From the NCBI GenBank assembly GCA_016219015.1, contig JACRCL010000008.1, positions 1 to 53,438 on the forward strand: a DNA stretch of 53,438 nucleotides, read 5' to 3'. The DNA is from Deltaproteobacteria bacterium. GTDB lineage: Bacteria; Desulfobacterota; GWC2-55-46. The translations under genes were made by a program, and so were the position numbers. Positions 1 through 53,438 of the stretch are shown piece by piece. The stretch's first letter is position 1. The number at the start of each line of letters is the position of its first letter. The notes beneath the pieces are model-generated. The model ran no database searches. It worked only from the letters and a program-made list of their open reading frames with translations, and was not told the DNA's origin.

Positions 1-71
1 TCCTCGGCAAGCATGGTGGTTATCAAGTCTCTTTCAGACAAAGACAGGTGTACATATTCTCTTTTTGACAT
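1..71 (-). CDS. IS30-family transposase, N-terminal fragment
   Basis: An ATG at 71-69 opens a frame that runs off the left edge after 23 codons. The peptide begins MSKREYVHLSLSERDL, which matches the usual start of IS30 transposases (a short basic stretch, then HLSLxER before the first helix-turn-helix). The identical frame opens at 53366 on the plus strand. Only the start of the DNA-binding region is visible; the DDE catalytic domain lies outside. The family call rests on this short motif plus the terminal repeat. Confidence 0.65.
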   Translation of the reverse strand, partial: MSKREYVHLSLSERDLITTMLAE

Positions 72-137
72 AGCCACTTAGGATAGCATCTTCCTTCCTG
101 CTCTCCCAAGTGTTGCACTTCGCTATTGAACCGGCGA
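1..137 (-). mobile_element. Left end of an IS30-family insertion sequence (cut by window edge)
   Basis: This stretch is the exact reverse complement of 53300-53436 at the other end of the window. The inner edge has the layout of an IS30-family terminal repeat: TTCAAT about six bases in, then a GCAAC motif. The first codons of a transposase follow, reading out of the window. Identity between the two copies stops just past the inner edge, at 137/138, as expected at an IS end. The rest of the element is outside the window. Confidence 0.75.
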
Positions 138-814
138 AGTAAAGCAAATTGGTCTTTAACAAATTTAATAAATTTTTTACTATGAAGATATTGCTTGAGG
201 TTCTTTTTCTCAGGGGATTCTTCAATAAGTGCAGTCTGAGTGTAACCAATTATAGCGACCCTCGACAGTAGATTTTGTTCGACCCCAGCAAATTCGGAAA
301 GATACCATAGATACTTACGTGCTTCTTTAAAATGATCCTTGTCATGAACATTATTTTTAGGCACAATCACTACTCCAAAATCAGCTTTTTTGTGCTTTAT
401 AGCAGCAAAAATTTTCATAAAATCAAACCAGATAGTTTCCTGCTTTGTTTTTTCAATTTCGATAACAGCTACTAAATCGTTTCGTTTTAACAAGGCGTCA
501 GGATTTATCCCCCCTGTTTCTGGAATCCTAAAATCAGCTGGATTCAAATTTTCCCAACCAGCGTCTTTCATTTTTGTTTTCCATTCTTCATCAAAATCAG
601 ATCTTAAGTATGGCCTCTTTTCACTTCCGGGTTCTGGTCCATAATAACAACAAAAAACAAGCTCATTGATTGTAGTCTTAATATCGTCAATGCACTCAAG
701 CATCTCAGGAGAATGATTTGGTTCCTTCATATTCTTATGGCAACAGGAATGCTCAACGTCTATCGCTATGGAACAAAACACATATTGTTTTTTGAAATTG
801 CTATTCACAGGCAT
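23..814 (-). CDS. Restriction-endonuclease-like protein, 3' end replaced by IS30
   Basis: The start is taken at 814 because an AGGGG Shine-Dalgarno lies just upstream; another ATG at 829 is in frame. Residues 1 to about 225 are native. The last ~38 codons (137 down to the stop at 23) are translated from the IS30 end, so the natural C-terminus is lost. The middle contains GGINPDALL, then LVAVIEIEKTK, then a strand reading ADFGVVIVPK. This order (acidic residue, then E-x-E-K on a strand, then another strand) resembles the PD-(D/E)XK core of BglII-like restriction enzymes. The function is inferred from that pattern only. No methyltransferase partner is visible, though one could lie further left. 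The gene is AT-richer than the housekeeping genes from 3.8 kb on, which fits its place in an integrative element. Confidence 0.5.
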   Translation of the reverse strand: MPVNSNFKKQYVFCSIAIDVEHSCCHKNMKEPNHSPEMLECIDDIKTTINELVFCCYYGPEPGSEKRPYLRSDFDEEWKTKMKDAGWENLNPADFRIPETGGINPDALLKRNDLVAVIEIEKTKQETIWFDFMKIFAAIKHKKADFGVVIVPKNNVHDKDHFKEARKYLWYLSEFAGVEQNLLSRVAIIGYTQTALIEESPEKKNLKQYLHSKKFIKFVKDQFALLRRFNSEVQHLGEQEGRCYPKWLCQKENMYTCLCLKET

Positions 815-931
815 AATTTTACCCCTCATTTTTGGCAGTGGAATTTTGATAAAAAGCGAAGAGCATCTTAAGATGATAAAAACATCTAGGCTGACAGCCT
901 TATGTCATTTAGCGGAATTCAGACGTGGGGC

Positions 932-1939
932 TTAAAGCCCCTTCCCATAGACCTTTAGCGTCTCCCTCATCTCCCCAATCATCTCATCCCTCAATTCTGG
1001 AGGAGATAGAATCTTGCAATGCGGTATCCAGTGGTATAGCCACCACTTGAGCTCTCGTGTCCCCTCCACGGTCACCTTGAATATTATCGAGCCGTCAGGC
1101 CGCTCTTCAATCTTCTGAGTTGGATGCCATTTGCGCCGCGTTATCCAGCGCGCGTACTCTTTCGTGAACTCAAGTACAACCTTGACCGGCTCACCGTATC
1201 TCAGCATCTGCCAGCCGGGCTTGAAGTATTCATCGAGTCTAAAGTCAGCAGGGATGCTGTAGTGTCTATCGGTGAGACTGAAGTCCTTTATGCAGTCGAG
1301 GGCAAAGACACGGATATCTTTACGAAGGTTACAGTACCCTATCGCATACCAGAGTCCGTACTGGAAGACCAGGCCGTACGGCGCAACAGCCCTTTTGGTC
1401 TCCTTCTCGTCCTTCATCGCTTTATAAACAATCTCAAGCTCAACCTTTTTGTCCATCGCCTCGTTTACGGCATTATACTGCCTCTCTATCTGCTCAAAAC
1501 CTTCCGTGGGGTCTATATCAACCCAGAGCCACTGTTTTTCTTCGAGCCTTTTGGCCTTCTCGCGGGTCTTAAGGCCAGTATCCTTGCGCACTTTCATTAA
1601 GATGGACTTGAACGCATTTTCAAAAGGCTTACCGAGGCCCTGAGCCATCTGCCTTCCGACAAGAAGGGCCTTAAGCTCATTATCATTCAAATCGAAATCG
1701 CGGAGGGTAAAATCGGGGTCAGCGAACCTATAGGTGTTCGCTTCCTTATCGAAGGTTATCGAGAACCCGGCCGAGTTTAGGTCGTTTATGTCCCTGTAAA
1801 TGGTACGTTCGTCGATGTCGAACTTCCCGGCCAGGGCTTGAGGGGTCAGCCTTTCGCGGTTGTCGAGTTTGCGGAGTATCGAAAGGAGCCTATGAAGTTT
1901 TTTTGTCTTGTCCTGAAACCTTTTGGATTTTCCAGTCAT
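932..1939 (-). CDS. WYL-domain transcriptional regulator (HTH + WYL)
   Basis: A 335-residue protein. Residues 12-65 form a winged helix-turn-helix of the DeoR/HTH_11 type (LTPQALAGKFDIDERTIYRD). Residues about 150-240 are a WYL domain, with the signature stretch GLVFQYGLWYAIGYC. A C-terminal WCX-like extension follows. WYL proteins are ligand-responsive regulators, often of defence or DNA-damage genes; some bind nucleic-acid-derived ligands. The position between a nuclease-like gene and an integrase suggests it controls the integrative element or its defence cargo (inference). The stop lies in the palindrome GGGGCTTTAAGCCCC, which could act as a weak terminator. The gene diverges from the excisionase-like gene. 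Confidence 0.85.
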   Translation of the reverse strand: MTGKSKRFQDKTKKLHRLLSILRKLDNRERLTPQALAGKFDIDERTIYRDINDLNSAGFSITFDKEANTYRFADPDFTLRDFDLNDNELKALLVGRQMAQGLGKPFENAFKSILMKVRKDTGLKTREKAKRLEEKQWLWVDIDPTEGFEQIERQYNAVNEAMDKKVELEIVYKAMKDEKETKRAVAPYGLVFQYGLWYAIGYCNLRKDIRVFALDCIKDFSLTDRHYSIPADFRLDEYFKPGWQMLRYGEPVKVVLEFTKEYARWITRRKWHPTQKIEERPDGSIIFKVTVEGTRELKWWLYHWIPHCKILSPPELRDEMIGEMRETLKVYGKGL

Positions 1940-2115
1940 CGTGAACTCAATGTAAGTTTTAAAGATTGTAAACCATAACTTGTTATTTTAAAAGCCTTTT
2001 GTGAGTATTTTAAAAAACACCCATCACAGATACTTGGGAGTTTTTCAGGTCAAAAAGGTAATACACAGCTATGGAGCTAAAACGCTCTAAATTCAAAAGG
2101 AGCGGGTCGCAAGGA

Positions 2116-2325
2116 ATGAAACTACTTAGTATTAAAGAAATCTGCGCGCTCATTCAGGCAAAGCCCTCCACCATCTATCAGTGGGCGGAGCTCGGGCAGA
2201 TCCCGTGCTTCAAGATAAACAGTCTCCTGCGGTTCGAGGAAAGAGAGATCCTCGACTGGCTAAAGGACCAGAAAAGGGTGTATAATACCGGCCGTGCAGG
2301 TAGAGGGCCCGGAAAGGAGGTATAG
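2116..2325 (+). CDS. Excisionase-family helix-turn-helix protein
   Basis: A 69-residue protein from the ATG at 2116. An earlier in-frame ATG at 2071 would add 15 residues, but 2116 has AAGGA upstream and begins at the conserved MKLLSIKEI. The layout is typical of MerR/Xis-like excisionase DNA-binding domains: xLSIKEIxxLIxxKPSTIYQWxxxGxIP, then a wing ending in FEEREILDWL. It ends four bases before the integrase start, so the two are almost certainly co-transcribed. A recombination directionality factor beside an integrase is the standard arrangement in integrative elements. Confidence 0.8.
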   Translation: MKLLSIKEICALIQAKPSTIYQWAELGQIPCFKINSLLRFEEREILDWLKDQKRVYNTGRAGRGPGKEV

Positions 2326-2329
2326 GCAA

Positions 2330-3496
2330 ATGGGCCTCTACAAACGAAAGGACTCGCCGCACTGGTGGATGTCCTTCAGGGTCGAAGGCCGACGGATTTA
2401 TGAATCCACCGGCACGGAGAACAAAAAGCTCGCTCAGCGAAAGCACGCAAGCCGGTTAATCGAGCTGGAGGAAAGGCAACTCGGCTCACCAGCTAAGATC
2501 GATGGGAAGACGCCTTTTTGTGACCTCGCGAACCAGGTCCTAAAGTGGGCGGAATGGCAACGGGCCTACAAGGACAAGAAAACCCATGTCAAGTATCTCA
2601 TTGAGGCGTTCGGCAGGCTTGAGCTCAAGGATTTCACGACGCGAACGGTTGAGCTCTACTACCGCGGGTTTACCGATTCCGGCAGGACTGTCTCAACGGC
2701 AAACAGGTACCTTCAAACATTGAAGGCGATGTTCACCAAGGCCGTTGAATGGGAGCTGGTTGAAGAGGATGTCTTGAAGCGCGTGCGCCGGGTCAAGCTG
2801 TTGCCGGAGAACAACAGGCGCTTACGGTTCCTTTCAAGGGTGGAAGGGCAGGCACTTATAAACGCCTGCGAGCCGCACCTGAAGCCTATCGTGATAACCG
2901 CGCTCAACACCGGCATGCGTAGAGAGGAGATACTTTCCCTCGAATGGGGAAAGCATGTTGACCTGAAGCACGGGTTCATACTCCTCGACAGGACCAAGAA
3001 CGGCGAGCGACGCGAGGTTCCAATCAACCAGACCCTGAAAGGCGTGTTCCAGGGCCTTGTCCGGCACATCAACAGCCCCTATGTTTTCACGGACAAGGCT
3101 GGCAGGAGGTTCAGGGACCTGAAGCGGTCTTTTTCATCGGCTTGCAGGAAAGCGGAATGGGACAAATGTTCGGCCTGTAGCTTTGAGCGGCAAAAATCCG
3201 AGGGAGAGAACCCGGGCAATTGCCCTCAATGCGGCAAAGAGGTACTCCGGGTAGCCGGGCTCAACGACTTCCGCTTCCACGACTTAAGGCATACCTTCGC
3301 AAGCTGGCTTGTAATGGCAGGGGTAGACCTTACGACCGTGAGCAGGCTTCTTGGCCACAAGAGCCTGACGATGACGCTTCGGTACTCGCACCTTGCGCCG
3401 TCGCACATGGTAAAGGCGGTCGCTGTCCTTGAAAACGGTTACGATTTGGTTACGCTGGGTGAAAAAGAGGGTAGAGAACGACGCGCAACCCCATAA
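2330..3496 (+). CDS. Tyrosine site-specific integrase with internal zinc ribbon
   Basis: The start is the ATG at 2330, which has a near-perfect AAAGGAGGT site; this gives 388 residues. The N-terminus has a short beta-sheet arm (YKRKDSPHWWMSFRVEG), followed by a core-binding SAM-like domain. The catalytic domain shows the expected residues: Arg in NTGMRREEIL, then HDLRHTFASW (H-x-x-R), GHKSLTMTLRYSHL (His and the Tyr nucleophile). Between the first Arg and the HxxR box, at about residues 280-301, is an inserted CxxC...CxxC pair. The gene points at the 3' end of the initiator tRNA gene, a common attachment target. It probably catalyses integration and excision of the element extending leftward. 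Confidence 0.93.
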   Translation: MGLYKRKDSPHWWMSFRVEGRRIYESTGTENKKLAQRKHASRLIELEERQLGSPAKIDGKTPFCDLANQVLKWAEWQRAYKDKKTHVKYLIEAFGRLELKDFTTRTVELYYRGFTDSGRTVSTANRYLQTLKAMFTKAVEWELVEEDVLKRVRRVKLLPENNRRLRFLSRVEGQALINACEPHLKPIVITALNTGMRREEILSLEWGKHVDLKHGFILLDRTKNGERREVPINQTLKGVFQGLVRHINSPYVFTDKAGRRFRDLKRSFSSACRKAEWDKCSACSFERQKSEGENPGNCPQCGKEVLRVAGLNDFRFHDLRHTFASWLVMAGVDLTTVSRLLGHKSLTMTLRYSHLAPSHMVKAVAVLENGYDLVTLGEKEGRERRATP

Positions 3497-3502
3497 GCAG
3501 AA

Positions 3503-3545
3503 AGGCCGTAACCCCTTTATTTTCAAAGGAATTACGGCCTCAGGA
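3503..3545. terminator. Hairpin between integrase and tRNA
   Basis: Inverted repeat AGGCCGTAA (3503-3511) and TTACGGCCT (3532-3540), with an inner CCTTT/AAAGG pairing. It lies 7 bases after the integrase stop and just beyond the tRNA 3' end, so it can end transcription from both sides. There is no long U tract, so efficiency is uncertain. Confidence 0.55.
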
Positions 3546-3548
3546 ATT

Positions 3549-3629
<81 letters not shown>

Positions 3630-3707
3630 TTTATCCACCCACTATAACAGATAGTCAAAAGCCTTGTCAACCTGTTAAAAATATTTTCGGAAAAAATCAT
3701 CTAAGTA

Positions 3708-3834
3708 AGCTCTGATTGATTATGTTTCCTTGTCATTCTGAGGGAGCTATAGCGACCGAAGAATCTTGTTTTTATATGCGAGATTCTTCCCCTTTCGCTT
3801 CGCTCAGGACTTCGGCTCACAAGCTCAGAATGAC
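3708..3834. repeat. Family B palindromic repeat, copy 1
   Basis: A dispersed MITE-like element. It opens with AGCTCTGATTGATTATG, then TGTCATTCTGAG..., and ends ...CTCAGAATGAC. The inner arms carry GAAGAATCT and AGATTCTTC around a short AT-rich spacer. Further copies lie near 11.34, 23.45, 25.43, 32.87 and 37.26 kb, with a fragment near 39.93 kb. The right outer arm is missing here. The stretch 3626-3869 has no gene besides this repeat. Confidence 0.8.
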
Positions 3835-3869
3835 GTCAACTAAACAGGTGGTTTTTTTTCAGCAGTCTG

Positions 3870-5534
3870 CTACATCTTGACCGGCGCGGATACACCAAGG
3901 AGGCTCAGGCCGTTCGCCGCCACGGTCGCCACCGCCCCGCATAGGAGGAGCCTCGCGTCCGTCAGCTCCCTGTCTTCCGTCACGACCCTGTTCTTGTTGT
4001 AATACGGGTGGAAGAGGCCCGCCAGCTCCATCAGATAAAAAGTAATCCTGTGCGGCTCCATGGCCTCCGCGCCCCTCTCCACGACCTCCTCGAACGAGCC
4101 GAGGTGCTTTATTATGTCGGTCTCTTCCTTCAGGTCGAGCCTTTCCAGCAGCTTTAGATCGAACCTTGCGGGCGGCTCCATCCCCTTCTCTTTGGCGAAA
4201 CCTATTATGCTATGTATCCGCGCGTGGCAGTACTGGACGTAATAGACAGGGTTCTCGGGGGCCTGGCTCTTGGCCAATTCGAGATCGAAGTCCAGGTGCG
4301 CGTCAGACCTCCTCATCAGGAAGAAGAACCTGCACGCGTCCGTGCCCACCTCTTCCATCACCTGCCGTAATGTGACGAACTCCCCTTCCCTCTTGCCCAT
4401 GGGCACGGGCACGCCCTTACGGAGGAGCGCCACGAGCTGTATGAATATGACCTTCAGTACCGAATCGTCGTACCCGAGCGCCTTTATAAGCGCCCTCACC
4501 CGCGCCTCGTACCCGTGGTGGTCGGCTCCCCACACATCGACAAGGGTTGAAAAGCCCCTCTCGACCTTGTCCCTGTGGTAGGCGATGTCCGAGGAGAAGT
4601 ACGTCATCGAGCCGTCGGCCTTTATAAGGACCCTGTCCTTGTCGTCGCCGAACTCCGTTGTCCGGAACCATAGCGCGCCCTCGGCCTCGTAAATGTGTCC
4701 GCGCTTCTTCAATTCCTCTATCGTCGCCGTTACGAGCCCTTTCTCATGGAGGGACTTTTCGCTGTACCACGCGTCGAACTCGATTCCAAAGTCCTTCAAG
4801 TCCTTCCTGATCCGATCGAGCATGGCGGCCCCGGAAAATGCCGAGAAGGCCGGTATAGCCTCCGCCTCGGACGAGACTTTGTACTTGTCGCCGAACTTGA
4901 GGATGAAGTCCCGGGCAATGTCCTTTATGTATTCGCCCTTGTACGCCTCCTCCGGCATCTCTATCTTCTCGCCGAGGAGTTCTTTGTACCTTAAGAAGAC
5001 CGACCTCCCCAAAACCTCCATCTGGCGGCCTACGTCGTTTATGTAGTATTCCTTCGTCACCTCGAAGCCAGCGGCCTTGAGGATATTGGCGAGCGAGTCC
5101 CCCACCGCCGCGCCCCTGCCGTGGCCTATGTGGAGCGGGCCCGTGGGGTTGGCGCTGACGAACTCGACCTGCACCCTTTTGCCCTGCCCGAGGGTGCTTT
5201 TGCCGAAGTCCCCGCCCTTCGAGATTATCCTTTCAAGTATCGAGAGCCAGTAGGACTTCTTGAGGAATATGTTTATGAAGCCCGGCCCCGCCACCTCGCA
5301 CTTTTCCACAAGAGGGTCTGAGGCTATCCTGCCCACGAGGGCTGAGGCTACCTCGCGCGGGGCCTTCTTCTCCAGAGGGGCAAGCAGCATCGCGATATTC
5401 GTCGAGAAGTCCCCGAACTCGTCTTTCTTCGGCCTCTCGATTATTATCTCAGGCAGCCTTTCGCCCTTTATGACGCCTTCCTTTATGGCGGATCCAAGGG
5501 CGGCCCTGATTATCTCGACGGCGCCGCTTCTCAT
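3870..5534 (-). CDS. argS: Arginine-tRNA ligase
   Basis: A 554-residue class I aminoacyl-tRNA synthetase that charges tRNA-Arg with arginine in the cytoplasm. The N-terminal Add1 domain (first ~100 residues, DEFGDFSTNIAM) recognises the tRNA elbow. The HIGH signature is present as ANPTGPLHIGHGRGAAVGDS near residue 135. The C-terminus is the anticodon-binding DALR domain, ending LSLLGVSAPVKM. As in many ArgS enzymes the second signature is degenerate (PMGKREGEF). The length is normal. The upstream nitrilase-like gene overlaps its start by four bases (ATGA), so translation is probably coupled. Confidence 0.97.
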   Translation of the reverse strand: MRSGAVEIIRAALGSAIKEGVIKGERLPEIIIERPKKDEFGDFSTNIAMLLAPLEKKAPREVASALVGRIASDPLVEKCEVAGPGFINIFLKKSYWLSILERIISKGGDFGKSTLGQGKRVQVEFVSANPTGPLHIGHGRGAAVGDSLANILKAAGFEVTKEYYINDVGRQMEVLGRSVFLRYKELLGEKIEMPEEAYKGEYIKDIARDFILKFGDKYKVSSEAEAIPAFSAFSGAAMLDRIRKDLKDFGIEFDAWYSEKSLHEKGLVTATIEELKKRGHIYEAEGALWFRTTEFGDDKDRVLIKADGSMTYFSSDIAYHRDKVERGFSTLVDVWGADHHGYEARVRALIKALGYDDSVLKVIFIQLVALLRKGVPVPMGKREGEFVTLRQVMEEVGTDACRFFFLMRRSDAHLDFDLELAKSQAPENPVYYVQYCHARIHSIIGFAKEKGMEPPARFDLKLLERLDLKEETDIIKHLGSFEEVVERGAEAMEPHRITFYLMELAGLFHPYYNKNRVVTEDRELTDARLLLCGAVATVAANGLSLLGVSAPVKM

Positions 5535-6364
5535 GCCTTATCCTCCGATATCCCCTTATATTCGCCGGGCCGCCTGTCCTTCAGAAAGACCCATTCGTTC
5601 CTCACGGTTGCCACGTCGCCCAGGTCTATGTCGGCGAGGACCACCCCTGTTGACGACCCGCTCGGCTTGTGGACGAACTCCCCGTCGGGGCGCGCGCAGA
5701 AGCTCCTGCCGTAGAACTCCTGCTTGTCTTCCCTGCCTACCCTGTTTACCCTCATTATATAAAGGCCGTTGGCGTGCGCCGAGGCGCAGACGGCCCGCTC
5801 CCATTTCTTGTGCGAATGCTCGAAGGCCGAGGCCGTGGGCGCGACCACAAGCTCCGCCCCCTTGAGGGCAAGCATCCTCATCCCCTCGGGGAAAAATACG
5901 TCCCAGCATATCTGGACGCCGAGCTTCCCGAAGGGCGTGTCGAATACCGGAAAGCCCAGGTCGCCGGGCCTGAAGTACGCCCTCTCTTCCCAGAGCGGTA
6001 TCATGGGGACGTGCACCTTCCGGTACTTGCCTATTATAGCCCCGTCAACGTTTATCACAAAGGCGGTATTATAGAAGCTGCCGTTGTCTTCTTCGAAGAT
6101 GGCGGCCACTATGACCGCCTTATGTCTGGCCGCGGCCTCCCGCATGGCGGAGATGGCCGGGCCGTCAGCCTTTTCAGCGAGCGAGAAGTTCTTCTCGTCT
6201 ATCTTATGGGCGAACCAGCGCGTATTGAAGAGCTGCGGCAGGGCGATTATCCTGGCGCCCTCGCCGGCGGCAAGCCCCACGAGCTCCCCTGCCTTCGACA
6301 GGTTCTTCTCCCCGTCAGCCGAGGGGGCGAGCTGGAGGCCGGCTATTTTGACTGTTCTATCCAT
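5531..6364 (-). CDS. Nitrilase-superfamily (carbon-nitrogen hydrolase) protein lacking the catalytic Glu
   Basis: A 277-residue protein from the ATG at 6364. An upstream in-frame ATG at 6424 only adds residues translated from a family C repeat. The fold markers match N-carbamoylputrescine amidase-like enzymes: KIAGLQLAPS at the start, KYRKVHVP with the catalytic Lys (K116), and GVQICWDVFFPE with the nucleophile Cys (C153). The first triad residue is changed: the usual LPELF reads LPQLF, with a CAG codon giving Q44. Without this Glu, classical amidase chemistry should be impaired, so the protein may have changed or lost hydrolase activity. It overlaps argS by four bases. Just upstream are a solo family A end and a family C repeat, so no ordinary Shine-Dalgarno is seen. 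Confidence 0.8.
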   Translation of the reverse strand: MDRTVKIAGLQLAPSADGEKNLSKAGELVGLAAGEGARIIALPQLFNTRWFAHKIDEKNFSLAEKADGPAISAMREAAARHKAVIVAAIFEEDNGSFYNTAFVINVDGAIIGKYRKVHVPMIPLWEERAYFRPGDLGFPVFDTPFGKLGVQICWDVFFPEGMRMLALKGAELVVAPTASAFEHSHKKWERAVCASAHANGLYIMRVNRVGREDKQEFYGRSFCARPDGEFVHKPSGSSTGVVLADIDLGDVATVRNEWVFLKDRRPGEYKGISEDKA

Positions 6365-6381
6365 AATTTTTAGAGATAGCC
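6365..6381. repeat. Solo family A end next to the nitrilase-like start codon
   Basis: AATTTTTAGAGATAGCC matches the terminal 17 bases of family A elements with one or two changes. It directly abuts the start codon of the minus-strand nitrilase-like gene. No other part of the element is present, so this is a decayed remnant. Confidence 0.5.
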
Positions 6382-6387
6382 TTATCA

Positions 6388-6496
6388 GGCTGCTGAAAAA
6401 GTCCATCTGCTTCGTTGGCATCAAAGCTCGTCACTGCGCTGAGTAGCAGCATTTCTAAGCTTCTCGATGCCTCGATCCGGAGCTTTTTGAGCAGCC
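6388..6496. repeat. Family C palindromic repeat, copy 1
   Basis: The ends are complementary: GGCTGCTGAAAAAGTCC at the left and GGAGCTTTTTGAGCAGCC at the right. The interior reads ATCTGCTTCGTTGGCATCAAAGCTCGTCACTGCG in two parts seen again near 11.25, 29.33, 46.62 and 51.18 kb. It is MITE-like. Translating it gives the spurious N-terminus MPTKQMDFF on neighbouring frames. Confidence 0.75.
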
Positions 6497-6599
6497 CTCT
6501 TTAAACTTTGAGGTTTCCAGCACCATGCTAAAAAATCCAGCGCGGATTCTAAAAGTGCGATATATTGTCACGGAAAGCTTTCCGGAACTCTGGCGGGCT

Positions 6600-6908
6600 T
6601 TAAGGCTTAACGGGGTCTTCCAGCTTGTAGACCGCTTCGTTTCTGCCGATCATGTTGAGCTCTTTACGGGCTATGTACCCGATGTAGCGCTTGTCTGTTT
6701 TGAGGAGCTCGATCTGTTCTTCAAGGTCTTTGTTCTCATCCTCAAGCGACCTGTTGTAGCTCAATATGCTGTCGCGTTCCTTGCCGAGCCTGTAAACATC
6801 GACCAGGCCTTTGTCACCGAAGAACGCGAAGGCGGCCACCAGCAGGATACCCGCTACCCCGGCCAGGACAATATGTTTTTTGTGGTTCCCGGTAAGTTTA
6901 CCTCTCAC
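6600..6908 (-). CDS. FtsB/DivIC-like septum formation initiator
   Basis: A 102-residue protein, start GTG at 6908. A short basic cytoplasmic tail is followed by one transmembrane helix (about residues 12-30, IVLAGVAGILLVAAFAFF). Then comes a leucine-zipper-like coiled coil (LGKERDSILSYNRSLEDENKDLEEQIELLKTD split over 36-68) and a short C-terminal domain. This is the standard layout of FtsB/DivIC, which bridges FtsL and FtsQ in the division complex. No other division gene is adjacent. The family has low sequence identity, so the call rests on architecture. Confidence 0.75.
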   Translation of the reverse strand: MRGKLTGNHKKHIVLAGVAGILLVAAFAFFGDKGLVDVYRLGKERDSILSYNRSLEDENKDLEEQIELLKTDKRYIGYIARKELNMIGRNEAVYKLEDPVKP

Positions 6909-7043
6909 GATTGTTTAGGATTATCAGAGTAACCGCGAAAAGTCAAGGATTCGATAGGTTTTCGGGGTTATAGGGGCAAAAAACCGGCTGCGTTTTGAAT
7001 AGATTAAATATAAGCTTAAAAAAAAGGGCCTGCTTGAAATTTA

Positions 7044-7076
7044 TTGACAATAATTCCGTTATTGTTATTATATAAA
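7044..7076 (+). promoter_or_regulatory. Candidate promoter for the PilZ gene
   Basis: TTGACA at 7044-7049 and an AT-rich TATATAAA stretch at 7069-7076 (spacer 19-21) lie 40 bases upstream of the PilZ start. The -35 is perfect but the spacing is long, so confidence is moderate. Confidence 0.45.
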
Positions 7077-7115
7077 GGCCCAAACCGTCAAAAATATAAC
7101 CTGAGAGGGGTGGAG

Positions 7116-7475
7116 ATGAACAAGCTCAATTGCCCGAGGTGTGACAATGCGTTCTACACGGCTGCGAGAGAGTCTCAGCTCCCCTGCCCGCATTGCGGCT
7201 TTGAGATGAAGCCGAGCGATCCGGACAGGCGCATACAGACAAGGACCACTTCACAGAAGGTCTGCGACATACTCAAGGGGGAGGTAAGGGTCCCCGCGAG
7301 GACGGTCGATATCTCCGATACTGGGATGGGCATCAAGATGATGGGCTACCTGCCTTTTGACCAGGACGAGACCGTCGATATCTTAGTGAAGGAACTCGAG
7401 ATCGAGAAAAAGGCGAAGGTAGTCTGGACAAAGAAGTTCTACGGCATCTCAAGGGCCGGGCTGATCTTCTGCTGA
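7116..7475 (+). CDS. Zinc-ribbon plus PilZ-domain protein
   Basis: A 119-residue protein. The start ATG at 7116 has GAGGGGTGGAG upstream. Residues 4-25 form a zinc ribbon (CPRC...CPHC). The rest is a PilZ-like c-di-GMP domain with RIQTR (RxxxR) and DISDTG (DxSxxG), the two ligand-binding motifs. It probably senses cyclic di-GMP. The output partner is unknown; the same zinc-ribbon plus PilZ combination recurs at 23986-24612. A strong terminator follows. Confidence 0.8.
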   Translation: MNKLNCPRCDNAFYTAARESQLPCPHCGFEMKPSDPDRRIQTRTTSQKVCDILKGEVRVPARTVDISDTGMGIKMMGYLPFDQDETVDILVKELEIEKKAKVVWTKKFYGISRAGLIFC

Positions 7476-7506
7476 GACTTGAGAAAAACCGAATGACGTT
7501 AACAGG

Positions 7507-7536
7507 AGCCCGGCGCTTCACGGCCGGGCTTTTTTC
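7507..7536 (+). terminator. Rho-independent terminator after PilZ gene
   Basis: Stem AGCCCGG (7507-7513) with CCGGGCT (7524-7530), followed by a run of six T. It ends the 7116-7475 transcript. Confidence 0.85.
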
Positions 7537-7613
7537 TGTCCCGCGCCCAAAAGTTCTTTTCAATAGGGCCGTTTTTATGTATCATATCGTCTGCGTTCTA
7601 TCGGATAAATCTC

Positions 7614-7755
7614 GGCTGTCTCTAAAAATTAGGAATTTTTTCTGAGGTCAAGGAAGGGCGGAAATAAAAAGCGGAGCATATATGATAATATGTGAGCATT
7701 TTTATTTTCGCCCTGACACAGAGATCAGGAAAAAGAACAATTTTTAGAGGCAGCC
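7614..7755. repeat. Family A palindromic MITE, copy 1
   Basis: About 142 bp with imperfect 30-bp terminal inverted repeats (GGCTGYCTCTAAAAATT at the left, AATTTTTAGAGGCAGCC at the right). A second inner inverted pair is GGGCGGAAATAAAAA and TTTTTATTTTCGCCC. It fills the gap before the Dcd gene; nothing else is seen between 7537 and 7776. It has no coding capacity. Confidence 0.85.
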
Positions 7756-7776
7756 TTCCTTCAAAGGGCGTTAAGG

Positions 7777-8916
7777 ATGGGCCGCAACAATTCAGGGGTC
7801 TTAAGCTGCCAGCAGCTTAAGAAAGCGATAGCGAAAAAACAGATAAGCTCGAAAGCCCCCATCCCGGACGGCCAGGTCCAGCCAGCGTCAATGGACCTGA
7901 GGCTCGGGCCGAAGGCGTACAGGCTTGTATCGAGCTTCCTGCCCGAGAACCACGAGGTCATAGAAAAGCTCTATACCCCGGACATCTACGGCTCCGACCT
8001 CGTGATGTACGAAACCGACATCTCAAGCGGCGGGATACTCGAAAAGGGCCATGTCTATCTGATACCCCTCATCGAAGAATTAAACCTGCCGAAAGACATC
8101 AGGGGAAGGGCGAACCCGAAGTCCACGACCGGCAGGCTCGACATATTCGCCAGGGTCCTTACGGACAAGAACCCGCGCTTCGACGACATAGCCTGCGGCT
8201 ACAGGGGCAAGCTCTTCCTCGAGGTCATGCCGCGCTCGTTCACCATCAAGGTAAAAGAAGGCCTCTCGCTCGTTCAGCTCCGCCTGTTGAACGGGGAATG
8301 CGCGCTGACGGATTCGAAGCTCAAGGCCCTGCACAGGGACTCACGCCTTTTATATAACGGAGACAAACACCTCAAGGACGAAGAGATAAGGGTCTCAAAG
8401 GGCCTTTTCATGTCGGTGGATTTAAGCGGGGACGCGAATACCGGCATAGTCGGGTACAAGTCGAAGCGGAACAGCCATGTCGTAGACCTGACAAAGAGGG
8501 ACCATTACAACATCGCCGATTTCTGGGACCCCATACAGAGGAACTCCAAGGGGACGCTGATACTCGAGCCCGAGGAATTCTACATCTTGAGCTCCAAGGA
8601 AAAGATACGCGTCCCCCCGAGGTACGCTGCCGAGATGGTCGCGTATGAAGCCGGCAGCGGGGAGCTACGCACCCACTACGCCGGGTTTTTCGACCCCGGC
8701 TTCGGCTACGGGCTCAAGGGCGAGGTCAAGGGCACGAAGGCCGTGCTCGAAGTGCGCGCGCACGACGTGCCGTTCATGATCGCCGACGGACAGACCTTCT
8801 GCAAACTCTACTTCGAGAAGATGATGGAGGTCCCGGAGAAGGTCTACGGCCCGAAGATAGGCTCGTCTTATCAATACCAGTCCATAACTCTAAGCAAGCA
8901 GTTCAAGGCCTTTTAG
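7777..8916 (+). CDS. dcd: Long-form dCTP deaminase (tandem Dcd domains)
   Basis: A 379-residue protein, about twice the length of E. coli Dcd. It matches the long dCTP deaminase family known from alphaproteobacteria and others. Dcd converts dCTP to dUTP, feeding dTMP synthesis. Two dUTPase/Dcd-like folds are seen in tandem. The first half has QPASMDLRLG and GYRGKLFLEV, with the Glu used in catalysis. The second half has HYAGFFDPGFGYG and KAVLEVRAHD. Both halves keep the Glu in the LE motif. It stands alone between a family A and a family C repeat. The start ATG fits the family N-terminus (GVLSCQQLKKAI). Confidence 0.88.
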   Translation: MGRNNSGVLSCQQLKKAIAKKQISSKAPIPDGQVQPASMDLRLGPKAYRLVSSFLPENHEVIEKLYTPDIYGSDLVMYETDISSGGILEKGHVYLIPLIEELNLPKDIRGRANPKSTTGRLDIFARVLTDKNPRFDDIACGYRGKLFLEVMPRSFTIKVKEGLSLVQLRLLNGECALTDSKLKALHRDSRLLYNGDKHLKDEEIRVSKGLFMSVDLSGDANTGIVGYKSKRNSHVVDLTKRDHYNIADFWDPIQRNSKGTLILEPEEFYILSSKEKIRVPPRYAAEMVAYEAGSGELRTHYAGFFDPGFGYGLKGEVKGTKAVLEVRAHDVPFMIADGQTFCKLYFEKMMEVPEKVYGPKIGSSYQYQSITLSKQFKAF

Positions 8917-8918
8917 CA

Positions 8919-9062
8919 GGCTGCTGAAAAAGTCCAATCTGCGGCGTCGTCTTCAAAATTCGTCACTGCGACTACAAGTACGACTCGCTCCTAAGCTTTC
9001 GACTCCTTGCATCTTGAACTTTTTGAGTGGCCTGCATGTGATCTTGAGTTTTTCAGCAACCT
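8919..9062. repeat. Family C palindromic repeat, copy 2
   Basis: It opens with GGCTGCTGAAAAAGTCC two bases after the Dcd stop. It has a first closing arm near 9032 (ACTTTTTGAGTGGCC) and a second (GAGTTTTTCAGCAACC) at 9047-9062, as if two right ends were joined. It fills the gap before ftsK. Confidence 0.7.
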
Positions 9063-9088
9063 TTTAGCCGTTTACGAAGCCGGAGAAG

Positions 9089-11239
<2,151 letters not shown>

Positions 11240-11251
11240 CCTTGCCCTAAA

Positions 11252-11301
11252 GGCTGCCGAAAAAGTCCATCTGCCGCGTTGTCATCGTCGCTCGTCTTGC
11301 G
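11252..11301. repeat. Family C fragment
   Basis: GGCTGCCGAAAAAGTCC followed by ATCTGCCGCGTTGTCATCG. This is the left half of a family C element, with no right arm. It lies downstream of ftsK. Confidence 0.55.
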
Positions 11302-11337
11302 AAAAAACTGGTATATTTGATTTAAGAAATCTCCAAG

Positions 11338-11451
11338 GTCATTCTGAGCGTGTGAGCCGAAGCCCTGAGCGAAGCGAAGGGGAAGAATCCCGTCGTGCAG
11401 ATAAATAGCAAATTACAAGATTCTTCGGTCGCTGCGCTCCCTCAGAATGAC
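11338..11451. repeat. Family B palindromic repeat, copy 2
   Basis: Opens GTCATTCTGAGCGTGTGAGC and closes CTCAGAATGAC, with GAAGAATC and GATTCTTC inside. It lies 45 bases upstream of lolA and may contribute to its leader. Confidence 0.8.
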
Positions 11452-11495
11452 AACATACTGATAGGAACTTAAAATTTAGAAAGGTTCTTTTTGCC

Positions 11496-12140
11496 TTGCA
11501 TATAAAAAAATTAATCATATCTCTCCTTATATCTTTCCTCCTCCTGCCCGCGCTTGGAGCGGCAGAGGGGATGGACAAGGACAAGGCCGTATCAAGCCTC
11601 CAGCACGCGTACGAGAAGATAACCTCCATAGAGGCGGACTTCACCCAGGAGGCCTTCACGAAGTCCCTCGGCAGGGCGCAGACGTCCGAAGGCAGGGTCT
11701 ACTTCAAGAAGCCCGGCAAGATGAGATGGACATATAAGAAACCCTCCAACGACGAGATAGTAAGCGACGGCAGGACCATCTGGCTGTTCCAGGGCGACTT
11801 GAACCAGGTTATAGAAAAGCCCGTTGAGGAGGCCGCCTCCCTTGCCGCCGATTTCCTCTCCGGCATAGGCGACCTCAAGAAGGACTTCGACATCGACTCC
11901 TCGACCGGGACAAAAGACGGCTTCAGGATAGTCCTCAGGCCGAAGGCGCAGCAGCCTAACGTGAAAAAGATAACGCTCGAGGTGAACGGAGAAACGCTCC
12001 TCGTTGAAAAGACCATTGTTGAGGACCTCTTCGGTAACGAGACGAGGGTCATGCTCAGGAACATGAAGGTCAACCCCCCTTTGAAGGACTCCCTGTTCGA
12101 GTTCACGCCCCCCAGGGGCTCGTCAATTGTAAGGCCGTAA
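11496..12140 (+). CDS. lolA: Outer-membrane lipoprotein carrier LolA
   Basis: A 214-residue periplasmic chaperone that takes lipoproteins from LolCDE to the outer membrane. The TTG start at 11496 is chosen because it gives a complete signal peptide (KKLIISLLISFLLLPALGAAEG, split at about residue 22). The mature part shows typical LolA stretches: SIEADFTQEA, GRVYFKKPGKMRWTY, and a C-terminal FEFTPPRG. It implies a diderm cell envelope. It is followed by yajQ 21 bases later, on the same strand. Confidence 0.9.
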   Translation: MHIKKLIISLLISFLLLPALGAAEGMDKDKAVSSLQHAYEKITSIEADFTQEAFTKSLGRAQTSEGRVYFKKPGKMRWTYKKPSNDEIVSDGRTIWLFQGDLNQVIEKPVEEAASLAADFLSGIGDLKKDFDIDSSTGTKDGFRIVLRPKAQQPNVKKITLEVNGETLLVEKTIVEDLFGNETRVMLRNMKVNPPLKDSLFEFTPPRGSSIVRP

Positions 12141-12161
12141 TAAAAATAGCGGAGGTAGCTG

Positions 12162-12650
12162 ATGCCGTCATTCGATATCGTTTCAAAGGTGGACACCCAG
12201 GAGGTGGACAACGCCGTAAACCAGGCTGTAAAGGAGATGCAGCAGCGGTACGACTTCAAAGGCTCGAAGAGCGAAATTAAATGGGAAAAGAAAGAGGAGA
12301 TGACCATAACCGGCGACGACGACGGGAAGCTCAAGGCCGTGGTAGACATACTCCAGACAAAGCTCGTCAAACGCGGGGTCTCTTTGAAGTCTCTCGATTA
12401 CGGCAAGGTCGAGGACGCCTCGGGCGGGCTTAAAAGGCAGGTCATAAAGATAAAGCAGGGCATACCAACTGAAAAGGCGAAGGAGATAACAAAGCTCATA
12501 AAGGAGCTCAAGGTAAAAGTCCAGTCCCAGATAATGGACGACCAGGTAAGGGTCACCGGGAAGAAGATAGACGACCTTCAGGAGGTCATACAGGCCCTGA
12601 AGGCGAAGGACATGGATATCGACCTGCAGTACTTGAACATGAGGTCATAA
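12162..12650 (+). CDS. yajQ: YajQ-family nucleotide-binding protein
   Basis: A 162-residue protein, the normal family length. It starts [11 protein letters not shown] and ends DLQYLNMRS, both characteristic of YajQ/UPF0234. It has two ferredoxin-like folds. Family members bind RNA or nucleotides; a Xanthomonas homologue binds cyclic di-GMP. It has a good GGAGGT site before the ATG. Co-oriented with lolA, prmA and rsmE, it probably belongs to one transcription unit. Confidence 0.93.
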
Positions 12651-12655
12651 CGGAT

Positions 12656-13603
12656 ATGGCGGCCGAAGGCACTGCCTTTTTTATGCCAAAAAATTCAAGA
12701 AAAGACTGGATAGAGATCAAGGCTGCAGGCCCGTGGGAGAGCAGGGACGAGGCCGCTTCCCTCCTTATAAAGGCCGGCAGCCCCGGCATCCTCGAAGAGG
12801 ACAAGGAAGCCCCGCTTGGCGCGCTCGTGCCCCATAGCGTCTGGCTTGAGAGCGCGGGAGAGCCGAGGGTCCACCCAAGGGAGATTACCTACATAGCGTA
12901 CCTCAAGGCCGCGTCGGACCAGAGGCGGCTTGAGGACGAGCTTGAAAAGATAGGGTGGGCCTGCTCGTCTTCGGTATTCAAGGACCGCGACTGGACTACG
13001 AAGTGGAGGTCCGGGATAAGGCCGGTAAGGATAACCGGCGCGCGGGCGTCGATATTGATAAAGCCCACGTGGAAGGAAGTCAAAAGAAGGCCGGGTGAGA
13101 TAATAATAGAGATAGACCCGGGGCTCGCCTTCGGCACCGGCGGGCACGCCACGACAAAGACCTGCCTCAAGGCCATGCTCTTTGTGCTGAAAGACAAAAA
13201 GGCAGGCTCCTTCCTCGACGTCGGCACCGGCACCGGCGTGCTCGCCATAGCCGCGAGGAAATTAAGGGTAAAAAAGGCCGTGGGCATAGACATAGACCCG
13301 GCGGCGTTAAAGGTGGCCCGGAAGAACGCAAGGCTCAACAGGACGGATATAGCATTGAGCGGCAAACCCGTTGGCGAGGTCAAGGGCGCATTCGACATAG
13401 TCGTCGCGAACATACTCGCGGGGGAGTTGAAAAAGCTGAAATACGACCTCTATAAAAAAATAAAGCCCGGCGGCTTCCTTATACTCTCAGGGATATTGAG
13501 AGAGGAGGCTCAAGATGTAAAGTCCGTGTACCTCGGCCTCGGCCTTAAAGACATGAAAACTTATCTTCCGGCTGAATGGGCGGCGCTGGTGCTGAGGAAA
13601 TGA
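12656..13603 (+). CDS. prmA: Ribosomal protein L11 methyltransferase
   Basis: A SAM-dependent enzyme that methylates ribosomal protein L11. The frame from 12656 gives 315 residues. An internal ATG at 12683 (MPKNSRKDWIEIK) fits the family N-terminus better and may be the real start. The SAM site is FLDVGTGTGVLAIAARKL, and VVANILAGELKKL corresponds to the conserved ANIL motif. The preceding FGTGGHATTKTCL is also diagnostic. The stop overlaps the rsmE start codon (ATGA). Confidence 0.93.
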   Translation: MAAEGTAFFMPKNSRKDWIEIKAAGPWESRDEAASLLIKAGSPGILEEDKEAPLGALVPHSVWLESAGEPRVHPREITYIAYLKAASDQRRLEDELEKIGWACSSSVFKDRDWTTKWRSGIRPVRITGARASILIKPTWKEVKRRPGEIIIEIDPGLAFGTGGHATTKTCLKAMLFVLKDKKAGSFLDVGTGTGVLAIAARKLRVKKAVGIDIDPAALKVARKNARLNRTDIALSGKPVGEVKGAFDIVVANILAGELKKLKYDLYKKIKPGGFLILSGILREEAQDVKSVYLGLGLKDMKTYLPAEWAALVLRK

Positions 13604-14331
13604 GAAGGTTCTTCGCCGGGGATATAACCGAAGGCTCGACAATATCGAGGATCATGGGGGACGAGTTCGTCCACCTGAAGAAGGTATTGAGGCTCACCAG
13701 AGGCGAAGAGGTCGCCCTCTTCAACGGCAAAGGCCTTGAGCTTATCGGGGTGATAGAATCGATAGGCAGGGACAACGCTGAGGTAAAAATAACCCGGACT
13801 GTGAAAGAGTTCAGGGAGAGCTCCCTGAACTTAAAAATTCTTCAAGGCCTTTTAAAGTCCGACAAGCCCGAGCTTATAATACAGAAGGCTACGGAGCTCG
13901 GGGCAAAGGAGGTCTCTTTCTTCCAGACCAGAAGGACGGTGCCGGTAGCGTCCGGCAAAGGCGCGAAGGAGAAGAGGTGGCAGAGGGCCGCGATAGAGGC
14001 GGCCAAGCAGTGCGGGAGGGTAACGCTCCCGGAGATAAACCTGTTCAATGACCTCGATACGGCGCTTGCGGGGCGCGGCAGCATGCTGAAACTCGCCCTC
14101 TGGGAAGAAGAGCGCGTAACGGGGCTCAAGGAGGCGCTGAAAGGCAGGGACGCGAAAAACGGCGTCGTCGTCCTCGTCGGGCCTGAGGGCGGGCTTTCGG
14201 CGGAGGATATTGAAAAGGCCCGGCAGGAGGGCTTCCTGCCGGTAAGCATGGGACCGCGGGTATTGAGGGCCGAGACAGCGGCTATAGCCGTCCTGTCGGT
14301 CATACAGTACGAGCTCGGCGACGCGGGCTGA
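13600..14331 (+). CDS. rsmE: 16S rRNA m3U1498 methyltransferase
   Basis: A 243-residue SPOUT-family methyltransferase acting on 16S rRNA U1498. The start at 13600 (MRRFFAGD) is chosen because the family begins this way, and the codon overlaps the prmA stop with GAGGAA upstream. The N-terminal PUA-like domain is followed by the trefoil-knot domain with VGPEGGLSAEDIEKA and LRAETAAIAVLSVIQY. The prmA-rsmE pairing is common across bacteria. Confidence 0.95.
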   Translation: MRRFFAGDITEGSTISRIMGDEFVHLKKVLRLTRGEEVALFNGKGLELIGVIESIGRDNAEVKITRTVKEFRESSLNLKILQGLLKSDKPELIIQKATELGAKEVSFFQTRRTVPVASGKGAKEKRWQRAAIEAAKQCGRVTLPEINLFNDLDTALAGRGSMLKLALWEEERVTGLKEALKGRDAKNGVVVLVGPEGGLSAEDIEKARQEGFLPVSMGPRVLRAETAAIAVLSVIQYELGDAG

Positions 14332-14444
14332 ACAATCCCTTGACAGGCTGCGGAAAAAGTCCTTTCTCTCCTTAAGCTCCCCCCACCCCCCGCCTTCCTT
14401 CTCATCCCTCCATTTTGCTGGTATAATTTCAGCAGGGGGTTCAT

Positions 14445-14897
14445 ATGGGTAAAATCAAAAGCTCAATTCTGATTGCAGCGGCGTTGGTATTGATTGCGTC
14501 CGCTTACGGCTTCAACTACCCCGCCAAGCTCTTCGTCCCCTTGAAGGACAGCCTCAAGGGGGGCGCGTCGGGAGAGGCGACGGTAGAGAGGTTCGACCGC
14601 TCCCCGGGCCTGCGCATACTCGGCGTGACCGTATACAGGCTCAAGCCCTTATCGACATACTCCGTATGGCTCGCCAACGACGAGCCCCAAAGGGAGATAA
14701 AGGCCGCGGGGATAGAGGTAAACCACTTCAGGACTGACGGCTCGGGCAACGGGAGGTACGTGACAACGGTATCGGAATACGAGCTCGACCACTGGAGGTT
14801 CATCGAGGTCAACCTCCACCCTTACGGCGACCCGAGGAATACGAAGGATATGGTGATAAATCTAAGAGGGGACCTGAAATACGGGGCCCATTCGTAA
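14445..14897 (+). CDS. Exported protein of unknown function
   Basis: A 150-residue protein with an N-terminal hydrophobic segment (ILIAAALVLIASAYGF, residues 8-23), probably an uncleaved anchor or a signal peptide. The rest is predicted beta-rich, with alternating hydrophobic residues (GLRILGVTVYRLKPLSTYSVWL). It contains no Cys after the leader and no recognised catalytic motif. GCAGGGGG lies upstream of the ATG. It converges with the large membrane protein gene at 14904, six bases away. No family is recognised with confidence. Confidence 0.65.
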   Translation: MGKIKSSILIAAALVLIASAYGFNYPAKLFVPLKDSLKGGASGEATVERFDRSPGLRILGVTVYRLKPLSTYSVWLANDEPQREIKAAGIEVNHFRTDGSGNGRYVTTVSEYELDHWRFIEVNLHPYGDPRNTKDMVINLRGDLKYGAHS

Positions 14898-14903
14898 AGG
14901 ACC

Positions 14904-16619
14904 TCAATTGCCCCTGAGCCTGTAGGCGGCCTCCAGGAGCCTGCGGTTCTGCCTGCCCGAAGGGTCTTCCTTTACGTTCCTCTCAAGCTCCGAGATAATC
15001 CCGTCAAGTTCAGCCCGGTCTTTGGGCTTGAGCTCCTCGTACGGCTTCGCGTATCTGTATTCATATCTTTCGATAATCCCGCTGTTTTGAGGGGTCCTTT
15101 TCAAAAAGACCATCGCGAGGTCGTCCCAGTGGACGAGCGCCATGCCTGCCGTGAAATACGGGTCTGACCTTACGTACTCGGCGTTCCGCTTTCTCAGGTT
15201 TATGACGGCGTAGTTTATCCCATAATGGTCCGCGATATTCTCGAACCCCTGCGAGCCGAGCATCCCCTCCCTTGAGATGACCTCCGTATAGATATCGGCC
15301 CTGCCGTCGATATAGACCTTCCTTTCGGGATAGGTCCTCCACAGGAGATACCCGCCGAGCTCGTAAGTGTTGTACATATTCCCGCTGATGCCGGCCTTAT
15401 CCATGAACTGCACGGCCTTTTCAGGGAACCAGTAATCCCTCAGCCCGAAGCCCCACAGGCCGCTCCCTACGGTAGAAGAGATATAAAACGCCGCGAGCGC
15501 CGCTATGCCCGCGGCCTGGAGCGCGAGGAGATACGAAGGTCTTCCGGGCCTCTTCTTGAAGCCTGAAAGGATATCCTCAACGCACAGGCTTAAGACCGGG
15601 GCCGTGATTATCGCCCAGACCGCGATGTTCCTCCTGAACCGGAGGGCCGATAGCGAAAACAGGAGGAAAAGGAACGTCTGCGCGAGCGGCGCCTTCCTGA
15701 AATTGACGGCGATGACGACGGCCGAGACCGCGAGACAGATGAAGAAGAACCGGTAGCCTTCCCAGTTGGGCGGCGTGAACTCGGCTATGCTGATGCCCGT
15801 TTCCCTTATCACGCCGAGGGCGGTGAAGGGATAGGTATAGGCGTGAAAGGTGTTGGGGTTCAGCAGGCCCGTCAGCAGGGCAGCCGCCGTGACAACGAGG
15901 ACAGGGAGCGCCCTATTTTTTCCATCCTTCTCTCCCCTCCCCCTTCCAATGAACCCGTCCGCGAAAATACCGAAAGTATAGACGCCCATTATGGTTATCC
16001 CGAATATCGCGCCGGAATGGGAGTTCGCCCAGACGGGCATTAGAACGGGCATGGCCCAGAGGTACTTGCCTTTGAGTCTGCCCTGCCTGTATCCTTCGAG
16101 GATGAAAAGCCAAACGACCGTAAAAAGATAGGTGAGCAGCTCCGGCCTCTCCAGATACCTCTCCCTTGAAAGTATGGCCGCGGCTATCAATACCGGGGTT
16201 ATTATGAAAGGGCTTACGCCCCTTTTGCGCAAAAATACGAATAGCGTCCCGAAGACGGCCGCCGCGAAAAGGACCTTCATGACTATGAGCCCGTTCACAC
16301 CTCCGATCGAATAGACGAGTTGCAGGAAGACCTCGAAGAGCCACTCGTGGGTTACCCAGGGGTGTCCGTAGGCCGTATACGAGAAGACGTCCGCCCTCGG
16401 GATGGTCAATGTCTGGAGGATGTACTCGCCCGTCTTCAGATGGAACCAGACGTCGTAGTCGTAAATCTTCAAGAAGGAGAGCGAGAAGACGAAGGCCAGC
16501 GTGAGCGCGAACAGGGTCCGCGTGCGCGCCTTTTCTCCCGGGTTGTTTTGCGGATTATTCACTTGAGGCCCAGTAATCAAGATAAGGGGGAAAATACCAC
16601 AAAGAGGGCTAAAAATCAT
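14904..16619 (-). CDS. Multi-pass membrane protein, GT-C glycosyltransferase-like
   Basis: A 571-residue protein with about ten to twelve hydrophobic helices. The first extracytoplasmic loop reads YDYDVWFHLKTGEYIL, then SYTAYGHPWVTHEWL. This Asp/His/Trp-rich loop after the first helix is typical of GT-C fold membrane proteins related to mannosyl- and arabinosyltransferases that use polyprenyl-phosphate sugars. A soluble C-terminal part (about 400-571) contains YELGGYLLWRTYPERKVYIDGR. The start is unsure: 16619 (ATG) or 16562 (GTG); neither has a clear ribosome site. The substrate cannot be predicted. Confidence 0.65.
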   Translation of the reverse strand: MIFSPLCGIFPLILITGPQVNNPQNNPGEKARTRTLFALTLAFVFSLSFLKIYDYDVWFHLKTGEYILQTLTIPRADVFSYTAYGHPWVTHEWLFEVFLQLVYSIGGVNGLIVMKVLFAAAVFGTLFVFLRKRGVSPFIITPVLIAAAILSRERYLERPELLTYLFTVVWLFILEGYRQGRLKGKYLWAMPVLMPVWANSHSGAIFGITIMGVYTFGIFADGFIGRGRGEKDGKNRALPVLVVTAAALLTGLLNPNTFHAYTYPFTALGVIRETGISIAEFTPPNWEGYRFFFICLAVSAVVIAVNFRKAPLAQTFLFLLFSLSALRFRRNIAVWAIITAPVLSLCVEDILSGFKKRPGRPSYLLALQAAGIAALAAFYISSTVGSGLWGFGLRDYWFPEKAVQFMDKAGISGNMYNTYELGGYLLWRTYPERKVYIDGRADIYTEVISREGMLGSQGFENIADHYGINYAVINLRKRNAEYVRSDPYFTAGMALVHWDDLAMVFLKRTPQNSGIIERYEYRYAKPYEELKPKDRAELDGIISELERNVKEDPSGRQNRRLLEAAYRLRGN

Positions 16620-16675
16620 GCTAAAAGGCGTTTTGAGCGCATGATCCCTTTAATTATTTTTAATAACCGCTTTTT

Positions 16676-16681
16676 TATAAT
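16676..16681 (+). promoter_or_regulatory. -10-like TATAAT upstream of disrupted small gene
   Basis: A perfect TATAAT 45 bases before the small gene start at 16726. The AT-rich sequence upstream has no good -35 match, so this is a weak call. Confidence 0.35.
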
Positions 16682-16725
16682 GGTGGCGTGGTCGATAGAA
16701 AGGAAGTAAGAGAAAGGAGGAGGCC

Positions 16726-16961
16726 ATGACGCCGCTCTTCAACAAAGTCGCTATAGGCTGCCTCTAAAAATTAGAAATTTTTTCTTAAGTCAAGGAAGGG
16801 CGGAAATAAAAAGCGCAGCATATATGTGAATATGTGAGCATTTTTATTTTTGCCCTGACGCAGAGGTCGGGAAAAAGAACAATTTTTAGAGGTAGCCTAA
16901 AATCATCGCCTCGAGCATCTGGCTCTACGGGCTGGCGACGGTTTTAACCAGCAGAGTCTAA
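16726..16961 (+). pseudogene. 29-codon membrane-peptide gene split by a family A MITE
   Basis: The ATG at 16726 has a strong AAAGGAGGAGG ribosome site. The frame reads MTPLFNKVA and then stops inside a family A repeat at 16765-16767. After the repeat, from 16899, a frame resumes as KIIASSIWLYGLATVLTSRV and stops at 16961. Deleting the insert plus one TA of a TA duplication (flanks 16752-16753 and 16898-16899) joins the two halves exactly in frame. The rebuilt 29-residue peptide has one hydrophobic helix, like other small membrane proteins. As it stands only a 13-residue peptide would be made. The function of the intact form is unknown. Confidence 0.6.
16756..16897. repeat. Family A palindromic MITE, copy 2
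   Basis: Complete copy: GGCTGCCTCTAAAAATT to AATTTTTAGAGGTAGCC, with inner GGGCGGAAATAAAAA / TTTTTATTTTTGCCC arms. The flanks carry TA on both sides, consistent with TA-targeting (IS630/Tc1-type) mobilisation. It interrupts the small gene at 16726. Confidence 0.85.
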
Positions 16962-16964
16962 GCT

Positions 16965-17082
16965 ACGGACGCAAGAAATGGCTTTAGACGAGGCGGCCGA
17001 CGAGGAAAACCGCAGGCGTACTGTTGTAGTCGAGGATTTTCCGAGGAGGACAACGAAGTATAAAAACATTTATTGCGTCCGT
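16965..17082. repeat. Family D repeat, copy 1
   Basis: The ends ACGGACGCAAGAAAT and ATTTATTGCGTCCGT are near-perfect inverted repeats. The interior has GACGAGGAAAACCGC and GATTTTCCGAGGAGGAC, again roughly complementary. Related copies are at 32811-33030 (interrupted) and 37157-37201 (fragment). No gene lies in this stretch. Confidence 0.7.
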
Positions 17083-17089
17083 ACAGGGC

Positions 17090-17545
17090 TCAATCGAGCT
17101 TTTCGATAAACGCCGTCTCGAACCTGCTCATCCCTATCCTCTGGTATATCTGGCAGACCTTGTCGTGCAGATTGTTCATGTTGCTCGCGTTCAGTATGAG
17201 ATGCGTGCACTCCCTCTCGCGGGCCCACTTGCGGGCCTCGAATACGAAGCTTATGCCCTTGCCCCTGTGCTCCGGCAGAGTATACCAGTAATGGGCGTTC
17301 GCTATCTTCTGTCTCCCTATCGGGCTCTTATAGCAGGTTATGCCCATAAGCCCGATTATCCGGCCGTCGACCTCCATGACAAGGAGGTCGCAGTCGTCGA
17401 GGTGTATGAGCTTATAGACCTCGTTTATATAGTCGGTCACCTCCATGTCTATGCCGAACTCGTTCGAGCCGCACTCCTCCACCCATGTCTTTATTACCGG
17501 GAAGAGCCGCTCTATGTCTTCATCTTTCCTGAAGGGCCTTATCAT
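17090..17545 (-). CDS. GNAT-family N-acetyltransferase
   Basis: A 151-residue protein from the ATG at 17545 (MIRPFRKDEDIERLF). Upstream in-frame codons overlap the oppositely oriented zinc-ribbon gene and are not used. The acetyl-CoA binding motif A appears as YWYTLPEHRGKGISFVFEARKWA, with the Q/R-x-x-G-x-G pattern as RGKGIS. LLVMEVDGRIIGLMGI forms the preceding strand pair. The acceptor is unknown. It is read from an isolated single-gene unit. Confidence 0.85.
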   Translation of the reverse strand: MIRPFRKDEDIERLFPVIKTWVEECGSNEFGIDMEVTDYINEVYKLIHLDDCDLLVMEVDGRIIGLMGITCYKSPIGRQKIANAHYWYTLPEHRGKGISFVFEARKWARERECTHLILNASNMNNLHDKVCQIYQRIGMSRFETAFIEKLD

Positions 17546-17722
17546 AATATAGACTACCAGATATAGACTACCAGCTTGCCATAATATGATAAACTGAAGC
17601 GCCGAGGAAGTAAAGGCCGACTTCGGCCCGCACTTGCCAGCCGCGTACTTTTGTGTTAAAAGTAAGAATAATGACATCCTGATCGTCATCCGACGAAAGA
17701 CGGGGATCGAAGGGGGCTCGAT

Positions 17723-17908
17723 ATGGCGGACGTTATAATCACTATCACCTGCCCGGTATGCAAGAAGGAGTTCAGTAAGAAGGCGAAGGACCTGCGCGAC
17801 GGCACTGTCGTAAAATGCCCGGGCTGCGGCGAGAAGACCACCATAAGGGGCACCATGTTCACCGACATGATCGATAAGCTCGATGACGGGCGCTCGGGCC
17901 ACGCCTGA
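17723..17908 (+). CDS. Small zinc-ribbon protein
   Basis: A 61-residue protein with two CxxC knuckles (CPVC at 10-13 and CPGC at 32-35) spaced like an MJ0042/rubredoxin-type ribbon. It starts MADVIITITCPVC, with GAAGGGGG upstream. Such proteins are usually accessory or unassigned. A strong bidirectional terminator follows. Function not recognised beyond likely zinc binding. Confidence 0.7.
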   Translation: MADVIITITCPVCKKEFSKKAKDLRDGTVVKCPGCGEKTTIRGTMFTDMIDKLDDGRSGHA

Positions 17909-17929
17909 GACGGGTTTTAGCCGCCTGCT

Positions 17930-17973
17930 AAAAAGAAAAAGGGCTGACCTTCCGGTCAGCCCTTTTTCTTTTT
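17930..17973. terminator. Bidirectional terminator
   Basis: A 20-bp near-perfect stem (AAAAAGGGCTGACC with GGTCAGCCCTTTTT plus flanking A/T) around a TTCC loop, with A tract and T tract on either side. It separates the converging zinc-ribbon and universal stress protein genes. Confidence 0.9.
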
Positions 17974-17985
17974 ACGCTATCGCCT

Positions 17986-18429
17986 TTAATAGACCCACAA
18001 TATGGGGCACGGCGTGTTCTTGGTAACGTGGTACGAGATAGAGTCCGAGAAGAGCTTCTCTATGAGGGAGGCCCTGTGGGTCGCCATTACTATAAGATCC
18101 GCGTGCTGCTCGTGGGCGACGGTCACTATCTCGTAGGCCGCCTCTCCGTCCTTAAGCTCTTGTTTTATGTACCCTGACCCTTTTTTCTTGAGCCTTTCCT
18201 CCTCCCTGTCGAGGAGTTCCTGCCCTTCCTTGAGCCAGTCTTTGTGTATAGCCTCCCACTCGGCTGAATCCGTTATAAGGAGGTCGGACCTGTAATGGTG
18301 CCACTTCTGCATCACATGGAGGAGTATGAGGCGCGCTCCGCTCAGCTTGCTCAGGTAGGCGGCGATGTCGCCTGACTTCTGCGACAGCTCCGAGCCGTCA
18401 GTGGGGCATAGTATGCACCTGTATTCCAT
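17986..18429 (-). CDS. Universal stress protein (UspA family)
   Basis: A 147-residue single-domain Usp. The start at 18429 (MEYRCILCPTDGSELSQ) matches the family N-terminus. The C-terminal loop that in ATP-binding Usps reads GxxGx(9)G(S/T) is here MATHRASLIEKLFSDSISYHV, without the glycines, so this looks like a non-ATP-binding UspA-type member. It lies downstream of the NarK-type gene on the same strand. Usp proteins protect cells under starvation or anaerobic conditions. Confidence 0.88.
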   Translation of the reverse strand: MEYRCILCPTDGSELSQKSGDIAAYLSKLSGARLILLHVMQKWHHYRSDLLITDSAEWEAIHKDWLKEGQELLDREEERLKKKGSGYIKQELKDGEAAYEIVTVAHEQHADLIVMATHRASLIEKLFSDSISYHVTKNTPCPILWVY

Positions 18430-18552
18430 CGACCCGTTTCTTGTTTTCTCTGTCCTGCCCGTTTGACTGCGCCGGATGATAATCTTCCCACAAATCCCCG
18501 GCGTTCGCAACAGGTAATTTGCGCTACCTCCTTAAGGGATAAAGCCGCCCGC

Positions 18553-19776
18553 TTAAGCCTCTTCGCCCTCCGTGACGAGCGCCTTGCCGCCTTTGCCGAC
18601 CCAGCTGGTAGTCCACCTCCTCTGAACGAAAAGGAGTATGCCGAGCGCTACGATGGAAGAAAGGCCGTACACGAGGAACCCGAGGGAATAGTCGCCTTTA
18701 GTCTCCATCGAAAGGCCCATGGCAATCGGTATGAAAGCTCCCCCGAGCGCGCCGAACTCCCCTACTACGCCCGAGGTGATGGCCTTGGCGTGCGGGAACC
18801 TCAACGGCAGGAGCTGGAATACCGAGCCGTTGCCCACGCCTATGGCGGCCGCCATCAACACGAGGAAGAAGACGAAGAGCGGTAGCGGCGGCAGGAAGAA
18901 CGCGCCTGCGGCGCCGATGAGTATTATGACGTAAACGCCCGTGAGCGAGCGGATCCCGCCGTAGCGGTCGGAGAACCAGCCGCCCAGCACCCTTACGGCG
19001 CTGGCCGTGAAGCCGACGAGGATCATGAACTGCCCGGCAGTCACCTTGCTTATGCCGTATGAGTCGGCCATGAGGGTCGGTATGAAGCTCGAAAAGCCGA
19101 CATAACCGCCGAAGGTCACCCAGTACAGGAGGTTGAAGACCCAGATGTCCTTATCGACGAGCACCTTGAGGTACGAGCCGATCGATTTCCTCTCCATCTT
19201 GTCCGGCGGCTCTTTCGCGAAGAACCACATAAGGGCCATGACGATGACTATCGGTATGGCGAAGTAGCCGTAAACCGCGTTCCAGCCGTAGGCCTTGGCC
19301 AGGGGCGGGGCAAAAAGCCCGGCGAAGATGGTGCCGCTGTTGCCGGCGCCGGCTATGCCCATCGCGAGCCCCTGGTGCTGCGGCGGGAACCAGCCCGCGC
19401 CGAGCGGGAGGGCCACCGCGAAGCTCGCGCCGGCTATGCCGAGGATGCCACCCATTATGAGGACCTCAGTGTAGGTGTGCACGAAATAGAAGCCGTAGAA
19501 CATGGCAAGCACGGTGATGCCGAGGCCGATAAGCGCGGCGGTCTTCCTGCCGACTATCTCGGCCACGAGCCCGAGGGGGATCCGGAGGAACGCGCCCGCG
19601 AAGACCGGTATCGAGAGCATCAAGCCTTTCTGGGCGGGGGAGAGGTGGAACTCCTGGCTGATGAACGGCGCCATGGCGGCGTTTATCATCCAGACCATGA
19701 AGCTCATATCGAAGTATAGCAGGGCCATCAGCAGGGTTGGAGGATGGCCGGATTTCCAGAAACCCTTTGTAGACAT
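18553..19776 (-). CDS. MFS transporter of the nitrate/nitrite porter (NarK) type
   Basis: A 407-residue protein with about twelve transmembrane helices. The nitrate signature region is seen as GAGWFPPQHQGLAMGIAGAG followed by NSGT, in the fifth helix area. GRKTAALIG is the MFS loop 2-3 motif. NNP-type carriers import nitrate or exchange nitrate and nitrite. No nitrate reductase is in the window, so the substrate stays open; distant relatives carry other small anions. It starts with a good AAAGGAG site upstream. A universal stress protein gene follows on the same strand. Confidence 0.82.
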   Translation of the reverse strand: MSTKGFWKSGHPPTLLMALLYFDMSFMVWMINAAMAPFISQEFHLSPAQKGLMLSIPVFAGAFLRIPLGLVAEIVGRKTAALIGLGITVLAMFYGFYFVHTYTEVLIMGGILGIAGASFAVALPLGAGWFPPQHQGLAMGIAGAGNSGTIFAGLFAPPLAKAYGWNAVYGYFAIPIVIVMALMWFFAKEPPDKMERKSIGSYLKVLVDKDIWVFNLLYWVTFGGYVGFSSFIPTLMADSYGISKVTAGQFMILVGFTASAVRVLGGWFSDRYGGIRSLTGVYVIILIGAAGAFFLPPLPLFVFFLVLMAAAIGVGNGSVFQLLPLRFPHAKAITSGVVGEFGALGGAFIPIAMGLSMETKGDYSLGFLVYGLSSIVALGILLFVQRRWTTSWVGKGGKALVTEGEEA

Positions 19777-20323
19777 TGTACTAATTCTCCTTTCCTATTA
19801 TAATATTAAGTGCAAAACCAAAAAGGCCGCCGTGCAAACAATCCGGCCCTCTTAAAACCGCACACGGATGCGCCAATGCGAATGGCGCTGCCCCGCCCCT
19901 GGAACGTCTTATTCAGTTTTGGAAAAGTTTTTGGTGAAGGATTTAGTAACTATTGCAACCGTCTTGTCTCTAAACTTAGCAAAGGGTATGCCAAACCCTG
20001 ATTAAGGTTTTACCCTTGGAAATCGCTGTTTTTGGATGATTAGGCGACCGGGGCTGGCGTCATCTTGCGGGGCTTTTTGCCGCACCATGAGGCTTTATGC
20101 ACCGTAACTATGCCTCATGTGAGGACAGATAGGCGCGGCGCAATTGGCCGTCGCTATTCCTCCAGAAAATCATATTGTAACTATTTGAATTACTTAAAGA
20201 TTTAAAAAAACCTTTAAAAATTAGTGGATTTAAGGAACATTCCCAAGATATAATTTTAAAATCGGGGCAACCTTACTTAAGGTCAACGTCCCCTTTCACC
20301 CTTTAAAAATCCGGAAAAAGAAT
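19777..20323. other. 547-base intergenic region between narK-like and kinase genes
   Basis: No gene is seen. The left part holds the leader of the minus-strand transporter. An inverted pair ATGAGGC (20087-20093) and GCCTCAT (20112-20118) could be an operator. The segment 20180-20270 is unusually AT-rich (runs of TTTAAAAA). A GGAAAAAG ribosome site precedes the kinase ATG. No convincing -35/-10 pair was found. Confidence 0.5.
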
Positions 20324-22054
20324 ATGAGAATAAAGGTAAAGATCCTTTTTTTCATAATAACCACCCTTCTGCTCATACTGTTCGTCTCCACGTATTATAC
20401 GCACAGGGTCGTGGAGAAGAGCCATGAGGCCGCGCTGAAGGAAGAGGCAGGCAAGATAGTAAAAGAGATAGAGCTGACGATGGCCACGGCCGGCGAGGCC
20501 AGGGGCGAGAACCTCGACCTCGTCAAGATGCTCTACTACAGCTCCAAGATAATCCCCGAGACATCCGCGGGGGAAAGCCGCCCCGCCCTGCCGCCGGCGC
20601 AGAGGGAGGCCCGGATAATAAAGTCGCTCAACGACACCCTTGAGCGGCTGATGTTCATAAGCTCGCATATCGTCCGCGTCGACCTGTATACCTTCAACCC
20701 GGACGGCTCGTTGAAGCCTTTCTTCACGAAGATAAAAGGGAATCTGCCGGCCCTGGAGCCCAGGGCCGACGAGCTTGCCTCCGTAAGGCAGGGGGAGACG
20801 GTGCTGAACTTCGAGGAGGTAAACAGCCTCAATTACGGCAACGTCGCCGCCCCGGTCCATTACAACGGCTCGGTATACGCCATGGCCGGGATAAAGGTAT
20901 CGAGCGAGGCGTTCGACACCCTCTTGAGCACGAAGCGCAGGACCACGCTCCTGTTCGCGGGCCTGGCCATAGCCCTCATAGCGGGCGTGCTCATATTCTC
21001 GATGGACTATATGGTGAACAGGCCCATACAGAGCCTCCTTTCCGCGATATCCGAGGTAAAACGCGGCAACCTCAAGGTGAAGGTCGAGCCGATGGCGGGC
21101 GACGAGATCGGCAGGCTCACGGAGCACTTCAACTCCATGCTCGAGACGATAAGGCTCAACAGCGAAGAGAAGGAATCGCTCCTGAAGCAGATAAATATGC
21201 ATAACGACGAGCTGCAGCATAAGATAAAGCTCGCCACCGAGGAGCTATTGAGGAGGAACGAGGAGCTGAGCTACGCCAACCAGTCGATATACAACTTCCA
21301 GAAAAAGCTCGGGCACTCCAGGAGGCTCGCGGCCGTGGGCCAGCTCGCGGCCACGGTGGCGCACGAGCTGGGCACGCCTCTGCATTCGATCTCCGGGCAC
21401 CTCCAGCTTCTGGTGGAAGAGCCCGGACTTTCATTGAACAAGGAGATAACGAGGCGCCTCGACATAATGCAGTCCCAGCTCGAAAGGATAACAGGCTCCA
21501 TCCAGAACATCCTCGATACCACCCGCCAGCCGAGCGCCAACTTCGTCATGGTGGACCTGAACAAGCTCCTCGACGACGTGACGATACTCCTGATGCCGGA
21601 GATAGTCTCAAAAGGCATAGCCGTAAAACAGGACCTGCGCGCCGGGCTGCCGCCGGTGTACGGCGTAAAGCCACGCTTCGAGGAGGTATTTTTAAACCTC
21701 CTCGATAACGCCATAGACGCCTCTCCCGAGAAAGGGACGATCGTCATTTCGAGTGAGGTGTCTGGCCCGCCCGATAACTCGCTCCTGCCGGCCGGGGAGC
21801 TCTCCGAGGTCCCGTGGGTGAAGGTGGTCGTAAAGGACAACGGCAGGGGCATACCCGAGGATTACTTCCAGGACATATTCAAGCCGTTCTACACCACGAA
21901 GGCCCACGGCCACGGCACCGGGCTGGGTCTTGCCATCTCGCAGGAGATAGTGGCCGGCCACCGCGGAGTAATACTGGTGGAGAGCAGGATAAACGAGGGG
22001 AGCGCGTTCTCGGTGCTCCTGCCTGCCGCTGAAAAGGGAAAGCTATGCCTTTAG
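20324..22054 (+). CDS. Membrane sensor histidine kinase (NtrB-like partner)
   Basis: A 576-residue kinase. A transmembrane helix (residues about 7-25) and a second near 205-228 bracket a periplasmic sensor of about 180 residues. HAMP follows (MVNRPIQSLLSAISEVKRGN), then a coiled coil. The phosphoacceptor H-box is LAATVAHELGTPLHSISGHL. The ATPase domain has LLDNAIDAS (N box), VKDNGRGIP (G1) and GTGLGLAIS (G2). It overlaps the downstream NtrC-type regulator by ten bases, so the two form a cognate pair. The signal is unknown; the sensor has no recognised fold. Confidence 0.92.
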   Translation: MRIKVKILFFIITTLLLILFVSTYYTHRVVEKSHEAALKEEAGKIVKEIELTMATAGEARGENLDLVKMLYYSSKIIPETSAGESRPALPPAQREARIIKSLNDTLERLMFISSHIVRVDLYTFNPDGSLKPFFTKIKGNLPALEPRADELASVRQGETVLNFEEVNSLNYGNVAAPVHYNGSVYAMAGIKVSSEAFDTLLSTKRRTTLLFAGLAIALIAGVLIFSMDYMVNRPIQSLLSAISEVKRGNLKVKVEPMAGDEIGRLTEHFNSMLETIRLNSEEKESLLKQINMHNDELQHKIKLATEELLRRNEELSYANQSIYNFQKKLGHSRRLAAVGQLAATVAHELGTPLHSISGHLQLLVEEPGLSLNKEITRRLDIMQSQLERITGSIQNILDTTRQPSANFVMVDLNKLLDDVTILLMPEIVSKGIAVKQDLRAGLPPVYGVKPRFEEVFLNLLDNAIDASPEKGTIVISSEVSGPPDNSLLPAGELSEVPWVKVVVKDNGRGIPEDYFQDIFKPFYTTKAHGHGTGLGLAISQEIVAGHRGVILVESRINEGSAFSVLLPAAEKGKLCL

Positions 22055-23433
22055 GGGCTTCCATACTCGTGGTGGACGACGATATCGTCGCGGCCGAGCT
22101 CCTCTCCGAGGTGCTCACGAAGGAGGGCTACGCCGTGCGCATAGCCACGCACGGCAAGGAGGCCGTAAGGCTCGGCGAGAGCGAGCCCTTCGACGTGGTG
22201 ATAACGGACTTGAAGATGCCGGACTTCACCGGCCTCGACGTGCTCCACGCCTTCAAGCGGCTGAACCCCCAGACCATAACCATAGTCATAACGGCTTTCG
22301 GCTCTTTCGAGACCGCGATAGAGGCCATACAGAACGGCGCGTACGACTACATAGTAAAGCCCTTCAAGATCGACGAGATAAAGCTGAAGGTCGCGAGCTG
22401 CCTCGAACAGAAGGCGATATTGTCGGACAGGGGCGAGACGGCCGCCGCCCCCGGCGACAACTTCACCTTCAGGACCATAATCGGCAGCAGCCCCAAGATG
22501 CTCGAGATATACAAGACCATCGCCAGGGTCGCCGGAAGCGACGTGCCGGTGCTCATACAGGGGGAAAGCGGCACCGGGAAGGAGCTTATCGCCCGGGCCA
22601 TACACGACAGCTCTCACCGGGCCTCAGGGCCGTACGTGGTCATAAACTGCGCTACCTTCCCCGAGCACCTGCTCGAAAGCGAGCTTTTCGGCTACATAAA
22701 AGGGGCTTTCACGAACGCGCTTACGGACAAGAAAGGCCTTTTCGAGGAGGCGAAGGGCGGGACCTGCTTCCTCGACGAGATCGGCGACATGCCCCTGAAC
22801 CTACAGGTGAAGCTCCTGCGTGTACTGCAGAAAAACGAGATAAGGCGGGTCGGCTCGACCCAGAACATAACGGTGGACGTCCGCTTCCTCGCGGCCACGA
22901 ACAGGGACCTTACGACGCTCGTCAAATCGAAACAGTTCAGGGAGGACCTCTTCTACCGCCTCCATGTCGTTAAAATCAACCTCCCGCCTTTAAGGGAGCA
23001 CCTCGAGGACGTCCCTCTGCTCGTGGACTACTTCTTCCACAAGATAGTGAAGAAGACGAAAAAGGACATCCACAGCATCGCTAAGGAGGCGATGGACATC
23101 CTTATCAACTATAACTGGCCGGGCAACATCAGGCAGCTCGAAAACGTCATGGAGCGGGCCGTGGCGCTTACGAACAACAAAGTCCTCCTCGTGTCCGACA
23201 TACCGGGCGAGATATACCAGAGCAACAGGGACGAGACCGTGATGGAGCCCATGGGCCCGAGGAACTTCCCTTCCCTGGAGGAGATGAAGCTCAATTACAT
23301 AGAGCAGATACTCAAGCACACCAACGGCAACCAGAACATGGCGGCCGATATCCTCGGCATAGACCGTAAGACCCTCTACCGGATACTCAAAAGGACAAAG
23401 GACGGGGGCGGCCAGGCCGAGGAGACAAATTAA
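22045..23433 (+). CDS. NtrC-family sigma-54-dependent response regulator
   Basis: A 462-residue activator with three domains: receiver (1-120; acidic pocket VVDDD, phosphoacceptor in VVITDLKMPD), AAA+ (about 145-380) and a Fis-type HTH (about 415-455, NMAADILGIDRKTLYRILK). Walker A is GESGTGKE; Walker B is GGTCFLDEIGDM. The sigma-54 contact loop, normally GAFTGA, reads GAFTNA. It should drive transcription from -24/-12 promoters on phosphorylation. A consensus sigma-54 promoter is present at 30342-30356, ahead of the chemoreceptor; whether this regulator acts there is not known. Confidence 0.94.
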   Translation: MPLGASILVVDDDIVAAELLSEVLTKEGYAVRIATHGKEAVRLGESEPFDVVITDLKMPDFTGLDVLHAFKRLNPQTITIVITAFGSFETAIEAIQNGAYDYIVKPFKIDEIKLKVASCLEQKAILSDRGETAAAPGDNFTFRTIIGSSPKMLEIYKTIARVAGSDVPVLIQGESGTGKELIARAIHDSSHRASGPYVVINCATFPEHLLESELFGYIKGAFTNALTDKKGLFEEAKGGTCFLDEIGDMPLNLQVKLLRVLQKNEIRRVGSTQNITVDVRFLAATNRDLTTLVKSKQFREDLFYRLHVVKINLPPLREHLEDVPLLVDYFFHKIVKKTKKDIHSIAKEAMDILINYNWPGNIRQLENVMERAVALTNNKVLLVSDIPGEIYQSNRDETVMEPMGPRNFPSLEEMKLNYIEQILKHTNGNQNMAADILGIDRKTLYRILKRTKDGGGQAEETN

Positions 23434-23444
23434 CCAGTTAGTCT

Positions 23445-23573
23445 GTCATTCTGAGCGTGTGAGCCAAAGCCCTGAGCGAAGCGAAGGGGAAGAATCTCTA
23501 TTCAACAGTACGAGATTCTTCGGTCGCTTTGCTCCCTCAGAATGACAGGAAGACATAATTAATCAGAGCTTCC
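23445..23573. repeat. Family B palindromic repeat, copy 3
   Basis: Opens TGTCATTCTGAGCGTGTGAGC twelve bases after the regulator stop. Closes CTCAGAATGACAGG, then CATAATTAATCAGAGCTTCC (the outer right arm). The outer left arm is absent. The rest of 23574-23775 contains only a TATAAT-like hexamer at 23709-23714. Confidence 0.8.
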
Positions 23574-23775
23574 CTGAATTGTTTGTAAATAAGACCCCTT
23601 ACAGCCCTAACCCCTTGTTTTACCTATTAAATTTAAAGCCTGCTAAAAATTACCTGTCTTTCGGCCGCTCCCCCTCCACTCTCTAATAATCCCTTAATCT
23701 CGCCTGAGTATAATGGGAACTGTAAAGAGGATAGAGGATAATAACGTAAGGGCAGCAAGAAAAGAGGAGGGTAAA

Positions 23776-23874
23776 ATGGACAGGCAGATAAAGACACTCA
23801 GCAGGGTCTACGACATAGTGACGATAGCGTTGACAATAGCGATCCTCGTCGGATACAAGCTTGTGACCCTTTAA
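23776..23874 (+). CDS. 32-residue single-pass membrane peptide
   Basis: A short frame with a strong ribosome site (AGAGGAGGG, seven bases before the ATG) and a terminator right after its stop, so it is a well-delimited transcription unit. The peptide begins MDRQIKTLSRVYD. Its second half is one hydrophobic helix (IVTIALTIAILVGY), ending KLVTL. No family is recognised. Its size and layout resemble the disrupted small gene at 16726. Coding status is inferred from signals, not homology. Confidence 0.6.
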   Translation: MDRQIKTLSRVYDIVTIALTIAILVGYKLVTL

Positions 23875-23895
23875 AAGGGTCCCCGTAATGATAAA

Positions 23896-23935
23896 AAAGG
23901 GCCGCGGTTCTCTAACCGCGGCCCTTTCTATTTTT
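23896..23935 (+). terminator. Strong terminator after the 32-residue gene
   Basis: AAGGGCCGCGGTT (23897-23909) pairs perfectly with AACCGCGGCCCTT, followed by a T-rich stretch. The plus-strand orientation fits the small gene; it may also work for the minus-strand gene ending at 23986. Confidence 0.88.
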
Positions 23936-23985
23936 TATTTTTTTACCTGCCGAATACACTTAAGCGTCGGCGGGAGGCAACGGGC

Positions 23986-24612
23986 TCAGGTGGTCTTCTC
24001 GAGGATATAGTCTTTTAGCATCTTCTGGTCCTGGTGGTCGACCTTGTCGAACTTCACCCCGATAAGGGACCCGTTTATCCACATCACCTTCCCGTTTAGC
24101 TGAAAGTGGCCGACGGTGCCGGGCTCCCTGAAGTGTACGGTCAGCTCCTTCCAGAGCTTCCCCATGTCAGCCCTCCTGCCCGCGTCGATGCAGATGCCCG
24201 AAAGGCTTATGTTGACCACGTTCGCCTGGCTGAGGTTCGAGACGCCGGAAACGGCGTACTTCACGTCCGCGCTTTTCAGCTCGTACCTGGCGTTGTTCCT
24301 GCACCCGTCGAGCAGCTCCTTCAGGTTGGAGACGAACGAGGAGAGCGTCCTCGAGGATATCTCGTACGGCTTGCCGGCCCCGGCCTTCTTCCTTATCTCC
24401 GAGACCTCGTTTTCGGCCTCTATGAGGAGCCTTTTGTATTTGAAGATGTTCTTGCTGAGTATGTCCCTCGCGATGAGGAAGGAGCCCGAGGAGACATAGA
24501 TGTCCTTGACCTGTATCATCTCGGAGCAGGACGGGCACCGCGTCTCCTTCACTTCGGTCTGGAAGGGCAGGTGGACCCACTCGTTGCACTTCGTGCACTC
24601 TACCTTGAGCAT
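23986..24612 (-). CDS. Zinc-ribbon plus PilZ-domain protein
   Basis: A 208-residue protein. Residues 5-32 form a zinc ribbon (CTKC...CPSC). A helical middle (55-105) is followed by a PilZ domain: CRNNARYELK supplies RxxxR and NISLSGICID supplies NxSxxG. It is therefore a likely cyclic di-GMP sensor. Its ATG overlaps the stop of the RadC-like gene (TGATG), so translation is coupled. That makes an unusual pair of a c-di-GMP sensor with a catalytically degenerate RadC. Confidence 0.8.
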   Translation of the reverse strand: MLKVECTKCNEWVHLPFQTEVKETRCPSCSEMIQVKDIYVSSGSFLIARDILSKNIFKYKRLLIEAENEVSEIRKKAGAGKPYEISSRTLSSFVSNLKELLDGCRNNARYELKSADVKYAVSGVSNLSQANVVNISLSGICIDAGRRADMGKLWKELTVHFREPGTVGHFQLNGKVMWINGSLIGVKFDKVDHQDQKMLKDYILEKTT

Positions 24613-25430
24613 CAGCCCATTCCTTTCGGCAGGATGCGCGAGGGCTGCAACTCCGCGGCCATGGCGAACCCGGGGGTCTCCCCGAACCGCCAGCCGCCCT
24701 CCCTTGCGCTGAAATACCCGCCCTTGCCGGTCAGGATGTAATCGTGGACCAGGAGGTCGACCGCGAGCGCGGCCCTGTCGAGCACCTCAATTATCCTGCG
24801 GTACAGCCCGGGGTCAACTGCCTCTTTTCCCGGGCACATAAGCGCGAATACCACGGAGCGGGCGTTATGCTTGAACGAAAGCGAAACCGCCTTCCTTGAA
24901 AGCGCGGAAAACCCGCCCTTAATGGAGCCCTCATGGAGCACATCGATTGACAGGAACTCGTTCGCGGAGCTAAGGTAGATCGCGGCGAGCCTTTCAGCCT
25001 TCGGCGCGCCGATCCGCTTGAGGCAATATATCACATCCCCCTGTCCCCGGACTATATTTTTTTTCTTCGCCCTGTCCTTCAGATACAGGCTGGATACGCC
25101 CCCGACAAGCCGTAAAAGCGAGGCAGGCGCAGCACCCATGCCGGGGGCCGCCTCAAGCTCCTCCTGCGGGGCCTCCACGATGCCTTTAAGGGAGCCGAAC
25201 CTATTTAAAAGCCCCTTTACGGCCATGTCCAGCTCTTTGCCGGGCAGGGCGTAGGATAAAAGCAGCGAGAGCGCCTCTTTCTCCTGAAAGCTTTCAAATA
25301 ACGTCTTCTTTAAACGCCTCTTCGACAATCTTCCCCGGTGCTTATATTTTTTTTTGCAGGCAAGGTGGATTTTGCTTAAAGTGTATATATCATTCAAAAA
25401 CCATACCAGAATGATAACAATTAGGGTCAT
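24612..25430 (-). CDS. Degenerate RadC-family (JAB/MPN) protein
   Basis: The frame is 272 codons, but its first ATG (25430) lies inside a family B repeat, so the native start is further in; by comparison with the intact RadC it should fall around residues 15-35 (a TTG at 25328 is possible). The N-terminal helix-hairpin-helix part (LEAAPGMGAAPAS) and the VLHEGSI box of the JAB domain are kept. The metal site is lost: aligned without gaps to the RadC at 37372, His-Asn-His-Pro becomes LMCP (198-201) and the third ligand Asp becomes Tyr. The fold after it (VLDRAALAVDLLVHDYILTG) is well conserved, arguing that the protein is maintained. It is probably a non-enzymatic paralogue. Confidence 0.8.
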   Translation of the reverse strand: MTLIVIILVWFLNDIYTLSKIHLACKKKYKHRGRLSKRRLKKTLFESFQEKEALSLLLSYALPGKELDMAVKGLLNRFGSLKGIVEAPQEELEAAPGMGAAPASLLRLVGGVSSLYLKDRAKKKNIVRGQGDVIYCLKRIGAPKAERLAAIYLSSANEFLSIDVLHEGSIKGGFSALSRKAVSLSFKHNARSVVFALMCPGKEAVDPGLYRRIIEVLDRAALAVDLLVHDYILTGKGGYFSAREGGWRFGETPGFAMAAELQPSRILPKGMG

Positions 25431-25531
25431 TCTGAGGAGCCGCGGGCGACGAAGAATCTTGTAAACTGTTGTATAGAGATTCTTCCCCTTCGCTTCGCTC
25501 GGGGCTTTGGCTCACACGCTCAGAATGACAG
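25426..25531. repeat. Family B palindromic repeat, copy 4
   Basis: GTCATTCTGAGGAGCCGCGG to CTCAGAATGAC, with GAAGAATCTTG and AGATTCTTCC inside. It touches the open 5' end of the degenerate radC frame and supplies its first ATG. Confidence 0.8.
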
Positions 25532-25617
25532 GCTAAACAGGTTTGCAACCTGAACTCGCTTTTTCTTTTTTTTCTTTTCGTTTTACAAACCCACAGGGCA
25601 TAGTGCCTGTCTTTTTT

Positions 25618-25875
25618 CTAAATGCAGAGCTTTCGTCTATAGATGTCGCTTATCGAGTCCACGGCCTTGAAGGCCTCACCGAATTCTTCCCTCAAGAACA
25701 TGCCGATGTCCGCGAGGTCCTCATTCGTAAGGACAGTTCCGAGGTTAGGATTGAGTTCCGCCATACTGCTCATAAGGACGAGAAAGGGCATGACCTTCCG
25801 CTTGACGTCATTTATTATCTCGATACAGTCGTTGATGCCTTCGATGCCCTGACGCACGCCATTTCTGTTGCACAT
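25618..25875 (-). CDS. Small protein of unknown function behind a structured RNA leader
   Basis: An 85-residue protein from the ATG at 25875, which has a perfect AGGAGGTG site (an ATG at 25917 would add 14 residues and lacks one). The sequence is MCNRNGVRQGIEG, a helix reading CIEIINDVKRKVMPFLVLM, then an acidic stretch NEDLADIGMFLREEFGEAF. It looks all-helical and soluble, with no recognised motif. It is transcribed from the promoter at 26071-26099 through the structured leader at 25914-26065, so its expression is probably controlled by premature termination. No family identified. Confidence 0.7.
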   Translation of the reverse strand: MCNRNGVRQGIEGINDCIEIINDVKRKVMPFLVLMSSMAELNPNLGTVLTNEDLADIGMFLREEFGEAFKAVDSISDIYRRKLCI

Positions 25876-25913
25876 GTAGCACCTCCTGCAGGTTGTTTTT
25901 AGGCATTTTTCGG

Positions 25914-26065
25914 GCATAAAAAAAGCGCGCCCGCAGATGTGCTAGTGGCTTCCAAGGAGGCCACCCCGATACCTCACGGTACAGGGCATCTGCGGGCGCG
26001 CGTGCGCCCACATTGAGCCACCTCTGTCCATGAAGACAGGGGTAGCCCCTTGGAATTACTAGCAC
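25914..26065 (-). ncRNA. Candidate riboswitch/attenuator or structured sRNA
   Basis: On the minus strand the predicted transcript starts at the outer stem. The 5' arm 26065-26042 pairs with 25939-25964: GTGCTAGT/ACTAGCAC, CCTTGGAA-type 8 bp, GGC/GCC, then CCCC/GGGG with small internal mismatches. Inside are three hairpins: CTGTC/GACAG, GGGCGC/GCGCCC and TACC/GGTA. A competing perfect 15-bp stem (25987-26001 with 25925-25939) followed by seven T forms an intrinsic terminator. Its 5' arm sits inside the first fold, so the two are mutually exclusive unless a pseudoknot forms. It resembles no riboswitch class I can name. A 48-base spacer with an AGGAGGTG site leads to the 85-residue gene. Confidence 0.7.
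25918..26001 (-). terminator. Intrinsic terminator within the structured leader
   Basis: Perfect 15-bp stem GCGCGCCCGCAGATG / CATCTGCGGGCGCGC (arms 25987-26001 and 25925-25939), then seven T on the minus strand (25924-25918). The 47-base loop contains half of the alternative long stem. Confidence 0.8.
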
Positions 26066-26070
26066 TAAAA

Positions 26071-26099
26071 AATATAACAAAGAGACGTTAGGATGTCAA
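26071..26099 (-). promoter_or_regulatory. Sigma-70-type promoter of the structured RNA
   Basis: On the minus strand, TTGACA (26099-26094), a 17-base spacer, then TATATT (26076-26071). A start about seven bases later falls at 26064-26065, exactly at the first base of the outer RNA stem. The agreement supports both calls. 26100-26342 upstream holds no gene. Confidence 0.8.
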
Positions 26100-26360
26100 A
26101 GGCTTGTATGTGAGTAAGGGCAAGAAGGCTTACATCCCCCCCTCCTCTTCCTTGACAAACCATCTTATTGCCATAAACTCGGATTAGGCTTTTTCTGTCC
26201 CTGGACCGGTCCGTACCCCTGATACCACTCACTCTAAGAAAGCCTGAAAAGACCCTGCAAAGAAGGCCTTAAATGGGAGATTACCCGCAACCTCTATATG
26301 TCTGCCGCCCCTTAAGGCGGCCCGTGGCGCGCGCCTTGCGCCGTGGGGGATTTATGCGTC

Positions 26361-27554
26361 ATGGGTAGGTCCGGAGCGCTCTTCATAGGGGCCGGCGGGT
26401 ATATCGCCACGGCCGTTATCAGCGGGGCCCTTGCCTTGAAGAAAGGCCTTTGCGCACCCGTCGGCATGGTGACCGGGCTCGACGGGTTCGCGGGCCTCGA
26501 TTTGGCCGCGCCTGAGGATATCGCGTTCGGGGGCTGGGAGATAAGGCGCTCCGCCCCGATTGAGAACGCGCGGAACTTCTTCAGGGGCGTCCAGCTCCCT
26601 TTCGACATCCTGCCGGAGATAGGGCCGGAATTGACGGAGCTTCAAGCGGACATATATGAGGGGGTAGCCACGAACTGCGGCCGCGCCATCGAGGCCCTCG
26701 CCCCTGCCCTGCCAGCCGCTCCCCTGAAGGAGCAGGTACGTAGATTAAGGGCCGACATAAGGGACTTCAAGAAAAGAAACGGCGTGGACACGGCTGTCGT
26801 CGTCAACCTCGCCTCGACCGAGCCGTTGCTTGAGATGAAGCCCTGCCACGATACCCTGAAAGGCTTTGAGCAATGCATCGATGGTAACAGGGCCGATGAT
26901 GTAAGGGCCGGCAGCCTCTACGCATTTGCCGCGATACTCGAAGGCTGCCCCTACATAAACTTCACCCCATCGAACAGCCCCCTTGTCCCGGCCCTCGTCG
27001 GGCTTGCCGGGGCCGAAGGCGTACCCGTGATGGGCAGCGACGGCAAGACCGGGGAGACCCTGGTCAAATCCGCCCTGATACCGATGTTCACCGCGCGGAA
27101 CCTCGAGGTCTTAAGCTGGGAGGGGTTCAACATCCTCGGGAACATGGACGGCATGGTCCTTGACGACCCGGAGAACAAGGAATCGAAGCTCATGACAAAG
27201 GACCGCCTGCTCGGGAAGGCGCTGGGCTATTCGCCGCACTCAGGCGTCCACATCCACTACGTGCCGTCCCTCGACGACCAGAAGACCGCGTGGAACTTCA
27301 TCCACTTCAGGGGCTTCCTCGGGGCGAAGATGTCGCTTCAGTTCATCTGGCAGGGCTACGACTCGATCCTCGCGGCCCCGCTCGTAATAGACCTCGTCAG
27401 GCTCTCTTTATACGCGAAGGACAGGGGCGAGGCCGGGCTTATGCCCCATCTCGCCTCTTTTTTCAAGGCGCCTCTCGGGGTAGCCGAGCACAGGCTCGGC
27501 GAGCAGTTCGCCATGCTCGTTGATTACTGCAACGCGCGTTCCAAAAAGAGATGA
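26361..27554 (+). CDS. myo-Inositol-1-phosphate synthase family protein
   Basis: A 397-residue NAD-dependent enzyme that isomerises glucose-6-phosphate to inositol-3-phosphate. The Rossmann start is ALFIGAGGYIATAV. Further family stretches are INFTPSNSPLVPAL, then MGSDGKTGETLVKSAL, then FNILGNMDGMVLDDPENKESK. The ATG at 26361 is preferred; a GTG at 26343 is in frame. The next gene overlaps by four bases. The product could feed phosphatidylinositol-type lipids, inositol osmolytes or a secondary metabolite. Confidence 0.88.
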   Translation: MGRSGALFIGAGGYIATAVISGALALKKGLCAPVGMVTGLDGFAGLDLAAPEDIAFGGWEIRRSAPIENARNFFRGVQLPFDILPEIGPELTELQADIYEGVATNCGRAIEALAPALPAAPLKEQVRRLRADIRDFKKRNGVDTAVVVNLASTEPLLEMKPCHDTLKGFEQCIDGNRADDVRAGSLYAFAAILEGCPYINFTPSNSPLVPALVGLAGAEGVPVMGSDGKTGETLVKSALIPMFTARNLEVLSWEGFNILGNMDGMVLDDPENKESKLMTKDRLLGKALGYSPHSGVHIHYVPSLDDQKTAWNFIHFRGFLGAKMSLQFIWQGYDSILAAPLVIDLVRLSLYAKDRGEAGLMPHLASFFKAPLGVAEHRLGEQFAMLVDYCNARSKKR

Positions 27555-28390
27555 GGCTTTCCTTCAGCACCAACGCCTTCGTGAATTACCCGGTATCCGA
27601 GGCAGTGGAAAAGATCGGGGCCATCGGGTACGAGGGCGTGGAGCTCCTTGCGGACGCCCCCCACCTCTATACGAGGGCCCTGAAAAGGTCCGACATAGAT
27701 GAGCTTAAGGCGGCGGTATCGAGGGCCGGGGTGAAGGTGTGCAACATAAACGCCAATACGGTGCGGGGGTGCTACGGCAGCGAGGTCTGGGACCCGCTCT
27801 TCGAGCCGTCCCTTTCAAACCCCGACCCGGTCGCGAGGGCGTGGATGGCGGAGTACGTGAAAAAGTGCATCGACCTCGCCTTTGAAGTAGGCTCACCGAA
27901 CATCAGCGTCAACTCAGGCAAGATCATGCCCGACACCGCCCCGGAGGACGCGCTCGGCATCTTCAAGGACTCCCTGAGGGAGGTCCTTGCCCACGCGGCA
28001 ACAAAGGGCGTCAGGATAGGCGTGGAGTACGAGCCCGGGCTCCTGATAGAGTCCTGCGAGGAGCTATCCACCCTCATATACGAGATAGGCTCTCCCCTGC
28101 TCGGCGCGAACCTCGACCTCGGCCACAGCCATGTGATGGGCGAAGACCCTGAAACCGTGGCGAGGTCCCTTTCAGGCAGGGTCTTCCATATCCACGCCGG
28201 GGACATAAAGGGCAGGGACCACTTCCACCTGATACCGGGGCTCGGGGACATGAACTTCCGCTCGATCTTGAAGCTCTATGACAACGGCTCCTATAAGGGC
28301 TATTTTACGGTGGAGCTCTATACCTGCCCGGATGAGCCCGAGTACGCGGCCAAAGAGGCGTTTAATTTCCTGAAGGGGATTAAATTGTAA
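27551..28390 (+). CDS. Sugar phosphate isomerase/epimerase-like TIM-barrel protein
   Basis: A 279-residue AP-endonuclease-2-type TIM barrel (IolE/hydroxypyruvate isomerase-like). It starts MRLSFSTNAFVNYPVSEAVEKIG. Metal-binding residues are suggested by GVEYEPGLL (Glu), LDLGHSHVMG (Asp, His), FHIHAGDIKGRDHFH (His, Asp), and the final VELYTCPDEP (Glu). It overlaps the inositol-phosphate synthase by four bases and is clearly co-translated. The pair suggests conversion of an inositol- or sugar-derived metabolite; the exact reaction is unknown. Confidence 0.85.
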   Translation: MRLSFSTNAFVNYPVSEAVEKIGAIGYEGVELLADAPHLYTRALKRSDIDELKAAVSRAGVKVCNINANTVRGCYGSEVWDPLFEPSLSNPDPVARAWMAEYVKKCIDLAFEVGSPNISVNSGKIMPDTAPEDALGIFKDSLREVLAHAATKGVRIGVEYEPGLLIESCEELSTLIYEIGSPLLGANLDLGHSHVMGEDPETVARSLSGRVFHIHAGDIKGRDHFHLIPGLGDMNFRSILKLYDNGSYKGYFTVELYTCPDEPEYAAKEAFNFLKGIKL

Positions 28391-28452
28391 AGCGGTCTTA
28401 TTTGAAGGGGCACGGTTGGGGGGGGATGATGCGGCCCGTTGTGTTGCCCGCT

Positions 28453-29199
28453 TTACGCGGCCGCCGGCAGGCCCTTTACCATCTCTTTGAGCTTGAGCGC
28501 GTTCAGCGCGGCGTAGCCCGCCTGGTCGTTGTCGAAGTAGCAGTATATCTCCCTTACATCCCTTATCCACTTCGAGAAAAGCCCCGCCCACCCGGCCAGG
28601 GCCGAATCGGAGTACGACCCCGCGTACTTGCCCTCCGGGCCGTGGAGCCTTATGTAGATGAAATCAGCCGTTATCTCCTTTGGAGAGAGGACGCGGTTGA
28701 AGTCGTAGATGCAGAAGGCGATATTGCGCCTCTTTAGAAGCCCGTATACCCTGTGGTCGAACCAGGATGTGTCCCGGAACTCGAACGTGTATCTGTGGTC
28801 TTCGGGCAGGGCGTCCAAAAATTCATTGAGCCGCCCGATATCAAGCCCCCAGCGCGGCGGCATCTGGAATAATATCGGCCCGAGCTTTTCCTTCAAGGGC
28901 TTTATCCGTTCGAGAAGAGGCGGGAGGGTCCTGCCGGGGTCTTTCAACTTCTTCATGTGCGTTATGAGCCTGCTCGCCTTTATCGAGAATATGAAGCCCT
29001 CGGGCGTGGAGTCGCGCCACTGGACTATCGTCTTCTCATCGGGCAGGCCGTAGAACGTATTGTTCACCTCCACCGTGTCGAAGCGCCCGGAGTAGAACTT
29101 AAGGAGCCTGCTGTCCGGGGTCTTCTCGGGGTAGAAGGGCCCCTTCCAGTGGCCGTAGTGCCAACCCGACGTGGCGATGCGGACTGATCTCACGTTCAC
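28453..29199 (-). CDS. DUF72 family protein
   Basis: A 248-residue protein that matches the DUF72 TIM-barrel family: IATSGWHYGHWKGPFYPEK at the N-terminus, FDTVEVNNTFYGLP, then GPILFQMPPRW, TFEFRDTSWF, and YIRLHGPEGKYAGSYS. The biochemical role of the family is unknown. It is transcribed alone, converging with the inositol operon. Confidence 0.93.
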   Translation of the reverse strand: MNVRSVRIATSGWHYGHWKGPFYPEKTPDSRLLKFYSGRFDTVEVNNTFYGLPDEKTIVQWRDSTPEGFIFSIKASRLITHMKKLKDPGRTLPPLLERIKPLKEKLGPILFQMPPRWGLDIGRLNEFLDALPEDHRYTFEFRDTSWFDHRVYGLLKRRNIAFCIYDFNRVLSPKEITADFIYIRLHGPEGKYAGSYSDSALAGWAGLFSKWIRDVREIYCYFDNDQAGYAALNALKLKEMVKGLPAAA

Positions 29200-29263
29200 G
29201 CCTCCCGTGGAGTCGAGCGGGGTTTCTTACTTCTTTGTCTGGGCAAGGGGGCCGGACTTTATC

Positions 29264-29288
29264 GGCAGGGTGTTGAAAACACCCTGCC
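29264..29288. other. Perfect 11-bp hairpin
   Basis: GGCAGGGTGTT (29264-29274) pairs with AACACCCTGCC (29278-29288) around a GAA loop. It lies upstream of the DUF72 gene and downstream of the coiled-coil gene. Neither side has a T tract, so it is not a standard terminator. Confidence 0.5.
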
Positions 29289-29325
29289 ATGCGATACTTT
29301 GATGGATAGCTTCCGGGTGCTCGCC

Positions 29326-29375
29326 GAGTTACGAGCTTTGATGCCAACGAAGCAGATGGACTTATTTGAAGCCTG
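29326..29375. repeat. Family C fragment
   Basis: AGTTACGAGCTTTGATGCCAACG followed by AAGCAGATGGACTTATTTGAAGCCTG. This is the right half of a family C element in inverted orientation, abutting the stop of the coiled-coil gene. Confidence 0.6.
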
Positions 29376-29792
29376 TCAGATGCTCGCGAAGGCGTCGTTT
29401 ATCGACCTCTCTATCTCGTCCGCCGTCTCGTTGAGCCTTGCCCTGAACCTGTCCCATTCCGGGGCAACGGACTTCTTGAGCGCCTCCAACTGTTCGCGGG
29501 CGCCGTCCTCTTTTTCCCTAAGCTCTTCTATCGCCTTATCGAGCCGCCTCCTCCCCTCGCCCGTGGCCTTCCTCGCGGAACTTTGCAGCTCCTCTGTCCG
29601 TTTCTCGAATTCGTTGAGCCTCTCCTCCATCTGCCGCTGGTATTTATCCTTTACCCCTGGCGCTTCAGGGGAGGCCTCAGGCTCCGCGCCGTCCCGGACA
29701 GCCGTCGAAGGCGCGGGCCCGGCGCAATATCCGTATCGGCCCGGCACTAACATGGCAAAAAGCAACATAATCGCCAGTGCCGGCAGTTTCAT
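29376..29792 (-). CDS. Exported coiled-coil protein of unknown function
   Basis: A 138-residue protein from the ATG at 29792 (MKLPALAIMLLFAMLV). It has a signal peptide to about residue 22, then a Pro/Ala/Glu-rich linker. A long charged coiled coil follows (about 45-130; heptads such as RLNEFEKRTEELQSSARK). An alternative ATG at 29807 adds five residues. It is probably periplasmic and structural. The preceding lipoprotein gene is on the same strand, 31 bases upstream. Confidence 0.65.
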   Translation of the reverse strand: MKLPALAIMLLFAMLVPGRYGYCAGPAPSTAVRDGAEPEASPEAPGVKDKYQRQMEERLNEFEKRTEELQSSARKATGEGRRRLDKAIEELREKEDGAREQLEALKKSVAPEWDRFRARLNETADEIERSINDAFASI

Positions 29793-29823
29793 GGGGACAT
29801 TTATCATCGGAATAATGGGCCTT

Positions 29824-30045
29824 TTACTTTTTAGAGGGCGCGGTCTGCATGGGCCCGCCCGGAGGGGCCGGTACGGTGGTGGCCTCCATCTTTCCTCTCT
29901 CAGCGCCGCCGGGCGAAGGGCTGGCCTCCATCATTCCTCTTTCTGCGCCGCCGGGGGCCGGCTGCTGCTCCTTTTTCTTGCAAGAAGATATCAGCCCGGT
30001 AAAAGCGAACATCGCCACGACCATCAATATCCCGAACCTTTTCAT
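29824..30045 (-). CDS. Small lipoprotein, Pro/Gly/Met-rich
   Basis: A 73-residue protein from the ATG at 30045, which has a strong AGAGGAGGAG site. It has a lipoprotein signal (MKRFGILMVVAMFAFTGLIS, then SC), so the Cys is likely acylated. The mature part opens KKKEQQPAP and holds two near-repeats: PGGAERGMMEASPS and PGGAERGKMEATTV. Low complexity; function unknown. Confidence 0.7.
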   Translation of the reverse strand: MKRFGILMVVAMFAFTGLISSCKKKEQQPAPGGAERGMMEASPSPGGAERGKMEATTVPAPPGGPMQTAPSKK

Positions 30046-30341
30046 TCTCTCCTCCTCTTTCGATATTTTTTTAAAAATGTACCATTGCAATAGTTTTCTA
30101 AAGACGCTCCTAAGGGTGGGTATTTTTTAAATAAGCATAGCTCCCAAGCCCGCTATTGTCAAACATCGGTAATAAAAAAATACGCCCCTTATGGCCCGCG
30201 TCAAGAAAGCCCCTGTCCCGGCATGACGCGCCCCGGCTCCCTGCCCCGACCTGCCGCCCGCATATTACCACAAAAATATTCCTGTATTTTCGGCAAGTTA
30301 CGGCTTTCCTGGCCTCCCGCCTATCCGGGCCAACGACCCGC
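30046..30341. other. Intergenic region before the chemoreceptor promoter
   Basis: No gene is supported. The left half is the AT-rich leader of the minus-strand lipoprotein. The right half is GC-rich, with no clear repeat, up to the sigma-54 promoter at 30342. Confidence 0.45.
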
Positions 30342-30356
30342 TGGCACATATCTTGC
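30342..30356 (+). promoter_or_regulatory. Consensus sigma-54 (-24/-12) promoter
   Basis: TGGCAC at 30342-30347 and TTGC at 30353-30356. The GG and GC dinucleotides are exactly 12 bases apart, matching TGGCAC-N5-TTGC. It is 150 bases upstream of the chemoreceptor start codon, giving a leader of about 138 bases. It needs an NtrC-type activator; one is encoded at 22045-23433. Confidence 0.75.
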
Positions 30357-30505
30357 GTAAAATATCGCTAAATATTTCGGACATTCTTCCGAAGAGGTAC
30401 TTGAAATCAAATCCGGCACGGAAGGTCATTGACGGCTACCTACCGCCGTCCAGGCGCATTTCCGTGCAAAACAAGTTTAACAGCAAAGAAGGAGGACCAA
30501 AAACG

Positions 30506-32551
30506 GTGAAGATTAAGCATAAGTTCCTCTTGATTTTCGTTATCCTTATCCTGGTGGGGTTGAGCGTCAACAGCTACATAAACTTCAAGACGACCGAGAC
30601 CGCCGTGGTCGCCAACGCGCTGAAGGCCATGGAGAACGAGCTCGGCCAGGTCTCCGGCCAGATATCGGCCTTCCACGAGAAGGCGGGCAGCGAGCTGGTC
30701 TTCGCGCTCAATTACCCGGTCTTCAAGGAATACTTCTCCCTAAGGGAGACCCGGAGCGGGAACAGGTACAACTCAAAAAAGACGATCCAGTTCTCAGCCG
30801 AGCAGCAGAGACTCAAGCGCAAGATCGACGACTGGACCCTATTCGTCCAGAGCAAGTTCCCGGTCGAGGAGACGTGCGTCATAGACAGGACCGGACAGGA
30901 GCACTCGAGGATAACATTAAGGCAGGTCGCGCCCGACGACGACTTCTCGAACGAGGAAAACGGCGCCCCCTTCTTCGACCCGACGTTCAAGCTCGGCAAG
31001 GGGGAGGTCCACGTGGAGTACCCCTATATGTCGGCTGACGCGAAAAAATGGGTATTCGCCTACACCTCGCCGATAGTGCTCGACGACGGCTCCAAGCCGG
31101 GCTTTTACCACTTCGAGATCCCGATATCCTACTTCCAGGAGATCGTCGCCAAGAACACCGCGGGAAGGACCTTCGTCCTCGACCCGCTCGGCATGGTGGT
31201 GGCGGACAGCAAAAAGACGATCGACATCAATTTAAAGAGCGGGCAGAAGGAGGACAGCCAGCTCCTGAAGGACTACCTGCCCTCAATAGACACGATCTCC
31301 GCTGACGGGGCGTTCAGGGCTATCATAAGCGAGATGAAGGCCGGCAAATCCGGCCACGGGACCTTCGAGATGAACGGGGAGCTGCATTACGTGGTATATA
31401 AGCCGCTCTCCACTTTCAACTGGTCGGTGGCGCAGGTCAAATCGTACTCCGAGCTCCTCGAGGGCAAGACCTCGCTTTCAAAAATAAAAAAGACCATAGC
31501 CCTTACGGTCTTCATGACCCTTGCCACGGCGATAGTCGTAATATTCGTAGTTTCCGACAGGATAACCAAGCCTCTTATCCTCATAACCGAGGCCACTAAA
31601 AAGGTCGCCGGCGGGGACCTGAGCGTGGACCTCCCGGAGATAAAGTCGAAGGACGAGATCGCCCACCTCCACGGGGCCATGAAGGACATGGTGGGCAAAT
31701 TGAAAGGCATAGTAAAGGACGTGGAAGAAGCCGCCGACAAGGTGACCGAGGCGAGCGACGAGATAAAGCAGGGCTCCGAGCACATGTCAGCGGGCATAGG
31801 CGAGCAGGCCAGCAGGGCCACCCAGATAGCCACCTCGTCCGAAGAGATGTCCCATACGATAACCGAGATAGCGAGGAACACCACCGAAATAGCCTCCACG
31901 GCCACGAAGACCACGAACCTCGCGAAGAACGGCGAGCAGATAGTGGAAAGGTCCATCAAGGAAGTCCAGGCCATCTCCGAGATGGTCCAGGGGCTCGCCA
32001 CGAGGGTCGAATCGCTCGGCGAGCGCTCCCAGCAGATAGGCAAGATAGTAGGCGTCATCAACGAGATAGCCGAGCAGACGAACCTCCTGGCCCTTAACGC
32101 GGCCATCGAGGCCGCCAGGGCCGGCGACCAGGGCCGCGGGTTCGCGGTGGTGGCGGACGAGGTGCGTAACCTCTCCGAGAGGACCGCGAAATCGACCCTC
32201 CAGATAAACAACATGATAAAGTCGATCCAGGACGAGGTGCAGGCCGCTATAACCTCCATGGACGAGGGCACGAAGAAGGTCGGCGACGGCGTTCAGTTCT
32301 CGGCCCAGGCGGGCAAGGCCCTCCATGATATCGTCGAGAGCGTAAAGAACCTCAATTCGATGGTCGAGCAGATAGCCACGGCCACGAACCAGCTCTCCAA
32401 CGTATCGGAGCAGATAAGCATGGACATAGGCACCGTGGCGTCGGTATCGAAGGACAGCTCGGCGGCCACGGAGCAGATAACAGGCTCCACGACCGTGCTT
32501 TCGCAGCTTTCAAAGGGTCTGCAGGAGGCGATCAGGAGGTTCAGGGTTTAA
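30506..32551 (+). CDS. Methyl-accepting chemotaxis protein
   Basis: A 681-residue receptor. The GTG at 30506 is chosen because AAGGAGG precedes it and the signal-anchor helix follows at once ([17 protein letters not shown]). The frame is open further upstream, but only across the leader. The periplasmic sensor (about 35-320) looks like a double-Cache domain ([22 protein letters not shown] split over two strands). A second helix near 325-348 is followed by HAMP. The signalling hairpin tip is [20 protein letters not shown]. No cheA/cheW is in the window. The sigma-54 promoter suggests co-regulation with flagellar or nitrogen/stress regulons. Confidence 0.95.
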
Positions 32552-32576
32552 AGCGGCGTAAAAACAGAAACAGCAG

Positions 32577-32612
32577 GCCCCGCTCCCCAAAGGGAGCGGG
32601 TCTTTTTTCTTT
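32577..32612 (+). terminator. Terminator after chemoreceptor
   Basis: Stem CCCGCTCCC (32579-32587) with GGGAGCGGG (32592-32600), then a T-rich run. Confidence 0.9.
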
Positions 32613-32810
32613 AGTCAATGCTTTTTTTTGGGGGGGGACGAGGGATTACGAATTTCAAGGGTTGAATTTCCCCGCAGCAAGCTGCGGGGAATCTTCGACA
32701 CATAAGGAAGATTTCGATTTCGATTCGCTCGCTAAACCCCGCTGCAAAAAGCGGGGAATACGCTCGCTATGTGTGTTCAGGTTGCAAACCTGAACCCGCG
32801 TTAGGACAAA
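32613..32810. other. Repeat-rich spacer with small GC hairpins
   Basis: No gene. It contains CCCCGCAGCAAGCTGCGGGG and CCCCGCTGCAAAAAGCGGGG hairpins about 60 bases apart, and the palindrome GTTCAGGTTGCAAACCTGAAC. A related CAGGTTTGCAACCTGAA is found near 25.54 kb. This looks like a further decayed palindromic repeat. Confidence 0.5.
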
Positions 32811-33030
32811 AAGACCAAAGTCGTACTACGTACGAGAGGATTTTACGAGGAGCACAACAAAGTATAAAGGAACCTCTGATTAATTCGCAACAATATGTCA
32901 TTCTGAGCGTAGCGAAGAATCTCGTAGTATACAAATCAGCAAGTTACGAGATTCTTCGGTCGCTCCGCTCCCTCAGAATGACAGGGAGGCATAATTAATC
33001 AGAGCTTCCTAAAGGCATTTATTGCGTCCG
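32811..33030. repeat. Family D repeat, copy 2, interrupted by family B
   Basis: The left part GAGAGGATTTTACGAGGAGC followed by ACAACAAAGTATAAA matches copy 1. The right end GCATTTATTGCGTCCG resumes after the family B insert at 32869-33009. Confidence 0.7.
32869..33009. repeat. Family B palindromic repeat, copy 5 (full length, nested)
   Basis: Complete ends: GGAACCTCTGATTAATT at the left and AATTAATCAGAGCTTCC at the right. The inner arms are TGTCATTCTGAGCG and CTCCCTCAGAATGACAG. TAAA flanks both sides (32865-32868 and 33010-33013), a 4-bp target duplication. The insertion splits a family D copy. Confidence 0.85.
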
Positions 33031-33067
33031 GAATAAAAGCAGATTGATCTTCTGAAACCTGACGCCC

Positions 33068-33829
33068 TTACTCCACCTGCACCTTTACCTCCTCCGAGAA
33101 GAGTATCCTCCCTGAAGGCCTTTGGAAGAACCCCGCCCTGTCGGTATTCTCGGTGCCGTAAAGAAAGGCCGCGGCAAGGGTGTATGCGCCGGGTTTTTCC
33201 GGGGCCTTTAGCGTGTAGGTCACGACCCCTTCGGGGAAGACGTCCTTGCCGGGGTCGGACCTCTGCTCCTCCACAAGGACGAAGTTCAAGTTCCTTGGCA
33301 GGCCCTTTATGCGCCTCTCCAGCCAGGTCCTCTGCGCCTTCCCGTCCTGGCCTTTTACCTCGGGCTCCCCGGTTATCATCCACCCGTCCGCCGAGACCGG
33401 CCTCGACTGGTACCTAAGGGCCCTGTCGACCAGCATCACCCCTATGGAAGGGCCGTTGCCGCCGCGCGCCTTTATCGTGACGGTCATCTCCTTGCCCGCC
33501 TTAACCCTCCGCGGGGCGAATAAAGATATGGAGGACTTCGAGTCTATGAGCTTCGCGTCGTTTATTATCTTCTCCTTCTGCTCGTTGGTCAGCTCCACGT
33601 ACGGCGAGGGCTGGGCGTTCATGCGGACGAGCCCGTAATGCTTGTTCTCGGGCAGTTCCTGTTTCGCGGCCTCAGGCGGGAACTCCGGGGCGTATTCCGC
33701 CTTCACGGCCGAATGGCAGGAGGCGCAGAACGGCCCGGTATCCGTCAGGTAATGGGTAGGGCCGTTCGGGTACCCGAAGGCCGCCGTGGGCAGCAAAAGG
33801 AGCGGGAGCAGCAGGGCGAGTCTGTTCAT
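33068..33829 (-). CDS. Exported single-haem c-type protein
   Basis: A 253-residue protein with a signal peptide (MNRLALLLPLLLLPTAAFG). One haem c site, CASCH, lies near residue 35. The remainder is beta-rich (about 100-253), resembling an Ig/fibronectin-like domain, with GAYTLAAAFLYGTEN near the end. It may be a periplasmic redox or haem-sensing protein; no family name is secure. It is a monocistronic unit with its own promoter at 33859-33887. Confidence 0.7.
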   Translation of the reverse strand: MNRLALLLPLLLLPTAAFGYPNGPTHYLTDTGPFCASCHSAVKAEYAPEFPPEAAKQELPENKHYGLVRMNAQPSPYVELTNEQKEKIINDAKLIDSKSSISLFAPRRVKAGKEMTVTIKARGGNGPSIGVMLVDRALRYQSRPVSADGWMITGEPEVKGQDGKAQRTWLERRIKGLPRNLNFVLVEEQRSDPGKDVFPEGVVTYTLKAPEKPGAYTLAAAFLYGTENTDRAGFFQRPSGRILFSEEVKVQVE

Positions 33830-33858
33830 CTTATCCTCCTTTTTTACGGATTTTTCTG

Positions 33859-33887
33859 ACTCTACATAAGATATCGCCGGGTGTCAA
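33859..33887 (-). promoter_or_regulatory. Promoter of the single-haem protein gene
   Basis: On the minus strand, TTGACA (33887-33882), 17 bases, then TAGAGT (33864-33859). A second TTGACA lies 12 bases further upstream. Confidence 0.6.
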
Positions 33888-33995
33888 GGGGGTGTCAAGA
33901 GGGAGGGCGGGTAATAGCTACTCTGGGTTTGATGGAGCAGCCAATGTCCAAATTAGTGTATAATTAAATAGGGATTTTGTGGAGTACCCTGATAA

Positions 33996-36650
33996 ATGGA
34001 CGAAAAAAGAAAAGATACAGACAGGTACCGTAAGACAGACGCGGTGAGGCCGTCCCGTTCTCCCATAGGGATACTCGCTATCATGGCAGGGGCGATATTC
34101 GTGGCAGAGGCGCTTGTGATGGTCCTTTTTTATGCCATCTCCCCCCCGGAATGGGTGAAGCCCGTGCTCGACCCGGCGCTCCTGGTCCTGCTCCTGTCGC
34201 CCATACTCTACTTCTTCCTCTTCAGGCCCCTTGAGGCGCTTGTCAAGGAGGGGGGGAAGCCCCACGGGTTCGCGGCCCTTGTGCTCGCCGGCACCGCCGT
34301 GTCGATCTTCGTGGCCGAGAGCATCGTTATGGTCATACTATCGCTTCTCTCCCTCCCGGGGTGGCTTGCCGTCCTCCTCGACCCGGCTTTGCTGTTGATT
34401 ATGCTTCTGCCGGTGCTCTACTACGTCCTTTTCCGTCCGGCGGCGCGCTTCGTTGAAGAGAGGGGCGCCGAATACGAGTACGGCTCTCCCGTAAGGATAC
34501 TCATAATAACCGCCCTTTCGATATTCGTAGCCGAGGCGGCGGTAATGGTCGCGTTCATCTACCTGCCAATAGCGGCGGAAGAGCCGCTTGTGCACGCGCT
34601 CCTCGACTCGACTCTCCTCATAATAATACTTTCCCCGGTCCTTTATTTCGTCCTTTTCAGGCCGCTCATAGCCCTGGTGAGGGAAAAGACCGGCGCCGAG
34701 ACAGCGCTGCTTCGGGAAAAAGAGACGCTCAGGAAGTACCTCGATATCACCAGCGTGATCGTGCTGGCCCTCGACTCCGGCGGAAAGGTCGCACTCGTAA
34801 ACAAAAGGGGCTCGGAGATACTCGGCTATGACGAACGGGATATACTCGGCAGGGACTGGTTCGACAGCTTCGTCCCGGAAAGGATGAGGGACGAGGCCAG
34901 GACGGTCTTCGACAGGCTCATCGCCGGGGAGGAGGAGGCCCTCGGGTTCTTCGAGAACCCTGTCCTTACCAGGCACGGCGAGCGCATGATCCTCTGGCAC
35001 AATTCCATGCTCAGGGAGGATGACAGGATCACCGGGGTCTTGAGCTCGGGCGAGGACATAACCGAGAGGAAGAACGCCGAGCGGGCGCTCCGCGAGAGCG
35101 AGCGCAGGTACCACCAGATACATAATACGGCCTTTGACGCCATAATAGTGGCGGACGCGGACGACAGGGTCATAGACTGCAACCCGAGCGCCGAGAAGGT
35201 TTTCGGGTACAAAAGGAGCGAGCTTATCGGGTTGAGGATAGTGAACCTCATGCCCGAAAGGTACAGGGAACGCCACTCGATAGGGCTCAAGTCCTTCCTC
35301 GAGACGGGCATCAGCGCCATACAGGGCAAGGTGGCCGAGTTCGACGGGCTCCGGAAGGACGGGGAGGAGTTCGCCATGGAGCTGGTCGTAAACAGCTTCA
35401 CCGTGGGCGGGGTGATAAACTTCACCGGCATGATGAGGGACATAACGGAAAGGAAAGAGGCCGAAAGGGAGCGGGAGCTGATACAGGCGCAATTGAACCA
35501 GTCCCAGAAGATGGAGGCGATAGGCAAATTCGCCGGCGGGATAGCGCACGACTTCAACAACATCCTTACCGCCATCAGGGGGAACGCCGAGCTCGCGATG
35601 GAGGGGATAGACAAATCCGACCCGCTCTACGGAAAACTGAACGGCATAATACTCTCGGTAATGCTCGCCTCCAAGCTTACGAGGCAGCTCCTGCTTTTCA
35701 GCAAAGGCCAGCCGTTCGAGCTGATCCCGCTCAACATCAACACGGTCATAGAGGAACTCCTTGTGATGGTGACCCGACTTATAGGCGAAGAGATAACCGT
35801 CTCCACGGAGCTCGCTCCGGAGCTCTGGAACGTCAGCGCCGACATCGGCAACATCGAGCAGGTCATAATGAACCTGGCCGTCAACGCGAAGGACGCGATG
35901 CCGAAGGGCGGACAGCTGACGATACGGACCGGCAACGCCGTCTTGAGCGAGGAGGACGCGAAGAAGATACCGGATGCGCGCCCCGGCGAGGCGGTAAAGC
36001 TCACGGTATCCGACACGGGCACCGGCATAAGGAAAGACCTCGTGCCGAGGATATTCGAGCCCTTCTTCACGACGAAAGAGCCCGGCAAGGGGACCGGCTT
36101 CGGACTATCGGTCGTATACGGGATAGTAAGGCAGCACGGAGGATGGATAACCGTTGAGAGCGAGCCCGGGCAGGGCACCACCTTCAACATATATCTCCCG
36201 GCGCTGCTGGCTCCCAGGGAGCCGGCCCCGGAAGGGGAGCGCGCCGCGCTCAAGAGGTACGACGGGGCCGGAGAGAAGGTCCTCGTGGTGGAATCCGACC
36301 CGAAGGTCCGCGAGTTCACGGTAACGGCGCTCCGAGAACACGGCTACGAGGTCGCTCAAGCCAGGGACGCTGGCGAGGCGTTCGAGGTATTCGGGAACGG
36401 GCGCGGGGGCTTTCACCTGATCCTCTGCGACGCGCTCCTTCCGGACAAGAGCGGGTTCGAGCTGGTGGACATGCTTATCTCGACAAGGCCGGGGCCGGGC
36501 GTGCTCATGACGAGCGGTTTTCTGAACAAGGACCAGTGGGCGGCCATAAGCGAGAAAGGCTTCAGCTACATACAGAAGCCCTTTTCGCTGGCCGGGCTCC
36601 TCAAGGCCGTAAAAGAAGGCGTCGAGCATGGCAATATAAAATCCAGCTGA
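33996..36650 (+). CDS. Hybrid sensor histidine kinase with triplicated membrane module
   Basis: An 884-residue protein. Residues about 22-228 carry three consecutive copies of a ~67-residue, two-helix unit, each with IFVAEAxVMV, then LLDPALL, then PVLYFxLFRP. Two PAS domains follow (about 245-365 and 370-490). The H-box is GGIAHDFNNILTAIRGN; the ATPase domain has NLAVNAKDAMPKGG and GTGFGLSVVYGI. A C-terminal receiver (about 760-880) has its phosphoacceptor in LILCDALLPDKSG. No output protein is next to it, so the phosphoryl group may stay within the hybrid or pass to an unlinked partner. Confidence 0.93.
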   Translation: MDEKRKDTDRYRKTDAVRPSRSPIGILAIMAGAIFVAEALVMVLFYAISPPEWVKPVLDPALLVLLLSPILYFFLFRPLEALVKEGGKPHGFAALVLAGTAVSIFVAESIVMVILSLLSLPGWLAVLLDPALLLIMLLPVLYYVLFRPAARFVEERGAEYEYGSPVRILIITALSIFVAEAAVMVAFIYLPIAAEEPLVHALLDSTLLIIILSPVLYFVLFRPLIALVREKTGAETALLREKETLRKYLDITSVIVLALDSGGKVALVNKRGSEILGYDERDILGRDWFDSFVPERMRDEARTVFDRLIAGEEEALGFFENPVLTRHGERMILWHNSMLREDDRITGVLSSGEDITERKNAERALRESERRYHQIHNTAFDAIIVADADDRVIDCNPSAEKVFGYKRSELIGLRIVNLMPERYRERHSIGLKSFLETGISAIQGKVAEFDGLRKDGEEFAMELVVNSFTVGGVINFTGMMRDITERKEAERERELIQAQLNQSQKMEAIGKFAGGIAHDFNNILTAIRGNAELAMEGIDKSDPLYGKLNGIILSVMLASKLTRQLLLFSKGQPFELIPLNINTVIEELLVMVTRLIGEEITVSTELAPELWNVSADIGNIEQVIMNLAVNAKDAMPKGGQLTIRTGNAVLSEEDAKKIPDARPGEAVKLTVSDTGTGIRKDLVPRIFEPFFTTKEPGKGTGFGLSVVYGIVRQHGGWITVESEPGQGTTFNIYLPALLAPREPAPEGERAALKRYDGAGEKVLVVESDPKVREFTVTALREHGYEVAQARDAGEAFEVFGNGRGGFHLILCDALLPDKSGFELVDMLISTRPGPGVLMTSGFLNKDQWAAISEKGFSYIQKPFSLAGLLKAVKEGVEHGNIKSS

Positions 36651-36760
36651 CCGCGCGCCCCTGTCCGGGGACCCACCCTGAAAGACACCCTAAGAAAATT
36701 TGATTTGCTTTTCGGCTATATTATGTTTAAAAATAGGGGACTCTTTTTCGAGGAGGTCTT

Positions 36761-37102
36761 ATGGAAGAGAAGAGGAAGTCCAGAAGGCGTCACCTTCTGG
36801 CGGAGGTACGGATAAGGCCTGAAGGAAGCGGCTGGATAGAGGCGGTGCTGATGAACATAAACAGGGGCGGGATCGGCCTGTACGCCATGCAGCCGCTTAA
36901 GCAGAAGGACAGGGTCGAGATAAGGATCACTTACCTGGAGCACGCCGAGCTTAAGACCGTCGAGGAGATACCCGGGGTGGTGCGCTGGGTCCAGCCGATA
37001 GGGAAACATCACGCCGCGGGGATAATGTTCGCCGAGAAAGTCACGAAAAGGAACTTCCCCGTATTGAGCCGGTGCCTCGATTACGCGAGGACCGGGGATT
37101 AG
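36761..37102 (+). CDS. PilZ-domain protein
   Basis: A 113-residue single-domain PilZ protein. RKSRR (RxxxR region, residues 5-9) is followed by MNINRGGIGL, an NxNxxG variant of the usual [DN]xSxxG loop. The Ser-to-Asn change may alter cyclic di-GMP affinity. GAGGAGG-type site (CGAGGAGGTC) precedes the ATG. It lies just downstream of the hybrid kinase, on the same strand, with about 110 bases between. Confidence 0.85.
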   Translation: MEEKRKSRRRHLLAEVRIRPEGSGWIEAVLMNINRGGIGLYAMQPLKQKDRVEIRITYLEHAELKTVEEIPGVVRWVQPIGKHHAAGIMFAEKVTKRNFPVLSRCLDYARTGD

Positions 37103-37156
37103 ACCGCCTGAAACAACATCCCGACTGATACAAACCAACACAAGCGGCGTCCTGCG

Positions 37157-37201
37157 AACGCAAGCAATGCTTTAGACAGCGTAAGGAGGAAAACCGCGGG
37201 T
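37157..37201. repeat. Family D fragment
   Basis: GCGAACGCAAGCAATGCTTT followed by AGACAGCGTAAGGAGGAAAACCGC, matching the left third of family D copy 1. The right part is missing. Confidence 0.5.
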
Positions 37202-37255
37202 TTCTCGACCCCGCACTGCGGTGAAATTTAACGGGGTCCTGAAAAACTACTGTAG

Positions 37256-37342
37256 TCTGTCTGAGCGACGAAGGATGATCCCGGAGCCAATGAAATCAAC
37301 AAGTTACGAGATTCTTCGTCGCCTTCGGCTCCTCAGAATGAC
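37256..37342. repeat. Family B palindromic repeat, copy 6
   Basis: A degenerate left arm (CTGTCTGAGCGACGAAGGATG) and a good right arm (ACGAGATTCTTCGTCG...CTCAGAATGAC). A family C-like arm (GGACTTTTTCAGCGGCC) follows at about 37350. Confidence 0.65.
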
Positions 37343-37371
37343 AACTTCGTGGACTTTTTCAGCGGCCTGGT

Positions 37372-38106
37372 TTAATCTTCCGCCGCCCTCCGCAGACTCA
37401 CCGGGCACCCTATGATCCAGCCGTTGTCCCTCGCGCTGAAATGCGCGCCCTTGCCGATTATCAGGTGGTCGTGCACAATGAGGTCGACGGCGAGGGCGGC
37501 CCTGTCGAGGACTTTGGTCAGCTGCCTGTCCACGTGCGACGGCGTGGCGTCCCCGCTCGGGTGGTTATGGACGAAGATTATTCCACTCGCGTTATGCTTG
37601 AACGCCCTCTCTATCGCCTTCCTCGGGTATACGGCCGTCTGGTTTATCGTGCCCTCGTGCAGCACCTCGACGGCCAGCACCTCGTTCCGGGCGTTAAGGT
37701 ATATCGCCAGGAACTTCTCCACCCTCTCCCCGGATAGCTTCATGTTCAAGTAATCTATCGCCTCTTTAGGCGAACGGATTATGTCCCTGCCCATCATCCG
37801 CTCCTCCAGGTATATGCCCGCCATCCCCTTAAAGAGCTTGACGAGCACCGCGGCGCTGCCTTTTATCCCGGGTGTGGACTCAAGCTCTTCCATGGAGGCA
37901 TCGAAGACGCCCCTGAACCCGTTGAACCTCTGCACAAGGGCCCTGGCCGCCGTAGCGGTGTCGCCGGGCATGGCATAGGACAGCAACAGCTCGAGGGTCT
38001 CCGAATCGCTCAAACCCTCGCACGGGCTTTTCCTGAACCTCTCTTTAAGCCTCTTTATCTGCTCCCTGCCTGAGACGCTTTTTTCAAGTGCGCTGGTATC
38101 GCTCAT
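37372..38106 (-). CDS. radC: RadC-family (JAB/MPN+) protein
   Basis: A 244-residue protein from the ATG at 38106 (MSDTSALEK); the frame is open to 38145. The N-terminal helix-hairpin-helix part (LSDSETLELLLSYAMPG, LESTPGIKGSAAV) is followed by a JAB domain. The metal and catalytic residues are intact: VLHEGTI, then VHNHPSGDATPSHVD. Despite its name the role of RadC in repair is unproven; JAB folds are metalloproteases or deaminase-like enzymes. It is the intact relative of the degenerate copy at 24612. Confidence 0.92.
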   Translation of the reverse strand: MSDTSALEKSVSGREQIKRLKERFRKSPCEGLSDSETLELLLSYAMPGDTATAARALVQRFNGFRGVFDASMEELESTPGIKGSAAVLVKLFKGMAGIYLEERMMGRDIIRSPKEAIDYLNMKLSGERVEKFLAIYLNARNEVLAVEVLHEGTINQTAVYPRKAIERAFKHNASGIIFVHNHPSGDATPSHVDRQLTKVLDRAALAVDLIVHDHLIIGKGAHFSARDNGWIIGCPVSLRRAAED

Positions 38107-38386
38107 CTCGTTGAAGGACTGACCGGAGGGACTCTCCGGTCCCAAATGGGCTCAAATGGGCTGCGGCGCTGCGGCGCCCGTATAAGGCTTTAAGGCCCAG
38201 GCTGATCCCTCTTGTCCACCCCCTTCCGCTCTTTTGGAAAACCCGCGCAGGCCCTCTCAAAGAATCTGCGAGGACGCCGTCGATTTTATGGATGGGGTGA
38301 TTATAAGAAATCCCAGGCCCGTTTTCGCCTGTCCCTTCGTACAGGCTCCAAAACTTTTTATTTTACAACTTTTCGCTATCGAAGTG

Positions 38387-38406
38387 AACTGCAACGCCTG
38401 ACAGTT
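38387..38406 (+). promoter_or_regulatory. Candidate lux box
   Basis: AACTGCAACGCCTGACAGTT is a 20-base imperfect inverted repeat with AACTG/CAGTT ends, the length and layout of lux-type boxes. It is centred about 44 bases before the luxI start, and CTGACA within it could serve as a -35. It would allow positive feedback of a LuxR on luxI (inference). Confidence 0.5.
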
Positions 38407-38440
38407 ACTTTAAAAAAGAGTTTCTGCTAAAAATCCATGC

Positions 38441-39109
38441 ATGGAGCTTGTTTTTCACGAAAACGGCTTAACAATAAAGACCCTTTCGACCCATGACGAG
38501 GTGGAGGCCGGGCTTAAGCTCAGGCACGAGGTCTTCAGCTGCGAGCTTAAATGGGTGCCCGTCTCCCCCGACGGCATGGAAAGGGACGCCTATGACGGCT
38601 TTTCCAGCCATATCGGGGTCTTCGACCACCACCAGGAGATAATGGGCTACGCGCGCCTGATAACCGCCCCCCTCCCGTTCATGGTGGACAGGGAATTCGC
38701 ATGCCTCATGCCCAAGGGCAGGACCGCGAGCAAGACCCCTGACGTGGCCGAGATAACGAGGCTCTGCATCAGGAAGGAGGCGCGCTCAGCCGAGTCCTAC
38801 ATCAATGTCTCCCGGCACCTGTACAAGGGGATATACCATTGGAGCCTTAATAACGCCGTAAGGCACATGATAATGGTCGTGGACTACAGGTACTTCAGGC
38901 TCTTGAAGCTCAACGGCTTCCCCGTGGAGGCCATGGGTGATTTCAAGACCATGCCGGACGGGGTCCGGGCAGGCGCCATCACGCTCGATTGGCGCGAGTT
39001 CGAGGAGTATGCCGGGCGGAAGAAGCCGGACTTCCTCGATTGGATGTCTAAGCTCCCGGTCCCCTATCCATCGCGAGGGCTATCGCATGGGCTTTATTTA
39101 CAGCGTTGA
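38441..39109 (+). CDS. luxI: LuxI-family acyl-homoserine lactone synthase
   Basis: A 222-residue autoinducer synthase, which joins S-adenosylmethionine with an acyl donor to make an N-acyl-homoserine lactone. All eight invariant residues of the family are found with near-canonical spacing: R28, F32, W38, D49, D52, R72, E104 and R107 (in LRHEVF, ELKW, ERDAYD, GYARLI and VAEITRL). The C-terminal half, which sets acyl specificity, is divergent. A candidate lux box lies upstream; no strong Shine-Dalgarno is seen. Its 3' end overlaps the convergent luxR gene by 62 bases. Confidence 0.9.
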   Translation: MELVFHENGLTIKTLSTHDEVEAGLKLRHEVFSCELKWVPVSPDGMERDAYDGFSSHIGVFDHHQEIMGYARLITAPLPFMVDREFACLMPKGRTASKTPDVAEITRLCIRKEARSAESYINVSRHLYKGIYHWSLNNAVRHMIMVVDYRYFRLLKLNGFPVEAMGDFKTMPDGVRAGAITLDWREFEEYAGRKKPDFLDWMSKLPVPYPSRGLSHGLYLQR

Positions 39110-39779
39110 GCTTCTTTATGATGTTCCGCGCGTGGAACTTTACCGTACTGTGGCTTATATTGAGCTTTAACGAGATCTCCCAGTGGGTCTTGCCTTCCCC
39201 CATCCACTTCAGCACCTCCAGTTCTCTCCGGGAAAGCTCCCCGACGCGGCGCCCCCATTCGGCTGAGGGGCATACCCTCAGCAGGGCCTGATGGAGATGG
39301 GGGATGACGCTGTCGAGGACCTCTTTGTGGCGCTCCCTGAACCTGTCCCGGCTTGAGGAGAAGGAGAAGATGCTCCCCCTGTACCCCTCGCCGTTCACCC
39401 CTCCGGCTATCCCGTACCTGAGGCCGAACTCCGTGGCCATGTCCATAAGGCCTTTGCAGTGCCCCTCCGGGAAAGCCCTAAGGGCCTCTGACCATAGATG
39501 GGGCCTGAAAAACCTGTAATTGTACTTAATGACGGGGTCTTTCCTGTGGAACTCCCCGTTTATGTACATATCGAGCCACTCGGCCGGGTAGTCGATGGTA
39601 ACGACCTTTTTTACATGAGAGGTGTTCCCGAGGGCTACGACGCAGTTATCGGCCTCCACAAGGTCCTTCAGCCTCCCTGTGACCTTCACAACGTCGGCCT
39701 CCGTTTTGCAAGCCAGCGAAGAGCCCGCAAGGTCGAGTATTTCCGCGATCTCCCTTTTGGTAAGACCTTTGTAATCCAC
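39048..39779 (-). CDS. luxR: LuxR-family quorum-sensing regulator 1
   Basis: A 243-residue receptor. The autoinducer-binding domain has W68, Y72, D81 and W96, a constant +11 offset from W57, Y61, D70 and W85 of TraR. The LuxR-type HTH is at about 180-235 (LSRRELEVLKWMGEGKTHWE, then STVKFHARNIIKKL). It should bind the AHL made by the convergent luxI and regulate target promoters. Its last codons overlap luxI, so the two transcripts are antisense at their 3' ends. Confidence 0.92.
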   Translation of the reverse strand: MDYKGLTKREIAEILDLAGSSLACKTEADVVKVTGRLKDLVEADNCVVALGNTSHVKKVVTIDYPAEWLDMYINGEFHRKDPVIKYNYRFFRPHLWSEALRAFPEGHCKGLMDMATEFGLRYGIAGGVNGEGYRGSIFSFSSSRDRFRERHKEVLDSVIPHLHQALLRVCPSAEWGRRVGELSRRELEVLKWMGEGKTHWEISLKLNISHSTVKFHARNIIKKLNAVNKAHAIALAMDRGPGA

Positions 39780-39931
39780 TCAGACATCCCCTGGGTCATG
39801 GGCCATGGGTTCTACGGGCCGGAATTTATCGAATTTGAACGTGAAAACGGGCCTTTCGGCCCATGAAAGCGGCGGGTTTTAAAAAGGCATCAAGGTTTTT
39901 TTCTAACAGGATCGGAAAAGTCCCCAAAGTT

Positions 39932-39975
39932 GCCATTCTGAGGAGCCGAAGGCGGCGAAGAATCATGTAAAATGA
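39932..39975. repeat. Family B fragment, copy 7
   Basis: GCCATTCTGAGGAGCCGAAGG then GCGAAGAATCATG. Only one half remains, in the spacer between luxR1 and luxR2. It is followed by a family C-like TTTTTCAGCAGCCTG near 39990. Confidence 0.55.
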
Positions 39976-40007
39976 CCGGCTAAAATAGTTTTTCAGCAGC
40001 CTGCCTG

Positions 40008-40763
40008 CTAAACCACCAGCCCCCTGTCCATGGCTATTGCTATGGCATGGGCCTTGTTTACGGCGTTCAGTTTCTTCTCGATGTTCTGGACGTGGAACTT
40101 GACGGTCCTTTCGCTTATATTGAGTATGACGGATATCTCCCAGTTGGTCTTGCCCTCCTTCATCCATTTTATGACCTCCTTCTCCCTGCACGATAGCGCG
40201 TAGGCCTGTTTCCCGGCGATGCCGGTGTTGAAGGAGCATACCCGCACGAGGGCCTGATGGACGTGGGGGGTCACGATGTCGAGGACCTTCTTGTGGTACT
40301 TCTTGAAGCGGTTGGAGGAGCCCGAAAAGGAGAAGATGCTCCCCGTGGAGCACCGCTCGCCGTTAATGCCGCTCGCCACGCCGTACCTGAGCCCGAACTC
40401 GGAGGCCTTGTTCATGAAGTCCGTATAGGGCTCTTCCCTGTACTGCTCCATCGCCTCGCTCCAGAGATGGGTCTTGAAGTACTCGTAGTTGTAGCGGATG
40501 ATGGGGTCGGTTTTGAAGAGCTCCTCCTCGGCGTACATCGAGAGCCACCCCGCCGGGTAGTCGAGGTTCACTATCTTTATTATTTTCGACAATTTGCCGG
40601 AGGCGACCTCCCCCAGGCCGCATACCCCGTGGTCCGCCGAGACAAGGTCCTTTATGCGGGTCGTGAGCTTCAGTATCTCGGGCTCGGTCCTGCAGGACAG
40701 AGAAACCTGGATGAGGTCGAGCATGTCGGTAAGCTCTTTTTTGGAGAAATCCCTGTAGTCCAT
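40008..40763 (-). CDS. LuxR-family quorum-sensing regulator 2
   Basis: A 251-residue paralogue of regulator 1. Ligand-site residues are W73, Y77, D86 and W101, again in register with TraR. The HTH reads LSCREKEVIKWMKEGKTNWE, then ERTVKFHVQNIEKKL. A strong GAGGAGGCG site precedes the ATG. It starts 12 bases after the stop of the HTH-less paralogue, so the two are co-transcribed. It differs from regulator 1 in the ligand-domain loop after residue 115, so it could prefer another AHL. Confidence 0.92.
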   Translation of the reverse strand: MDYRDFSKKELTDMLDLIQVSLSCRTEPEILKLTTRIKDLVSADHGVCGLGEVASGKLSKIIKIVNLDYPAGWLSMYAEEELFKTDPIIRYNYEYFKTHLWSEAMEQYREEPYTDFMNKASEFGLRYGVASGINGERCSTGSIFSFSGSSNRFKKYHKKVLDIVTPHVHQALVRVCSFNTGIAGKQAYALSCREKEVIKWMKEGKTNWEISVILNISERTVKFHVQNIEKKLNAVNKAHAIAIAMDRGLVV

Positions 40764-40775
40764 CTATCCGCCTCC

Positions 40776-41357
40776 TCAAAGGTGTTGAATTCCACTTGAA
40801 ACCTCGCGTGCCAAGGGCCGCCCGGACACGGAAAAAGAATTTAATAGCGCCCTGCTAAGGTGAACCGTCACGATGTCGACTATACTCTTGTGGTGCTTGC
40901 CGAACCTGTCGGCCGGGCCTGAGAAGGCGAATATCCCGAAAGAGCCTTCCCCCGGCATATAGACGCTGCTGGAGATCCCGTGCCTGAGGCCGAAGTCACC
41001 GGCGTAGCTTATCAGGGGCTTTGCCTCCGGGTCCGACCTCTTGAAGATATCGGTCCAGAACTCGGCCAGCGAAAAGCTGGCGTGGTGCCTTACGACGGGG
41101 TCCCTCAAGTACATCCTCTCGGAGATGTAATGGCTGAACCACTCATCGGGGTAGTTGCCGTTGACGACGCCTGAGATGCCTTTGACGAAGCCGCTCTGGG
41201 TCTCTACGATCCCGCAGATCGAGTAATCGGCTGAGACAAGCTCGCCTGCCTTTAATAAGAGGGGTTTAAGCTGGACAGGGTCCGTGCATGAGCGCGCGGC
41301 CTCGATTATCTCGAGGATATCTATCAGCTCTTTTTTTGTAAGGTCTTTCGGCGGCAC
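40776..41357 (-). CDS. LuxR autoinducer-binding domain protein without HTH
   Basis: A 193-residue protein, start GTG at 41357 with CGGAGGTAC upstream. It aligns along its whole length with the ligand-binding domains of the two neighbouring LuxR proteins: LTKKELIDILEIIEAA at the start, and W73, Y77, D86 and W101 conserved. It stops (EVSSGIQHL) exactly where the DNA-binding domain should begin. The next gene starts 12 bases later, so no hidden HTH remains. Such a protein could sequester AHL or form inactive heterodimers with the full regulators, as TrlR does with TraR in Agrobacterium (inference from that precedent). Confidence 0.88.
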   Translation of the reverse strand: MPPKDLTKKELIDILEIIEAARSCTDPVQLKPLLLKAGELVSADYSICGIVETQSGFVKGISGVVNGNYPDEWFSHYISERMYLRDPVVRHHASFSLAEFWTDIFKRSDPEAKPLISYAGDFGLRHGISSSVYMPGEGSFGIFAFSGPADRFGKHHKSIVDIVTVHLSRALLNSFSVSGRPLAREVSSGIQHL

Positions 41358-41424
41358 TGGGTACCTCCGTGTAAGTAATAAGAGAGTCCGGACTTTTTCA
41401 GACTGCCTTTCTTTCCAACTGACC

Positions 41425-42000
41425 TTACTTCTTGACGTGCTTGGGCACGGAGTGGCATTTGAAGCAGTTCCTGATGGGGAAGGCGACCCTGTCGTGGCAC
41501 CGGCCGCAGAAGTTCCCCTTCCAGATGGCTACCATCGAGATGTTGTTGTCCCCGGCCTTTTTCCTGAATATCTTCGGATGGCAGACCGAGCATTTGAGCC
41601 ATACCGTATGGGCCGTATGGGGAAAGAGGACGTCCGGCATGAAATCCATCTTGGATTTTATGAGGATGTCCTGCGTGTTCTCTACTTTGTCCTCGTCCTT
41701 GAGGGGCTTTGAGATGCCGGGTATGGACTCCACCGGGGAGATCGTCCCGTCCTTTATCGCCTTCGCCCAGTCGACGAACCCGTAATTGTCCTTGGGCAGG
41801 AACTTAAGGGATACAACGTCCGGGGTCGGGTCAATAAGGCCGGCCCTGCTCCTCTTGAACTGCCCGGGCTCCCTTTTGTACTGATAGTTCGGCCAGTCCG
41901 CGGGCGCCGGGTCCATCTGCGGAGGCTCCTCAGCGAAGACGGCCGGGGCTAAAAACAGGAACGCGGCGACGATGGCGTGTTTCAATCGGGTTCTGGACAT
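41425..42000 (-). CDS. Exported triheme c-type cytochrome (cytochrome c7-like)
   Basis: A 191-residue protein with a signal peptide (AIVAAFLFLAPAVFA). The C-terminal half carries three haem c sites: CSVCH, CGRCH and CFKCH. FPHTAHTVWLKCSVCH is typical of the cytochrome c7/class III group, with distal His residues (FPHTAH). The N-terminal 100 residues are unfamiliar. Probably a periplasmic electron carrier. It lies upstream of the quorum-sensing operon on the same strand (68 bases), so the LuxR genes could be partly transcribed with it. Confidence 0.85.
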   Translation of the reverse strand: MSRTRLKHAIVAAFLFLAPAVFAEEPPQMDPAPADWPNYQYKREPGQFKRSRAGLIDPTPDVVSLKFLPKDNYGFVDWAKAIKDGTISPVESIPGISKPLKDEDKVENTQDILIKSKMDFMPDVLFPHTAHTVWLKCSVCHPKIFRKKAGDNNISMVAIWKGNFCGRCHDRVAFPIRNCFKCHSVPKHVKK

Positions 42001-42056
42001 ATATTTCAGGAACGGGCATGGGTGACGGCCGCGCTTTGACCCGGATTTTTTTGAAC

Positions 42057-42062
42057 ATTATA
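42057..42062 (-). promoter_or_regulatory. -10 box (TATAAT) upstream of cytochrome
   Basis: Perfect TATAAT on the minus strand, 57 bases before the cytochrome start. The -35 at 17 bases (TTATAT-like) is poor, so it may depend on an activator. Confidence 0.4.
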
Positions 42063-42166
42063 CGGCGCACCATCTTATCATATAAATTCTCTCTTGGCAA
42101 CGGGAAGGTTTAAAGGGGGGATTTAAGGATGTAAACGACGGAAGGGGACTTTTTAGCAGGTCCTGC

Positions 42167-43276
42167 TTAGACCTCCTTGAGGGTGTATCGTCTTTTACCG
42201 AGCCCGAGCGATTCAGCGTAGTCGAGCTGGGCCTCCCAATCCACCGCCGGGTGGACGCCCCTGAACTTATCCTCGCCAGGGGCGTGGTTTTTCCGGAGCG
42301 ACGTATTCTGAAAGCCCGTCTGGGAGTTTACGAGGTCGGCCGAGGCCTGGTCCAGGGCTACGGGGTCGAGGGAGGCGGCTATGCCTACATCCGGCACGAT
42401 AGGCGCGTCGTTATGGCCGTAGCAGTCGCACTCCGGGCTTACGCGGGTTATGAAGCTCAGGAAAAGACCCCTGCCCTGCTTCCCCGCAAGCGCACCTTTC
42501 ACGTGCTCCACCATCTTCTCCTGGAGCCTCGATGTCGTCTCATCCCACCTTATCCTGATAGTCCCTTCCGGGCATACGGCTATGCAGTGGCCGCAGCCGA
42601 TGCAAAGGCTGTCCTGTATGACCGCCGCATCGCCTACCTCTATGGCCCCGGCCGGGCAGGAAAGAGAGCAATCGCCGCAGGCCGTGCAGTTGGCGGGGTC
42701 TACCATTGGGGCGCATTTGGAGTGCTGGGCGAGCTTGCCCTCGCGGCTGGCGCAGCCCATGCCGACGTTCTTCAATACCCCTCCGAAGCCCGTAAGCTCA
42801 TGGCATTTGAAGTGCGTAAGAGCGACGACCCCGTCGGCGTTTGTTATCTCGCGGGCGATATTCACCTCCTCGAAGTGCCTCCCGCCCACCTTTACGGCAA
42901 CACCGTCCTCCCCCCTCAACCCGTCGGCTATTATGAGCGGCGCGCCCGCGACCGAATAATCGAAGCCGTTCTCGATGGCGGTCTTGAGGTGCTCGACCGA
43001 ATTGCCCCTCGTGCCAACGTATAAGGTGTTCGTGTCGGTCAGGAACGGCAGAGCCCCGGTATCCTTTACGCGGTCTACCACCCTCCTTACGAACACAGGC
43101 TGGATGTACGAGGTGTTGCCCTTCTCGCCGAAGTGCAGCTTTATCGCGACGAGGTGGCCTTTTTTGAAGATGGTCCTTACGCCAACGGCCTCGACGAGGC
43201 CGTCTATCTTGTCGAGGAGGTTCCTCTTCGGGCCGGCGCGGAGGTCGGAGAAAAAGACGGTCGGTTTATCGGGCAT
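42167..43276 (-). CDS. DUF362 / 4Fe-4S ferredoxin-domain protein
   Basis: A 369-residue protein from the ATG at 43276 (MPDKPTVFFSD); an ATG at 43315 is in frame and possible. The N-terminal DUF362 domain has VAIKLHFGEKGNTSYI and ALTHFKCHELTGFGG. Two 4Fe-4S clusters follow: CTACGDCSLSC and CIGCGHCIAVC. A later CDCYG adds Cys residues. DUF362 proteins are iron-sulfur proteins of unsure role, common in anaerobes. It is a single-gene unit. Confidence 0.9.
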   Translation of the reverse strand: MPDKPTVFFSDLRAGPKRNLLDKIDGLVEAVGVRTIFKKGHLVAIKLHFGEKGNTSYIQPVFVRRVVDRVKDTGALPFLTDTNTLYVGTRGNSVEHLKTAIENGFDYSVAGAPLIIADGLRGEDGVAVKVGGRHFEEVNIAREITNADGVVALTHFKCHELTGFGGVLKNVGMGCASREGKLAQHSKCAPMVDPANCTACGDCSLSCPAGAIEVGDAAVIQDSLCIGCGHCIAVCPEGTIRIRWDETTSRLQEKMVEHVKGALAGKQGRGLFLSFITRVSPECDCYGHNDAPIVPDVGIAASLDPVALDQASADLVNSQTGFQNTSLRKNHAPGEDKFRGVHPAVDWEAQLDYAESLGLGKRRYTLKEV

Positions 43277-43337
43277 GGGATCACCGGGTTTGCTTAAGTA
43301 TGTCTCATTCCTCATTGCATCTTGAACGTTGTTTTTA

Positions 43338-43482
43338 GGCTGCCTCTAAAAATTAGGAATTTTTTCTGAAGTCAAGGAAGGGCGGAAATAAAAAGCGCAG
43401 CATATATATGTTAATATGTGAGCATTTTTATTTTCGTCCTGACGCAGAGGTCAGGAAAAATAACAATTTTTAGAGAGCAGCC
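43338..43482. repeat. Family A palindromic MITE, copy 3
   Basis: GGCTGCCTCTAAAAATTAGG to AATTTTTAGAGAGCAGCC, ending two bases before the rnj stop. It fills the gap between rnj and the DUF362 gene. Confidence 0.85.
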
Positions 43483-43484
43483 TG

Positions 43485-45173
43485 TCATATCTCTATTATC
43501 ACCGGCAGTATCACGGGCTTCCGTTCGAGCTTCTTGTTGAAGTACCTCCGGAGGCCCCGCCTTATCTCCTCTTTTACCTCGAGCTGTTCGGTCTTCGCCT
43601 CTATGGCGATATTGTTGAGCGTATCGACGACGACGTTACGGGCGTCCGCGAGAAGGTGCGTGGCCTCCTCCTCGAACATGAGCCCCCTGGTCACTATCTC
43701 CGGGCCGTAGACTATCTCGCCGGTCGTGGAGTTTATCGCTATGACCACGAGCACGAGGCCGTCCTGCGACAGGTGCGTCCTGTCCTTCAGGACCATCTCT
43801 CCGACGTCGCCGACCCCCTTGCCGTCCACAAAGACCCTTCCCGCCTCCACGCGGCCGTTTTTCCTGACGCCCTGCGCGGTGAACTCCACGACGTCGCCGT
43901 CCTCGGCTATTATGACGTTCTCTTCCGGTATCCCGACCTTGGCGGCAAGGCGGGAGTGGAGGACAAGGTGCCTGTACTCCCCGTGGACCGGGATGAAGTA
44001 TTTGGGCTTCACTATGTTGAGCATTATCTTCAACTCTTCCTGGCTCGCGTGGCCTGAGACGTGCACCTCTGACACCTTCTCGTAGATGACGTCGGCGCCG
44101 CGCCTGTAGAGGTGGTTCATCATGGTCGTTATCGCCTTCTCGTGGCCGGGGATGAACTTGGAGGAGAGTATGATGGTATCTCCCTTCATGACCTTCAGAT
44201 GCTTGTGGTTGTCCATGGCCATGCGCGTAAGCGCGCTCATCGGCTCGCCCTGGGAGCCCGTGGTAAGGAGCACCAGCCTCTGCGGCGGGAGGGCCTCTAT
44301 CTCCTTCAGGTCGACGAGCAGGCCGTCCGGCGCGTTCAGGTAGCCGAGAGTCCGGGCAATTTTCACGTTGGCGACCATCGACTTGCCGTTCAGGACGACC
44401 TTCCTGCCGAACTTCTCAGCGGCGTCGAAGACCTGCTGGACCCTGTGGATGTTCGACGAGAACGCCGCCACCATTATCCTGCCCTCGCACTTCCTGAATA
44501 TCTCCTCGAGGTTGTAGCCTATCTCCCTTTCCGAGAGCGTGTACCCCTCCTTCTCCACGTTAGTGGAGTCCGACATGAAGACGAGCACCCCCGCCTCCCC
44601 GTACTCCGAGAACCGGGCGTAGTCCATCACCTCGCCGTCCACGGGGGTCTGGTCCATCTTGAAGTCCCCGGTATGGACAATGACGCCGAGCGGCGTCCTT
44701 ATGGCAAGGCCGCAGCCGTCCACGATGGAGTGGCTCACCCTTATGAACTCCACGTCGAACGGGCCTATGGCGACCCTGTCCCTCGGGCGGACCGTCTCGA
44801 AGGTGGTCGATTTGACGAGGTCGAACTCGGCGAGCTTCTCTTCAATGAGGCCGATGGTAAGGGCCGTGGCGTAAATGGGGACGTTCAAGTCCCTCAAGAC
44901 GAACGGGAGCGCGCCGGTGTGGTCCTCGTGGCCGTGGGTTATGAAGAACGCCTTTACCTTTTCCCTGTTCCTTTTAAGGTAGCTTATGTCCGGGATGACG
45001 ATGTCTATCCCGAGCATGTAGTCCTCGGGGAACATGAGGCCGCAGTCTATGACGATGATCGTGTCATCGTACTCTATGGCCATCATGTTGAGGCCTATCT
45101 CGCCGAGCCCTCCGAGCGGGATTATCTTCAGCTTGCCTTCGGGTGCGGTGTCTACTCCCATTTCTCCGGTCAT
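43485..45173 (-). CDS. rnj: Ribonuclease J
   Basis: A 562-residue metallo-beta-lactamase/beta-CASP nuclease for 5' end and internal processing of mRNA and rRNA. The zinc motif is THGHEDHTGA; VHTGDFKMDQTPVDG and FMSDSTNVEKEGYT follow. The beta-CASP motifs include VSGHASQEEL and PVHGEYRH. The C-terminal domain ends KPVILPVIIEI. Length is normal. plsC, just upstream, overlaps its start by four bases (ATGA), so the two are translationally coupled. Confidence 0.96.
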   Translation of the reverse strand: MTGEMGVDTAPEGKLKIIPLGGLGEIGLNMMAIEYDDTIIVIDCGLMFPEDYMLGIDIVIPDISYLKRNREKVKAFFITHGHEDHTGALPFVLRDLNVPIYATALTIGLIEEKLAEFDLVKSTTFETVRPRDRVAIGPFDVEFIRVSHSIVDGCGLAIRTPLGVIVHTGDFKMDQTPVDGEVMDYARFSEYGEAGVLVFMSDSTNVEKEGYTLSEREIGYNLEEIFRKCEGRIMVAAFSSNIHRVQQVFDAAEKFGRKVVLNGKSMVANVKIARTLGYLNAPDGLLVDLKEIEALPPQRLVLLTTGSQGEPMSALTRMAMDNHKHLKVMKGDTIILSSKFIPGHEKAITTMMNHLYRRGADVIYEKVSEVHVSGHASQEELKIMLNIVKPKYFIPVHGEYRHLVLHSRLAAKVGIPEENVIIAEDGDVVEFTAQGVRKNGRVEAGRVFVDGKGVGDVGEMVLKDRTHLSQDGLVLVVIAINSTTGEIVYGPEIVTRGLMFEEEATHLLADARNVVVDTLNNIAIEAKTEQLEVKEEIRRGLRRYFNKKLERKPVILPVIIEI

Positions 45174-45883
45174 GCTATCCTTTTACTCCCATTGTATGAC
45201 GCCTCTATCGCGTCCCTTGTCCTTGACAACAGATCGGCCTCCCGCAAGCCTTCGGTCGGGATAGGCTTGCCCAATACGATCGTTACTGAAGCGGGCTTTA
45301 TCAGGAACCCTCCCTTTTTCAGTATCTCTCTCGTGCCCCTTATCGACACCGGCACTATGGGCACGCCGCTTTTTACCGCGAGGAGGAAGCTGCCGCGCTT
45401 GAAGGGCAGGAGCTCGTCTTTCGGGCTCCTCGTCCCCTCGGGGAATATGAGCACCGAGGTGCCGCCCTTTATCTTCTTTGACGCCTCCTCTATGCTCCTT
45501 AATGCCTTCGAGGCCCTCTCCCTCTCCACGGGTATGTAGCCGGAAAGCCTCATCGACCAGCCGATTATCGGTATTTTAAAGAGGCTTTTTTTCGCTATCC
45601 AGCGGAACTGGACGGGCACGTAGCCCTGCAGCGCCGGGATATCGAACGCGCCCTGATGGTTGGAGGCAAGTATAACCGGGCCCTCTTTGGGCAGGTTCTC
45701 AACCCCTGTTATCGAGACCCTGACACCGGCAAGGGAGAGCATAACCCTGCTCCAGAGCCTCCCCAGGGAGTGCGCGTACGAGCCGGTGCTGTCGATGGCT
45801 GTCGAGGCCAGGATCAAAAGGAAGAAAGCCGTCGTTATGAGCAGCCCCAGACCCCAAACTACCAAAGTCCTTAAAAACATCAT
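45170..45883 (-). CDS. plsC: 1-Acyl-sn-glycerol-3-phosphate acyltransferase
   Basis: A 237-residue membrane-bound acyltransferase that converts lysophosphatidic to phosphatidic acid. An N-terminal membrane helix (LVVWGLGLLITTAFFLLIL) is followed by the catalytic NHQGAFD (NHx4D motif; Asn-His at about 76) and FPEGTRS, which binds the phosphate. It overlaps rnj by four bases. The substrate is a fatty-acyl donor (acyl-ACP or CoA). Confidence 0.95.
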   Translation of the reverse strand: MMFLRTLVVWGLGLLITTAFFLLILASTAIDSTGSYAHSLGRLWSRVMLSLAGVRVSITGVENLPKEGPVILASNHQGAFDIPALQGYVPVQFRWIAKKSLFKIPIIGWSMRLSGYIPVERERASKALRSIEEASKKIKGGTSVLIFPEGTRSPKDELLPFKRGSFLLAVKSGVPIVPVSIRGTREILKKGGFLIKPASVTIVLGKPIPTEGLREADLLSRTRDAIEASYNGSKRIA

Positions 45884-45930
45884 GAAATTTCAACCTTTTC
45901 GTGTGCGCCGCAAGCCAAACCGGATAATAA

Positions 45931-46072
45931 AGCTGCCTCTAAAAATTAGGTATTTTTTCTGAGGTCAAGGAAGGGCGGAAATAAAAAGCGCAGCATATAT
46001 GTTAATATGTGAGCAATTTTATTTCCGTCCTGACGCAGAGATCAGGAAAAAGAACAATTTTTAGAGGTAGCT
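45931..46072. repeat. Family A palindromic MITE, copy 4
   Basis: AGCTGCCTCTAAAAATTAGG to AATTTTTAGAGGTAGCT. TAA flanks both sides. It lies between plsC and the ssb promoter. Confidence 0.85.
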
Positions 46073-46138
46073 TAAATAAACTTTTTTAATATACCATGAA
46101 TCGTTTAAATTTGGTCAAAAAAAGAGTGGATAAAGAGC

Positions 46139-46167
46139 TTGCATGAGAAATAGCGCGCAAGTATAAT
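46139..46167 (+). promoter_or_regulatory. Sigma-70-type promoter of ssb
   Basis: TTGCAT (46139-46144), a 17-base spacer, then a perfect TATAAT (46162-46167). It lies 38 bases before the ssb start codon, with AAAGGAGA as ribosome site. Confidence 0.85.
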
Positions 46168-46204
46168 ACCTCAAAGCATAGGACAACCAAAAAAAGGAGA
46201 TACT

Positions 46205-46618
46205 ATGGCAGGCGTCAATAAGGTCATCCTTCTGGGGAACCTCGGGGCCGACCCTGAGATAAGGTACACGCCGAGCGGCATGGCGGTTGCGAACTTCAGG
46301 ATTGCCACGAGCGAGACCCGCCCCAACAAGGAAGGGCAGAAAGAGACCAAGACCGAGTGGCACAGGATAGTGGCCTTCGGGAAACTCGCCGAGATATGCG
46401 GCGAGTACCTCTCCAAGGGCAAGCAGGTCTATATCGAGGGCAAGATACAGACCCGCGCATGGGAGGACAAGGACAAGAACAAACGCTACACCACGGAGAT
46501 ACTCGCCAACTCCATGCAGATGCTCGGCGGCCCGAAAGACGCCGCCGGAGCGCCGGCAGGCGGGGGGGAGACGTCCGACGAGATACCGCCCTCTGATATG
46601 GAGGACGTGCCGTTCTAA
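46205..46618 (+). CDS. ssb: Single-stranded DNA-binding protein
   Basis: A 137-residue protein. The OB fold begins [20 protein letters not shown] and includes [17 protein letters not shown] short flexible Gly-rich tail leads to the acidic C-terminal tip MEDVPF, which recruits replication and repair proteins. It binds as a tetramer. It is transcribed from its own strong promoter. Confidence 0.97.
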
Positions 46619-46620
46619 AA

Positions 46621-46696
46621 GGCTGCTTAGAACTGTGGCTACTCACGCAATGACGAGCTTTGATGCCAACGAAGCAGATGGATTTTTTGAGCAGCC
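46621..46696. repeat. Family C repeat, copy 4 (shortened)
   Basis: GGCTGCTTAGAACTGTGGC then ACGAGCTTTGATGCCAACG and ATTTTTTGAGCAGCC. The left arm is degraded. It starts two bases after the ssb stop. Confidence 0.65.
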
Positions 46697-46698
46697 TA

Positions 46699-46813
46699 CT
46701 ATAAAAATTAGGAATTTTTTCTAAAATCAAGGAAGGGCGGAAATAAAAAGCGGAGCAAATGTCCATTTTTATTTCCGCCCTGACGCAGAGGTTAGGAAAA
46801 AGAACAATTTTTA
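46699..46813. repeat. Family A MITE, copy 5, fused to the U32 gene start
   Basis: Both terminal GGCTGCC arms are missing and the centre is shortened. The remaining sequence runs ATAAAAATTAGGAATTTTTT to GAACAATTTTTA, which ends right at the ATG of the U32 gene. The gene thus has no ordinary Shine-Dalgarno within 12 bases. Confidence 0.75.
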
Positions 46814-47818
46814 ATGCAGAAAGCGGAAGTAATATCCCCGGCGGGCAATATAGCCTCCCTCAAGGCCGCGGTAGACAACGGCGCTGACGCGGTCTACCTC
46901 GGCTTCAACGACGCCACGAACGCGAGGAACTTCGAGGGCCTCAACTTCACGCCCTCCGAGCTTGAGGACGGCATAAGATACGTAAGGGCGAAGGGTAGGA
47001 AGTTCTACGTAGCCATAAATACCTTCCCGCAACAGGAGACCTGCCCGAGATGGTACGCGGCGGTCGACAACGCCGTAAGCCTCGGGGCCGACGCCGTGAT
47101 AATCGCCAACCTCGGCGTCCTCAAATACGCGCGCGAGAAGCACCCGGACGCGAACCTGCACCTCTCAACGCAGGCGAGCTCGTCGAATTACGAATCGATA
47201 AACTTCTACAGGAAGCACTTCGGGATAAAGAGGGTCGTGCTCCCGAGGGTCCTGACCGTCAGCGAGATAAAAGAGTTGAAGTCGAGGACGGACGCGGAGA
47301 TAGAGGTCTTCGCGCTCGGCGGGCTCTGCATAAACGTCGAGGGGAGATGCTATCTTTCGTCCTTCGTTACGGGGGCCTCGACCAATACCGAAGGCGCGTG
47401 CTCGCCGTCAAGGTTCGTCCGCTTCATAAAAGACCCCGACAACGGCTTGTCCATCACCCTCAACAACATGACGCTCAACAGGCTCACGGCCAGCGAGTCC
47501 TCCCCGTACCCGACCTGCTGCAAGGGGCGCTACATAAGGCCAGACGGAGAGTTCGCCTACGCGCTCGAGGACCCGGAGTCCCTTAACATCCTCGAAATAG
47601 TCCCCATGCTCATAGAGGCCGGGGTGGCGGCCTTCAAGATAGAGGGGCGCCAGAGGACAAAGACCTACGTCGGCTCGATGACCGGGGTCATGAGGGAGGC
47701 CGTCGATTCCTATTATAAATCCCCGCAGTCCTACCGGGTTAAACCCGAATGGAGCGCCAGGACGACCGCTACGTTCGAGGGCACGAGGCATACGCTCGGC
47801 TCTTACCTTGTAAAATAA
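46814..47818 (+). CDS. U32-family protein, UbiU-like
   Basis: A 334-residue protein very like UbiU (YhbU), which with UbiV performs O2-independent ubiquinone hydroxylation. It has the N-terminal U32 barrel (VISPAGNIASLKAAVDNGAD). The four Cys of the 4Fe-4S cluster are seen in GLCINVEGRCYLSS, GACSPSRF and PTCCKGRY. The C-terminal end IEGRQRTKTYVG is also typical. UbiV is not in the window. In a menaquinone-only organism it would need another role. The start codon directly abuts a decayed family A repeat. Confidence 0.85.
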   Translation: MQKAEVISPAGNIASLKAAVDNGADAVYLGFNDATNARNFEGLNFTPSELEDGIRYVRAKGRKFYVAINTFPQQETCPRWYAAVDNAVSLGADAVIIANLGVLKYAREKHPDANLHLSTQASSSNYESINFYRKHFGIKRVVLPRVLTVSEIKELKSRTDAEIEVFALGGLCINVEGRCYLSSFVTGASTNTEGACSPSRFVRFIKDPDNGLSITLNNMTLNRLTASESSPYPTCCKGRYIRPDGEFAYALEDPESLNILEIVPMLIEAGVAAFKIEGRQRTKTYVGSMTGVMREAVDSYYKSPQSYRVKPEWSARTTATFEGTRHTLGSYLVK

Positions 47819-47955
47819 TCACGCCCAAGACCCTTACAATACACGGCAAATTTCAACACTCCCCCGCGCGTACTGCCCTTCCATCGTTTGACAATCCCAT
47901 TTCTTAGTTCAAACTAAAATATGGGGCTTATAGTGCCCACCGGAGGAGCCTTGCC

Positions 47956-49011
47956 ATGAGGATAGCTCAGGTATCCCCTCTATACGAGTCCGTCCCGCCC
48001 GCCCTTTACGGCGGCACGGAAAGGGTCGTCTCATATCTTACGGAGGAGCTTATAAAGGCCGGCCACGAGGTGGTGCTTTTCGCCTCGGGGGACTCGAAAA
48101 CCGGGGCCGAGCTCGTGCCCGTGTGCGAGTGCGCCCTGCGGCTCAGCCCGCGCGAGGTCGACCCCGTGGCCTTCCACTTCCTCCTGATGGAAGAGGTCCT
48201 CCGGCGCGCGCCTTCCTTCGATATCATCCACTCCCACATAGACTGCATCGGCTTTATCATCTCAAGGAGGACCGCCACTCCCCTCATAAGCACGCTCCAC
48301 GGCAGGCTCGACCTGCTGGAGCACGAGTTCATATTCAGGGAGTACGGAGAGGCCCCCGTAATATCGATATCGAACGCGCAGAGGAGGCCGCTTGCCGGGG
48401 CGAACTGGGCGGCCACCGTCTACCACGGCATCCCGAAGGACCTTTACACCTTCAACGAAAAGGGCGGGGGCTACCTCGTCTACGTGGGCAGAGTCTCGCC
48501 CGAGAAAAGAGTCGACTCGGCCATAGAGATAGCGCGGATGACCGGCCTGCCGCTGAAGATCGCCGCGAAGGTCGATAAGATCGACAGGGACTACTTCAAC
48601 TCGGTCATACGCCCGCTCCTTGACGGCCCGGACGTCGAGTTCATCGGCGAGATAACCGACAAGGAAAAGAACGCGCTCGTCGGCTCTGCCCTTGCCTTCC
48701 TCCACCCGATAGACTGGCCGGAGCCCTTCGGGCTTTCGATGCTCGAGGCCATGGCCTGCGGGACCCCTGTCATAGCAAGGAGGCGCGGCTCGATACCCGA
48801 GGTCGTTGACCACGGCGTGACGGGCTTCATATTCGAGACCGATGAAGAGGCGGCCCGCTACATAACGAAGCTGTGCCCGGATTTTTCAAGGAAGGCGTGC
48901 AGGGAAAGGTTCGAGGAGCGGTTCCTCTCGGAGAGGATGGCGCGGGACTATGTCGGGGCGTATGCCGCGCTCCTTGAGAAAAGGGGCGGGGGTAAAAGGG
49001 GCGGGCAATGA
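47956..49011 (+). CDS. Family 4 glycosyltransferase
   Basis: A 351-residue GT-B enzyme. The N-terminal acceptor domain begins RIAQVSPLYESVPPALYGGTERV. The donor domain contains YVGRVSPEKRVD and the E-x7-E signature in PEPFGLSMLEAMACGTPVIA. It overlaps the debranching-enzyme gene by four bases. The pair could act on glycogen, trehalose or another glucan; the sugar donor cannot be read from the sequence. Confidence 0.9.
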   Translation: MRIAQVSPLYESVPPALYGGTERVVSYLTEELIKAGHEVVLFASGDSKTGAELVPVCECALRLSPREVDPVAFHFLLMEEVLRRAPSFDIIHSHIDCIGFIISRRTATPLISTLHGRLDLLEHEFIFREYGEAPVISISNAQRRPLAGANWAATVYHGIPKDLYTFNEKGGGYLVYVGRVSPEKRVDSAIEIARMTGLPLKIAAKVDKIDRDYFNSVIRPLLDGPDVEFIGEITDKEKNALVGSALAFLHPIDWPEPFGLSMLEAMACGTPVIARRRGSIPEVVDHGVTGFIFETDEEAARYITKLCPDFSRKACRERFEERFLSERMARDYVGAYAALLEKRGGGKRGGQ

Positions 49012-51173
49012 AGGAGATAAGCAGGATAAAGGACACCTACTACATCGTCGCCACCTCCTCCATGGTGGACCCGCACAGGCTCATCCTCAAGGACGACGAC
49101 ATGTTCGGGATATTCGACCGCTTCGGGGACATACTCCCGCTGGGCAAGGAGGAGCAGGGGCTCTATTACAAAGGCACGAGGTTCCTGTCCTCGTATGAGC
49201 TGCGGATAAACGGGATGAGGCCGCTGTTCTTAAGCTCGAACATAGACGAGGACAATATCGTTATGAGCGTTGACCTGACGAACCCGGATATCTACTCGAA
49301 AGACGGGCTCGCGCTTAACAGGGACTCGATCCACATAATGCGCTCAAGGCTCCTGCTCGACGGCAGGTGCCTCGAATACATAAGGCTGAAGAACTTCGGG
49401 CACGGCATGGTCGCCTTCTCGCTGGAGCTTTCCTTCGGGACGGACTTCAAGGACATCTTCGAGGTGCGCGGGCTCAAACGGAAAAGGAGGGGGACGATGC
49501 TCCCGCCGGAATCCAGGGGGCGGAGGTTCACATTGAGCTACATGGGCCTGGACAGGGCCATGAGGACGACATGCGTTGCCTTTTCAAGTAACCCCGATAC
49601 CAAAAAAGACAATACCTTCGGCTTTGACGTGACCCTCAAGCCCGCCTCGATGGAGAGCTTTTTTCTTACCATAGGGTGCCGTCACGGCAATCCGGCGCCC
49701 TCACAGGCGGACTTCGACGGGGCCGTAAAAAAGGCCCGGAAAAAGACGTCCCTCAAGGGGAGGACTACGGCCGAGGTGCGGACATCGAACGCGCAGTTCA
49801 ACGAGATAATAAAGAGGTCGGTCTCGGACATAAACATGATGGTCACGGCGACCGCCTACGGCTCCTACCCGTACGGGGGCATCCCCTGGTTCTGCACGCC
49901 GTTCGGGAGGGACGGGATAATAACCGCCCTTGAGTGCCTCTGGATAAAGCCCGACCTTGCCAAAGGCGTCTTGAAGTACCTCGCCTCGAGGCAGGCGCGG
50001 GAGCTTGACAGGGGGAAGGCCGCCGAGCCGGGCAAGATAATGCACGAGACCAGAGGCGGCGAGCTCGCGGCCCTGAACGAGATACCCTTCGGCCTGTATT
50101 ACGGCTCGATAGATTCCACGCCGCTCTTCATCGCGCTCGCCGGGGCCTACTGGAGGAGGACCGGCGACCTTGCCTTCATAAAAAGGCTCTGGCCGAATAT
50201 CGAGGCCGCATTGAAGTGGATCGACGAATACGGCGACCCCGACAACGACGGGTTCCTCGAATACTCGCCGCACGAGGCGGGCCTTAGGAACCAGGGGTGG
50301 AAGGACTCCCAGGACTCGGTCTTCCACGAGGACGGCTCTCTCGCCAAAGGCGCGATAGCCCTTTGCGAGGTCCAGGGCTATCTGTACGCGGCCCTGAAGG
50401 AGGCGGCCTCTCTGGCGAGGCTCCTGGGCAAAGACGCCATGTCGGAGAAGCTCATAAAGAGGTCGGATGAGCTGAAAGAAAGGTTCGACAGGTCCTTCTG
50501 GGACAGCGGTCTTAATTCCTACGTGCTCGCGCTCGACGGGGACAAAGAGCCGTGCAGGGTCATGGCATCGAACGCGGGGCACGCGCTCTTCTCGGGCATA
50601 GCCTCGCCGGAGCGGGCGCTCAGGGCGGCAAGGACGCTCACCTCAGAGCCGCTTTTCTCGGGCTGGGGCATAAGGACTGTCGGGGCGAACGAAGTCCGCT
50701 ACAACCCGATGTCGTACCATAACGGCTCGGTCTGGCCGCACGACAACGCCATGACAGGCTACGGGCTTGCGTCCTACGGGCTCACCGGGCATTTCAACAG
50801 GGTCTTCTCGGCCATATTCGACGCCGCCGCCTCCATGGAGTTCCAGCGCCTGCCCGAGCTTTTCTGCGGATTTCATAGAAGAAGAGGTGTTCCACCTACC
50901 TTATATCCGGTCGCCTGCTCGCCCCAGACGTGGGCCGCGGGGTCGCTCCTCTACATGCTGCAGGCGTCGCTGGGGCTCCACTTCGAGGTCGAAAAGAAGA
51001 TGATAATATTCAAAAGGCCCGTATTGCCCGAATTCCTCGGCTACGTCTACCTGAACAGGCTGCCGGTAGACGGCAGAGGGAGCGTGGACCTTCTGATAAG
51101 CAGGTACGGGGAGGAGATAACCGTGGAGGCCCTGCGCAAACCCGAGGACGTGAGCATACTCATAATAAAATGA
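49008..51173 (+). CDS. Amylo-alpha-1,6-glucosidase-like protein (glycogen debranching type)
   Basis: A 721-residue protein. The N-terminal beta-domain (1 to about 230; DDMFGIFDRFGDILPLG, then KGTRFLSSYELRING) matches the glycogen-debranching N-terminal domain. The C-terminal (alpha/alpha)6 barrel has PWFCTPFGRDGIITALECLW, then NQGWKDSQDSVFHEDG, and SVWPHDNAMTGYGL. The Asp/Glu in these stretches are likely catalytic acid and base. It probably hydrolyses alpha-glucosidic linkages in the cytoplasm (no signal peptide). It is translationally coupled to the glycosyltransferase. Confidence 0.9.
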   Translation: MKEISRIKDTYYIVATSSMVDPHRLILKDDDMFGIFDRFGDILPLGKEEQGLYYKGTRFLSSYELRINGMRPLFLSSNIDEDNIVMSVDLTNPDIYSKDGLALNRDSIHIMRSRLLLDGRCLEYIRLKNFGHGMVAFSLELSFGTDFKDIFEVRGLKRKRRGTMLPPESRGRRFTLSYMGLDRAMRTTCVAFSSNPDTKKDNTFGFDVTLKPASMESFFLTIGCRHGNPAPSQADFDGAVKKARKKTSLKGRTTAEVRTSNAQFNEIIKRSVSDINMMVTATAYGSYPYGGIPWFCTPFGRDGIITALECLWIKPDLAKGVLKYLASRQARELDRGKAAEPGKIMHETRGGELAALNEIPFGLYYGSIDSTPLFIALAGAYWRRTGDLAFIKRLWPNIEAALKWIDEYGDPDNDGFLEYSPHEAGLRNQGWKDSQDSVFHEDGSLAKGAIALCEVQGYLYAALKEAASLARLLGKDAMSEKLIKRSDELKERFDRSFWDSGLNSYVLALDGDKEPCRVMASNAGHALFSGIASPERALRAARTLTSEPLFSGWGIRTVGANEVRYNPMSYHNGSVWPHDNAMTGYGLASYGLTGHFNRVFSAIFDAAASMEFQRLPELFCGFHRRRGVPPTLYPVACSPQTWAAGSLLYMLQASLGLHFEVEKKMIIFKRPVLPEFLGYVYLNRLPVDGRGSVDLLISRYGEEITVEALRKPEDVSILIIK

Positions 51174-51177
51174 CTCA

Positions 51178-51287
51178 GGCTGCCCAAAAAGTCCATCTGC
51201 TTCGTTGGCTGCGTCTTGTCACAACGTAAGGAGAGTACGACTCGCTCCTCGCTCCTTGCCGCCTTGCTCACTCGATTTTGAGCAGCC
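51178..51287. repeat. Family C palindromic repeat, copy 5
   Basis: GGCTGCCCAAAAAGTCC then ATCTGCTTCGTTGGCTGCG; closes CGATTTTGAGCAGCC. It sits between the converging debranching-enzyme and MFS genes and may act as a transcription end. Confidence 0.75.
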
Positions 51288-51304
51288 TGTCTCGTTTAAC
51301 CTGC

Positions 51305-52609
51305 TTATTCGTTCTTGGCTGTCGCCGGCCTGAGCCTCAGGACGCTCAAGAAGAGCTGGTGCGACCTTATCCTCTCCACGCTCCTGACTTCCTTCAGGTT
51401 GAAGGGTATCACGAACGCCATGACGAGCCGCAGCGCCGTCGAGAGGACGATTATGTTCATGAGGTTATAGTGGAAAATGCCGGCCGGGAGCCTCTGGGCC
51501 AGGAAAGCCCCGAACAGCGCCCCGAGCGAGAGGGAAAGGCCGTTGAAAAAATTAAAGTACGCTATGCACCGCGCGCGTTTCCCCGGCGTCGATGAGTCGT
51601 AGATGAAGTTCGAGGTGGAGAGGTTGAACCCGGCCCACGCGAAGCCCGAGAAGACCTGCACCACGAAGAGGTACGCGGGGTTCTGGTTGAATATCCACAG
51701 GAGCGGCACGAAGGCCACGAGCTTCGACGTGAGGCGTAGTACCTTCAGGTTCCCTACCCTGTCTGCGTGAACCCCCCAGCGCTTGATGGTGAGGTTCGTG
51801 GCCAGCGTGGCGGCAAGGGTAATGGCCGTGTACGTGAGATAGTCGAACTTCAGGTCCCTTATCATGAGGACCGCGAAGAACGGGGAGGCGATATTTACGC
51901 AGAACTTCGTGATAGACACGAAGAAGACGAACCTCGCGAAGTTGCTCGACCCCACGCGGGAGACGAACTCGCGGAGCGAAAAATAATCTTCCCCGGTATG
52001 CGCGAGCGCGGGCTCGTGCATCTTGTTCAGGTACCTCCATGAGATAAGCCTGAAGGCGAAAGCGGCCCCGAATACAACGGCGAAGCCGAGGAAGACGTTG
52101 AACCTCTGAGCCTCGTGGAGGATAAACCCCGCGGCAAAGGTCGAAAGTATCGTGACGAAGCCGAGGGTCTTGTTCCTCCAGCCGAAGTACTCCCCCCTCT
52201 TGTCCTCCCGGACGAGGTCGGTCATGAGGCTCCCCCAGACCGGGTTTATGACCGAGCCGAAGGCGGTAAATAAGGCCACTATCGCTATGAAGGCCGCCAC
52301 CCTTACCGGGCCGAAGAGGAAGGCGAAGACCATCGGCACGAGCATGGCGGCCTGTAGGAGGGCGAAGATGTTGATGACCTTCTTGCGGGACTTAAGCCTT
52401 ACCGCTATATCGGGGCTTTTAAGCTGTATGACCGAGGCGAGCAGGCTCGGCAGGGCGCTCAATATCCCTACGTGCCTGACGGTGCCGCCGAGGGCGAGGA
52501 GGAAGGGGGTGAAGTAATCGAGGGTGAAGCCGTTCATCAGGCTTGCGAAAACCCCGTCCCTTATCGAATATCTCAAGCTCCTGTCGGAAGATCTGTCTTT
52601 GGATACCAT
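51305..52609 (-). CDS. MFS transporter
   Basis: A 434-residue protein with about eleven or twelve transmembrane helices. It begins with a soluble N-terminus (RSLRYSIRDGVFASLMNGF), then a helix pair. GKRARCIAYFNFFNGLSL and FSGFAWAGFNLSTSNFIYD belong to the second half. It resembles MFS proteins of unassigned substrate. No neighbour suggests one. The ATG is at 52609. Confidence 0.85.
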   Translation of the reverse strand: MVSKDRSSDRSLRYSIRDGVFASLMNGFTLDYFTPFLLALGGTVRHVGILSALPSLLASVIQLKSPDIAVRLKSRKKVINIFALLQAAMLVPMVFAFLFGPVRVAAFIAIVALFTAFGSVINPVWGSLMTDLVREDKRGEYFGWRNKTLGFVTILSTFAAGFILHEAQRFNVFLGFAVVFGAAFAFRLISWRYLNKMHEPALAHTGEDYFSLREFVSRVGSSNFARFVFFVSITKFCVNIASPFFAVLMIRDLKFDYLTYTAITLAATLATNLTIKRWGVHADRVGNLKVLRLTSKLVAFVPLLWIFNQNPAYLFVVQVFSGFAWAGFNLSTSNFIYDSSTPGKRARCIAYFNFFNGLSLSLGALFGAFLAQRLPAGIFHYNLMNIIVLSTALRLVMAFVIPFNLKEVRSVERIRSHQLFLSVLRLRPATAKNE

Positions 52610-52907
52610 AAAACAGTCAAAAACAAGTCAAAAAACGGAATTTTAAAGCAGCCTGCGTTAAGACTTTACGATTTTCGCATAACAGGGGCATGCCAGTCCA
52701 TGCCTTTTCTCACATTTCCTTGTTCCAGTGGTGGATTATCTTTAGACAAGGCCCTTTTTGCGCGCTGCCGCGCGCCTCGGTCCATGGCTCGCTCTCTGTC
52801 GAACGATATGCTTTGGGGGAGTTAGAAAAATAACCCAGGCAGGCGATAACCCCGCCCCAAACAATAACTTTTCCAATGTGCGGCTTTTAGCCAAAACCAT
52901 TTTAAAA
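52610..52907. other. Intergenic region before the FmdB-like gene
   Basis: No gene is supported. A short TTTTAAAGCAGCCTGCG resembles a decayed family C arm near 52640. The remainder has no repeat I recognise, up to the promoter at 52908. Confidence 0.45.
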
Positions 52908-52936
52908 TTGACAACGTAAGTGCCCGGCCCTACAAT
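52908..52936 (+). promoter_or_regulatory. Sigma-70-type promoter of the zinc-ribbon gene
   Basis: TTGACA (52908-52913), 17 bases, then TACAAT (52931-52936). It is 44 bases before the start codon, with CAGGAGGTAG as ribosome site. Confidence 0.88.
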
Positions 52937-52979
52937 ATATGTGACAGAGTTTTCCCCAGAATTTTTCAGGAGGTAGCTG

Positions 52980-53219
52980 ATGCCGATATACGAATACAAA
53001 TGCAAGGGATGCGGAAAGGAGTTCGAGGTCATACAGAAGTTCTCGGACGCCCCTGTAAAAAAATGCGCGGATTGCGGCGGGAAAGTCGAAAAGATAATCT
53101 CACAGTCGTCCTTTGTCCTCAAGGGGAGCGGCTGGTACGCAACTGATTACGGCAAAAAGGACAAGAAAAAAGAAGAAAAACCCGGGAACCCGGGCTGCTC
53201 GAACTGCCCGTCCCGTTAG
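52980..53219 (+). CDS. FmdB-family zinc-ribbon protein
   Basis: A 79-residue protein that begins MPIYEYKCKGCGKEFEVIQK, the standard FmdB start. Four Cys (CKGC, CADC) form the ribbon. SSFVLKGSGWYATDYG is the conserved downstream stretch. The C-terminal tail is lysine-rich and ends with an added CSNC. FmdB was named as a putative regulator of formamide/amide metabolism, but most family members have no proven role. Confidence 0.93.
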   Translation: MPIYEYKCKGCGKEFEVIQKFSDAPVKKCADCGGKVEKIISQSSFVLKGSGWYATDYGKKDKKKEEKPGNPGCSNCPSR

Positions 53220-53232
53220 TCACGCGGTTTTT

Positions 53233-53277
53233 AAAGCCCCTTTATAGGCCCTTTGACGGGCCGGGGGCTTTTCCTTT
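53233..53277 (+). terminator. Terminator after the FmdB-like gene
   Basis: AAGCCCC (53234-53240) with GGGGCTT (53264-53270), containing an inner GGCCC/GGGCC hairpin, followed by TTTTCCTTT. Confidence 0.8.
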
Positions 53278-53299
53278 AAATAGACTTAAGCCTTTTCCC

Positions 53300-53436
53300 T
53301 CGCCGGTTCAATAGCGAAGTGCAACACTTGGGAGAGCAGGAAGGAAGATGCTATCCTAAGTGGCTATGTCAAAAAGAGAATATGTACACCTGTCTTTGTC
53401 TGAAAGAGACTTGATAACCACCATGCTTGCCGAGGA
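53300..53436 (+). mobile_element. Left end of an IS30-family insertion sequence (cut by window edge)
   Basis: Exact inverted copy of 1-137. CGCCGGTTCAATAGCG opens the element, with the transposase start at 53366. The element continues beyond the window. Confidence 0.75.
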
Positions 53437-53438
53437 GA
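53366..53438 (+). CDS. IS30-family transposase, N-terminal fragment
   Basis: The ATG at 53366 opens the same frame as at 71-69, giving MSKREYVHLSLSERDL and eight further residues up to the window edge. A GGAAGGAAG stretch lies about 18 bases upstream. The family call rests on the HLSLSER motif and the IR. The rest of the gene is not in the window. Confidence 0.65.
   Translation, partial: MSKREYVHLSLSERDLITTMLAEE

Follow-up and report, generated by a model that had tools for sequence, protein, structure and literature searches.

A probable C4-type antisense RNA locus, divergent and phage-derived, with mutually exclusive terminator and antiterminator folds

The minus strand of the window (the whole stretch of 53,438 nucleotides that was analysed) carries, from 26099 to 25618, a promoter, a leader RNA, a putative terminator, a ribosome-binding site and an 85-codon gene. 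Based on a chain of covariance-model matches and on its anatomy, this element is very probably a phage-derived C4-type antisense RNA locus, divergent and distantly related to the C4 RNA of phage P1; the kinship was demonstrated computationally, and the mechanism is one that we infer. Among regulators of phage immunity, C4 RNA is a classic; it acts on translation and keeps phage P1 dormant. As judged from the sequence, the locus would not be an undescribed riboswitch; what sets it apart is a C4 stem that would double as an intrinsic terminator, placed directly before a gene that is usually not icd-ant.

Layout of the leader and its two folds

A sequence-only reading had proposed for this region a TTGACA-N17-TATATT promoter, a closing stem around three hairpins and a competing terminator, followed by a ribosome-binding site and an 85-codon gene. 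The promoter is present at 26099-26071 (sigma-70 type, 11 of 12 consensus positions), and the RNA would start at about 26066. About 0.8 promoter-like sites are expected in the whole 1.3-kb region; a TTGAC-type -35 box stands at the matching position and at the proper distance before most other copies, the promoter being outside the covariance models.

The transcript would open with site a1 (26065-26058), the 5' strand of the outer closing helix P1a, and site b1 (26055-26048), the 5' strand of the inner closing helix P1b, which pair with a' and b', respectively. The leader hairpin P2 (26048-26015), supported by folding and covariation, separates b1 from the C4 domain; the U-run that follows it in many other members and in phage P1 is absent from the window copy. 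The C4 domain is closed by stem T, with its 5' arm at 26001-25987, and encloses hairpin H1 (25986-25965), capped by a GUGA tetraloop, and hairpin H2 (25964-25945), with a 10-nt loop. The H1 loop was of the GNRA type in all copies inspected. Strand b' (25957-25950), the complement of b1, lies in the H2 loop and a' (25946-25939), the complement of a1, in the joint that connects H2 to the 3' arm of T, both at the positions that they hold in the phage P1 c4 RNA. The candidate intrinsic terminator (25939-25918) comprises the 3' arm of T (25939-25925) and a U-run (25924-25918) also found in other members; the perfect 15-bp stem with seven T described earlier was confirmed, on the minus strand. The ribosome-binding site (AGGAGG, 25887-25882) and the gene (25875-25618) follow as had been stated. 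Since the gene starts 43 bases past the last T of the U-run, there is hardly room for another promoter. From the sequence, a terminated RNA would be complete at about 148 nt.

The leader RNA was far more stable than its shuffled versions (z = -7.9 with the 3' arm and -9.1 without it). In one fold, with an energy of -90.1 kcal/mol over the entire RNA, the first 18 bases (26065-26048) are paired with 25957-25939; when the terminator was enforced, the 15-bp stem 26001-25987/25939-25925 formed around two hairpins (-82.7 kcal/mol). As modelled, the 5'/3' pairing and the terminator fold would be nearly isoenergetic, and the two folds are mutually exclusive because they have bases in common. The b' strand of P1b is the H2 loop and the neighbouring a' touches T, so that both supported states compete. 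The plain minimum-energy fold of the window copy was a single long imperfect hairpin; thus, of the closing stem said to enclose three hairpins, the 5'/3' stem stood and the multiloop did not. A three-hairpin multiloop was the predicted pre-terminator fold of some relatives, such as G016 and G022. Growing-prefix folding, in which copies were folded stepwise, predicted the closing helix P1 before the terminator arm exists. Because the long hairpin is the stabler of the two folds in the window copy, termination would need help there, which counts against the reading that we favour below. By position and complementarity, the closing helix of the earlier description is the pairing of a1/b1 with a'/b', and its terminator is the C4 closing stem. 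6S RNA was discarded as an identity, the hairpin being long but lacking a central bubble.

Relatives and covariation of both pairing states

A DNA search returned one close copy in a different genomic setting (G039, 81% identity) and two core fragments in G049. A covariance model built from the DNA-search copies (R1) retrieved G016 and G006. The model R2, built from the window clade alone, retrieved G022 within the class and G179, G376, G165, G364, G374 and G330 within the phylum, and R3 added ten further full copies, none of which had entered a model (G460, two in G464, G236, G477, a second copy in G376, G463, G544, G555 and G173). Altogether, there were at least 20 full homologues in the same phylum, and 21 full copies were aligned including that of the window. 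As the phylum search scored seven candidates per genome, this copy number is a lower bound; the model searches covered one phylum, many of the genomes being metagenome assemblies. On reading the sequences, we have dropped the candidates of G103, G170, G281, G313 (L086) and G013 (L064) as chance matches and that of G447 as uncertain. No relatives were found in viral contigs by sequence patterns or proteins, on plasmids, or in phages by DNA or protein search, where the sole match, of 21 bases, was ascribed to chance. The two partial copies of G049 (L052, 6371-6475 and 7362-7393) lie about 930 bases apart and adjoin a PglZ/BrxA-like gene pair, BREX-type by eye, and a VapBC-like pair; the contig ends within the second copy, as at a repeat.

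Over the 21 copies, 91.1% of the cells of P1a, P1b, P2 and H1 were paired and the covariation score was 0.635, shuffled alignments giving 0.158 (0/500) and slid versions at most 0.117; part of this P1/P2/H1 signal arises by construction since the alignment was fitted to the modelled helices. T and H2, which lie outside the model, were 87.2% paired and scored 0.461 versus 0.174 shuffled (0/500). All seven pairs of P1a (86.7% paired) and all eight of P1b (99.4% paired, with changes on both sides) covaried, as did 8/9 pairs of H1 and 4/5 of H2 (stem 90.3% paired). In a four-copy alignment made without structure, the inner closing helix kept its 8/8 pairs in 4/4 copies, five of them changing on both sides.

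Strands were also exchanged between copies, using fixed windows chosen independently of complementarity. Native strands paired better than exchanged ones for both P1 and T (0/20000 permutations each), and likewise when only the ten copies unused in the models were taken (P1, z = -5.4; T, z = -6.6; 0/20000 each). The earlier claim that the closing stem and the terminator compete was borne out by the bases that they have in common, by the covariation of both states across the 21 copies and by the agreement of the permutation tests; the homology search that had been suggested as a check yielded relatives in which P1 and T pairs change with compensation. We consider a terminator/antiterminator switch quite likely. 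A coding origin of the conservation was rejected, as reading frames differ between copies, and so was an integron attC site, for which no fitting R'/R'' boxes were seen by eye and in view of both pairing states covarying as RNA.

Kinship to C4 RNAs and genomic setting

Three relatives (G376, G464a and G477) scored above the cut-off of the Rfam c4-2 model (45.6-47.3 bits versus 41), the matches spanning exactly T-H1-H2. The window copy gave no Rfam match, including with the C4 and c4-2 models, the cut-off being a criterion for detecting a member and not for its function, and R3 fails to retrieve the c4 of phage P1. Hence, membership rests on the anatomy and on the chain that leads from the window through R2 to the G376 copy (E 1e-6, E-values of covariance models being rough) and on to c4-2, which matches this same G376 stretch at 45.6 bits. 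The former statement that the RNA resembles no known riboswitch class agrees with the lack of any Rfam model matching the window copy. A strong match to a known family, named beforehand as what would speak against novelty, was obtained for the relatives and not for the window copy. The claim of an undescribed class was not supported: three relatives match c4-2, and the parts, a1/b1 included, are arranged as in the c4 leader of phage P1.

In the phage P1 record, the order is promoter, a1 (7 nt), b1 (8 nt), the 77-nt c4 RNA, a2/b2, icd and ant; Rfam detects C4 and c4-a1b1 in this leader, the upstream a1/b1 sites being annotated only as putative for C4 RNA. The P1 c4 fold consists of a closing stem, a tetraloop hairpin and a hairpin with b' in its loop, a' lying in the joint, and between b1 and c4 phage P1 has a hairpin with a U-run that matches P2 and the U-run of many copies here. 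For the window copy, the three-stem C4 domain with its tetraloop and b'-loop hairpins was recovered in the terminator-enforced fold and by covariation, and the upstream a1 and b1, complementary to a' and b', by the pairing and covariation of P1a/P1b. Some of these observations may already stand in the original c4-2 description.

Many relatives lay in prophages or beside integrases, replication genes or Bro-N antirepressors. In nearly all full copies, the element was followed within about 50 nt by a gene and its ribosome-binding site; these genes were unrelated between members and mostly of phage. An integrase stood directly downstream in G463 and G555 and one small gene later in G544, G330, G376 and G022, whereas Bro-N-like antirepressors followed in G179, G364 and G460. 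The downstream gene of G165 preceded phage replication genes including a DnaB-like helicase, a possible repressor was seen in G173, and the other copies had small unknown proteins. G179 and G364 were Mu-like by their transposase, phage structural genes lay near the copies of G330, G179 and G016 (with a terminase in G330, and a tape-measure protein and an integrase in G016), and the G016 and G006 copies were both in prophage-like elements. The window and G039 copies stand alone: that of the window has no flanking phage genes, and its gene is not an antirepressor, a downstream gene that is usual in P1/P7 though not a defining trait of the clan.

The product of the 85-codon gene gave no Pfam, NCBIfam or convincing PHROG match and has homologues in G039 (47%), G036 (38%) and G046 (28%). 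This small protein family (window 25875-25618; L002, L007, L008) numbers four members across 63 genomes of the class. It also occurs where the RNA element is missing: in G036 and G046 its genes neighbour MscS- and peroxiredoxin-like ones. In G016 (L066, 12216-12299), a second gene stands behind a duplicated leader 3' end comprising a', the T3 arm, the U-run and the ribosome-binding site, a duplication that suggests an exchange of cargo genes by recombination behind a kept leader. Elsewhere in the window we have noted two RadC-like genes (24612-25430 and 37372-38145), the first shortened or divergent and downstream of the element; an inverted-repeat-like stretch between the small gene and this RadC-like gene (25420-25530, GTCATTCTGAG... 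/ ...TCAGAATGAC), which resembles a dispersed genomic repeat; and a likely integrase gene directly beside a tRNA gene (2294-3625), which may mark the border of an integrated element. A sub-threshold int-alpA RNA match (L104, 197-264; 33.0 bits, cut-off 35.8) lies about 1.3 kb from the second G376 copy.

Proposed control and comparison with known systems

From the computed promoter, exclusive folds, covariation, c4-2 kinship and mobile setting we infer transcription, termination, action in trans and the direction of the switch as follows. The leader transcribed from the promoter would carry the targets a1/b1 and then the C4 domain (stem T around H1 and H2), T and its U-run forming an intrinsic terminator. 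In the nascent RNA, its own a1/b1 would pair with a'/b', T would be blocked, and the polymerase would read into the gene. Existing C4 RNA, in terminated or processed copies, would instead occupy a1/b1, so that the new transcript would fold T and stop. The gene would be on at the entry of the element into the cell and off after C4 RNA had built up. Such C4-type antisense-controlled attenuation, with C4 RNA favouring termination in trans, is the reading that we hold to be rather probable; control by C4 RNA in trans, taken as such, we regard as evenly balanced.

Attenuation is favoured because the competition of a1/b1:a'/b' with the terminator is conserved everywhere, and a'/b' are, overall, weakly complementary to the ribosome-binding site of the gene. 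The latter bears on classical C4 action, by which a processed C4 domain would block the ribosome-binding site in trans and the terminator would set only the RNA 3' end. RNAs of the C4 clan are characterised by RNase P processing and action in trans. In P1/P7, C4 RNA blocks icd translation: b' masks the ribosome-binding site, and specificity comes from a' (PMC5320573). This precedent (PMC5320573; phage P1 record) and the strong complementarity seen in G039, G179 and G364 (-23 to -28 kcal/mol) argue for the same action here, but across the 21 copies native pairs were hardly better than exchanged ones (-14.3 versus -13.1 kcal/mol; 751/20000, and 2175/20000 without G039), the two matches of the window copy run in reversed order relative to a1-b1, and a terminator right before the gene would be needless. 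We regard it as unlikely. It is very improbable that the gene is nearby by chance and that the leader works by itself, as a small RNA directed at other phages or at RNAs of the host: the complete ~148-nt RNA that the terminator would yield and the strong expression of Acinetobacter C4-like RNAs (PMC5320573) would suit it, but the position of a gene with its ribosome-binding site so close to nearly all full copies, with little space for another promoter, would not.

The sequence-only reading had favoured a ligand- or protein-controlled terminator, as in usual riboswitches and attenuators. Its competing terminator and antiterminator were upheld, and with the conserved GNRA hairpin they would be compatible with such control; a metabolite riboswitch was rejected given the unrelated, mostly phage genes downstream and the absence of any Rfam riboswitch match, and a riboswitch or ribosomal leader had no Rfam support. 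The conserved strands are, moreover, the mutually complementary ones, and the kinship is with an antisense RNA, which leaves protein or ligand control quite improbable. Attenuation by a leader peptide, i.e., a translated short ORF covering the 5' arm of T, would fit the GGAGG-N9-11-ATG found just before this arm in one clade (G376, G464a, G236, G477, G330, G555 and G173). No such start was found in the window clade, G165 or G374, however, and frame and length vary between close copies such as G555 and G173, making this reading extremely improbable. The short frame-variable ORFs of that clade (L079, L096, L097, L098, L085, L106 and L107), which follow P2, read, for example, MAFCISGNISPE....

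In these divergent copies, both the a1/b1 pairing and the terminator that excludes it are conserved, and integrases are among the genes that would be controlled. More tentatively, at somewhat less than an even chance, C4 RNA acting in trans on the nascent a1/b1 would flip the leader from its built-in antiterminator to the terminator of its own stem and control integrases, antirepressors and replication genes across the prophages of the phylum. If true, C4 RNAs would have a second mode of action and the a1/b1 sites a function; the switch would let a prophage detect, simply and by RNA alone, that it has already become established. The reach of the C4 clan is widened to copies that the Rfam models miss.

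The locus resembles the C4 RNAs of P1/P7 (RF01695, RF03163) in its promoter, in a1 preceding b1, in the hairpin with a U-run, in the three-stem C4 domain with its tetraloop, in b' lying in a hairpin loop and a' in the joint, and in the gene downstream. It differs in that the sequences are too distant for either model to detect the other, in that the C4 stem is here followed by a U-run and would by itself be an intrinsic terminator, right in front of the gene, and in having no clear a2/b2 in most copies, genes usually other than icd-ant and hosts of another phylum. With c4-2 RNA (RF02944, clan CL00128) it has in common the register in which three relatives exceed the cut-off and a model that also ends in U's, but the Rfam model is limited to the C4 domain, without a1/b1 or the alternative fold, and leaves the window copy undetected. 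IsrK of the Salmonella prophage Gifsy-1 (RF01394) has its own promoter, a leaky terminator, read-through into the antirepressor mRNA and two competing folds (PMC4825925), and is in these respects a similar prophage RNA; its control, however, is at the translation of orf45-anrP (PMC4825925) and its structure is different. Against the window, RF01394 scored 9.3 bits (E 4.8, cut-off 50). In phage P1 (L108, 3230-3311), isrK reached 35.1 bits (cut-off 50) on the hairpin and U-run between b1 and c4. To judge from sequence, a common origin of IsrK and the C4 leader is possible. Plasmids pT181 and pIP501 use antisense-induced attenuation, the antisense RNA coming from the opposite strand. The logic proposed here is alike, with an RNA in trans acting on the nascent leader to favour the terminator over the antiterminator, whereas the antisense RNA would be the leader's own 3' part.
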